Virus record (IMG/VR): IMGVR_UViG_3300036799_000135
Location: 1-29,949 of that record
Origin: a virus
Length of the DNA stretch: 29,949 bases
Direction: 5' to 3' (one strand)
Shown: one piece after another, positions 1 to 29,949 of the stretch
Layout of the letters: each line of letters starts with the position of its first letter
Numbering within the stretch: the first letter of the stretch is position 1
Program-made: the position numbers and the translations under genes
Notes under the pieces: generated by a model
Told to the model about the DNA's origin: nothing
The model's input: only the letters and a program-made list of their open reading frames with translations
Database searches by the model: none

Positions 1-2
1 TT

Positions 3-1226
3 CAGGGTGACGGCGGGGTGTTCACCTTGAATGTCGACGGCTCGGTGAACGATGAATTCCCGGGCGCCCGCGTGCCGTACGACGTGACCAACGGCCGCAC
101 GGCAGCTCCCTGGCTCAATTCCGTCTTCGCTCGACTCGGGCCCACCTTCTGGAAGATCGATATGCCCGATGTGGTCCTCAACCCCATCGGCCCCGAGAGG
201 CAGTTAGACAACGCCAGCGAGGTCTACGGCCAGGTCCAGGCATTCATCGGCTGGGGCGCGCAGATCGGCTTCTGCGCCATCTTCAACAAGAGCAACGGCA
301 ACAGCTACCTGCTCACCTACGGCAACTGGGAGCCGGACAATACGGACTCGTTCAAATTCTCAGATCAATACGATGGCGCGATTGCCTGGTGGGCTGGGAA
401 GCGCGTCACCGCGCTGGGCATATCGAACGCGAGCGGAGCTGACCGCCTGTACGTGGGCTTCCAGAACGGCACCTACTCGTGGTTCAAGCTGACCCAGAAC
501 CCGCTCGCGCTCAACAGCGGTGCGGAATATACCACCGCCCCGGCGAGCATCGACATCCCATGGCATACCGCGATGTTCGAGGCAGATACAAAATCATGGG
601 TTGCCGCCTCGATTTTTGGTCCGCAGATCACGCAGGGAAACTTCGTCAACCTGAGCTACCGACTGGCCGGCACCGCCGGCGGGCCGCCGCCCAGCGACCA
701 GATGGCGACCTACGTGTCGCTGACCGGTGACCTGATCTACTCCGGGTTCAGGCTGGACTTCCCGCCCAACGTCAACGGCAGCATGATCTCGCTGCGGGCT
801 ACGCTGACGAACTTCGACAGCACCCAGACGCCGGTGCTCGAGGGCATCGCGATCCACGAGCGCGTAATTCCGCGGTTCAGGCTCGACTACAGTGGAACGA
901 TTGACGCCCGTGATTGGGTGGCCCGCCGCGACGGCGCGGCCATGCGCCAGTCGGGCAGGCAGATCCGCCAGGTCGTCCAGCAGTTCGTGGCCAGCCCCAA
1001 CCTGGCCGTGATCGAGCTGACGGACGAGACGCTCGACAGCCTGGCGCTCTTCGACTACACCGAACGCCAGGTGCCGTGGAAGGCGGGCGGCGCGCTCCAG
1101 TGGTTGATCGATTTCAACGCCGCCCAATTCGCGACGCTCAGCGTCTATGGGATCGTCCGCCGCCTGCGCGGCACAGTGATCGGCGATCTGCGCGGATACA
1201 CGATTAGTCAGCTACGGGTGATGTGA
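3..1226 (+). CDS. Phage tail/structural protein, 5' end outside window
   Basis: The frame is open to the left edge, so this is the C-terminal 407 residues of a longer protein; the GTG at 18 is internal and is not needed as a start. The sequence is rich in Gly, Asn, Trp and aromatic residues with alternating hydrophobic strands, as in beta-rich virion proteins. The final 120 residues read like a tail-assembly module (a stretch with LTNFDSTQTPVLEGIAIHER, then a strand-rich end). It stops at 1224-1226 and the next start (ATG 1227) follows immediately, so it is co-translated with the S74 appendage protein. This placement supports a distal tail or hub role. No enzymatic motif is visible. I infer a tail protein from composition and neighbours, not from a recognised family. 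Confidence 0.6.
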   Translation, partial: QGDGGVFTLNVDGSVNDEFPGARVPYDVTNGRTAAPWLNSVFARLGPTFWKIDMPDVVLNPIGPERQLDNASEVYGQVQAFIGWGAQIGFCAIFNKSNGNSYLLTYGNWEPDNTDSFKFSDQYDGAIAWWAGKRVTALGISNASGADRLYVGFQNGTYSWFKLTQNPLALNSGAEYTTAPASIDIPWHTAMFEADTKSWVAASIFGPQITQGNFVNLSYRLAGTAGGPPPSDQMATYVSLTGDLIYSGFRLDFPPNVNGSMISLRATLTNFDSTQTPVLEGIAIHERVIPRFRLDYSGTIDARDWVARRDGAAMRQSGRQIRQVVQQFVASPNLAVIELTDETLDSLALFDYTERQVPWKAGGALQWLIDFNAAQFATLSVYGIVRRLRGTVIGDLRGYTISQLRVM

Positions 1227-2396
1227 ATGAGCGACTCAACCACTGAGCTGGGCCTGCAGCTCGCCGTCGATGCCGACGACACCGCCGACTACCTGACGAT
1301 CCGGTTGCGCCAGAGCCTGCAGTCGCTCGACGCCACCTACAACCAGGCCGGCGGTCACACGCACTCCGGCCCTCACCAGGGAGGTGCGATCTCCAGCGGT
1401 GCGTTCCTGACGGCGCTGGATCTGCCTGACTGGTTCCGCAGCACCGGCCACCGCACCGCGTATCCCTCGAGCGGCCAGGGTATCGAGATGTACTGGGATG
1501 GTGCCAACGCCGTGCTCCAGGGTTATGACCGTGGCGCCAGCACCTGGCGTCCGCTGGTCCTGGCCGGCTCGAGCATCATCCTGCAGACGGCGGGCTCGAC
1601 GCGGCTGACCGTCGACAACGCGGGCAATGTGACCATGGGTGCCTCGCTGACCGTCAACGGCACGCTGCTCGCGAACGGCGTTCAGGTCAACGGCACGGTT
1701 GCCATCGGCAACGGACTGAGCGTCACTGGCGGCAACGTCTCGATCACCAACAACCTGACCGTCAGCGGCACGACCACACTCCAGGCGGCGAGCGCGACCA
1801 CGCTGCACGCTACGGGCGCGGCCACGCTCGACTCAGCGCTGACTGTCGGCGGTACGCTCGTCGTCACCGGCATCACTACGCTGGCGACCACGCTGAACGT
1901 CAACGGCGGCCAGATCAACCTGAACAACAACGTCAGCATCTACCTGACCGGCACGGGCGCGTACCGCTGGACGAACGGCGCGTCCATCGACACCAGCGGC
2001 GGCTCGGACATGAACGCCTGGATTCCCGCCGGCGGTGGCAACTTCAAGGTGCAACACAATGGCGGCGGCTGGGCCGGCGTGCAGGCGGCGGCGTTTATGG
2101 TCCAGTCCTCGCCCCGCGCCTTCAAGACGGACATCGCGCCGATTGGCGAGCGAGCCCTGCAACTCATCGGCGAGCCCAGCCTGCGCGGCGTCAGGTTCAA
2201 CTTCCGCGACGGTGGCGCTCCAAACATCGGTTTCGTAGCCGACGACTGGCTGGCACATGTGCCCGAGATCGTGAACGTGGATGCCCAGGGCCAGGTTGCC
2301 GGAATGGACTACATGCGCGTGACGGCCATCCTCTGGGAGGTGGTGCGCGACCTTGTGCGGCGCCTGCAACCGATTGAGGAGGAATCCCTTGCCTAA
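1227..2396 (+). CDS. Tail fibre/appendage protein with C-terminal peptidase S74 chaperone domain
   Basis: 389 residues. Residues 110-245 are a Thr/Val/Gly/Asn-rich run of short beta repeats (LTVNGTLLANG, NLTVSGTTTLQAA and similar), typical of trimeric beta-helical fibres. The C-terminus from about residue 290 is an intramolecular chaperone auto-processing domain (peptidase S74). It has the Ser-Lys dyad S295 and K300 in SSPRAFKTDI, then IGFVADDW followed by VPEIV, and DYMRVTAILWEVVRDL, all in family order. In this family the chaperone helps trimerise the fibre, then cleaves itself off just before the catalytic serine. That predicts release of the last 95 or so residues here. A histidine patch (GGHTHSGPHQGG, residues 42-53) near the N-terminus resembles metal-binding fibre motifs. 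It likely binds the host surface. The ATG directly follows the upstream stop. Confidence 0.87.
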   Translation: MSDSTTELGLQLAVDADDTADYLTIRLRQSLQSLDATYNQAGGHTHSGPHQGGAISSGAFLTALDLPDWFRSTGHRTAYPSSGQGIEMYWDGANAVLQGYDRGASTWRPLVLAGSSIILQTAGSTRLTVDNAGNVTMGASLTVNGTLLANGVQVNGTVAIGNGLSVTGGNVSITNNLTVSGTTTLQAASATTLHATGAATLDSALTVGGTLVVTGITTLATTLNVNGGQINLNNNVSIYLTGTGAYRWTNGASIDTSGGSDMNAWIPAGGGNFKVQHNGGGWAGVQAAAFMVQSSPRAFKTDIAPIGERALQLIGEPSLRGVRFNFRDGGAPNIGFVADDWLAHVPEIVNVDAQGQVAGMDYMRVTAILWEVVRDLVRRLQPIEEESLA

Positions 2397-2664
2397 CCTG
2401 AGCCCATCAGCCCTGCGCCGCCTGGCGCGGTTCCACGCGCGTCTGGAGGGCGCTCAGACCGTCCTGCAGGCGGCGGACACCACCTACCGCTCCCTGGCGT
2501 CAAACTTCGAGGACGCGCTCCGGAGCGCGTGTGAGGACGCTGCTCTCGAGCTGCCCCCGCCCGGAGCTCCGGCGAACATCAAGGTCGACTGGAACACGGG
2601 CGGCGTGGTCTGGGAGCCAACCGACGAGCGAGCGAATGGCCGGGTACAGGAGGTGCCGCGATGA
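2389..2664 (+). CDS. Small phage protein of unknown function
   Basis: 91 residues from a TTG start at 2389, which I prefer over the upstream GTG at 2353. A strong Shine-Dalgarno (GAGGAGG, 2375-2382) sits 6 bases before the TTG, and this gives an 8-base overlap with the S74 gene instead of 44. The first 50 residues are predicted helical (LRRLARFHARLEGAQTVLQAADTTYRSLASNFEDALRSACEDAALEL). A short Pro/Gly-rich tail follows. It overlaps the next gene by ATGA. No family is recognised. The position between appendage and peptidase genes suggests a virion accessory or assembly protein. Confidence 0.65.
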   Translation: MPNLSPSALRRLARFHARLEGAQTVLQAADTTYRSLASNFEDALRSACEDAALELPPPGAPANIKVDWNTGGVVWEPTDERANGRVQEVPR

Positions 2665-2897
2665 GCGGATCGCAGATCGACCATGTGGTCTGGGGTGAGT
2701 ACTGGACCGACACCGAGAACGGCATCTATCGCTACTGGCGCAGCCTGAAAAGCGCCGATCCGCCCCAGTACCTGGGGCCGCCCACCAGTGACGAGATCGA
2801 GGTGAGTCCGGGCGTGGTCCAGCGAGCCTTCGCCTCCGGGGCCGTGATCGAGTGGTCGCCCGATGGCGGCGCCTCGCTGGCGAACGACCCGCTATGA
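2661..2897 (+). CDS. Small phage protein of unknown function
   Basis: 78 residues, ATG overlapping the previous stop (ATGA) with GAGGTG just upstream. The protein is aromatic-rich at the N-terminus (HVVWGEYWTDTENGIYRYWR) with short predicted strands and no Cys or membrane segment. Its stop overlaps the start of the peptidase-like gene in the same way, so the three genes at 2389-3454 are translationally coupled. No family is recognised. It may be a small tail accessory protein or a partner of the downstream peptidase. Confidence 0.65.
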   Translation: MSGSQIDHVVWGEYWTDTENGIYRYWRSLKSADPPQYLGPPTSDEIEVSPGVVQRAFASGAVIEWSPDGGASLANDPL

Positions 2898-3454
2898 CCG
2901 CGTGGTGGACGCCGGTCTGGAAGCCGACGCCCCAGGAGCCATACCCGCCCGATCCCGAGACGCCGACCCAGGAGTTCGAGTACGACCCCTGGGAACCGGC
3001 GGTAATCCAGACCTCCGACTGGACTTGCTCCTGTGCCTCCAGTGCTTGGATTTTGAATTCCATCGGTGACTTCCGCCTGGGCCGCAAGTGGAACGAGTAC
3101 GACGTAGTCAACGCCTTGAGGACGGCCACCTATCCGGGCGCCGTCGACCCTGCCTACGGGCTGGCCCGGGCGGACATGTACGACCTCGAGGTGATGTTCA
3201 ACAGCCTGGGCTATACGGTGCTGCGGAAGCAGTACCTCAACAGAGACGACATCCTGCGTTGGAGCGGTGCTTATCCGATGCAGGGGAACGGAGCAGCCTG
3301 GTATCACCACTCCGGGTTCCGGACGGTCGGGCCAGGCGTGATCGAATTGGCCAATCCCGCCCCCAATTGGAAGGGAGTCGGTAGCCAGCTCGACGCGTAC
3401 GAGGCCAGCGTCTGGGGGAGCTGGAACGGCATGGTCATCACCGGGAGGCTCTAG
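2894..3454 (+). CDS. Papain/C39-like cysteine peptidase candidate
   Basis: 186 residues from the ATG at 2894, which overlaps the upstream stop (ATGA); an earlier in-frame GTG at 2852 would overlap the previous gene by 46 bases and is less likely. After a Pro-rich N-terminus there is QTSDWTCSCASSAW with Q39 and C45/C47. Further on are H138-H139 in WYHHSGF and N154 in ELANPAP. The order Gln, Cys, His, Asn/Asp and the C-x-x-S-[AS] pattern match papain-fold peptidases of the C39-like kind. In a phage tail cluster such an enzyme could cleave cell-wall peptides during entry or act in lysis. There is no signal peptide. The assignment rests on motif order only and the catalytic Cys is ambiguous between C45 and C47. 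Confidence 0.5.
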   Translation: MTAWWTPVWKPTPQEPYPPDPETPTQEFEYDPWEPAVIQTSDWTCSCASSAWILNSIGDFRLGRKWNEYDVVNALRTATYPGAVDPAYGLARADMYDLEVMFNSLGYTVLRKQYLNRDDILRWSGAYPMQGNGAAWYHHSGFRTVGPGVIELANPAPNWKGVGSQLDAYEASVWGSWNGMVITGRL

Positions 3455-3462
3455 CTGGTGCA

Positions 3463-3936
3463 GTGGACGACACCACTCGGCAGCTACTCGACTACTGCGG
3501 CGACATCTGGGTCGCGCTCAAAGGCATCGCCGCCACGCTTGATGCGTGGAACGCCCAGCCCCGAACGGGGCGCATCACTCTCGGACAGGAGCAGCTCATG
3601 ACGATGGTTACCGAGATCCCCGCCGAGGACGTGCCGGCCCGCGTTGACTGGTACGACCGTCTGGGCACGCAGATCGACCACCAGAAGACCGATACGACGT
3701 GGTCGGCCGAGGATGAGAATGGTGCCGCGTCGGCCGCCGTTCAGGTCAACCCGGATCTGGACGCCGACACCAGCGACGAGACAGCCACCGTCCACTTCCT
3801 GGCCTCCAGCGGCCAGTTCATGGTCGTAGCGACCACGCCCGGCGAGGGTGGTGAGACCGTGCGCGCCGAGTCCCAGCTTTACAGCATCACGCCGGGCGCA
3901 CCGGCGGTTGGCGTGATCACCCTGGCCCCCTCGTGA
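3463..3936 (+). CDS. Phage protein, possible Ig-like fold
   Basis: 157 residues from a GTG; a GGGAGG element lies 15 bases upstream, rather far, so the start is the least certain part. The N-terminal 30 residues are helical. From about residue 50 the chain is strand-rich with a pattern seen in Ig-like or fibronectin-like virion domains (SAAVQVNPDLDADTSDETATVHF, then GQFMVVATTPGE, then GAPAVGVITLAPS). Such domains often decorate tails or heads and bind weakly to surface sugars. No catalytic motif is seen. The stop overlaps the first tiny membrane-protein gene by GTGA. Confidence 0.6.
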   Translation: MDDTTRQLLDYCGDIWVALKGIAATLDAWNAQPRTGRITLGQEQLMTMVTEIPAEDVPARVDWYDRLGTQIDHQKTDTTWSAEDENGAASAAVQVNPDLDADTSDETATVHFLASSGQFMVVATTPGEGGETVRAESQLYSITPGAPAVGVITLAPS

Positions 3937-4088
3937 TCACGATTGCTGGCGGCCCGACCTGGCTCACCGTGGGCTGGATCATCGCGCTGCTGGTGCTGCT
4001 GATCGACATCGTGTTCCTGGCCCTGGGCCAGATCGACCAGAAGACAGGGCTGCTGATCGGTGGAGTGGCGCTAGCGCGTCTACTGTGA
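3933..4088 (+). CDS. Tiny membrane protein, holin-like candidate
   Basis: 51 residues from a GTG that overlaps the upstream stop (GTGA). One long hydrophobic segment (GWIIALLVLLIDIVFLALG, about residues 14-32) is followed by a short polar loop (QIDQKTG) and a second weakly hydrophobic stretch ending in ALARLL. Size, hydrophobicity and position after tail genes and a peptidase candidate fit a holin or spanin-like lysis peptide. It is the first of four genes chained by 4-base overlaps. No sequence family is recognised, so holin is inference. Confidence 0.55.
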   Translation: MITIAGGPTWLTVGWIIALLVLLIDIVFLALGQIDQKTGLLIGGVALARLL

Positions 4089-4174
4089 ATGAGTGGCAGG
4101 CGTGGGTGGCGTCGGTGATCGTGATGGTGGCCCTGTTCGCGTTCCTGATCTACCTGCGCCTGCACCAGCGCTGA
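4085..4174 (+). CDS. 29-residue single-pass membrane peptide
   Basis: GTG start overlapping the preceding stop (GTGA). The product is a single transmembrane helix (WVASVIVMVALFAFLIYLRL) ending in HQR, giving an N-out/C-in positive-end topology. Its stop overlaps a CTG in the frame of the next gene (CTGA). It is too short for family assignment. Support comes from the overlap chain, the clean hydrophobic core and GC-rich third positions. It could be a lysis regulator (antiholin type) or a second holin-like peptide. Confidence 0.42.
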   Translation: MNEWQAWVASVIVMVALFAFLIYLRLHQR

Positions 4175-4320
4175 TCCGCGACGAGGATGGCCAGGACGTA
4201 GTCGAGTACGGGCTGCTGATCGCCACCGTCGCGATCGTCGTGCTGATCGCGGTGACGGCGTTCGGCTGGCAGATCGAGGGCTGGTTCAGCACACTGGCCG
4301 GTCACATCACAACGACGTGA
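4171..4320 (+). CDS. Flp/Fap type IVb pilin-like small protein
   Basis: About 49 residues. The core IRDEDGQDVVEYGLLIATVA followed by IVVLIAVTAFG closely matches the Flp/Fap pilin N-terminus: Asp/Glu-rich leader, cleavable Gly, then Glu at +5 and Tyr at +6 (G|QDVVEY), then a 20-residue hydrophobic helix. This is the signature read by prepilin peptidases. The start is uncertain. A CTG at 4171 would continue the pattern of 4-base overlaps; the GTG at 4093 or 4102 would add a Pro-rich leader and bury the 4085 gene. Flp pilins normally build Tad pili for adhesion. In a phage lysis/tail block the gene could be a captured host gene, a pilus mimic or decoy, or a holin-like protein that converged on the motif. 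Confidence 0.6.
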   Translation: MIRDEDGQDVVEYGLLIATVAIVVLIAVTAFGWQIEGWFSTLAGHITTT

Positions 4321-4528
4321 ACGGCGTGCCCTGGTGGGGCGTTCTCCTGGGGTTCCTGTCTGAGCACAGTCCGCCGTTCGTGGCGGGCTTCCTGGGCGGC
4401 GTGGTCGGCTCGCAGGCAGCCGCCTGGGTGAAGCGCAAGCGGAGCAGCACGAAGTAGACGAAGCAGGCGAGCCAGCCGAGTCCGAAGCCGGCGAGCAGCG
4501 AGCCGGCCAGCACCCACGGGTCAACCAT
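4307..4528 (-). CDS. Small single-pass membrane protein
   Basis: 73 residues from an ATG that overlaps the stop of the upstream minus-strand gene (TGATG). The N-terminus is a strong transmembrane helix (PWVLAGSLLAGFGLGWLACF, then VYFVLLRLRF). The C-terminal half is Pro/Thr/Arg-rich and polar, with several AGG/AGA codons rare in the neighbours. That tail is antisense to the plus-strand gene at 4317-4457, and it converges on the plus-strand lysis-like block. The first 40 codons have GC-rich third positions and look real; the tail may be unselected read-through to the first stop. It could be a membrane effector at the end of the RAMP/array operon or a lysis component. No family is recognised. 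Confidence 0.48.
   Translation of the reverse strand: MVDPWVLAGSLLAGFGLGWLACFVYFVLLRLRFTQAAACEPTTPPRKPATNGGLCSDRNPRRTPHQGTPFTSL
4317..4457 (+). CDS. Tiny membrane protein, last of the overlap chain
   Basis: 46 residues from a GTG overlapping the pilin-like gene stop (GTGA). Two short hydrophobic segments (WWGVLLGFL and FVAGFLGGVVGSQAAAWV) flank a polar turn with Pro-Pro. The C-terminus is strongly basic (KRKRSSTK), as in class II holins. Third positions are almost all G or C, supporting coding on this strand. It lies antisense over the 3' half of the minus-strand gene at 4307-4528, so one of the two may be spurious or the ends truly overlap. Confidence 0.45.
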   Translation: MNGVPWWGVLLGFLSEHSPPFVAGFLGGVVGSQAAAWVKRKRSSTK

Positions 4529-4680
4529 CAGATCCATCCGTACACCTTCAGCAGGACGTAGCAGAGCACGCCGCCGATCACGATCATGACCACGATGAAC
4601 GTGCCACAGGTGGCGCAGCCCAGTCCCTGGTCGTAGTCGTCGTCGTAGTTGCGGCGGCGGTACGCCTGGGACCGGGGCAC
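4528..4680 (-). CDS. Tiny membrane protein just after the array
   Basis: 50 residues from a GTG, the first possible start after an in-frame stop at 4684-4686. The N-terminus is Arg/Tyr/Asp-rich (YRRRNYDDDYDQG), a CATC motif follows, then one hydrophobic helix (FIVVMIVIGGVLCYVLLKVY). The ribosome site is poor (GAGG ends only 1-2 bases before the GTG), which lowers confidence. Its stop overlaps the next ATG, so the two minus-strand membrane genes are coupled. The final GCCGAC delimiter of the array ends 8 bases before this start, so a transcript from the RAMP operon could carry both. No family is recognised. Confidence 0.45.
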   Translation of the reverse strand: MPRSQAYRRRNYDDDYDQGLGCATCGTFIVVMIVIGGVLCYVLLKVYGWI

Positions 4681-4688
4681 GCCTCATT

Positions 4689-6547
4689 GTCGGCGGCGGG
4701 CGGCGTAGTGGGGGCGCGGCTCGAGAAGTCGGCGCTGCAATGGCTTGCGTCGTTAGGAAATGACATGTCGGTTCAGGGAAGGCTTGAGTCGCGCGGGCTT
4801 GGGTTGTCGGCCTGGGGCAGACGAGAGCTGGGCTAGGACTAGGTTGGGCTAGTCGGTTCAGACGAGGGGTAGACATGACGTGGGCGGCGCGTGGTCAGAC
4901 CTGTCGGGGTAGGGGTCGCGAATGAGCTGCCGTGGTTTGGTTTGTCGGCAGTGAGCTGACCGGAGGGGGCCCGACTTGGGGATGTCGGCGTGGAGCTGGC
5001 AAGCAATGGTGGGCGGTGGCAAGTCGGCGATGGCGTGGTTTGGCGAGGCCCGAACAAGACGGGACGAGCATAGTCGGCGATGGCATGGGCAGCTCGGACG
5101 AGGCGGGAATCGGCGGGGCGAGCGTAGTCGGCAACGATGTGGATCGGTGCTGAGAGGCAGCGGGTTGGAGTAGTCGGCAAACGGCAGGGCTCGTTCTGGC
5201 TTGGCCATGAATCGGCTTGTCGGTGATGGTCCGGCTCGGACGGCGAAGGCTCGGCTCGTGTGGTCGGGAAAGAGATCGGGGTCGACACGGGCGCGCAGTG
5301 CGTAGTCGGGGCTCGAGCGGGGTCGCGATGGCCAGGGATGACATGTCGGCAGTGACGGGGTACGACGAGACGTGCGAAGAGGCAGGTTAGTCGGCGCGGC
5401 GCAGGACTTGATGGTCGGGGCAGGCAAGGGATAGGCGCGGCTCGTTGTGGCTTGGGCCGTCAGTCGGCACAGACAAGGCATGGGTTGGGTGGTCGGCATC
5501 GCGAGGACGGGACGAGCGGGGGAACTGGGGATGGTCAGTCGGCACCGGATCGTTGTGGGTAAGGAAACGTGTCGCGTCGGCCTGGCATGGCGACGGCAAG
5601 GTTAGGCTCGGGATGTCGGACGCGCATAGAGGGGGCTCGCGCGGGGATAGGTACGGGTAGGAGATGTCGGCGGCGGCATGACTCGATTCGGAAAGAGCCG
5701 GCTTGAGGAGTCGGGTCCGATGGGGATGGGTGAGGACAGGTTGGGCTAGTCGGCCTGGGCCAGCGCTGGTGAGGCTAGGGCATGGTAAGGAGTGAAGGGA
5801 CCGGGAGCGTCGGTATCGACGGGACGGGGGCCGGCGGGCATCGACCGGGCATGTCGGCGGCGGGCGGATGAGCAATGACGGGGTTGGGCTCGCGTAGTCG
5901 CGGGAGCGGAATGGTGTTTGGCGAGATCCGGGAAGTCGGCAGCGGACTGGGGCGCGGGCAGGCACTCGGGCGGGCTGGAGGTGTCGGCAGCGCGAGGAGT
6001 TTGGGGCGACGAGGCGTGGTTTGTCGGCGGTGCAGAGCTACGACGTGCTCGAGGGCGGTGTTGGCCAGCGGGGTCGGCGTCGGCGAGGCGCGCAATCGGC
6101 TGGGGATGGGAAGTCGGGGCCGGACGGATTGGAAGCCGGCTCGAACCGACGTGGGTAGTCGGGCAGGGGCACGAGCTGGAATGAACGATGGCAAGAGGAT
6201 GACGCGACGAGGCCAGTCGGCTTCGGGGTCGGGATCGAGCTGGTTACGCATTGGTTAGTCGGCAGGGGCGAGGCCAGACGGGACACGGCTCGGACTTGAC
6301 GGGACGCGCTGTGAGCAGAACTGTGCAGTCGGCGTGCGGGCATGGCTGGGATCGCGACGGCAGGCATAGTCGGTTGGGGGCAGGCGAGTCGGCATCGAGG
6401 CTGCGCCGGTACGGCCGGACGTGCGTAGGTCGGACCAGTCGGCTGGGGCCAGACGAGCGATGATCCCCGCGTTGAGCCTGGGCTGTCGGGGAGGGTTGCG
6501 GTGGCGCGCGGAGGTCTGAAGCGCAATGCGCGGTCGCGGATAGTCGA
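4689..6547 (-). repeat. Pentanucleotide-phased short-delimiter array (about 42 units)
   Basis: On the minus strand CCGAC (mostly GCCGAC), usually followed by A/T, recurs 43 times. In plus coordinates GTCGG begins at 4689, 4728, 4767, 4806, 4852, 4903, 4944, 4984, 5023, 5073, 5127, 5173, 5219, 5263, 5305, 5345, 5390, 5414, 5463, 5492 and on to 6485 and 6543. The last and 5897 are variants (TTCGAC, GCGAC). Units are 19-70 nt, mostly 38-51. Inside them a C falls at every fifth base: words such as GAGCC, AAGCC, TACGC, ATGCC, CAACC, then a closing CGAC. 15 of 42 unit lengths are exactly 5n+4 and 11 are 5n (one six-base word). Units at 4689, 4728, 4767, 4984, 5073, 5219, 5463, 5666, 5710, 5809, 5853 and 6369 parse with every word ending in C. 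The words between are all different. Spacing is not a multiple of 3, so no protein repeat explains it. The plus strand is G-rich and C-poor throughout. No gene is supported in 4681-6616. Confidence 0.9.
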
Positions 6548-6573
6548 AATTCGAGCTGCTAAGGCGGCGTCAC

Positions 6574-6610
6574 CCCCGGCCGGCTGTGACCCGGCGCCGG
6601 GAGACCGGGG
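6574..6610 (-). other. GC-rich hairpin between RAMP gene and array
   Basis: Between the RAMP stop and the first array delimiter lies an outer pair CCCCGG (6574-6579) with CCGGGG (6605-6610) around a perfect 12-base palindrome CCCGGCGCCGGG (6590-6601). There is no T tract on either strand, so it is not a standard intrinsic terminator. It could be a leader structure, a processing site or an attenuator for the array transcript. Confidence 0.5.
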
Positions 6611-6616
6611 CGGTAT

Positions 6617-7408
6617 TCAGACGCCGTTGACGCTGGCGAGGAGCGGCTCGTCGGAGAGCTGCAGGCGGTCGACTCGCATGATCTCCTCCCACTGCTCAGC
6701 GGTCGGGTGGCCCAGCTTGTCCCAGCGGGTCAGGTCGAACTCGCCGTAGCCGGCGCTGCGCTTGGCGCCCAGGCCCTCCTGCTGGCAGAGGTTCCAGATC
6801 CGCACCCACTGATCGTCGCTCAGCGCATCCTCGAGCACCAGTACCTGAAACTCGATGTGGGCGCCGACCACGTACTCGCAGTAGCCCAGGCTCGAGCGCG
6901 GACCCTGCGGGCCGTTCAGATGCCCGATGGTCATCTCGATGCCGGTCGGCTCTTCGGCGTGGAGGAACAGCTCGTGCGGGTAGACAAATACCCGCTCGGC
7001 CAGCATTGACCGGAAGCCCTTCTTCGTCGGCCCCCAGCGCTGCGCCGAGAAGAGGATGTTCGTGCTCTCCTTCAGGGCGGCCTTGAGCTGGCGCGATTCG
7101 ATGTACAGCCCCTGCGCGCCGCGCTTGAAGCCGTTGGTCTGCTTGGTCTCGGCTTCCTTGTCGGTGAGCGTGACCAGATCGTCGTAGGACATGCCTGGTT
7201 TCACGTCCAGGCCCATGTCCAGCGCGGTCCTGGCCAGCGACTGGCGCAGCTCCTCCTGCTCGCTGATGCCAGCGCGAGCGCGCAACCAGCCCTCGATCAC
7301 TCGCGTGTTCTTGGGCACGCCGCCCATCACCTTGCCGCGCCATGCGAGCGCGCCGCCGTAGAGGGCCCACTGATTCAGTGCCGCTGGCTGGTTATCGAGA
7401 ACGCCCAC
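6617..7408 (-). CDS. Lone RAMP-superfamily (Cas7-like) protein
   Basis: 263 residues from a GTG, with GGAGGT 8 bases upstream; it overlaps the upstream gene by 17 bases. Two hallmarks of the RAMP fold are in the right order. Residues 100-114 read GLYIESRQLKAALKE, matching the I-P-x-S-x-L-K-x-x-L-[RK] motif of Csm3/Cmr/Cas7 proteins. Residues 212-224 read GLGAKRSAGYGEF, matching the C-terminal glycine-rich loop (G-hG-xxR-xxGyGxf). An early GKVMGG (25-30) and a strand before the loop (HIEFQVLVLED) also fit. Known members bind guide RNA, polymerise along it, or cleave it. No other cas gene is visible. It sits directly upstream of the pentamer-phased array on the same strand. Single RAMP-like genes also occur in other phages without known role, so binding to the array RNA is inference. 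Confidence 0.65.
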   Translation of the reverse strand: MGVLDNQPAALNQWALYGGALAWRGKVMGGVPKNTRVIEGWLRARAGISEQEELRQSLARTALDMGLDVKPGMSYDDLVTLTDKEAETKQTNGFKRGAQGLYIESRQLKAALKESTNILFSAQRWGPTKKGFRSMLAERVFVYPHELFLHAEEPTGIEMTIGHLNGPQGPRSSLGYCEYVVGAHIEFQVLVLEDALSDDQWVRIWNLCQQEGLGAKRSAGYGEFDLTRWDKLGHPTAEQWEEIMRVDRLQLSDEPLLASVNGV

Positions 7409-8051
7409 GTTTCTTTACCTCCGGTAGGTCAGGCAGGGACAGCACCGGGCCGTCCAGATCGGCGAACAGGTGCATCAGGTTCGGATCGTTGACCACGGGC
7501 AGCGCTTCGGTGGCGGCCAAGCGGGCGATCTCTTCGACGGTGAACTTGTCGCCCACGGTCTGGTCCTCGTTGTCGAGCTGCTCCTCGAGGAGCTGGTGGA
7601 TGCGCGCCACATGCAGGTAGCGGATGCCCAGCTTGACGCGCTCCCTGCGCGCCACGCGCAGATCCTTCTTGCGCATGTCGAGCAGACGGAGATGCTTGGA
7701 GCCCGCGTGCTCGAGCCACTCATCGAAAGCGGACGAGCGGCGCTCCACGAAGCGGTCGACCTCGACTGGCCCCAGAAGCTGGGCGCCCAGAAGGATGGGA
7801 GTACTCAGCCCTAGCTGTCGGCTAACAGCCATCAAATTGCCCAGCATGCCGCGCACAAGCGGTGCGACGTTTTCGGCGATCAACTCGCGGCGCCACTCGG
7901 GATCTTCATCGATTTCCCTGACGACACGCTCAACGATTTGAGGAGCCTCGAATTGATCCGAGTATGGATCGTCAAGGATGGCGCCAAGCGCTTCGCGAAG
8001 CCGGTCGCGAGCGTTGGGCGGTGGGGCTGGGATACGACGTATTTCTACCAA
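7392..8051 (-). CDS. Helical protein in operon with RAMP gene
   Basis: 219 residues from a TTG with GGAGGAG (8055-8061) 3-5 bases upstream; no competing ATG fits. The protein is almost wholly helical and charged. A central segment (FDEWLEHAGSKHLRLLDMRKKDL, then RVARRERVKLGIRYLHVARIHQLLEEQ) resembles helical proteins seen in other high-GC phages. The end is a polar, basic tail (EVKKRGRSR). There are no Cys, metal or nucleotide motifs. It is the first gene of the minus-strand unit that continues into the RAMP gene and array, so it could be a partner of the RAMP protein (a small-subunit-like role) or a regulator. Neither is shown by the sequence itself. Confidence 0.7.
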   Translation of the reverse strand: MVEIRRIPAPPPNARDRLREALGAILDDPYSDQFEAPQIVERVVREIDEDPEWRRELIAENVAPLVRGMLGNLMAVSRQLGLSTPILLGAQLLGPVEVDRFVERRSSAFDEWLEHAGSKHLRLLDMRKKDLRVARRERVKLGIRYLHVARIHQLLEEQLDNEDQTVGDKFTVEEIARLAATEALPVVNDPNLMHLFADLDGPVLSLPDLPEVKKRGRSR

Positions 8052-8087
8052 CAGCTCCTCCAGAGGCGGGCCTCAACTCCCGTCGAA

Positions 8088-8116
8088 ATCGTACGGGAGA
8101 AACCGGTCACGAACAA
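8088..8116 (-). promoter_or_regulatory. Candidate promoter for helical protein/RAMP/array operon
   Basis: On the minus strand TTGTTC (8116-8111) and TACGAT (8093-8088) are separated by exactly 17 bases, as in a sigma-70-type promoter. Transcription would start near 8081, giving a leader of about 30 bases with the GGAGGAG ribosome site. It lies just past the integrase terminator, where a new transcription unit is expected. The -35 box matches only at TTG. Confidence 0.45.
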
Positions 8117-8140
8117 GTCACCCGTGGCTTCGGTAGAATG

Positions 8141-8178
8141 AAAAGGCGCCCATTCCCTTGTCCTGAGGGGAGGGCGCC
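8141..8178 (-). terminator. Rho-independent terminator of the integrase gene
   Basis: Read on the minus strand, GGCGCCC (8178-8172) pairs with GGGCGCC (8151-8145), with further C/G pairing inside, and is followed by TTTT (8144-8141). It lies 50 bases past the integrase stop. A second perfect 8-bp hairpin, GGCCGGCG (8180-8187) with CGCCGGCC (8205-8212), lies between it and the stop. Confidence 0.75.
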
Positions 8179-8227
8179 AGGCCGGCGGCTGAGGAGATGC
8201 AGCGCGCCGGCCACTCAGTGTTCCGAT

Positions 8228-9988
8228 CTAGGCGGCGTTGTTGCGAATCGACGTAGCCAAGTACTTGGCTACCGCAATATGCAACGCGGGGGCCGTATCG
8301 ATGTTGAGTTCGAGGTGAGGCTGGTTGTCCCGGTCGATGACCACCTGACGGATCACCGCGCGGGCGATGTCGCCCCAGTCGGTGTCGGTGAGCTGGTCCC
8401 ACGGGACCGCCCGCAGCCTCCTCGCCACGCCGCGCGCGCTCTCGACTTCCCTCAGTGAGCGCGAGCTGTCGTTGAGCTGTTTGGTCAGCCGCTCGACTTC
8501 CTGCTCCGCTCCCGCCTTCGTTACGAGGATCTCTTTGCGGTTGATCTCGTAGGCGCCTTCGCTGATCCCGCCACGATTCTTTTCCTTCCAGAGATTCGCC
8601 TCGTCCTGATCGGCTTCCTTGACCTTCGCTTCGGCCGCAGCCAGCCGCTGTGCAAGCGTGTTGTCTCCAGGCTCGTCCCGGTTCGTCCACGCCTCCGCAG
8701 CCGCGTCGATCTCGTCCGCCAGGCCGCGCCGCTGGAGCAGCTCCTTGACCTGTTCCCAGACCGTGGAGAGGACCAGCAGCGCAGGCGTGCGGCAGCGGTG
8801 CGTGCCCGCGTACGCGGCCAGCTCCTCGTTGCGTCCGCTGCCCATGCTGGTCGCGCAGCGGAGGTACATGTGCGTCCTGGGAAAGGGCTTCCGCGAACCG
8901 TCCGGCATGACACGGTCGACGCGAGCGGTGATGTTCATCGTGTGCCCGCAGACGCCGCAGAAGACGCGCCTGCGCAGCGGGTGGTCGATCTTCGGCCAGC
9001 GGCCTTTGCCCTGCGTGCCCTTGGCCTTGATCGCGTCCTGCAGCTCCATGTACGTGGGCCGCGTGTCGCGCTCGCAACCAGCGCAAAGGGCCAGCTCGGC
9101 GGCGTCCTTGTGTAGCAGCGGCGGCACCGGAATGATGACCACCTCGTCCGCATCCTTCCTGTGGCTGAGCCGCATTTTGTTGCCGGTGTCGGGGTGACGC
9201 TTCCGGCTGTAGCGTGTGCGCGAATAGGGCAGCTCGCCGTAGAGCGCCGTGTGATGCAGCAGGCGGCTGATGCGGTCAGCGCTCCACATCAGGTCAGGCC
9301 GCTCTACCTCTTTAGGAGCGGCAATGCGCATCCAGACGGCCAGTGGCCGGGTGCGCTCGCCAGCTACGTAGCGTTCGATGAGCTGGACCATGATGTCGGC
9401 GCGGTCGGCGATCAGCATGCCGTGGTTCTTGTCGTCGCGGCCGATCCAGTAGGGCAGCACGCCCGCCATCAGCTCTCCGTGGCGTGCGCGGTAGATGCGC
9501 ATGTCCATGGTTCTCTGGCGGATGCTATCGCGTTCGTGGTCGCCAAACGCGGCGACGACGCCCAGCCACTTGCGGTCGAAGCGGTCGGTGCAGGAGAGCA
9601 GCTTGATCTGGTCCTGCGTCTCCTGCAGCAGCAGGGCGACCGGGCCAGCCGACGCGACACCGCGAAACAGACGGTCTGAGCGCCAGACGAGCAGCACGTC
9701 GTAGAACCCGGCGTGCCCCAGCTCGATGGCTTTGCGGAAGCCCGGGCGGTCGGGGTCGACGCCTTCAGCGTTGTGCTCCCAGATGTCGCCGACCTGAACG
9801 AGCTTCAGCTCTTCGATGAGGCGCTGGCAGGTTGTGTCCTGCTCCTCGAGCGAGACATCGCCCTCAGCGAGCTTGGCGCTCTTGCGGCGATAGACGAGGC
9901 AGCGGGCGCCGACCGGCGCGATGACGTTGGAGAACAGCTCTATCCCGTGCGGGTTGAGCTTTCGGGTGCCTGGCCGTCCTGATGGCAT
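8228..9988 (-). CDS. int: Large serine recombinase (phage integrase)
   Basis: 586 residues, ATG preceded by a strong GGGAGGTG. The N-terminal resolvase domain has the nucleophile in YRRKSAK (S37), the helix SLEEQDTTCQRLIEE, and the arginine motif VWRSDRLFR (R103, R106, R110). The recombinase domain follows (about 175-300). Then comes a zinc ribbon with C344, C347, C378 and C399 (FCGVCG, YLRC, HRC) and a coiled coil (about 435-530), all in large-serine-integrase order. This class integrates phage DNA through attP x attB and needs a directionality factor for excision, so the phage is temperate. The N-terminal 25 residues before the domain are extra. attP is expected close by, probably in 9990-10316 or 8080-8227, but I cannot identify its core. 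Confidence 0.92.
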   Translation of the reverse strand: MPSGRPGTRKLNPHGIELFSNVIAPVGARCLVYRRKSAKLAEGDVSLEEQDTTCQRLIEELKLVQVGDIWEHNAEGVDPDRPGFRKAIELGHAGFYDVLLVWRSDRLFRGVASAGPVALLLQETQDQIKLLSCTDRFDRKWLGVVAAFGDHERDSIRQRTMDMRIYRARHGELMAGVLPYWIGRDDKNHGMLIADRADIMVQLIERYVAGERTRPLAVWMRIAAPKEVERPDLMWSADRISRLLHHTALYGELPYSRTRYSRKRHPDTGNKMRLSHRKDADEVVIIPVPPLLHKDAAELALCAGCERDTRPTYMELQDAIKAKGTQGKGRWPKIDHPLRRRVFCGVCGHTMNITARVDRVMPDGSRKPFPRTHMYLRCATSMGSGRNEELAAYAGTHRCRTPALLVLSTVWEQVKELLQRRGLADEIDAAAEAWTNRDEPGDNTLAQRLAAAEAKVKEADQDEANLWKEKNRGGISEGAYEINRKEILVTKAGAEQEVERLTKQLNDSSRSLREVESARGVARRLRAVPWDQLTDTDWGDIARAVIRQVVIDRDNQPHLELNIDTAPALHIAVAKYLATSIRNNAA

Positions 9989-10149
9989 GGCACACCTCCC
10001 TGGAGATGATGGGTTGCATTATACAAATCGGGAGGTCCGACTTCATAACAACGCCGGTACACGCGGAGCAGCACGTCGGCCAGCCCGATCAGTGCATCGC
10101 GCCGCTCGCGCTCCTGCTGCTCGGGTGTCAGCTCGGTCCACGGGGTCAT
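9940..10149 (-). CDS. Small helical protein upstream of integrase
   Basis: 69 residues from ATG 10149; a GTG two codons earlier (10155) is possible. The first half is charged and helical (LTPEQQERERRDALIGLADV, then LLRVYRRCYEV). The C-terminal 25 residues overlap the integrase start region by 49 bases and carry the integrase ribosome site, so that part may be unconstrained. Small helical proteins next to serine integrases include directionality factors and repressor-like proteins. Nothing in the sequence assigns either role. The ribosome site is weak (GGCAGG). Confidence 0.5.
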   Translation of the reverse strand: MTPWTELTPEQQERERRDALIGLADVLLRVYRRCYEVGPPDLYNATHHLQGGVPCHQDGQAPESSTRTG

Positions 10150-10183
10150 GCGCACGAGCCTGCCTCAGCCGGCTCGCGGCGTG

Positions 10184-10288
10184 GTGGCCACGGCCCATGG
10201 CCACCCCATGGCCAGTCACAAAAAATTTGCAGAAGAGTGGCTCAATTGATTGGCCATTGACGGATGTGGCCATGGCCAGGCCTACGCT
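10184..10288. promoter_or_regulatory. Divergent control region with TGGCCA palindromes
   Basis: Between the integrase operon (-) and the PAS-HTH gene (+) are GTGGCCAC (10184-10191), ATGGCCAC (10197-10204), ATGGCCAG (10208-10215) and the 12-base perfect palindrome TGGCCATGGCCA (10267-10278). A TTGACG -35-like box (10257-10262) abuts the last one; a TACGCT (10283-10288) is a poor -10 at 20-base spacing. An A/T-rich stretch (10218-10229) lies between. This looks like a lysogeny-type switch where a repressor covers both promoters. Confidence 0.55.
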
Positions 10289-10316
10289 TGGCTTTTTTCG
10301 CAGGGGGTACTTCGAT

Positions 10317-11096
10317 GTGGACGACTCACTACGCCGGCACGCGGAACGCGTCGGCCGTCGTCGCGTGCTTCGCCTCGCGGCAGGCGGCCTCCTGATCGCG
10401 ACAGCAGTAGCTATGGCGAACAACGACACGCCGCCGGACGATGAGGGCGACGCTGCTGCTGAGCTTGCGCCTGGGGCGCCGCCGGCGCCTGCCTTCACCC
10501 TCGAAGTTGATCCCGACCGTCGCATCCTCGACGCCACCCCGGAAGCGTTCCAGTTTTTCGGCCTGACGCTGGACCAGATGCGCGGCCGCCGGATGCGCGA
10601 CCTGTCCACGCCCGAGGAGGAGGCGATCATCGAGAGCCAGCTTGCTAGCACGTCTACCGGGGATGCTGCCAAGCTGCTCGCGGACCGTCTGGCGGATGTC
10701 GCGGCGGGCCGTCGCGCGTCGTGGAGTTTCTACGGCTATGTCTGGGCCAAACACGTCGAGTGGAGCGTGCGCGTCACCAACCGCCGCTCCCCACGCGGCT
10801 TCAGCATCCTGGTTCGGCCGCTGTTGAGGTTGCAGCCGGCCCCAGTTGCGACGCCCTCCGTCAACGGTGTCCTGCGACCACGAGCGCGTGGGCGCCCGCC
10901 CGGGCAGGGGCGGCTCGGCAACCCGCATGGCCCCTGGCGTCGCCGCATCGCTGAGATCGTCCGTGTGCACAACATGGACGGGCAGACCTACGAGTCACTG
11001 GCCGAGCAGTTCGGGCTCCTTGAGCGAACCATCTACGAGCACAAGCGTGATCACGAGCAGCTACTCGCGCAAGGAGTGCCGGTCGACCCGAATTAG
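10317..11096 (+). CDS. Membrane-anchored PAS-HTH regulator
   Basis: 259 residues from a GTG at 10317 with AGGGGG (10302-10307) upstream. An in-frame ATG at 10272 lies inside the operator palindrome, so I reject it as start. Order: basic N-terminus, one hydrophobic helix (VLRLAAGGLLIATAVAMA, about 17-34), acidic/Pro linker, a PAS-type domain (about 60-168; FTLEVDPDRRILDATPEAFQ, then FFGLTLDQMRGRRM), a basic linker, and a C-terminal helix-turn-helix (about 206-245; YESLAEQFGLLERTIYEHKR). PAS domains sense small ligands, light or redox state. A sensor-DNA-binding fusion fixed to the membrane would couple a cell signal to phage transcription. Its promoter carries the TGGCCA palindromes, suggesting autoregulation. 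The PAS call is from sequence pattern only. Confidence 0.62.
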   Translation: MDDSLRRHAERVGRRRVLRLAAGGLLIATAVAMANNDTPPDDEGDAAAELAPGAPPAPAFTLEVDPDRRILDATPEAFQFFGLTLDQMRGRRMRDLSTPEEEAIIESQLASTSTGDAAKLLADRLADVAAGRRASWSFYGYVWAKHVEWSVRVTNRRSPRGFSILVRPLLRLQPAPVATPSVNGVLRPRARGRPPGQGRLGNPHGPWRRRIAEIVRVHNMDGQTYESLAEQFGLLERTIYEHKRDHEQLLAQGVPVDPN

Positions 11097-11111
11097 CGTG
11101 CATATTTCGTT

Positions 11112-11136
11112 CATTGACGGAAGTGGCCATGGCCAG
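11112..11136 (+). promoter_or_regulatory. Second copy of the TTGACG-TGGCCATGGCCA operator block
   Basis: A 25-base block here differs from 10255-10279 at one position. Both carry CATTGACGGA, then the palindrome TGGCCATGGCCA (here 11124-11135). It lies in the 168-base gap before the gene at 11265. A TATGGT (11143-11148) is present, but 23 bases from TTGACG, so promoter geometry is unclear. The next 100 bases hold no other clear signal. Confidence 0.6.
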
Positions 11137-11264
11137 TCACAGTATGGTCTCGGGAGCTGGACTCGGGATGGTGTTGGGCCGCAACCCTAGCAGCGGGGGC
11201 GTAAGCCAGGAGACGCTCCCAAGCAGCCATCCACGTCGTATCTCTGGAAGGCAGATACAACGCG

Positions 11265-12020
11265 ATGTCACCCCATGCGAAGCACCCTGACGATGGCAAC
11301 CACGTGCGCGTGCTGGCCCGAAAAGATGAGGAAACCAAGCACAACCGCTTGAAGGTCAAGCTCTTCCATCACATCCAGACGGTGCTCACGGAGCCGGATC
11401 TGGGCGAGACGGTACGCGAGCTGATCCTGCCGCTGCTCATGCCGCAGATCGTGGAGCAGGTACGGCTGGAGATCGACCAGCGCGTCGCCAGCCTCCAGGC
11501 TCACTACGCCGACACGCGGCAGGCGCTGGCGCGGAGCCACGCCCAGATCGAGAGTACCTACAACGTCGAGCAGCTCAGTGACCGGAGCTACTTCCCGACC
11601 ATGTTCGACTTCCTCGTGCTCGTGGAGCAGGCGCTGCGTGAGGTGGGCCCAGCCGACATCGGCGGGCGCGGCATGGAGCTGACCGACGTGCTGGTCTACG
11701 ACGAGATCCAGCTCCGCTGGACGCCGCCAGCCGACTGGAAGGGGAAGGACGACAAGCCCAGCTTCCGCACCATCCGACGCGCCAAGGACCGCTACGGTTT
11801 CGGTCGAAACTGGCTCGAGGAGTGCATCGAGCGCATCCGCAGCGGGACGCTGTTCGCGCTGGCCGACGAGCGGACCAGCTCATGGCGCGGACACACCGGC
11901 CACAGTCTGGCCGCCGCCGCGCTGGCGCTGCCCATGGCGCTGCACGGCTGTCAGAACCTGCTCAGCCACGTCGCGCCACACACGGTTCCGCACCTCCACC
12001 ACCTGTTCATGTTCCTGTGA
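11265..12020 (+). CDS. Unknown protein with central coiled coil
   Basis: 251 residues from ATG 11265, with GGAAGG about 10 bases upstream. The N-terminal half is helical and charged; residues 60-95 (VEQVRLEIDQRVASLQAHYADTRQALARSHAQIES) have coiled-coil heptads. Residues 135-190 are mixed and Trp/Lys-rich (LRWTPPADWKGKDDKPSFRT, then IRRAKDRYGFGRNW). The C-terminus is His-rich (HTVPHLHHLF). I recognise no family or catalytic motif. Flanking operator repeats on both sides put it in the lysis-lysogeny control region. It could be a DNA-binding or regulatory protein, but no HTH is obvious. Confidence 0.7.
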   Translation: MSPHAKHPDDGNHVRVLARKDEETKHNRLKVKLFHHIQTVLTEPDLGETVRELILPLLMPQIVEQVRLEIDQRVASLQAHYADTRQALARSHAQIESTYNVEQLSDRSYFPTMFDFLVLVEQALREVGPADIGGRGMELTDVLVYDEIQLRWTPPADWKGKDDKPSFRTIRRAKDRYGFGRNWLEECIERIRSGTLFALADERTSSWRGHTGHSLAAAALALPMALHGCQNLLSHVAPHTVPHLHHLFMFL

Positions 12021-12022
12021 AA

Positions 12023-12087
12023 GTGGCCACGTAACCCCGCCGGATTCCGGGTAAGTGGCCACCAGTGGCCACACGGGTAGTGGCCAG
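12023..12087. promoter_or_regulatory. Cluster of four GTGGCCA operator-like sites
   Basis: In 65 bases there are GTGGCCAC at 12023-12030, 12055-12062 and 12065-12072 and GTGGCCAG at 12080-12087. Two are only 2 bases apart. This is the whole gap between the genes at 11265 and 12123, so the same regulator probably controls the rightward early operon. The core TGGCCA is also a known restriction-site sequence. Confidence 0.6.
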
Positions 12088-12122
12088 CATGGGGGGCCGG
12101 AGCAGTTGCATGCTCGGCCCCC

Positions 12123-12314
12123 ATGCGAATCGGACCGATCTGGCTCGCCGACGAAATCGGCAGGGATGTCGTACGCAAGGCCAACGACGCCGGGCGCGCG
12201 GTTGAGGTCGAAGCCTCAGAGCTGATCCGCGAAGCCATCGTGCGCTGGCGCCGCAAAGAGGAGCGCCAGGCGCGGCGCGAAGCCGAATACGCGAAGACCG
12301 AAGCGGTCGCGTGA
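12123..12314 (+). CDS. Small ribbon-helix-helix-like protein
   Basis: 63 residues from ATG 12123. A short strand region (RAVEVEASELI) followed by two helices (EASELIREAIVRWRRKEE and a long basic, charged tail) resembles CopG/Arc-type ribbon-helix-helix DNA-binding proteins. Such proteins bind palindromes as dimers. It directly follows the GTGGCCA cluster and is a candidate for the factor that reads it. There is no good ribosome site upstream, so translation could be weak or leaderless. The family call is tentative. Confidence 0.5.
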   Translation: MRIGPIWLADEIGRDVVRKANDAGRAVEVEASELIREAIVRWRRKEERQARREAEYAKTEAVA

Positions 12315-12323
12315 GCGGTCGCG

Positions 12324-12818
12324 TTGCAGTCCCTCGCCGATCTGCTGAACGACGAGGACGAGCGCAGCTTTCAGACGCGTGTTATCGAGCACGCGGAGCT
12401 TGGCGGCTGGCGCCACCAGCACCATTACTCCAGCGTCCACTCGCCATCCGGCTGGCCCGATCTGGTTCTGGTCCGTGGGCCGGTCTGCGTTGCAGCGGAG
12501 CTGAAGACCAACACCGGGCGTGTGACCGAGGACCAGGCCGACTGGCTCGACGCGCTCGCGCTGATACCAGGGATCACCGCGTGCGTCTGGCGACCGCGCG
12601 ACTGGAGGGCGATCCGAGACTTTCTCCTAGCGGGGGGACCGTATGCGACGACTAGCCTGGGGCCTGGTGCCCCTGTGCCTGGTGTTTGGCACCGGGCAGG
12701 CGAACGCGTACTCCGCAGACGACACGCAAGCCGCCATCGCCCAGGTGGCCGAGTCGTACGGGGTGTCCGCACAGCGGCTGACCAGTATCGTTGGCTGCGA
12801 GACCGGCTGGACCTTTAG
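12324..12818 (+). CDS. VRR-NUC domain nuclease
   Basis: 164 residues as the open frame, start TTG 12324. Residues about 14-105 fit the VRR-NUC fold of PD-(D/E)XK nucleases: SFQTRVIEHAELGGWRHQHH, then SGWPDLVLVRG, VAAELK (the D..ExK core) and DQADWLDALALIPGITACVWRPRDW. Phage members act on branched or damaged DNA during replication and recombination. The domain ends near residue 105 (about 12640). The remaining 58 residues overlap the next gene in another frame and look like non-coding Arg-rich translation. The true functional end may thus be near 12645, with a lost stop or an assembly error possible. It lies in the early DNA-metabolism block. Confidence 0.75.
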   Translation: MQSLADLLNDEDERSFQTRVIEHAELGGWRHQHHYSSVHSPSGWPDLVLVRGPVCVAAELKTNTGRVTEDQADWLDALALIPGITACVWRPRDWRAIRDFLLAGGPYATTSLGPGAPVPGVWHRAGERVLRRRHASRHRPGGRVVRGVRTAADQYRWLRDRLDL

Positions 12819-13014
12819 CCCCAACGTCATTGGGGATCGTGGCACCAGCTTCGGCGCCGCGCAGCTCCATCACGGCGGCTTGCTCGAGCACTTCCGCAGC
12901 GTGGGCTACACCGACCCGTTCTCGCCCTATCAAGCCATCGAATATCTGGGGCGGGCGCTGATCGGCGAGTGGGTCTACCTGGGCATCGGGGGCTGGTCAT
13001 GGACCTGCAGGTAG
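12643..13014 (+). CDS. Secreted lytic transglycosylase-like protein
   Basis: 123 residues from ATG 12643 with GGGGGG about 6 bases upstream. A classical signal peptide (MRRLAWGLVPLCLVFGTGQANA, cleavage at ANA|YS) precedes an SLT/lysozyme-like domain: AESYGVSAQRLTSIVGCETGW with the likely catalytic Glu in CETGW, then GTSFGAAQLHHGGLLEHF and SPYQAIEYLGRAL. Such enzymes cut the glycan strands of peptidoglycan. It is unusual to find one among early DNA genes. It may locally open the wall, support superinfection exclusion or act in lysis independent of a holin. It overlaps the nuclease frame by 176 bases and the methyltransferase start by 16 bases. Confidence 0.72.
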   Translation: MRRLAWGLVPLCLVFGTGQANAYSADDTQAAIAQVAESYGVSAQRLTSIVGCETGWTFSPNVIGDRGTSFGAAQLHHGGLLEHFRSVGYTDPFSPYQAIEYLGRALIGEWVYLGIGGWSWTCR

Positions 13015-13979
13015 TCCAGCCCATCGAGCAGACGCGGAGCCTGGAGGACATCGCCGACGACATCCGCGCCGCTCAGTACGAGGGCCGCCGCGCCATGCTC
13101 GACGGGGCTGTCCGCATCGGCCAGCTCCTGCTCGAAGCCAGGCCGCAGTTCACCGGCGACGAGAAGGGCTACCTGGCCTGGGCGCGGACCGAGTTCGGCT
13201 ACCGCCGTGCGCACGTCTTCAACCTGCTCAAGCTAGCGAACGAGGTCCAACGCGTTGGACGGGGTGCGCTGAATGGCAGTCTGCGCCAGGTATTGGCGGC
13301 GCTGATACCGGACGAGGAGGATGAGGAGCCGGCGCCGCCGCCGGAGCCGGGCACCGTCGAGCTGGACGAGGACGTGTCGCTGCTGCGCTACTGCCAGAAC
13401 CTCGACACCGCGACCATCGTGGCGCTGATCCTGGCCGTCTTCTTCGGCGACGCCGAGACCGCGCTCGACGTGACCTACGGGTCGGGCAACTTCTGGAACG
13501 GCAGCGCCCACGTGCGGGTGGCGGCGGCGCACGATGCCAACCCCAACCGGGCGCCGGGTGGAGCTGCGGATTTCCGCGAGCTGCACTATGGGGATAACTC
13601 CTTCGACGTGGTGGTATTCGACCCACCACATATCGCCGACGCCGGCGAGGAGTCGGTCATGGGACACCGCTTCGGCACGTACTCCAATGCCGAATTGCCG
13701 ACCGTGATCGCGGACGGCACGCGCGAGGCCTGGCGGGTGGCGAAGCTCGGCATCGTGGTGAAAGTGACGGACCACTCGCACAGTGGGCGGTACGTGCTCG
13801 AGTCGGACTGGGTGCGCTCTGCCATTGACGTTGCGCCGTATGACGTGGTGCATCAGGTGCGGACCGGCGCGCTGGTGGACCCGAAGTGGAACGAGCAGAT
13901 GAGCGCGTACAACAACGGCTCGACGTTTCTGATCTTCCGCAAGGACGGGCCGCTGCACCGGCGGCGGACGCGAGCATGA
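12999..13979 (+). CDS. DUF3102-like N-terminus fused to DPPH-motif DNA methyltransferase
   Basis: 326 residues from ATG 12999, preceded by GGGGG. The in-frame start at 12969 lies inside the previous gene. Residues 15-85 (YEGRRAMLDGAVRIGQLLLE, then KGYLAWARTEFGYRRAHVFNLLKLA) match the DUF3102 pattern found in phage ParB-like or DNA-binding proteins. After an acidic/Pro linker (106-125), residues 150-310 have methyltransferase motifs: I in LDVTYGSGNFW (156-166) and IV in VVVFDPPH (204-211). The DPP[YHW] motif is that of N6-adenine or N4-cytosine enzymes. Motif order is circularly plain (I before IV). It could protect phage DNA from host restriction or mark sites for a phage process. The fusion may direct the enzyme to a DNA site. 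Confidence 0.75.
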   Translation: MDLQVVQPIEQTRSLEDIADDIRAAQYEGRRAMLDGAVRIGQLLLEARPQFTGDEKGYLAWARTEFGYRRAHVFNLLKLANEVQRVGRGALNGSLRQVLAALIPDEEDEEPAPPPEPGTVELDEDVSLLRYCQNLDTATIVALILAVFFGDAETALDVTYGSGNFWNGSAHVRVAAAHDANPNRAPGGAADFRELHYGDNSFDVVVFDPPHIADAGEESVMGHRFGTYSNAELPTVIADGTREAWRVAKLGIVVKVTDHSHSGRYVLESDWVRSAIDVAPYDVVHQVRTGALVDPKWNEQMSAYNNGSTFLIFRKDGPLHRRRTRA

Positions 13980-14200
13980 GCCCGCGCGATCCGCTCGACG
14001 GCATGTCGGCCGACCTGATGCGGATCTACCGAACCTGGCCGCCGCTCGCGCGCTCCGCGTATCTGGAGTTCTGGGGCGAGCGGCCGACGACGCGGGGCGC
14101 GCACCGCGACACCATGACCGCGTTCTGGGCCGGCTGGAACGCCCGCGCCGGGCTGAAGGCTACGACGCCCGGCGAACAGACGACGGCGCGAGCCCCATGA
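13976..14200 (+). CDS. Small phage protein of unknown function
   Basis: 74 residues, ATG overlapping the methyltransferase stop (ATGA). The core is aromatic and helical (LMRIYRTWPPLARSAYLEFW, then TMTAFWAGWNARAG), a type often seen in small phage proteins that match dimensions of the DNA-metabolism block. The last 40 bases overlap convergently with the end of the XRE repressor gene on the minus strand. No family is recognised. Confidence 0.6.
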   Translation: MSPRDPLDGMSADLMRIYRTWPPLARSAYLEFWGERPTTRGAHRDTMTAFWAGWNARAGLKATTPGEQTTARAP

Positions 14201-14378
14201 GTTCCTCCAGCTCGACGCCGAGGGCGTCGGCCAAGCGGCGCACGGTGCTGGCGTGCGGATAGGTATGGCCGAGTTCGATCTGGCAGATCGTGTTGCGGGC
14301 GATGCCGGCTAGCTCGGCGAGGGCGTCCTGAGAGAGCGCGCGACGTTCGCGGATCTGTTTGAGTCTGGGCAGGCGCAT
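14160..14378 (-). CDS. XRE-family helix-turn-helix repressor
   Basis: 72 residues from ATG 14378; a GTG one codon earlier is also possible and GAAGG lies just before both. The protein is a compact Cro/CI-type domain: LKQIRERRALSQDALAELAG, then IARNTICQIELGHTYPHAST and VRRLADALGVELEEL. The recognition helix and the E-x-G turn are well kept. It is the only minus-strand gene inside a plus-strand block and is divergent from the gene at 14472, so it probably binds the 14380-14470 gap and controls the right-hand replication genes. It may be the lysogeny repressor, or a second regulator next to the PAS-HTH protein. Confidence 0.85.
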   Translation of the reverse strand: MRLPRLKQIRERRALSQDALAELAGIARNTICQIELGHTYPHASTVRRLADALGVELEELMGLAPSSVRRAS

Positions 14379-14471
14379 CACCTTCGGCCTGCCCAGTGGA
14401 GTGGGTGGTGGAATGCGATACACACACAGAAGCGTAACGGGTGCTGACCGCTTTCTGACAGGCGGCCAGCC

Positions 14472-14777
14472 GTGAAGCCGAACGGACACACGCGCGAGGC
14501 GCAGATCGTGGAGCTGCTCGAGGTGCTGGTGGACGCCACCGGCCGCTGCGCGGACGCGCTCGAGAAGCTCGTGCTGCTGCAGCCGCAGAGCGACTCGCGG
14601 CCATCGGCGTGGGTGGAGAACAACAGTCGCGGGACCACCACCGGCGTCAAGGGCTACGGCGACCCGACGCCGGTCGGAGTGACAGACATCGTGGACCGCG
14701 TGGCGCGCGAGGCGAAGCGGCTACAGGTGATGGCCAGCGGCTCGCTGGCGGGAGTGATGAATGAGCGAGACGACTGA
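14472..14777 (+). CDS. Small early protein upstream of annealing protein
   Basis: 101 residues from GTG 14472. Residues 8-40 form an amphipathic helix (AQIVELLEVLVDATGRCADA, then LEKLVLL). The middle is Gly/Ser/Thr-rich and the end helical again. It overlaps the next gene by 17 bases and is the first gene right of the XRE repressor. No family is recognised. A role in replication or in binding the annealing protein is possible by position. Confidence 0.6.
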   Translation: MKPNGHTREAQIVELLEVLVDATGRCADALEKLVLLQPQSDSRPSAWVENNSRGTTTGVKGYGDPTPVGVTDIVDRVAREAKRLQVMASGSLAGVMNERDD

Positions 14778-15963
14778 CACCGGCCTGGCGGTGCGCCAGG
14801 ACATCCTGAGCGAGCGCGAGCTGGACACGGTCCAGAAGGCGGGCTTCGGGATGACGATCCAGCCCGGCCAGCGCGAGGCGCTGCTGCTGCTGGCGCGGCG
14901 CTGGCAGCTCGATCCGGGGCTGGACCTTCAGGTGTACCAGGGGCGCCCGTGGATCACGATTGACGGGCGCGTGAAGATGGCGCGCCGCCATCCGCAGTTC
15001 GCGGGGCTGTCGACGCGCCCGCTGCCGGCGGCAGAGAAGATCGCGTGGGCGTACCCGGAGGAGGACATCGTGGTGGAGGCCACGATCCACACGCGCTCGT
15101 GGGGGGACATCTCGGCGCGCGGCCGGGTGCGGGCGGCAGAGCTGGAGATGAAGAAGGACCAGCGTGGGCCGACGCCGGTACAGAGCTACCCCTCCGAGAT
15201 GGCCGAGAAGCGCGCCATCGCTCGCGCCAGCCGCCTGGCGTTCGGCCAGGAGGTGCCGGACGACGAGGAATGGGAGCGGCTGGTCGACGCGGCCAACACC
15301 GAAGCGAGCGATGTCGAGCGCGATGCCGCGCGCTACAAGCGGATGACGGATGAATGGTTTGCCGACGAATTCCCATCGCCACCGGCGCGCGACGAGATGA
15401 AGGTGGAAACGACGCACTACGTCGACCGTACGGGTCAGCCGGTGGCTGGGCTGGAAGCGGTCGACACCAGCACCGGCGAGGTGATCGAGGCGACGACGGT
15501 GCCGGGCGAGGTGAGCGAAGAGACGGCCGCCGGTCATCAGACGATGCCGGAGCCAGAGCCGACCGCGTTCGATGACGTGGAGCCGGCCCCGGAGCCGCCC
15601 GGAGCGGCCCCGGAGCTCCGGGCGCCGCCCGTGGAGTCGGCCGACCGCGACGAGGTGCATGCCTGGGTGCAGTGGGTGCGCAACAAGATGGAGGCGCGCC
15701 AGGACCGGCGGCTGCGGGCCAACCGTGCGATCCAGAACCTGGCCGGCACGGTGATCGTGAAGTGCCTGGGTGACGGTCCGAAGCGGAAGGCGGAAGCGAA
15801 GTACGTGCTGCGCATGCTGACCGGTCGCACGGGCGAGCTGGCAGAGCTGGGCTATGGCGAGTGCGAGGTGATCACGGAGATCGCCGGCCAGGAGAACAGT
15901 CGGGCGTGGGAAGACTGGGCGACGCGGGTGGCCCAGGTTGCCAACCTGATGCCACCGGGCTAG
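14761..15963 (+). CDS. RecT/Bet-like single-strand annealing protein
   Basis: 400 residues from ATG 14761. The N-terminal 190 residues match the pattern of RecT/Red-beta-type annealing proteins. After a helical start (REALLLLARRWQLDPGLDLQ) come VYQGRPWITIDGRVKMARRH and PQFAGLSTR, then TPVQSYPSEMAEKRAIARAS and RLAFG. The last stretch is the family's conserved MxEKxAxxRAxRxAF-like helix. Residues 240-305 are an acidic, Pro-rich linker and the last 95 form a separate helical domain with basic patches (RRLRANRAIQN, KRKAEAKYVLRML). These proteins anneal complementary single strands for phage recombination and replication. The C-terminal extension is unusual and could be a partner-binding or SSB-binding domain. 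Confidence 0.65.
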   Translation: MSETTDTGLAVRQDILSERELDTVQKAGFGMTIQPGQREALLLLARRWQLDPGLDLQVYQGRPWITIDGRVKMARRHPQFAGLSTRPLPAAEKIAWAYPEEDIVVEATIHTRSWGDISARGRVRAAELEMKKDQRGPTPVQSYPSEMAEKRAIARASRLAFGQEVPDDEEWERLVDAANTEASDVERDAARYKRMTDEWFADEFPSPPARDEMKVETTHYVDRTGQPVAGLEAVDTSTGEVIEATTVPGEVSEETAAGHQTMPEPEPTAFDDVEPAPEPPGAAPELRAPPVESADRDEVHAWVQWVRNKMEARQDRRLRANRAIQNLAGTVIVKCLGDGPKRKAEAKYVLRMLTGRTGELAELGYGECEVITEIAGQENSRAWEDWATRVAQVANLMPPG

Positions 15964-15965
15964 GC

Positions 15966-16337
15966 ATGCCGTACGCGTTGTGGAGTGACGATGCTCATGG
16001 CAACCCGAAGCTGCTCGCGGCCGGGTTGCCAGCGATGGGGCTGTACGCCTGGTCGCTGAGCTACTGCGCGCACGTACTCAGCGACGGGTACGTGCCAGCG
16101 CGGGCGCTGCCGGCGCTGCCGGGTGTGCAGGCAGCGGTCAAGGTGCTGCTCAAGCAAGGGCTGTTCGAGCCGGCGAGCCAGGGCTACGCCATCCATGACT
16201 ACCTGCAGTACCAGAAGTCGCGGGCCGACGTGATGGCTGAGCGAGCGGCCAACGCGGAGCGCAAACGGAAGTACGCAGAGAGTCGAAAGTCGAACGGCCA
16301 CGTCCGGCCGGATTCCGGCGTCCGGCCGGACGTGTGA
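15966..16337 (+). CDS. Replication-initiation-like helical protein
   Basis: 123 residues from ATG 15966, two bases after the annealing-protein stop. The sequence reads like the winged-helix N-terminus of phage replisome organisers: LKQGLFEPASQGYAIHDYLQ followed by YQKSRADVMAERAANAERKR. The HDYLxYxxSRxxVxxxR segment is common in phage proteins that load the replicative helicase. The end is basic and disordered. GC repeats CCGGCCGGA with a TTCCGGCG copy occur at its 3' end (16300-16345). It lacks the C-terminal domain of full-length initiators, so it may be a short form. Confidence 0.6.
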   Translation: MPYALWSDDAHGNPKLLAAGLPAMGLYAWSLSYCAHVLSDGYVPARALPALPGVQAAVKVLLKQGLFEPASQGYAIHDYLQYQKSRADVMAERAANAERKRKYAESRKSNGHVRPDSGVRPDV

Positions 16338-16360
16338 TTCCGGCGCAGCCCGGACGGCAC

Positions 16361-16380
16361 CCAATCCAATCCAATCCAAT
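16361..16380 (+). repeat. (CCAAT)4 pentanucleotide tandem repeat
   Basis: Four perfect CCAAT copies followed by CCGAT, in the 147-base gap between the genes at 15966 and 16485. The gap also holds palindromic CCGG-rich sequence (16300-16340) and a GAGACGGTCTC inverted repeat (16388-16398). AT-richer iterons next to a replication protein could mark an origin, but there are only four copies. Confidence 0.6.
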
Positions 16381-16484
16381 CCGATAGAGGAGACGGTCTC
16401 TCCGGTCGTCTCCGGAGTGTGTGTAGTGCTGCTGATGCTGGTGAACCGCAAGCCGGTTTCGCGCGCGCGCACGAGGACAGTGCG

Positions 16485-17060
16485 ATGTTGACCAAGGACG
16501 AGGCGCAGGAAATCGGCAAGGAATACAAGGCGCGCTTTGCCAACGTGGACGCGTTCGTGCGGTCGGTCCAGCGCTGGCAGATGGAGGGCGGCGCGGACTC
16601 GGCGGCCGGGCTGCGACGCTGGCTCGAGCGCGATCTGCGGCGCGACCAGGCGGCGCACGGCGCGCTCAGCGTGGTGCCGCGCGAGCCCGACGTGCCGATG
16701 CCCAACGGCGTCGAGCTGAGCGACTGCTGGCACTGCCAGGGACGCGGCTTCATCCGTCGAGACTTCGAGCCCTCGCACCCGGACTTCGGCCAGGCGCTGA
16801 CCTGTCCGGCGTGCGGCGGTGGCGTGCGGCGTTGCGGCTGTCGCATGTGCTCCACCAGCCCCAGCAGCATTGATGTCTCAACAGGAGAAGTGACGGTGTA
16901 CGACCACTCGCGGTGCGTCGACTCCACCGGCCATGACTACGACCACCCGGAGGCGTGCCCGAGGTGCCTGGAGTCGGGCGTGCAGCACCGCCCGCTGCCG
17001 AAGGGCATCGACCACGTGGCAGTGCTCAAGGGTGAGCTGGACAAGCGGAGGATCGTGTGA
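16485..17060 (+). CDS. Zinc-ribbon protein (DnaJ-like Cys motif)
   Basis: 191 residues from ATG 16485, with GAGGA about 9 bases upstream; the frame is open further left but without a ribosome site. The N-terminal 75 residues are helical (DEAQEIGKEYKARFANVDAF). A central zinc module has CWHCQGRGF and CPACGGGVRRCGCRMC; the CxxCxGxG form is that of DnaJ-type zinc fingers. A third pair follows (HPEACPRCLESG). Such proteins often bind nucleic acid or partner proteins in phage replication. The stop overlaps the next GTG by GTGA. Confidence 0.65.
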   Translation: MLTKDEAQEIGKEYKARFANVDAFVRSVQRWQMEGGADSAAGLRRWLERDLRRDQAAHGALSVVPREPDVPMPNGVELSDCWHCQGRGFIRRDFEPSHPDFGQALTCPACGGGVRRCGCRMCSTSPSSIDVSTGEVTVYDHSRCVDSTGHDYDHPEACPRCLESGVQHRPLPKGIDHVAVLKGELDKRRIV

Positions 17061-17308
17061 TCGTTGAAGTAGCGCCAGGGAGCTGGCACGCCACGCGGTA
17101 CGGCGAGCACACGCACCAGTGCCGTGGGCACATGGAGCACATGCGCCGCATGCGGTGCCTGATGTGCAGCCTGCCGGGCGACTGCGCGCATCTGCATTTC
17201 GAGCCCTGCCACTGCTTCCCAAGCCACGGCTGCGATGAGTGCCTGTTCGAGCTGGAGGACAAGGAATGGCCCTGGTCAAGGATCCGAAGACTGGCCGTAC
17301 CCGCGTGA
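17057..17308 (+). CDS. Cys/His-rich small protein
   Basis: 83 residues from a GTG overlapping the preceding stop (GTGA). It has nine Cys and several His in pairs (THQCRGHMEHMRRMRCLMCS, then DCAHLHFEPCHC and HGCDEC), enough for two zinc sites. No membrane segment. It overlaps the next gene by 43 bases. No family is recognised; it could be a metal-binding adaptor within the replication/modification block. Confidence 0.6.
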   Translation: MIVEVAPGSWHATRYGEHTHQCRGHMEHMRRMRCLMCSLPGDCAHLHFEPCHCFPSHGCDECLFELEDKEWPWSRIRRLAVPA

Positions 17309-17475
17309 TCGAGTCCTGCCGGAGCTGCGGCGCCGACATCTACTGGTCGACCACGGACAAGGACAAGGCGTGCCCGTACGACGTGGTCGACGGCGAGCCG
17401 ACGCGTGAGTCGCACTTCAGGAGCTGTCCGCACGCAAGGCAGTGGAGCAAGCGTGCGAGCAGTGAGTCTGTTTAG
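17266..17475 (+). CDS. Small zinc-binding protein
   Basis: 69 residues from ATG 17266 with GGAGG 9 bases upstream. It has CRSCGADIYW (a rubredoxin-like knuckle) with CPYD and CPHARQW completing a likely four-Cys/His site. The sequence is of a type common in phages, often read as a zinc-ribbon that binds nucleic acid. It overlaps the cytosine methyltransferase start by 23 bases, so the two are probably co-translated. Confidence 0.65.
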   Translation: MALVKDPKTGRTRVIESCRSCGADIYWSTTDKDKACPYDVVDGEPTRESHFRSCPHARQWSKRASSESV

Positions 17476-18457
17476 CGGCGTCGGTGGCTTCGAGCTGGGA
17501 TTCGAGCGGGCCGGCATCCGGACTATCCTGCAGGCTGAAAGTGACCCGCAGTGTCGCGCCGTGCTCGAGCGGCGCTTTCCGGAAATTCCGCGGCTGAAGG
17601 ATGTCCGAGATGTTGGTCACCCGCTCGGTGTGGATCTCGTCTACGGCGGATTCCCATGCCAGGATGTCAGCCTGGCCGGTCGGCGGCGCGGCCTTTCCGG
17701 TGCTCGCAGCTCACTCTGGTTTGAGTTTGAACGAGTGCTGCGCGATCTGCGGCCACGATGGTGCGTCGTTGAGAATGTTCCCGGACTTCTTAGCAGTCAT
17801 CGCGGGCGCGATTTCGCCACGATCCTCCTGGCGCTGGATGAACTCGGGTATGGCGTGGCGTGGCGGACTCTGGACGCGCGATGGTTCGGAGTCGCCCAGC
17901 GTCGTAAGAGGGTGTTCCTTGTCGGCTGTCTTGGAGACCCGCACCCTGCCCAGCAGGTACTGGCTGTCTGCGAGAGCTGCGGAGGGTATCCTGCGGCGCG
18001 CCGCCGCGCGTGGCCGACCGCTGGAGACAAAGCTGATGGCGGCGCTGACGACATTGGCTATGCGGTCAGCTCCCAGCAGAAGCACTACGACCGCGAGCAG
18101 ACGTACGTCCTCGCGACGCCGCTCACCGCGTCTGACGGACACCACGGTTGGCGTGGACCACGCGGTGACGGACAGGACAACCTGATCGTCTCGAGCGGCG
18201 TGCGGCGTCTGACGCCGCTCGAGTGTGAACGCCTGATGGGCTGGCCTGATGGCTGGACCGATGTCGACGGCTTGGCCGACACGCCGCGCTACCGCATGAT
18301 CGGCAACGGCGTGGTCGCGCCGGTCGCGGAATGGCTCGGCCACCGGCTGGTCGCGGTCGACGCACACACAAAAGCGGGCCAGCCTCACGAGGAGACTGAC
18401 CCGCAGTGGACGCAGCTCGCGCTGCCGCCCGACGTGGTGGTCGACGTGCGCTACTGA
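17453..18457 (+). CDS. dcm: C5-cytosine DNA methyltransferase
   Basis: 334 residues from GTG 17453 with GGAG 6 bases upstream; the longer frame reaches 17405 but lies in the previous gene. Motifs are in canonical order: I SLFSGVGGFELGF, IV GGFPCQDVS with catalytic Cys 69, VI ENVPG, VIII QRRKRVF, and IX-X LTPLECERLMGWPDGW with RMIGNGVVAPVAEWL. It moves a methyl group from AdoMet to C5 of cytosine in a short site given by the target region (about 190-270), which is short. With the DPPH enzyme at 12999 this makes two modification genes in one phage, suggesting strong restriction pressure. No partner restriction gene is seen. It meets the minus-strand operon tail to tail with a 7-base overlap. 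Confidence 0.92.
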   Translation: MRAVSLFSGVGGFELGFERAGIRTILQAESDPQCRAVLERRFPEIPRLKDVRDVGHPLGVDLVYGGFPCQDVSLAGRRRGLSGARSSLWFEFERVLRDLRPRWCVVENVPGLLSSHRGRDFATILLALDELGYGVAWRTLDARWFGVAQRRKRVFLVGCLGDPHPAQQVLAVCESCGGYPAARRRAWPTAGDKADGGADDIGYAVSSQQKHYDREQTYVLATPLTASDGHHGWRGPRGDGQDNLIVSSGVRRLTPLECERLMGWPDGWTDVDGLADTPRYRMIGNGVVAPVAEWLGHRLVAVDAHTKAGQPHEETDPQWTQLALPPDVVVDVRY

Positions 18458-18639
18458 CGCTGGCGCGTCTTCCCAAGCAGCAGGAGCACCACGCCGACCA
18501 CGAGCATGGCCACGAGCCCGACCAGCACGAGCGTCGGCCCGATGCCCACGATGGGCTGCGTCCTGAGGTTGAGTGCCAGAAGCACCAGGCAGGCGAGCGC
18601 GAAGCCGGTCAGGTACTGGCCCCACCGCGTGACGGTCAT
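18451..18639 (-). CDS. Small two-pass membrane protein
   Basis: 62 residues, ATG overlapping the upstream stop (ATGA). Two hydrophobic helices (GFALACLVLLAL and TLVLVGLVAMLVVGVVLLLL) are separated by a short loop with Arg-Thr-Gln-Pro. The C-terminus is basic (KTRQRQ). This is the last gene of a tightly overlapping minus-strand operon. Possible roles are superinfection exclusion or a holin-like function; neither is shown. Confidence 0.6.
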   Translation of the reverse strand: MTVTRWGQYLTGFALACLVLLALNLRTQPIVGIGPTLVLVGLVAMLVVGVVLLLLGKTRQRQ

Positions 18640-18821
18640 GGCAGCTCCACGTACACGTCGGTGTTGGGCTCGCGCAGCTTGAGCATGATGGCCGACCCGC
18701 CCTGCTCGGGCCGGACCATGAAGGAGATCCGCTCGCCATCGTCCGGGCCTCCTTCGACCACGCCGCCGAACAGGATCTGGCTGTCGTCCAGAATGACGGT
18801 CACCTTCACCTTCCGAGTCAT
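18636..18821 (-). CDS. Small beta-rich protein of unknown function
   Basis: 61 residues, ATG overlapping the upstream stop (ATGA). Alternating strands (KVKVTVILDDSQILFGGVVE, then ERISFMVRPE, SAIMLKLRE, VYVELP) suggest a small beta sandwich or barrel. There are no Cys and no basic patch. It resembles the small proteins that phage accessory operons commonly carry and is unassigned. Confidence 0.6.
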   Translation of the reverse strand: MTRKVKVTVILDDSQILFGGVVEGGPDDGERISFMVRPEQGGSAIMLKLREPNTDVYVELP

Positions 18822-19129
18822 GACGCGTCTTCCCGTGGGTAGTTCTGTCGACGCGCGTGGTCGGCGCAGGCGGGGCAGTCGCGGGCCGCGCTCGAGCTGA
18901 CCGGCGCATAGCGCGTCTCCCGGTCAGTCGCGACCGGCCGGAGCGGCTGGTCGCGCTCGACAGACTCGAACAGCTCGGCGTCGTCCACCGCTGTCCACGT
19001 GGCGCCGTGCGGCAGCGGCGCGTCGAGGATGTGCTCCGCGATGTGGTTGAGAATCAGGCGCGCCTGATCGTCGTCGTCGGCGACGAAGAACAGCGGCGCG
19101 CCGAACCTGGCCACGTAGTAACGGCTCAT
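18818..19129 (-). CDS. Small accessory protein of unknown function
   Basis: 103 residues from ATG 19129, overlapping the HTH-gene stop (ATGA). The N-terminal 60 residues are mixed alpha/beta (RYYVARFGAPLFFVADDDDQ, then ARLILNHIAEHIL). The C-terminal 30 have a CPACADH motif and end in PREDAS. The codons for that EDA carry one of the repeated GCGTCTTC sequences of this operon. No family is recognised. Confidence 0.6.
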   Translation of the reverse strand: MSRYYVARFGAPLFFVADDDDQARLILNHIAEHILDAPLPHGATWTAVDDAELFESVERDQPLRPVATDRETRYAPVSSSAARDCPACADHARRQNYPREDAS

Positions 19130-19455
19130 GGCTCACCTCGCACAATGTCGCGCACCGCGTGGTAGGCGATGAGCGGCGCACCGTCCAGCTCCCAGCGGCG
19201 CACGGAGCTGGGCGAAACGTCGAGGCGTCTTCCCAGCTCGCGATAGGACCAGCCCATGGCTTCGCGCATGCTCGTGATGAGCGCGCCACGATCCATAGCG
19301 CGTCTTGCCGAGTCGCGCGAAGCTTCGACGGCGGCCTGGCGCTCCTGATCGTGGGCGCGCTTCCACTCGTCGGCGGTCATGCCAGAGTCGGCGAAGGCAC
19401 GAAGCGAGCGGTAGGGCCGGCTGTATCGCCGGCCCCCTGCAACCTGACCGCTCAT
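19126..19455 (-). CDS. Small HTH protein
   Basis: 109 residues from ATG 19455, overlapping the upstream stop (ATGA); an ATG 11 codons earlier is less likely. Residues 65-105 carry an HTH of the MerR/XRE kind (ITSMREAMGWSYRELGRRLD, then VSPSSVRRWELDGAPL), with the SSVRRWE recognition helix. The N-terminal region is a charged helix (ADEWKRAHDQERQAAVEASR). It is likely a DNA-binding regulator or a phage excision-type adaptor, in an operon of otherwise unknown small proteins. Confidence 0.65.
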   Translation of the reverse strand: MSGQVAGGRRYSRPYRSLRAFADSGMTADEWKRAHDQERQAAVEASRDSARRAMDRGALITSMREAMGWSYRELGRRLDVSPSSVRRWELDGAPLIAYHAVRDIVRGEP

Positions 19456-19652
19456 GGTTGAATCCCAAGCGAGCGGCAGTACCCGCACAGCCCGCCGCGC
19501 GGGTCATGACGCGTCGTCGCGAGCGGGCAGCGGACGTTGCTGCACGTCGGGCGGGCGCCGCCACATGCGCAGTCGGACGTGCAGGCGGCGCCGTTGTAGT
19601 CACCCTCGCAGCAGATACCCTGCGAGCTGACCACGCACAGACGCGCGCTCAT
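19452..19652 (-). CDS. Very Cys-rich small protein
   Basis: 66 residues, ATG 19652 overlapping the upstream stop. It has ten Cys (GICCEGDYNGAACTSDCACG, then CSNVRCP and LCGYC) in closely spaced pairs, enough for two or more zinc sites. It is unlike neighbouring proteins in composition. No family is recognised. The third-position GC and ATGA overlaps on both sides support it as a real gene. Confidence 0.6.
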   Translation of the reverse strand: MSARLCVVSSQGICCEGDYNGAACTSDCACGGARPTCSNVRCPLATTRHDPRGGLCGYCRSLGIQP

Positions 19653-19876
19653 GGCCGGCGCCCCACGAAGTTGTCAGAGCCGGGGTCGGCGGCGTCGGCC
19701 AGCCACTCGCCGGCGTGCTGCGCGCACAATGGCGCGTCTTCGCCAGTACCGTCATGCCAGACGACGCTCGCCGCCTGATCGCAGCCACCGGGGCGCGACG
19801 CGTCTTCGCACGTCAGAATGTCGGGGTGATTCCACTCGCCGGCGTGCTGCGCGGCGGTGATAACGATGCTTCCCAT
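19649..19876 (-). CDS. Small protein with duplicated AQHAGEW motif
   Basis: 75 residues from ATG 19876. The heptamer AQHAGEW occurs twice, at residues 9-15 and 52-58, encoded by nearly identical DNA (near 19700 and 19840). Each copy lies by a Cys/Asp pattern (LTCEDA and GTGEDAPLC), so the protein looks like two divergent copies of one zinc-knuckle-like unit. It is the first gene of the overlap chain that runs to 18451. No family is recognised. Confidence 0.6.
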   Translation of the reverse strand: MGSIVITAAQHAGEWNHPDILTCEDASRPGGCDQAASVVWHDGTGEDAPLCAQHAGEWLADAADPGSDNFVGRRP

Positions 19877-19937
19877 CAGAGTGGAGATGTCCTCTCGTGG
19901 CCAGTCTCATCAGTGCCGGGCGGCCAGCTCCGGTCAG

Positions 19938-19965
19938 ACGTGACGCGTCTTCGGAAGCGTCACGT
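19938..19965. terminator. 9-bp perfect hairpin between accessory genes
   Basis: ACGTGACGC (19938-19946) and GCGTCACGT (19957-19965) form a 9-bp stem with a 10-base loop that contains the repeated GTCTTC. It lies just after the stop of the minus-strand gene ending at 19974. There is only a weak T run on the plus side, so it may be a processing site or factor-dependent terminator. Confidence 0.45.
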
Positions 19966-19973
19966 TTCGACTG

Positions 19974-20399
19974 TCAGTCGAAGTCGGCCCAGACGCGCTC
20001 GCCAAATTGCGCGGTCGCGGCGCGGAGCTGGCAGACGATCACATCGGCGAGCTGACGCTCCGTCAGTGTGCAGGCGCCTTCGGGCCCGTCTTCGTACCAC
20101 GCGCGCATATCGGTCTGGTAATCGTCGGCGCCCCATTCCATGGCGGCCGCGTCGACCGCAGTGCGGCCGGTATAGAAGTCGAGACGACTTGCCTGCGGCG
20201 CGTCTTCGCGAATAACGCCGGGGCCCGCCATCACGTCCGGCTCGCCGAGTACCGGGCGACCGGTCGCGTCGCGGTTCGGCTCGCCACCGGTACGCCATGC
20301 GTAAATGGTCATGACGCCGCCGCCGGTATGCTCGACATATGCGAAGTAGCCTGCAGTCATGATGTGGTCGGCGATGGTATCCATGTTGATCGGGTTCAT
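19974..20399 (-). CDS. Accessory protein of unknown function
   Basis: 141 residues from ATG 20399, overlapping the upstream stop (ATGA). It is acidic, with mixed strands and helices (ADHIMTAGYFAYVEHTGGGV, later RLDFYTGRTAVDAAAMEWGA), and has no Cys-pair, HTH or membrane segment. A stretch with WYEDGPEGACTLTERQLADVIV looks like a compact C-terminal helix pair. No family is recognised. The 9-bp hairpin follows its stop. Confidence 0.6.
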   Translation of the reverse strand: MNPINMDTIADHIMTAGYFAYVEHTGGGVMTIYAWRTGGEPNRDATGRPVLGEPDVMAGPGVIREDAPQASRLDFYTGRTAVDAAAMEWGADDYQTDMRAWYEDGPEGACTLTERQLADVIVCQLRAATAQFGERVWADFD

Positions 20400-20689
20400 T
20401 GGGGAGACTCCGGGGAGATGCGGAGCTGCCCCTCGCCGAACGTCACGAGCACATACGCGACACTGTCAGCGAATAGCCGGCTGTTGATATCGATGATCGG
20501 GCGCTTGTCCGTGCCGGCGACGCGTCGTTCGCCATCCGGGGTGAGGGACAATTCCATGCCGCCATCCGGGAAGGTGACCACCGTGTAGGCCCGACCGCGC
20601 GCGAATCCTGCAGCGGTCAATTGCGTGCCTTGAATCCATACGCGGCGCGCGCCGCGATGCGTGCCAAGCTTGAATCGTTTACTGTCCAT
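20396..20689 (-). CDS. Small beta-rich protein, AbrB/SymE-like pattern
   Basis: 97 residues from ATG 20689, with GGAG 9 bases upstream; a TTG at 20704 is less likely. The pattern of a short basic start, RVWIQGTQLTAAGFARGRAY, then TVVTFPDGGMELSL resembles the AbrB-like swapped-hairpin domain of SymE-type and phage proteins (LxxAGFxxGxxxxV). A second half (KRPIIDINSRLFADSVAYVL) is strand-rich. A DNA- or RNA-binding role would fit but is inference. Confidence 0.55.
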   Translation of the reverse strand: MDSKRFKLGTHRGARRVWIQGTQLTAAGFARGRAYTVVTFPDGGMELSLTPDGERRVAGTDKRPIIDINSRLFADSVAYVLVTFGEGQLRISPESPQ

Positions 20690-20713
20690 GGGGAGATGCT
20701 CCAATGGGGAATG

Positions 20714-20741
20714 CCGGGCGCGTCTTCGTGAGCGCGCCCGG
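20714..20741. terminator. 9-bp GC hairpin after the conserved phage gene
   Basis: CCGGGCGCG (20714-20722) pairs with CGCGCCCGG (20733-20741) around a 10-base loop with TCTTCG, the same geometry and loop motif as the hairpin at 19938. It lies just after the stop of the gene ending at 20750. No T tract is present. Confidence 0.5.
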
Positions 20742-20749
20742 TAGGCGGT

Positions 20750-21706
20750 TTACGCGTTCTCCGGGCCCGGGTGGACCACGAAACCGGAGGTATCCTTCGG
20801 CGCCTTGCGTCCCTTGGCGCGCAGTCCGACGACGACGCCGGCCGGGTCAAGAAACCGCAAGTCGTCTTCGTCTCCGTCGACTACCCGGTATCCGTGCCAC
20901 GTGGCCGGGAGCGGCGCCAGCGTGCCATCGCGGCGCTTATGCGAGCTGACCGCGAAGACGACTGCCACATTCCCGCCGGCCGCAAGCACGCGCAAGCACG
21001 CGTCTTGGTTAGTCTCCGACCGGGAGAACGTAAGGTGATAGTTGGCCGGCATGAGACCGCGCGCGTGCTTGATCACCCGGTCAGCGTGCTTCGTGTAATC
21101 GTAAAACTGCACATCCGGGAAGTGTGCGAAGATGGTCCGGCCGTCGTTCATGCGGAGGACTTCCCATCGCATATCGGATGTCCCGTTGGGACGCATGGCC
21201 GGGGTGAGTCCGCGATAGCCGGCGCGTCTCACAGTCTGTGCGACTTCGCTTATTAGCAAGTCGTTGTATTCGGCCCGATGGTAGAAAAACATGTGCTTGC
21301 GCCATGCCCGGGCGAGGTGAATCTCCGATGGCTTGCCCGACTTTAGAACGATGCCGCCTTGCCCGGCAGTGTCCAGGCATGAGAACGTGCAACCGCCGGA
21401 ACGGTCGGAGCATCCCTCTTGCGCGCCATCGTTAGTCAGCTCGCCGGTAGTCGGCGAGAATCCCTTACGCGCCGGGCTCCAATGTTGGATCGCGGAATAC
21501 CATCCCTTGGCGCGTCCCTTGGCAGTCTTCGGGTTGTATCCGTCCGGGGTGAACAGATTGCTAAAGCCATGGTGCGTTTGCAGGTACTTCGCGGAGAACG
21601 AAGAGCGGCGCGTATAGGATGCGCCGGTCGGATCGCACACCGGGTGTGCGGTCGGAGCGTAGACCGGTGCAACGGTCGACGGCCGGGAGACGGGAGATGT
21701 CGTCAT
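20750..21706 (-). CDS. Conserved phage protein with CTFSCLDTAG motif
   Basis: 318 residues from ATG 21706; 12 extra codons upstream have no ribosome site. There is no good ribosome site at 21706 either. I recognise the pattern of a widespread phage family of unknown function: CTFSCLDTAGQG, then RAWRKHMFFYHRAEYNDLLI, MRPNGTSDMRWE, FPDVQFYDYTKHADR, PANYHLTFSRSETNQ, GGNVAVVFAV, DGDEDDLRFLDPAGVVVGLR and AKG. The fixed Cys pair and the Asp-rich signature suggest a metal-using enzyme, unproven. Length fits the family. It starts the long minus-strand accessory operon, and its upstream region has a 6-3-6 palindrome, so this is probably the regulated first gene. Confidence 0.75.
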   Translation of the reverse strand: MTTSPVSRPSTVAPVYAPTAHPVCDPTGASYTRRSSFSAKYLQTHHGFSNLFTPDGYNPKTAKGRAKGWYSAIQHWSPARKGFSPTTGELTNDGAQEGCSDRSGGCTFSCLDTAGQGGIVLKSGKPSEIHLARAWRKHMFFYHRAEYNDLLISEVAQTVRRAGYRGLTPAMRPNGTSDMRWEVLRMNDGRTIFAHFPDVQFYDYTKHADRVIKHARGLMPANYHLTFSRSETNQDACLRVLAAGGNVAVVFAVSSHKRRDGTLAPLPATWHGYRVVDGDEDDLRFLDPAGVVVGLRAKGRKAPKDTSGFVVHPGPENA

Positions 21707-21716
21707 GAGCGCTAGT

Positions 21717-21731
21717 GTGCCATAGTGGCAC
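21717..21731. promoter_or_regulatory. GTGCCA-tag-TGGCAC operator-like palindrome
   Basis: A perfect 6-3-6 inverted repeat lies 11 bases upstream of the ATG of the minus-strand gene starting at 21706. On the minus strand it contains a TATGGC that could be a -10 box close to a leaderless start. The gap to the small terminase start at 21858 is the divergent promoter region for the packaging and accessory operons. Confidence 0.5.
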
Positions 21732-21857
21732 GCGCTGTGCAAGGTTTATGACCGTCTTTGGCCGGATCCGTTGCCGGATGGCCGATATTCGGCGCAGCAT
21801 GGCCGGCGAGATGTGCCTGAGATGCAGGCCTGGCCGGCGCCGGAACGGGAATTTGTG

Positions 21858-22322
21858 ATGCCGAACGGCACGGTTCAGAAGCGCCTAGCACGCGACCGGT
21901 CGAAGTCTGGGACAGACCGGGAAACGGTCGACGCGCGTGCGAAGCAAGAGCAAGAGCGCTACCTAAAGGCGCTAGAGGCAGTCGGAACGCTAACGGCCGG
22001 GTGTAAGGCAGCGAAGGTGAGCGCTAACACGGTCTACGCATGGCGTGAGATGTCGGAGACGTTCGCCATGCGGGAGAACCAAGCGCGGTCGACGTTCGCA
22101 GACACCCTAGAGGCAGAAGCAGTGCGCCGGGCTCGGCAAGGAACGGAGCGGCCGGTTTATCAGCAGGGACAGCTCGTGGGATACGAGACGGTCTACTCGG
22201 ATGCCTTGCTGTGGAATCTCTTGCGGTCAGCTCGGCCAGAGAAATACCGGGATAGGCTTGATCTCAACGTTTCGAGCGTAGTCAAGCAAGTAGCAGGGTT
22301 CGACCCGGCTGATCTTCTGTGA
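21858..22322 (+). CDS. terS: Terminase small subunit
   Basis: 154 residues from ATG 21858; the frame opens at 21771 but the first 29 residues are Pro-rich with no ribosome site. After a basic start, the DNA-binding HTH is LTAGCKAAKVSANTVYAWRE followed by MSETFAMRENQARSTFADTL. Then RARQGTERPVYQQGQLVGYE leads into VYSDALLWNLLRSARPEKYR, the ending typical of phage small terminases. The protein forms a ring that binds the pac or cos site and loads the large subunit onto DNA. It directly precedes the large subunit. A 6-bp hairpin follows the stop. Confidence 0.8.
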   Translation: MPNGTVQKRLARDRSKSGTDRETVDARAKQEQERYLKALEAVGTLTAGCKAAKVSANTVYAWREMSETFAMRENQARSTFADTLEAEAVRRARQGTERPVYQQGQLVGYETVYSDALLWNLLRSARPEKYRDRLDLNVSSVVKQVAGFDPADLL

Positions 22323-22335
22323 GAGCTGGACCATT

Positions 22336-22355
22336 GAAGCGTAGTGCTTCGCTTC
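22336..22355 (+). other. 6-bp hairpin between terminase genes
   Basis: GAAGCG (22336-22341) with CGCTTC (22350-22355), 8-base loop, in the 52-base gap between the two terminase genes. It is too weak to be sure as a terminator and has no T tract. It could be a pac- or cos-associated structure. Confidence 0.3.
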
Positions 22356-22374
22356 ACAGTTATGTGACCGGTGG

Positions 22375-23856
22375 GTGATTGTGCAGTCTGTCCAGCCGAA
22401 CGTCCGCTCCACGAACGCGCGTTCTAACCGCGAAACATCCGTTCGACCCCCACCCCTGGGGCCAGGCGGGCGCGGCCGGCCCAAACCGGAAGGCGATCCA
22501 CCGAGTAGAAAAAAATCAAATTCCGGTTTGACCCGCACCCCTGAAAAATCCACACACCAAATTTCCGCCAGGATCGACCCTGCCACCAGGCCCTATCAGC
22601 CCAGAGGTACGGCGCTGGACCTGATGCACTACAAGGGGCGGGAGGTATTGCTGTGTGGTCCTGCCAACACTGGCAAGAGCCGGGCTTGCCTCGAGAAACT
22701 GAACGCGATCTGCATGCAGCGGCCGATCAGGGCGGCCATGATCCGCAAGGTGCGGGCGAGCCTGACCCAGGCGGCCATGACCACGTTTCAGGAGAAGGTG
22801 CTGCCGGAGCGGAGCGCGGTCCACTGGCATGATGGGGATCAGGAGTTCCGCTATCCCAATGGGGCGAAGATCGTGGTGGCGGGGCTGGACGATCCGCGCA
22901 AGGTGCTGTCGACGGACTTCGACATCATCTACGTGCAGGAGGCGACCGAGTGTACGGAGGTGGACTGGGGCATCCTGCTGAGCCGCCTGCGGAACGGAGT
23001 GTTGAGCTATCAGCAGCTCATCAGCGACTGCAACCCTGGTGACCCCAACCACTGGCTGAAGCAGCGCTGTGATCGCGGCCAGTGCGTGCTGATGGAGTCG
23101 AAGCACGAGGACAACCCCACGGTCACGGAGGAGTACCTCGCGGCGCTGGACAACCTGCCGGGGTATCTGTACCAGCGACTGCGGCTGGGGCTGTGGACGA
23201 GTGCGGAGGGCATGTACTTCACGGAGTGGAACCCCGAGCTGCACGTGGTTGAGCCGCGCGAGATCCCGCAGCACTGGCCGAAGTGGGTGAGTGTCGACTA
23301 CGGGTTCGCGGCGCCGTTCTGCGCGCTGTGGCATGCGCGGGAGCCCGAAACGCGGAGCATCTTCACCTACCGCGAGTTGTACGCGGCCGGCGTCCGAGAC
23401 GAGACCCAGGCGGACATGATCATCCGCCACTCGAGCGGCGAGTGGCTGCGCCAGGTGGTCCTCGACCCCAGCATGTTCAACGCGCGGACCGAGCAGCAGC
23501 GGCCATCCATCGCCCAGGTCTACGGGCAGCGCGGCGTGGCGAACCTGACCTACGACGGGATCTGGCCGGGGCAGAACAACCGCAAGCAGGGCTGGGCGGT
23601 AATGCGGCGAGCGCTCGCCCACGATGCCGAGCACCCGCCGCGCTGGAAGGTCTTCAAGAGCTGCGCCAACCTGATCCGCGAGCTGCCCGCGCTGGTGCGC
23701 GACCCATTCGATCCGGAGGACGTGGCCGACAAGGTGGGCCACACGAAGATCGATGACCACGCGGCGGACGCGGCCCGCTACGGGTTGTGCGCCGAGGCAG
23801 TGCCCGGTCAGCCTGGCGGCGGCGTGCCGCAGCGCGTGACCGTGGAGCCGCGATGA
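22375..23856 (+). CDS. terL: Terminase large subunit
   Basis: 493 residues as the open frame from GTG 22375; another GTG at 22381 is equally possible. The first 75 residues are Pro/Arg-rich and disordered. The ATPase has Walker A GPANTGKS (95-102), Walker B DIIYVQEATE (183-192) and the coupling motif SDCNPG (217-222). The nuclease has VSVDYGF (D308), VLDPSMF and KIDDHAADAARYGL. This is a complete motor: it cuts concatemers and pumps DNA into the prohead through the portal. The A/T-rich run near 22510 (a seven-A tract) stands out from the GC-rich surroundings and lies in the disordered N-terminus. Confidence 0.93.
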   Translation: MIVQSVQPNVRSTNARSNRETSVRPPPLGPGGRGRPKPEGDPPSRKKSNSGLTRTPEKSTHQISARIDPATRPYQPRGTALDLMHYKGREVLLCGPANTGKSRACLEKLNAICMQRPIRAAMIRKVRASLTQAAMTTFQEKVLPERSAVHWHDGDQEFRYPNGAKIVVAGLDDPRKVLSTDFDIIYVQEATECTEVDWGILLSRLRNGVLSYQQLISDCNPGDPNHWLKQRCDRGQCVLMESKHEDNPTVTEEYLAALDNLPGYLYQRLRLGLWTSAEGMYFTEWNPELHVVEPREIPQHWPKWVSVDYGFAAPFCALWHAREPETRSIFTYRELYAAGVRDETQADMIIRHSSGEWLRQVVLDPSMFNARTEQQRPSIAQVYGQRGVANLTYDGIWPGQNNRKQGWAVMRRALAHDAEHPPRWKVFKSCANLIRELPALVRDPFDPEDVADKVGHTKIDDHAADAARYGLCAEAVPGQPGGGVPQRVTVEPR

Positions 23857-24017
23857 GGACATGGCCGGCGGAGGGGTGCCTCCAATTCCCCATCCCCAAG
23901 AGCCGGCCAGTGGCACCCGACGGGGTGCCTGAGGGTGGCGTCTTGAAGCTGAAGCTGCGGACTCCGTGCGGGGGTTTTCGTGGACAGGCACTGGGCGCCA
24001 CCCGCCCCCCACGCTGA
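23853..24017 (+). CDS. Small protein between terminase and portal
   Basis: 54 residues, ATG overlapping the large terminase stop (ATGA), and TGATG to the next gene. Gly/Pro-rich with LKLKLRTPCGGFRGQ and a basic end. No domain is seen. The overlap on both sides is the main support. Confidence 0.45.
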   Translation: MRTWPAEGCLQFPIPKSRPVAPDGVPEGGVLKLKLRTPCGGFRGQALGATRPPR

Positions 24018-24265
24018 TGCCGGTTCCGCCCGTCCAGTACATGCCTACCAGCAGCCACCGGGCTATGCACTGGGCCGCCGACAATGCGTACCACACGCTG
24101 GCCTGCTGGACCCGCGACCAGCCGGAGGAGGGCGCCGTGAGCGAGCGGCTCGAGTGGCTGTTCATGAGCTGCTTCGCCGCCGGCGCGGTCTGGCGCGACC
24201 AGCACGTGGACGATCCGATGCTCCTCTGGTGCCCGAGAGACGGTGATGGCGACAGCCACCCGTAG
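24017..24265 (+). CDS. Small protein before portal
   Basis: 82 residues from ATG 24017 (TGATG overlap). The sequence is helical and Trp/His-rich (HRAMHWAADNAYHTLACWTR, then LEWLFMSCFAAGAVWRDQHV). It overlaps the portal start by 20 bases. No family is recognised. It may be a packaging or head-assembly accessory protein. Confidence 0.55.
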   Translation: MPVPPVQYMPTSSHRAMHWAADNAYHTLACWTRDQPEEGAVSERLEWLFMSCFAAGAVWRDQHVDDPMLLWCPRDGDGDSHP

Positions 24266-26375
24266 CGGCTACGGCGACAGCACCGCCGCCGACGAGACCA
24301 CCGAGCTGGCCGACGAGCTGCGCCACCGCTTCCGCGACCGCGACGCGCTCTACGCCAGGATCGATGAGGTGCTGTTCATGGAGGGCGGTGTCGACATCCC
24401 GCAGGCGTACCGCAAGACCGCGCTCGAGGTGCGGAGTCCGCTCGCCATCCACATGGCCAACACCGTGGCGGCGGCGCTCACCACCAACCCGCTCACCATC
24501 CAGTTCAGGCCAATTGCCTTCGGCGACATGGCGCAGCAGAACGCCACGCTCAGGGAGCACTTCTTCGAAGCGAGCTGGCACCGCCAGGAGCAGGAGGCCA
24601 ACGCCCAGCTCCTGCGGCTGTTCATGTACGCGCTGGCCACCAAGGGCGAGGGCATCATCAAGACTATCGAGCGGACGAAGACCGCCTGGTCCGAGTACAC
24701 CACCCGCGCCCAGGAGATCGAGGCCGAGCTGGAGTACGACCGCGAATACGATCAGGACGCCAAGGACCGCGTCTACCATCGCACCACCGAGGAGCTGAAG
24801 CTCCAGGCGCCCTACCCCATCGCGTCAATCGACGTGCCGCCGGAGACGTTCTACTACTCGAAGAACGAGAACGGCTTCGCCGCCGCCGTCGAGATCAAAC
24901 AGGTGCCCTACCTCGAGGCGCTGCAGTGCTTCGGCACGGGCATGGACGGGCACGGGCGGGTGATCGACCCGCAGGATTGGCAGGATCTCGATCCGCGCGC
25001 GATGGGGCTGGCCGAGGGCAACTACTCGCGCCTGATGCGCGGCAGCAACCAGATGCTGACCGTGATCGAGGCGTGGGATTACCAGCTCTGCAACATCGTG
25101 TGCATCGGGCCCGGTCAGCAGTCGAGCGGCGCCACCAGCCTGGGCAACGGCACCCTGGTCAAGAGCTTCAACCATGGCTACGGCGACCCGGTGCTCAAGA
25201 CGCTCAAGGGACCGTACTTCCACTGCTACGGCATCACCACCAACAGCCGCCTGCCCGGTCGCGCGGGCATGGGCGTGCTGAATGAGTTCCTCGATCTGTT
25301 CCCGCTCCTCGACAGCCTGCTCACCATCCAGGGGAACGGCGCCTACATGACCGGCTTCCCCGCGTTCAAACGGACCAGCCCCCCGAACAGCGTACCGTCG
25401 ATCCCCGCCGGCGGCGCGCCGTTCGGGGGCGACGGACGCGAGCGCCAGGCCGCCGAGCCCATCGAGCCAGGGACGATCTACCCGTACGACATCGCGCCGG
25501 TCGACCAGCCGCGCGGCGGGCCGATGCTGACCGAGCTGCTGCAGAACGTGCAGAGCATGATCCAGCTCGCGCTGCCTACGGTGGTGCAGGGCGTGGTCGC
25601 GGGCGAGCAGTCAGGTTATGCCATGAATCAGGCGGCTTACCTGGCCAGGTTGGCCTGGGATCCGATTGTCCGGAACGCGCAGACCGCGCTGGGCATGCGC
25701 ACCGGCTTCGAGAGCTGGCTGATCGAGCACCGCATCGGCGAGGACGTGTACGCCTGGGCCGAGGAGCTGCCCAGGCCCACGAAGAACGGCCCGAAGCGCG
25801 GCAGTCCGCAGTTCAAGGCGGGCTGGGTCGGCATCGGTCCGGACGATCTGTCCGGGGTCCACCGCTACGAGGCGCACATCGATATCTCCACCCCATCGGA
25901 TGATGTAGTCAAAACCCGCGCCATCGCCGAGAAATTGAACCTGAAACTCACCACCCTGGAAGACGCGCAGCGGGAGATGGGTGGAAATCCGGACGAGATC
26001 GAGCGCAGCAACCTGCTCATCGCCATGAAGCAGACGCCCGAGATCCAGTCGAAGCTCAAGGAGCTGGTGTTCCAGAAACTGGGCACGCTCCAGGCACCGG
26101 GTCAGGGCGGACCGTCACCGCAGGAGATGGCCGGCATGCCGCCGCCCAACGCGCTGTCGTTCCCGACCGGCGGTGGTCAGATCCCCGGCCAGCCACCGAG
26201 CCAGGGGAATCCGGGCGGCATACCCGGCAACCCGGTGCCGTCACCTGGCCAGGGGATCCCGGCGCCGCAGGGACCGCCGCCCGTGTCCGTCCCTGTCCGG
26301 CAGGGCGGCGTCTCCGGCGCACCCGTGGTGCCGAACATGCCGATGCACCCGCCACCCGGAGGCATGCCCGGCTGA
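24246..26375 (+). CDS. Portal protein
   Basis: 709 residues from ATG 24246; the GTG one codon earlier is equivalent. Position right after the terminase, size and alternating helix/strand pattern fit a large podovirus or SPP1-type portal. It has a helical N-terminal clip/wing (LADELRHRFRDRDALYARID), a strand-rich core with DVPPETFYYSKNENGFAAAV, a central helix rich in Gln/Leu (LLQNVQSMIQLALPTVVQGV) and a helical stem. From residue 615 on the tail is Pro/Gly-rich and disordered. The portal forms the dodecameric DNA channel at the vertex. No enzyme motif is seen. The call rests on order and fold pattern, not on a clear signature motif. Confidence 0.75.
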   Translation: MATATRSGYGDSTAADETTELADELRHRFRDRDALYARIDEVLFMEGGVDIPQAYRKTALEVRSPLAIHMANTVAAALTTNPLTIQFRPIAFGDMAQQNATLREHFFEASWHRQEQEANAQLLRLFMYALATKGEGIIKTIERTKTAWSEYTTRAQEIEAELEYDREYDQDAKDRVYHRTTEELKLQAPYPIASIDVPPETFYYSKNENGFAAAVEIKQVPYLEALQCFGTGMDGHGRVIDPQDWQDLDPRAMGLAEGNYSRLMRGSNQMLTVIEAWDYQLCNIVCIGPGQQSSGATSLGNGTLVKSFNHGYGDPVLKTLKGPYFHCYGITTNSRLPGRAGMGVLNEFLDLFPLLDSLLTIQGNGAYMTGFPAFKRTSPPNSVPSIPAGGAPFGGDGRERQAAEPIEPGTIYPYDIAPVDQPRGGPMLTELLQNVQSMIQLALPTVVQGVVAGEQSGYAMNQAAYLARLAWDPIVRNAQTALGMRTGFESWLIEHRIGEDVYAWAEELPRPTKNGPKRGSPQFKAGWVGIGPDDLSGVHRYEAHIDISTPSDDVVKTRAIAEKLNLKLTTLEDAQREMGGNPDEIERSNLLIAMKQTPEIQSKLKELVFQKLGTLQAPGQGGPSPQEMAGMPPPNALSFPTGGGQIPGQPPSQGNPGGIPGNPVPSPGQGIPAPQGPPPVSVPVRQGGVSGAPVVPNMPMHPPPGGMPG

Positions 26376-26800
26376 TGCCCTACGCCAAGTACGACCCGTA
26401 CGACGTGATCGCCACCGACCTCGCTTACTGGCTCGAGGACATGAGCGATCAGCTCGCCGCCGCCATGGCGCCGCAGGGCGTGGCGCCCTTCGCCGCGCTC
26501 CTGACCGAAGGGCAGAAGCTCGAGTACTACCGCGCGCAGCTCTTCAACACGGACGGCTCGCCCAACACGTCGGGGCGGACGCAGGAGATGAACCGCCTGG
26601 GGCCGCAGGGCTTCCGCCAGGTGTACACCGCTGTGATCAAAGCCTACCCCGACCTCCGTATCCCAGCCCCGCCGCCTGGCGCGCAGATGCCCACTATCGG
26701 TGCGCCGCCAGGACCACCACCGCCCGGACCACCACCACCGCCCGGACCGCCGCCAGAGGCGATGACCGGCGCCCCGCCCGTGCCCGCAGGAGTCGCTTGA
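26375..26800 (+). CDS. Small virion protein with poly-Pro tail
   Basis: 141 residues from ATG 26375, overlapping the portal stop (TGATG). The N-terminal 95 residues are helical and aromatic (DLAYWLEDMSDQLAAAMAPQ, later LGPQGFRQVYTAVIKAYPDL). The rest is Pro/Gly-rich (PPGPPPPGPPPPPGPPPEAM). It lies between portal and the small basic proteins, so it may be a head-assembly or scaffolding protein. No family is recognised. Confidence 0.65.
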   Translation: MPYAKYDPYDVIATDLAYWLEDMSDQLAAAMAPQGVAPFAALLTEGQKLEYYRAQLFNTDGSPNTSGRTQEMNRLGPQGFRQVYTAVIKAYPDLRIPAPPPGAQMPTIGAPPGPPPPGPPPPPGPPPEAMTGAPPVPAGVA

Positions 26801-26946
26801 TGCCGAATACCAGCCGTTCGAACGCCGCGCCCCTGATCCCCGAGGAAGTCCGCAAGATCATGCTCCGCAAGGCACAGCTCAAGATCCCCCGCTACAAGCC
26901 GCCGGGGCGGCGGAAGCGCGCGGCGAGTAACGGGAGATTCGCCTGA
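26800..26946 (+). CDS. Small basic protein
   Basis: 48 residues from ATG 26800 (TGATG overlap). A helical stretch (EEVRKIMLRKAQLKIPRYKP) is followed by a basic end (PGRRKRAASNGRFA). The longer frame on this strand that begins at 26173 is a shadow of the portal tail. It probably is a DNA- or capsid-binding accessory protein. Confidence 0.55.
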   Translation: MPNTSRSNAAPLIPEEVRKIMLRKAQLKIPRYKPPGRRKRAASNGRFA

Positions 26947-27152
26947 TGGCCATCTCTGCCGCCAGACGGCGGTCGCTGCCGTCCAGTTCCTTTGGCCTGC
27001 CGGGCAAGAAGAAGTACCCGCTCGACACCATCGGCCGCGCGCGGAATGCGCTCAGCCGTGCGGCGCAGAACGCCTCGCCCAGTGAGCGCGCGCAGATCAA
27101 GCGCCGGGTGAAGTCCAGATACCCGAGCATCAAGGTGGGCGGAAGGAAATAA
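26946..27152 (+). CDS. Small basic head-region protein
   Basis: 68 residues from ATG 26946 (TGATG overlap). The pattern SSFGLPGKKKYPLDTIGRAR, then NALSRAAQNASPSERAQIKR and VKSRYPS resembles a short motif (LPxxxxYPxDxxxxARNALxRxaqn) present in many phage proteins, where it lies next to head or protease genes. It may mark a prohead-related protein. It is highly basic. Confidence 0.65.
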   Translation: MAISAARRRSLPSSSFGLPGKKKYPLDTIGRARNALSRAAQNASPSERAQIKRRVKSRYPSIKVGGRK

Positions 27153-27155
27153 CGC

Positions 27156-28763
27156 ATGGCCGGTATGACCTACACCGACCTCCAGGCAAACCAGCTCTCG
27201 GCGCAGGTTGCCCAGAACGCCGCCAACCAGCAGTACCTGAATTCCAAGCTTGCCGGCGACGCGGACACCCTTGCCTTCCAGAAGGCTCAGGCTGCGTTTG
27301 CCAACGCGATGTCATCGGCCCAGACCTTCGGCACCAGCCCAGGTGGCGCTGGGATGCCTGGTGCGGGCACGCCAACGATGGCCCAGATGAACCAGTGGGC
27401 CAGCCTATATGGCAACGCCGCCGCGCCGGCGAACCAGTACCAGCAGACGCTCGCCGCGCAGAACCAGCAATTCACCCAACAGCAGACCGCCCAGAACAAT
27501 TACGCCGCGCTGTCGGGCTATTACACGCCCACCGGCTACGACCAGCAGGGCACCATCGGCGCCGGCGTCAACCTGGGCCAGATCGACCAGGCGCTCCAGG
27601 CGTCGCTGGGCCGCGACTACAACCAGAACGTCTTCCACTCGATGACGCAGGGGCTGCAGGGGCAGAACCTGACCTCGCCCCAGGCGATGCAGGGCATCAA
27701 CGCCGCCATCCAGCAGGCGAGCCAGGGCCGGCTGCAGGGCTATCAGGACATCGCCGGCCAGCTTGGCACCAGCGCGTTCGGACAACAGCCGACCCAGGCC
27801 CAGACCATGGCCATGCAGCAGCAACAGGCTGGCCTGACGGGCATGACGACGTACTCGCCCTACCAGGCGGGCGCCTGGCTGCAGGATCCGAACACCGGCG
27901 CCTACGGCCAGGTGTCAGCCAACGGCCAGGTGCGGTCGTTCAACAGTCTCGCCGACGCGGCGGCGGCGGGCATGCCGGTGGCCAACTGGGCCAATGGCCA
28001 GCAGGCGGACCCGGCGCGTGTACAGACGGTGGACCAGTCCCAGTGGGGAAACATGGGCCAGTCGATGTACACGCCGCAGTACCAGCAGCAGCTCTTCAAC
28101 CAGGCGCTGCAGACTGCCCAGTTCCAGCAGGGCACCGCCCAGAACTACCTCCAGCTCCTCTCGCAGCTCCAGGGCCCGGCCGACTACGGCAACTACCTCA
28201 AGGTGCTGGGCTCCACGCCGCAGGGCATCCAGGGGCTGGTCGGCGCGGCGGCGGGCGCGTACATCCCCGGCGGCGGCGTGACCGGCACGCCACAGGCGGC
28301 CAGCCTCCAGTCACTGGTCGGCGCCGGCGCCAGCGGTGTGAGCGGTGGCCAGTACATGAGTCCGGCGCAATGGGTAAGCGGACCCAGCACCACCGGCCAG
28401 AACATGAACGCGCTGCCCGGTGCCGGCACGGGAGCCGTAGCCGGTGGCGGCGGCTACTCGCCCGCCCAGGCGCAGCAGAACGGCAGCGGCGCGCCCGCGC
28501 CCGGCCAGATGGGCTCGATAGCGCCGGGTACGACCACCAGCTATCAGGACTACATGCGTCAGGCGCAGAACCTGCCCGCGCCCAGCCAGCTTGCGCCCCA
28601 GGCGTACAACAACATGACCACCAGCCAGAAGCAGATGCTGCAGGGCATGTACGGGCAGCTTGGCTACAACCAGCAGGACATCAACGACCTGTACAACCAG
28701 TCGCTGCCCAAGTACGCGGCGGGCGGCGGCGGCGTCCAGACCGGGAGCTTCCGGTTGGTCTAG
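27156..28763 (+). CDS. Gln/Ala/Gly-rich virion protein
   Basis: 535 residues from ATG 27156 with GGAAGGA about 8 bases upstream. Composition is extreme: long stretches of Gln, Ala, Gly, Asn, Tyr with few charges (QQYLNSKLAGDADTLAFQKA, ANQYQQTLAAQNQQFTQQQT, AQTMAMQQQQAGL). Coiled-coil-like helices at the N-terminus give way to low-complexity disordered segments (350-480). Ejection, internal head and tape-measure-like proteins of podoviruses look like this. Several Gly/Ala-rich repeats (AAAGAYIPGGG) suggest flexibility. It directly precedes the GH73 lysin, which supports an internal or ejection protein role. No exact family is recognised. Confidence 0.65.
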   Translation: MAGMTYTDLQANQLSAQVAQNAANQQYLNSKLAGDADTLAFQKAQAAFANAMSSAQTFGTSPGGAGMPGAGTPTMAQMNQWASLYGNAAAPANQYQQTLAAQNQQFTQQQTAQNNYAALSGYYTPTGYDQQGTIGAGVNLGQIDQALQASLGRDYNQNVFHSMTQGLQGQNLTSPQAMQGINAAIQQASQGRLQGYQDIAGQLGTSAFGQQPTQAQTMAMQQQQAGLTGMTTYSPYQAGAWLQDPNTGAYGQVSANGQVRSFNSLADAAAAGMPVANWANGQQADPARVQTVDQSQWGNMGQSMYTPQYQQQLFNQALQTAQFQQGTAQNYLQLLSQLQGPADYGNYLKVLGSTPQGIQGLVGAAAGAYIPGGGVTGTPQAASLQSLVGAGASGVSGGQYMSPAQWVSGPSTTGQNMNALPGAGTGAVAGGGGYSPAQAQQNGSGAPAPGQMGSIAPGTTTSYQDYMRQAQNLPAPSQLAPQAYNNMTTSQKQMLQGMYGQLGYNQQDINDLYNQSLPKYAAGGGGVQTGSFRLV

Positions 28764-28766
28764 CTG

Positions 28767-29949
28767 GTGACCCTGCCCGACATCCCCAACGACGACTGGA
28801 TCGACTATCAGGCCGCCCAGTTCGGCCAGCAGATAGACGACAAGATCTCGACGCTGGGTTTCGACGCCACGTCGGATCACATGATCTCCGGTCTGGATGC
28901 GTTGGGGAACGTCGCCAGCCAGACCACCGACAACCTCCAGAAGTCGCTGAGCCAGACGCCAGACACGCCGCCCCCTCCACCTCCAGCGCCCGAGCCACCG
29001 CCGCCTCCACCCCCCGCGCCGGAGCCACCGCCGCAGGAGCCGGCTGTCGCCCCACCGGCGAGCTTCGCGCCGGAGCTGATGGCGGCCCCGTCGACCCCCA
29101 GCCAGCCGGACCAACTCCCCGGCGGGCCGGGGTCGACGGGTTCTCCCGGTGTCACGCCGCCGGCGAGTTTCTCCCCGGACGTGGTGGCACAGCCAGCCCA
29201 ACCGGCGCAGCCAGACCAGACCGTCGCGCCAGCAGCGCCAGCAGACGCCGGCCCGATGCAGTGGTTCGGCGACGCGCTCAACGCGGTCGGCCAGGCCGGC
29301 GGCAACGTCCAGCAGTTCGCCACCAGCTTCAACAACTCGATCAGCCAGGGTGTCACCGACACCCAGGACATGTTCGGCAAAGGGCTCAACGCTGCCGCCG
29401 CCGCTGGCGCCGATCCGCAGCAGTTCGCCTCGAGCTGGACGCCGCCGACGTTTCAGCCTCCTCCCCAGCCGGATCAGGCGGCGGCGCTCTCGAGCGCGGG
29501 TCTGGGCACCGGTGAAATTTCCTCCTCCACCGGTGCCCCGGCCGGCTCCATCGACTCCTCGAGCCGCGAGGCGTTCGCGAAGAGCTTTGCCCCGTACGCC
29601 CAGTACATCAGCCAGAAGACCGGCATCGACCCGACCCTGGTGACCGCCATGGCGGGCAGCGAGTCGAATTTCGGCAAAGCGCCGGGGAACGAGCTGTTCG
29701 GCATCAAGGCGACACCGGGCGACAAGTCGCAGACGCTCATGACGCACGAGGGCGAGTACGGCGGCACCAACATGAATCAGGATTTCGCTGCCTACGACAC
29801 GCCCCTGCAGAGCGCCGATGCCTACGTCAACCTGCTCACCAAGCACTACCCCGGCGCGCTGGCGGCGCAGGACGCGGCCAGCCTCGCCCATGGGCTGAAG
29901 GCGGGCGGCTACTTCACCGCCGCCGAGGGCGAGTCCGCCAACAGTCTGG
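28767..29949 (+). CDS. Virion-associated GH73 glucosaminidase, 3' end outside window
   Basis: Open from GTG 28767 to the window end (at least 394 residues), so the stop is missing. The GTG follows the previous stop by one base. Residues 1-70 are helical, residues 72-95 are poly-Pro (PPPPPPAPEPP, repeated), and 95-260 are Pro/Ala/Gln-rich and disordered. From about 268 there is a GH73 (FlgJ-type N-acetylglucosaminidase) domain: EAFAKSFAPYAQYISQKTG, IDPTLVTAMAGSESNFG with the catalytic Glu in GSESNFG, NELFGIKA, FAAYDTPLQSADAYVNLL and LKAGGYFTAAEG. It would cut the sugar backbone of peptidoglycan during DNA entry. The long Pro-rich arm suits passage through the tail or head. Confidence 0.78.
   Translation, partial: MTLPDIPNDDWIDYQAAQFGQQIDDKISTLGFDATSDHMISGLDALGNVASQTTDNLQKSLSQTPDTPPPPPPAPEPPPPPPPAPEPPPQEPAVAPPASFAPELMAAPSTPSQPDQLPGGPGSTGSPGVTPPASFSPDVVAQPAQPAQPDQTVAPAAPADAGPMQWFGDALNAVGQAGGNVQQFATSFNNSISQGVTDTQDMFGKGLNAAAAAGADPQQFASSWTPPTFQPPPQPDQAAALSSAGLGTGEISSSTGAPAGSIDSSSREAFAKSFAPYAQYISQKTGIDPTLVTAMAGSESNFGKAPGNELFGIKATPGDKSQTLMTHEGEYGGTNMNQDFAAYDTPLQSADAYVNLLTKHYPGALAAQDAASLAHGLKAGGYFTAAEGESANSL

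Follow-up and report, generated by a model that had tools for sequence, protein, structure and literature searches.

Class 1 CRISPR-Cas systems such as type III Csm/Cmr and type VII Cas7 are built from RAMP-fold proteins which hold the guide RNA with one base unpaired at regular intervals, a trait resembling that of the system described here. RAMP proteins are also encoded by phages, as in the Viral Interference Programmable Repeat (VIPR) systems, which combine the RAMP protein Vipr and a partner vap gene with guide RNAs (vrRNAs) composed of GGY/NN pentamers (PMC13142463). The NN doublets pair with the target while one target base, usually the codon wobble, is skipped (PMC13142463). VIPR was described in 2026 in a preprint from a few experimentally tested systems. 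Seven types are distinguished there, with repeats that follow GGY/NN "or a related consensus" and with arrays that are staggered; SUSP1-type VIPR forms RNAs of about 100 nt with a folded 3' tail and has targets on both strands (PMC13142463).

We analysed a 29.9-kb IMG/VR phage contig (IMGVR_UViG_3300036799_000135; 29,949 nucleotides, referred to as the window), which carries an array of pentanucleotides directly downstream of, and on the same strand as, an ORF for a RAMP-fold protein. The locus comprises the following features:

4689–6547, minus strand: probable guide-RNA array, recognised by period 5, CGAC delimiters, a hidden Markov model (HMM) and like arrays beside the homologous gene in relatives
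6617–7408, minus strand: vipr-like gene for a RAMP-fold protein of 263 aa with the G-rich loop GLGAKRSAGYGEF, assigned by AlphaFold2, Foldseek, BFVD and weak profile matches
7392–8051, minus strand: candidate accessory gene (vap position), 219 aa, overlapping the vipr start, assigned by recurrence of its family upstream of vipr
8228–9988, minus strand: serine recombinase gene (resolvase and recombinase domains) upstream, part of the surroundings of the module

The RAMP gene and its neighbourhood

Searches of Pfam and PHROG with the protein encoded by 6617–7408 gave no match. AlphaFold2 produced a poor model from the single sequence; the model calculated from an alignment of 46 sequences reached a pLDDT of 89 and a pTM of 0.82. 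Its best Foldseek matches in the PDB were Cmr-beta, type VII Cas7, Csm3 and Cas7-11, the BFVD match was a phage "RAMP superfamily protein", and Csm4/Cmr6 profiles matched weakly. The G-loop is conserved in the vipr-like proteins of relatives, which are small RAMP proteins in a minimal two-gene locus. Similarity to SUSP1 Vipr was weak: the family profile A4 aligned with an hhalign probability of 18% and an E value of 0.0013, and the SUSP1 Vipr structure 36pp was matched at E 0.16.

Elsewhere the window encodes a terminase, methyltransferases and a RecT/Bet-like protein; further cas genes were not recognised among the window genes examined. Nucleotide homology with the closest relative phage, G027 (L239/L240), breaks off at 4670 of the window and is regained near 12393, indicating that the array, vipr and recombinase block as a whole is replaced in G027. 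By this alignment the VIPR block appears to lie in a replaceable module, with the homology break exactly at the array edge and the return past the recombinase region.

Grammar of the array

The array contains about 40 units, most of them consisting of 6–13 pentamers of the form NN-S-Y-C (positions p1 to p5), and each unit is closed by CGAC, directly after which the next one begins. On the minus strand of 4689–6547, C accounts for 46% of the bases, and its autocorrelation falls from 0.167 at lag 5 to 0.122 and 0.089 at lags 10 and 15, being negative at lag 3. At lags 5, 10 and 15 these values exceed those of every other part of the window, none of which comes close. In 1000 dinucleotide shuffles of the array the lag-5 value was −0.001 ± 0.024 with a maximum of 0.079, so that the period-5 placement of C, noticed in the preliminary description from the letters, lies above all shuffles. 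The tetramer CGAC was counted 53 times versus 24 times in dinucleotide shuffles, an about twofold excess. A cyclic five-state HMM with free insertions and deletions gained 145 nats over an i.i.d. model; its fifth position is C at 97.6–99%, p1 and p2 are flat, p3 is biased towards G/C and p4 towards C/T.

The ten-pentamer unit described, which ends at 5073, proved exact. The CCGAC delimiters were likewise recovered, in a number of 44 rather than the 43 originally given, and the numbers of units with lengths, including the delimiter, of 5n+4 (16; 15 claimed) and 5n (10; 11 claimed) agree within one or two. The view of a fixed scaffold carrying variable information is borne out. The statement that all four other bases vary freely applies to p1 and p2 but has to be corrected for p3, which is S-biased, and for p4, which is Y-biased, both in the HMM and in 458 guides of the family. 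Tandem Repeats Finder reported nothing within 4689–6547, in agreement with the proposal that the array is neither a tandem nor a CRISPR repeat; identical direct repeats and contiguous spacers, which define a CRISPR array, were not found there. The array thereby differs from those of class 1 CRISPR-Cas, with which the system has the RAMP fold in common, in that guide information is spread through the scaffold. A folded 3' tail was sought for the array units and not found, and there was no Rfam match.

Related loci

Alignment-based scans of IMG/VR yielded first 10 and then 73 related loci, in addition to the Microcystis phage Mae-JY09 (PP395641, L002), which encodes a protein with 46% identity and a like array immediately after the gene. 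The genome of this "Microcystis" phage looks GC-rich, and its true host may be another bacterium. With a segmenting HMM, period-5 arrays were detected up- or downstream of the vipr gene in 56 of the 72 loci L151–L222, and none in about 120 control phage loci. Together with Mae-JY09, these arrays are the independent examples near RAMP genes that the preliminary description had named as support. In 147 further loci the same type of model recovered the array of a vipr record already known and gave six short candidates with at most three CGAC each. The arrays are large, with up to about 50 units, and units of at least seven pentamers mostly contain 7–9. Among the 57 loci in which an upstream ORF was called, 26, the window and Mae-JY09 included, have a partner gene of one and the same family at this place. 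Relatives of the vipr-array locus were not found in plasmids, nor in GTDB genomes by peptide-pattern scans.

A family-wide profile was built from 458 unique guides of at least seven pentamers (3,839 pentamers). Positions p1 and p2 are flat, p3 is C in 43% and G in 29% (S, 72%), p4 is C in 66% and T in 18% (Y, 84%), and p5 is C in 98%, which defines the pentamer as NN-S-Y-C with a hypervariable NN. Period-5 arrays on both strands, or several of them around one vipr gene, were observed in L198 (5523–5830 and 7217–7515), L211 and L209. A more distant relative (31% identity) in L014 (945–1500) and L222 shows GTG/NN-like pentamers with GGCGAG-type delimiters and is possibly an intermediate between the S-Y-C and GGY scaffolds.

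Decoding of the guides

Sixteen ways of combining read positions with skip lengths were tested on 72 vipr genes, using 40 permutations of each of the 458 guides as controls. Reading p1p2 with a 1-nt skip revealed an 18/18 match of a guide from L161 to the LAERVFV motif of the L169 vipr gene and a 16/16 match of a guide from L189 to the KVAEGWLK motif of the L168 vipr gene; such matches were reached by none of the 18,320 permuted guides. Under the other 15 rules real guides behaved broadly like permuted ones; the best of these rules, contiguous p1p2p3, produced a single match, again with the L189 guide and with 0.025 permuted matches per set, and the rest produced nothing stronger. Among the rules tested, clear outliers were thus confined to NN with a 1-nt skip. 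The LAERVFVE match had already been spotted by eye when the systematic test was run, unlike the L189 match and that of the window.

The window guides, read in the same way against G027, gave best matches of 15/16 and 13/14. Of 500 permuted guide sets, six did as well as the best match, and none equalled the sum of both. When 8.9 Mb were searched on both strands, ten guides came out at log10 E < −1.5, while two permuted sets were at best −1.3 and skip lengths of 0 and 2 reached −1.3. Skip lengths of 0, 2 and 3 showed no excess in the 8.9-Mb and relative-phage searches. Most guides had no target in the sequences searched.

Several other approaches were negative within their scope. The first decoding tests, on a smaller and unsuitable database (relatives and marine phage loci, 0.9 Mb each), found no rule above controls. 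BLAST of contiguous p1p2p3 strings against INPHARED returned nothing, decoded strings matched as amino acids were not better than permuted guides, the ten-pentamer guide of the window had no exact match in IMG/VR, and base-composition heterogeneity between guides was uninformative. A pattern scan with a p2p3 rule matched one tail-protein family, which was judged a chance hit.

Units with an extra base inside a pentamer (window 6262–6327; the L152 array) still decode in register, so that reading seems to count pentamers rather than exact spacing.

Targets in related phages

Two units of the window and one site of the phage itself are of particular relevance:

6262–6327, minus strand: guide unit of 13 pentamers, one with an extra base; by decoding, NN matches the lysozyme-like gene of G027 at 25/26 positions, antisense
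5769–5808, minus strand: guide unit of 8 pentamers; by decoding, 15/16 match to the excisionase-like HTH_17 gene (RSIKVGRA) of G027, antisense, skip on wobble
12832–12869, plus strand: the window phage's own copy of the 6262–6327 target site (GDRGTSFGAAQLH), from sequence; 22 of 26 read positions match

The 13/14 match led to the full match of the 13-pentamer unit, 25/26, the target of which is a contiguous 38-base stretch in G027, at 3143–3180 of L240, antisense to GDHGTSFGAVQLH of the lysozyme-like gene. Homologues of this target in two other relatives match at 24 and 23 of the 26 positions. The match of 5769–5808 to the excisionase-like gene is, on its own, suggestive.

Removing one match off the wobble phase from the ten guides below −1.5 left nine credible targets: a lysozyme-like, a primase-like and a portal-like structural gene, two terminases, an exonuclease, a small unassigned gene and two vipr genes. 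The portal-like target is conserved over 56 sites. The nine guides come from six arrays; every one of them runs antisense to its target gene and skips the codon wobble. The early top matches of L188 to L121 and of L174 to L044 are likely due to chance and were set aside because the skip is not at the wobble position.

Comparison with VIPR

The window locus shares with VIPR (SUSP1, P. fulva, type II) a small RAMP protein encoded by a phage, a small partner gene and adjacent non-coding pentanucleotide repeats in which a conserved triplet alternates with hypervariable NN. In both, NN is read with one target base skipped at the codon wobble, and the targets, which include other VIPR genes and regulators of lysogeny, lie in competing phages. 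The grammar, for which the preliminary description knew of no described element, is no longer undescribed: RAMP-guided VIPR with pentanucleotide guide repeats is the subject of the 2026 preprint (PMC13142463).

In contrast to the SUSP1 region of VIPR type II, the letters are S-Y-C/NN and not GGY/NN, and there are dozens of short CGAC-closed units instead of RNAs of about 100 nt with a folded pseudoknot 3' tail. Furthermore, p3 partly follows the target in window-type arrays, and the protein of the window family is low in sequence similarity to SUSP1 Vipr. As GGY letters and the folded tail are missing, the window array is not VIPR type II. Judged by sequence, it matches VIPR in logic and not in letters and is to be regarded as VIPR-type with a different repeat scaffold. 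It may correspond to one of the seven types of the preprint.

We consider it highly probable (about 0.92) that the array stores a bank of vrRNAs, guides of the VIPR type for the RAMP protein encoded alongside, and that these are aimed at competing related phages. What the computation shows directly is the pentamer grammar, the association with the RAMP gene, the rule of decoding, the targets in rivals and the alignment of the skip with the wobble; from these we infer the subsequent steps. The array would be transcribed and processed at CGAC into short guide RNAs bound by the protein. By analogy with VIPR, one RAMP subunit per pentamer would hold S-Y-C and present the NN doublet. Successive doublets would pair with the target as NN-x-NN-x with one base skipped per pentamer, so that the guide would read codon positions 1 and 2 and ignore the wobble. 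The complex would then silence lysozyme-like, excisionase, terminase, portal-like, primase, exonuclease and vipr genes of rivals.

Target strand and alternative readings

With the same array and code, the guide-protein complex might conceivably target mRNA rather than dsDNA, the antisense guide pairing at codon positions 1 and 2; we regard this as a tentative option. The closest solved folds, Cmr, Csm3, type VII Cas7 and Cas7-11, are RNA-targeting. The antisense orientation of nine out of nine credible targets (0.5^9 by chance) also points this way and differs from SUSP1 VIPR, for which targets on both strands are reported (PMC13142463). However, the nine matches share arrays and are not fully independent, the antisense pattern could also arise if silencing works better from the non-template DNA strand, and DNA targeting was shown experimentally for SUSP1. 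From this small sample, transcript targeting is a possibility. More broadly, the family could form a separate VIPR branch, common in high-GC and marine phages, with purely antisense guides acting on transcripts of rival phages; we regard this as less likely than not.

Improbable is a reading of the guide as contiguous p1p2p3 triplets with all three bases pairing. In the top matches p3, left unread under the skip rule, fits the target at 54 of 95 positions (57%) versus 71 of 217 (33%) in controls, which suggests either weak reading of p3 or a remnant of the guide's source sequence. The excess may simply record that source; moreover, the outliers of the triplet rule are weaker than those of NN with a skip, and the 18/18 vipr match shows a p3 agreement of 1/8. 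That the array is an unusual protein-coding gene or a degenerate repeat devoid of guide function can practically be dismissed, as the several open frames of 149–213 aa through 4689–6547 overlap in all phases, the periodicity is 5 and not 3, and decoded matches to rival phage genes with the skip on the wobble are not predicted by it.

Implications

As a bank of VIPR-type guides, the window locus and its relatives confirm the 1-nt skip code independently and by computation alone, on another scaffold and with readable natural targets. The phages aim at conserved motifs in essential and VIPR genes of their rivals, and the phage's own copy mismatches. The antisense bias raises the question whether DNA or RNA is the target; if the transcript-targeting branch is real, the reading of two bases per codon would make the guides blind to synonymous escape mutations. 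The arrays could yield thousands of decodable guides for mapping the conflict between phages.

Follow-up and report, generated by a model that had tools for sequence, protein, structure and literature searches.

What does a RAMP protein do in a phage genome with no other cas genes in evidence? The question is raised by a 29,949-nucleotide stretch of viral DNA, referred to here as the window (positions 1 to 29,949 of IMG/VR record IMGVR_UViG_3300036799_000135). A sequence-only reading of the window described a lone RAMP gene, lying next to a non-CRISPR array and belonging to no known CRISPR type. The coordinates given there (6617-7408) span the protein gene only. The locus appears to have been misread as an orphan RAMP. 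It very probably belongs to VIPR, with a long array of punctuated guides that are probably directed against rival mobile elements.

VIPR (Viral Interference Programmable Repeat) is a phage RNA-guided system that was described in 2026 in a preprint (PMC13142463). A literature search on vrRNA and VIPR found nothing beyond that source. As the preprint describes it, a VIPR locus consists of a phage-encoded RAMP protein with a single RRM, an accessory gene, and vrRNAs made of alternating GGY/NN pentamers. The system represses competing mobile DNA via a 1-nt skip code and is proposed to be a pre-CRISPR use of RAMP proteins. Seven types are described, with variable array architectures, including staggered ones, and related consensus sequences, and the vap genes fall into six families (PMC13142463). 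The reference for type II is Escherichia phage SUSP1 (genome KT454805.2), whose vrRNAs were shown by sRNA sequencing and carry 9-16 repeats followed by a structured 3' tail (PMC13142463). The vipr and vap1 genes of SUSP1 were provisionally assigned here from the text of the preprint together with the annotation of the genome record.

The vipr-like RAMP gene of the window occupies 6617-7408 on the minus strand. Its reading frame begins with a GTG, runs from 7408 to 6617, and encodes a product of 263 amino acids. Both motifs that the sequence-only reading had pointed out were found in this frame: IESRQLKAALK, which corresponds to I-x-S-x-x-LK-x-x-LK, and the glycine-rich loop GLGAKRSAGYGEF at residues 212-224. 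The G, G, A, R, and G residues of the loop are invariant across 50 aligned RAMP sequences. Searches of Pfam and PHROG with the single sequence matched no family. Csm4, Cmr6, and type IV Cas7 gave sub-threshold matches over the glycine loop (NCBIfam Csm4, E=0.0014 and 18 bits where 55 are needed; PADLOC Csm4, 8.7e-5), and a profile search of the PDB gave a weak match to the glycine loop of Csm4/Cmr6-like RAMPs only.

Further evidence on the nature of the protein comes from structure prediction. An AlphaFold2 model made with 50 aligned relatives reached a pLDDT of 90.8 and a pTM of 0.84. A Foldseek comparison of the model with the PDB returned 160 chains at E<=1e-3, with type VII Cas7 at the top followed by Csm3 and Cmr subunits, and the VIA-align Z scores were 12.6 for type VII Cas7, 12.1 for Csm3, and 10.2 for Cmr4. 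The model contains one ferredoxin/RRM-like domain, with no second RRM domain, and a helical insert at approximately residues 24-98, which is the position of RAMP thumbs, the domain that VIPR proteins use for RNA contact. The product of 6617-7408 is therefore, as modeled, a RAMP with a single RRM-like domain. The ferredoxin-like fold on which the sequence-only reading had staked its RAMP call was predicted, and the call of a phage-encoded RAMP was borne out by this fold and its matches. The family also has motifs that are conserved specifically in it (MGG-P and GLYIE-RQ-KA), which suggests that it has a function of its own.

Downstream of the RAMP gene, at 4689-6489, lies a candidate vrRNA (guide) array that was recognized by GTCGG anchors and a 5-nt periodicity. 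It is tentatively placed on the plus strand and would thus converge with the vipr gene. Its end was set at 6489, the end of the last GTCGG, and the periodic hidden Markov model (HMM) was run to 6520. The tract holds 44 copies of GTCGG on the plus strand and two of CCGAC, compared with a mean of 10.0 and a maximum of 22 copies of GTCGG in 1000 dinucleotide shuffles. The commonest spacing between anchors is 39 nt, and the commonest spacing class is 5n+4 (16 of 43). Pentamers of the form G-(G/A)-(C/G)-N-N fill the stretches between the anchors. The frequency of G is 0.93, 0.80, and 0.70 at positions +9, +14, and +19 downstream of the anchors, and 0.86, 0.80, and 0.82 at positions -5, -10, and -15 upstream of them.

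A cyclic HMM of the window array gained 120 log units with a period of 5, compared with 10-43 for periods of 3, 4, 6, 7, and 8. With a period of 5, nine other stretches of the window gained 5-13 and three shuffled sequences 3-6. The 5-nt score of the array was 0.049, and the maximum in 1000 dinucleotide shuffles was 0.019. In other words, the 5-nt array beside the RAMP gene is real and far from chance. On the plus strand, the HMM consensus is G (.99), G/A, C/G, N, N. The third position (C.42, G.27) is not strictly Y, and the first G alone is nearly invariant. Folding of the vipr end of the array gave no structured tail (z 0.5), an Rfam scan of the window gave no match, ribozymes included, and no promoter-like sites were found in the window region.

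Tandem- and direct-repeat searches of the window found no CRISPR array, and PADLOC found no cas gene beyond the RAMP among 12 window proteins, smaller ORFs lying outside the scan. The sequence-only reading was thus right that a non-CRISPR array adjoins the gene and, for the proteins scanned, that other cas genes are missing. A CRISPR remnant was rejected on the same two grounds. Tracts of 5-nt periodicity escape tandem-repeat and CRISPR-type repeat searches, and other solitary phage RAMPs deserve a check for such neighbors.

A partner gene, the candidate vap (vipr-accessory protein) gene, lies at 7392-8051 on the minus strand and overlaps the start of vipr by 17 nt. Its product of 219 amino acids is predicted to be mostly helical (AlphaFold2, pLDDT 80.4). 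The model had no fold match in the PDB at E<=1e-3, and no Pfam family was assigned to the vap family. A Pfam glycosyltransferase match was disregarded, as it was below the cut-off (E=0.012) and confined to the window member. PHROG 4604, whose function is unknown, was matched by 11 of 35 members of the family. Directly upstream of the vap-vipr operon, at 8228-9988, is a large serine recombinase (Pfam Resolvase, 3e-14; PHROG integrase, 1.6e-42), which suggests a temperate phage. Elsewhere the window encodes a RecT-like protein, a C-5 cytosine methylase, GP88, a terminase, and an S74 chaperone. Two of its genes, at 17405-18457 and 12969-13979, are DNA methyltransferase-like, one of them being the clear C-5 cytosine methylase.

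Is the RAMP gene found elsewhere with the same neighbors? Profile scans of IMG/VR for the RAMP family yielded 10 loci and then 60. Scans of genome contigs yielded none at first and then one locus, in Streptacidiphilus carbonis; among 394 Streptomycetaceae genomes, two had a copy of the RAMP, S. carbonis included. A plasmid search found no relatives. In the S. carbonis assembly, a run of 286 N lies within the vrRNA array (L064:8933-9928), perhaps due to poor assembly or masking of such arrays. Phage Mae-JY09 (L002, PP395641.1) encodes a relative that is 46% identical. It is the only INPHARED phage matched with the vipr family, and its array occupies the right-hand end of that record. Mae-JY09 is recorded from Microcystis, yet its genome is GC-rich by eye, and the host assignment may deserve a check. 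The IMG/VR loci, the window, and Mae-JY09, minus ten near-duplicates, made up a set of 52 loci.

Of these 52 non-duplicate loci, 40 have a member of the vap family, linked by HMM, no more than 2.2 kb from vipr, and all 40 members share its strand. The family was absent from the other 12, in four of which (L012, L023, L038, and L057) vipr starts less than 0.7 kb from the end of the locus. The periodic tract also accompanies the gene. With near and far windows matched in number, the best 5-nt-periodic window lay close to vipr in 46 of the 50 loci that offered enough sequence, a count that treats related phages as separate. The exceptions were L026, L039, L057, and L058, the last of which has a second tract. 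An earlier comparison favored the near side in 56 of 57 loci; it let the best of the near windows compete with far windows taken singly and is therefore flattering, and the paired count is the fair one. The cassette of a RAMP, a co-oriented partner gene, and a 5-nt-repeat array is conserved across dozens of phages. In L026 (approximately 8334-8610), vipr is split after RQLKAAL and resumes at KESTNIL. The intervening sequence has stops in each of the three frames read and no match in Rfam, and it may represent an intron or an insertion that disrupts the gene. A different phage of this family carries a group I intron (L062:3827-4098; Rfam RF00028, 88.9 bits).

The arrays share a design and differ in content. 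The consensus in 33 loci is mostly G-G-C/G-N-N, preceded rarely by G, and it is looser in A+T-rich phages. The (A)GTCGG anchor is enriched in most loci, and elsewhere variants such as GTCGAA, GTCGCATC, GTCA, and TGACGGCGAG are present. In clean runs, (A)GTCGG closes a guide of GGNNN units. When related phages were compared, the RAMP gene aligned and the array mostly failed to align. Between L006 and L007, both ends of the array are kept, and anchor-bounded units have been gained or lost. In homologous array segments from five locus pairs (ten were tried, the other five having too few sites), substitutions at phases 1 to 5 numbered 18/218, 52/213, 69/212, 62/210, and 76/211. Dinucleotide statistics, computed to see which two positions of the repeat are read, pointed in two directions: the highest dependence fell on positions 3-4 (z 11.5 and 13.1), whereas the dinucleotides at positions 4-5 were the most genome-like. 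Each 5-nt repeat has one nearly invariant G with variable neighbors, and anchor-bounded units are rapidly gained and lost.

These features lead to VIPR. The window locus shows a RAMP with an RRM and a G-loop, a minimal viral locus of vipr and vap, and 5-nt tandem repeats. Because its array is not strictly GGY, its membership rests on the related consensus sequences that the description of VIPR allows. As a positive control, the same periodicity score was applied to SUSP1, where GGTNN tracts flank vipr and vap1, and it ranked the vrRNA tracts first in 50 kb. At the sequence level, a profile of the RAMP family matched eight SUSP1-like Vipr proteins in hhalign (E=3.2e-4, probability 39). The match is weak, and it is collinear over 137 columns and runs through the KA..K helix and the G-loop. 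The single RAMP sequence against SUSP1 Vipr gave a probability of 6, and the vap family showed no similarity to SUSP1 vap1. Taken together, it is very likely that the window locus encodes a VIPR system whose array is long, punctuated, and presumably read against vipr, and that this system would bind and repress rival mobile DNA. The view of a lone RAMP of no known type has therefore given way to that of a conserved cassette that matches VIPR.

How would such a system work? RNA binding, an NN code with a 1-nt skip, and repression of rival elements are carried over here from the published SUSP1 VIPR. By this analogy, vrRNAs made from the neighboring array would be coated by Vipr, with each 5-nt repeat occupied by a single subunit. 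Vipr would hold the conserved G(G), leaving the variable last two bases (NN) of the repeat to pair with the target DNA, and every repeat would skip one base of the target, as in SUSP1. Each guide would comprise about 7-10 repeats ending in (A)GTCGG, which for the window amounts to about 40 putative guides. Where a competing phage, satellite, or prophage has a matching sequence, the complex may bind its double-stranded DNA and prevent transcription, presumably assisted by the vap protein.

Which strand would provide the guide? In 47 of the 52 loci, the G-rich strand of the array runs against vipr, and in the other five the orientation is flipped. Between L050 and L053, the vipr-vap segment aligns directly and both flanks align in reverse, which means that the segment is inverted relative to its surroundings. 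At the array starts of two loci, promoter-like hexamers were seen on the G-rich strand (L048:10742-10771 and L042:7055-7082), although the number of such sites is at the chance level. One alternative within the same system is that guides are made from the C-rich strand as part of the vap-vipr transcript, so that NNSCC rather than GGSNN is recognized and CCGAC opens the guides. The C-rich strand runs in the direction of vipr in the same 47 loci, as the SUSP1 vrRNAs do, which speaks for this alternative. Furthermore, 20 loci have the array placed between the vap and vipr genes, which would make a separate promoter unnecessary, and the next gene downstream in L007 is likewise on the C-rich strand. 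However, the strand that is both GGTNN and vipr-sense in SUSP1 is the one for which vrRNAs were demonstrated by sequencing (PMC13142463), and an operon promoter cannot serve the array in all loci, given the five flips and the L050/L053 inversion. The promoter-like sites, for what chance-level numbers are worth, are also on the G-rich strand. The C-rich guide is thus unlikely, and the G-rich strand is preferred because of the RNA strand of SUSP1 and the flips in orientation relative to vipr.

Targets were sought for the putative guides locally and in larger collections, and none was found. The local search compared 529 guide runs from the 52 loci with 1.5 Mb of the loci on both strands, with NN placed at positions 2-3, 3-4, or 4-5 and a skip of 0-3. 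With skips of 0-2, near-perfect matches in other loci numbered 5-19 per rule, which is about chance, and matches with a skip of 3 were rejected as the array matching itself. Four exact gapped patterns (from the window, L013, L022, and L061) had 0 matches each in IMG/VR. One guide pattern, allowed at most one mismatch, had 5 matches in the 394 Streptomycetaceae genomes compared with 8 for the reversed control.

Two other readings would take the locus out of VIPR. The first is a new RNA-guided system in which 5-nt repeats arose by convergence from a Cas7-like subunit. The weak sequence link to Vipr, the unrelated vap, and the different punctuation and consensus are what one would expect from it. 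However, the fold class, the 5-nt unit, the minimal vap-vipr-array layout, and the phage setting are the same as in published VIPR, whose seven types are themselves described as varied in array architecture and related in consensus (PMC13142463). Convergence is accordingly improbable. The second is an anti-CRISPR role, in which a Cas7/Csm subunit taken up by the phage would inhibit the CRISPR-Cas of the host or serve it as a decoy, and the array would be unrelated to the RAMP. The nearest solved folds are indeed CRISPR subunits, and phage-borne anti-CRISPR mimics of CRISPR parts are described in the form of Racrs (PMC10651486). However, an unrelated array would not be expected to accompany the RAMP gene across dozens of phages, as the paired near/far count shows, nor the partner gene to do so in most loci, and the family-specific motifs argue for a function of the protein's own. 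This second reading is very improbable. A minisatellite or decayed coding sequence was rejected because the periodic tract keeps its place beside vipr from phage to phage and differs in sequence between them, and a hammerhead-interspersed array because no Rfam ribozyme was present in the window or in the 21 loci scanned (about 40 loci lay outside that scan).

If the VIPR assignment holds, the RAMP family offers, from one phage window, a large array with delimited guide units that turn over between close relatives. Guide punctuation, processing, and acquisition can therefore be asked about in a setting without Cas1/Cas2 or Cas6. With a family member in the sequenced phage Mae-JY09, the system may be open to experiment.

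How does the window locus compare with known systems? Type VII Cas7 and the type III subunits Csm3 and Cmr4 have the same fold as the modeled RAMP, at 6-18% identity in the structural alignments listed for CRISPR Cas7/Csm3/Cmr4-type folds. A viral RAMP in BFVD also shares it (A0A8S5R426, "Cas system-associated RAMP superfamily protein" of Siphoviridae sp. ctcMb1; Foldseek E=3.2e-12). Unlike in class 1 CRISPR-Cas, no Cas10, Cas14, Cas5, or Cas6 was found among the window proteins scanned, and no CRISPR array in the window. The Tas effector of TIGR-Tas carries a Nop-type RNA-binding domain, and no Nop domain was among the Pfam families listed for the RAMP and vap families. TIGR-Tas is likewise described as RNA-guided, compact, and phage-borne, with its guides in a tandem array, but its effector was found from the guide-RNA-interaction domain of Cas9 (PMC12045711), whereas the window protein is a predicted RAMP. 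The spacing of the guide scaffold is 5 nt in the window array, in contrast to the 6 nt given for class 1 thumbs (PMC13142463).

The closest comparison is with the VIPR of SUSP1. Both loci have a phage-encoded RAMP with one RRM and a G-loop, an accessory gene in the same operon, and non-coding tandem pentamers beside the genes with a conserved G(G) and variable neighbors. However, SUSP1 has four vrRNAs of ~100 nt, GGTNN in sequence and on the vipr strand, whereas the window has one 1.8-kb array, putatively on the opposite strand, with 44 GTCGG-marked units of ~7-10 repeats, a looser consensus, and no visible tail. The window vap is also unrelated to SUSP1 vap1. The GTCGG marks, the antisense array, the lack of a stable tail, the looser consensus, and the unmatched vap1 indicate that the locus is not VIPR type II. 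One possibility, which is put forward tentatively, is a distinct VIPR type with a CRISPR-like array. A single phage would keep dozens of short guides, each a series of GGSNN pentamers that ends in (A)GTCGG; the guides would come and go as modules, would be read against the direction of the vap-vipr operon, and would be served by a helical accessory protein of their own. The GTCGG mark may reset the phase or direct processing, and it may be a forerunner of the CRISPR repeat.
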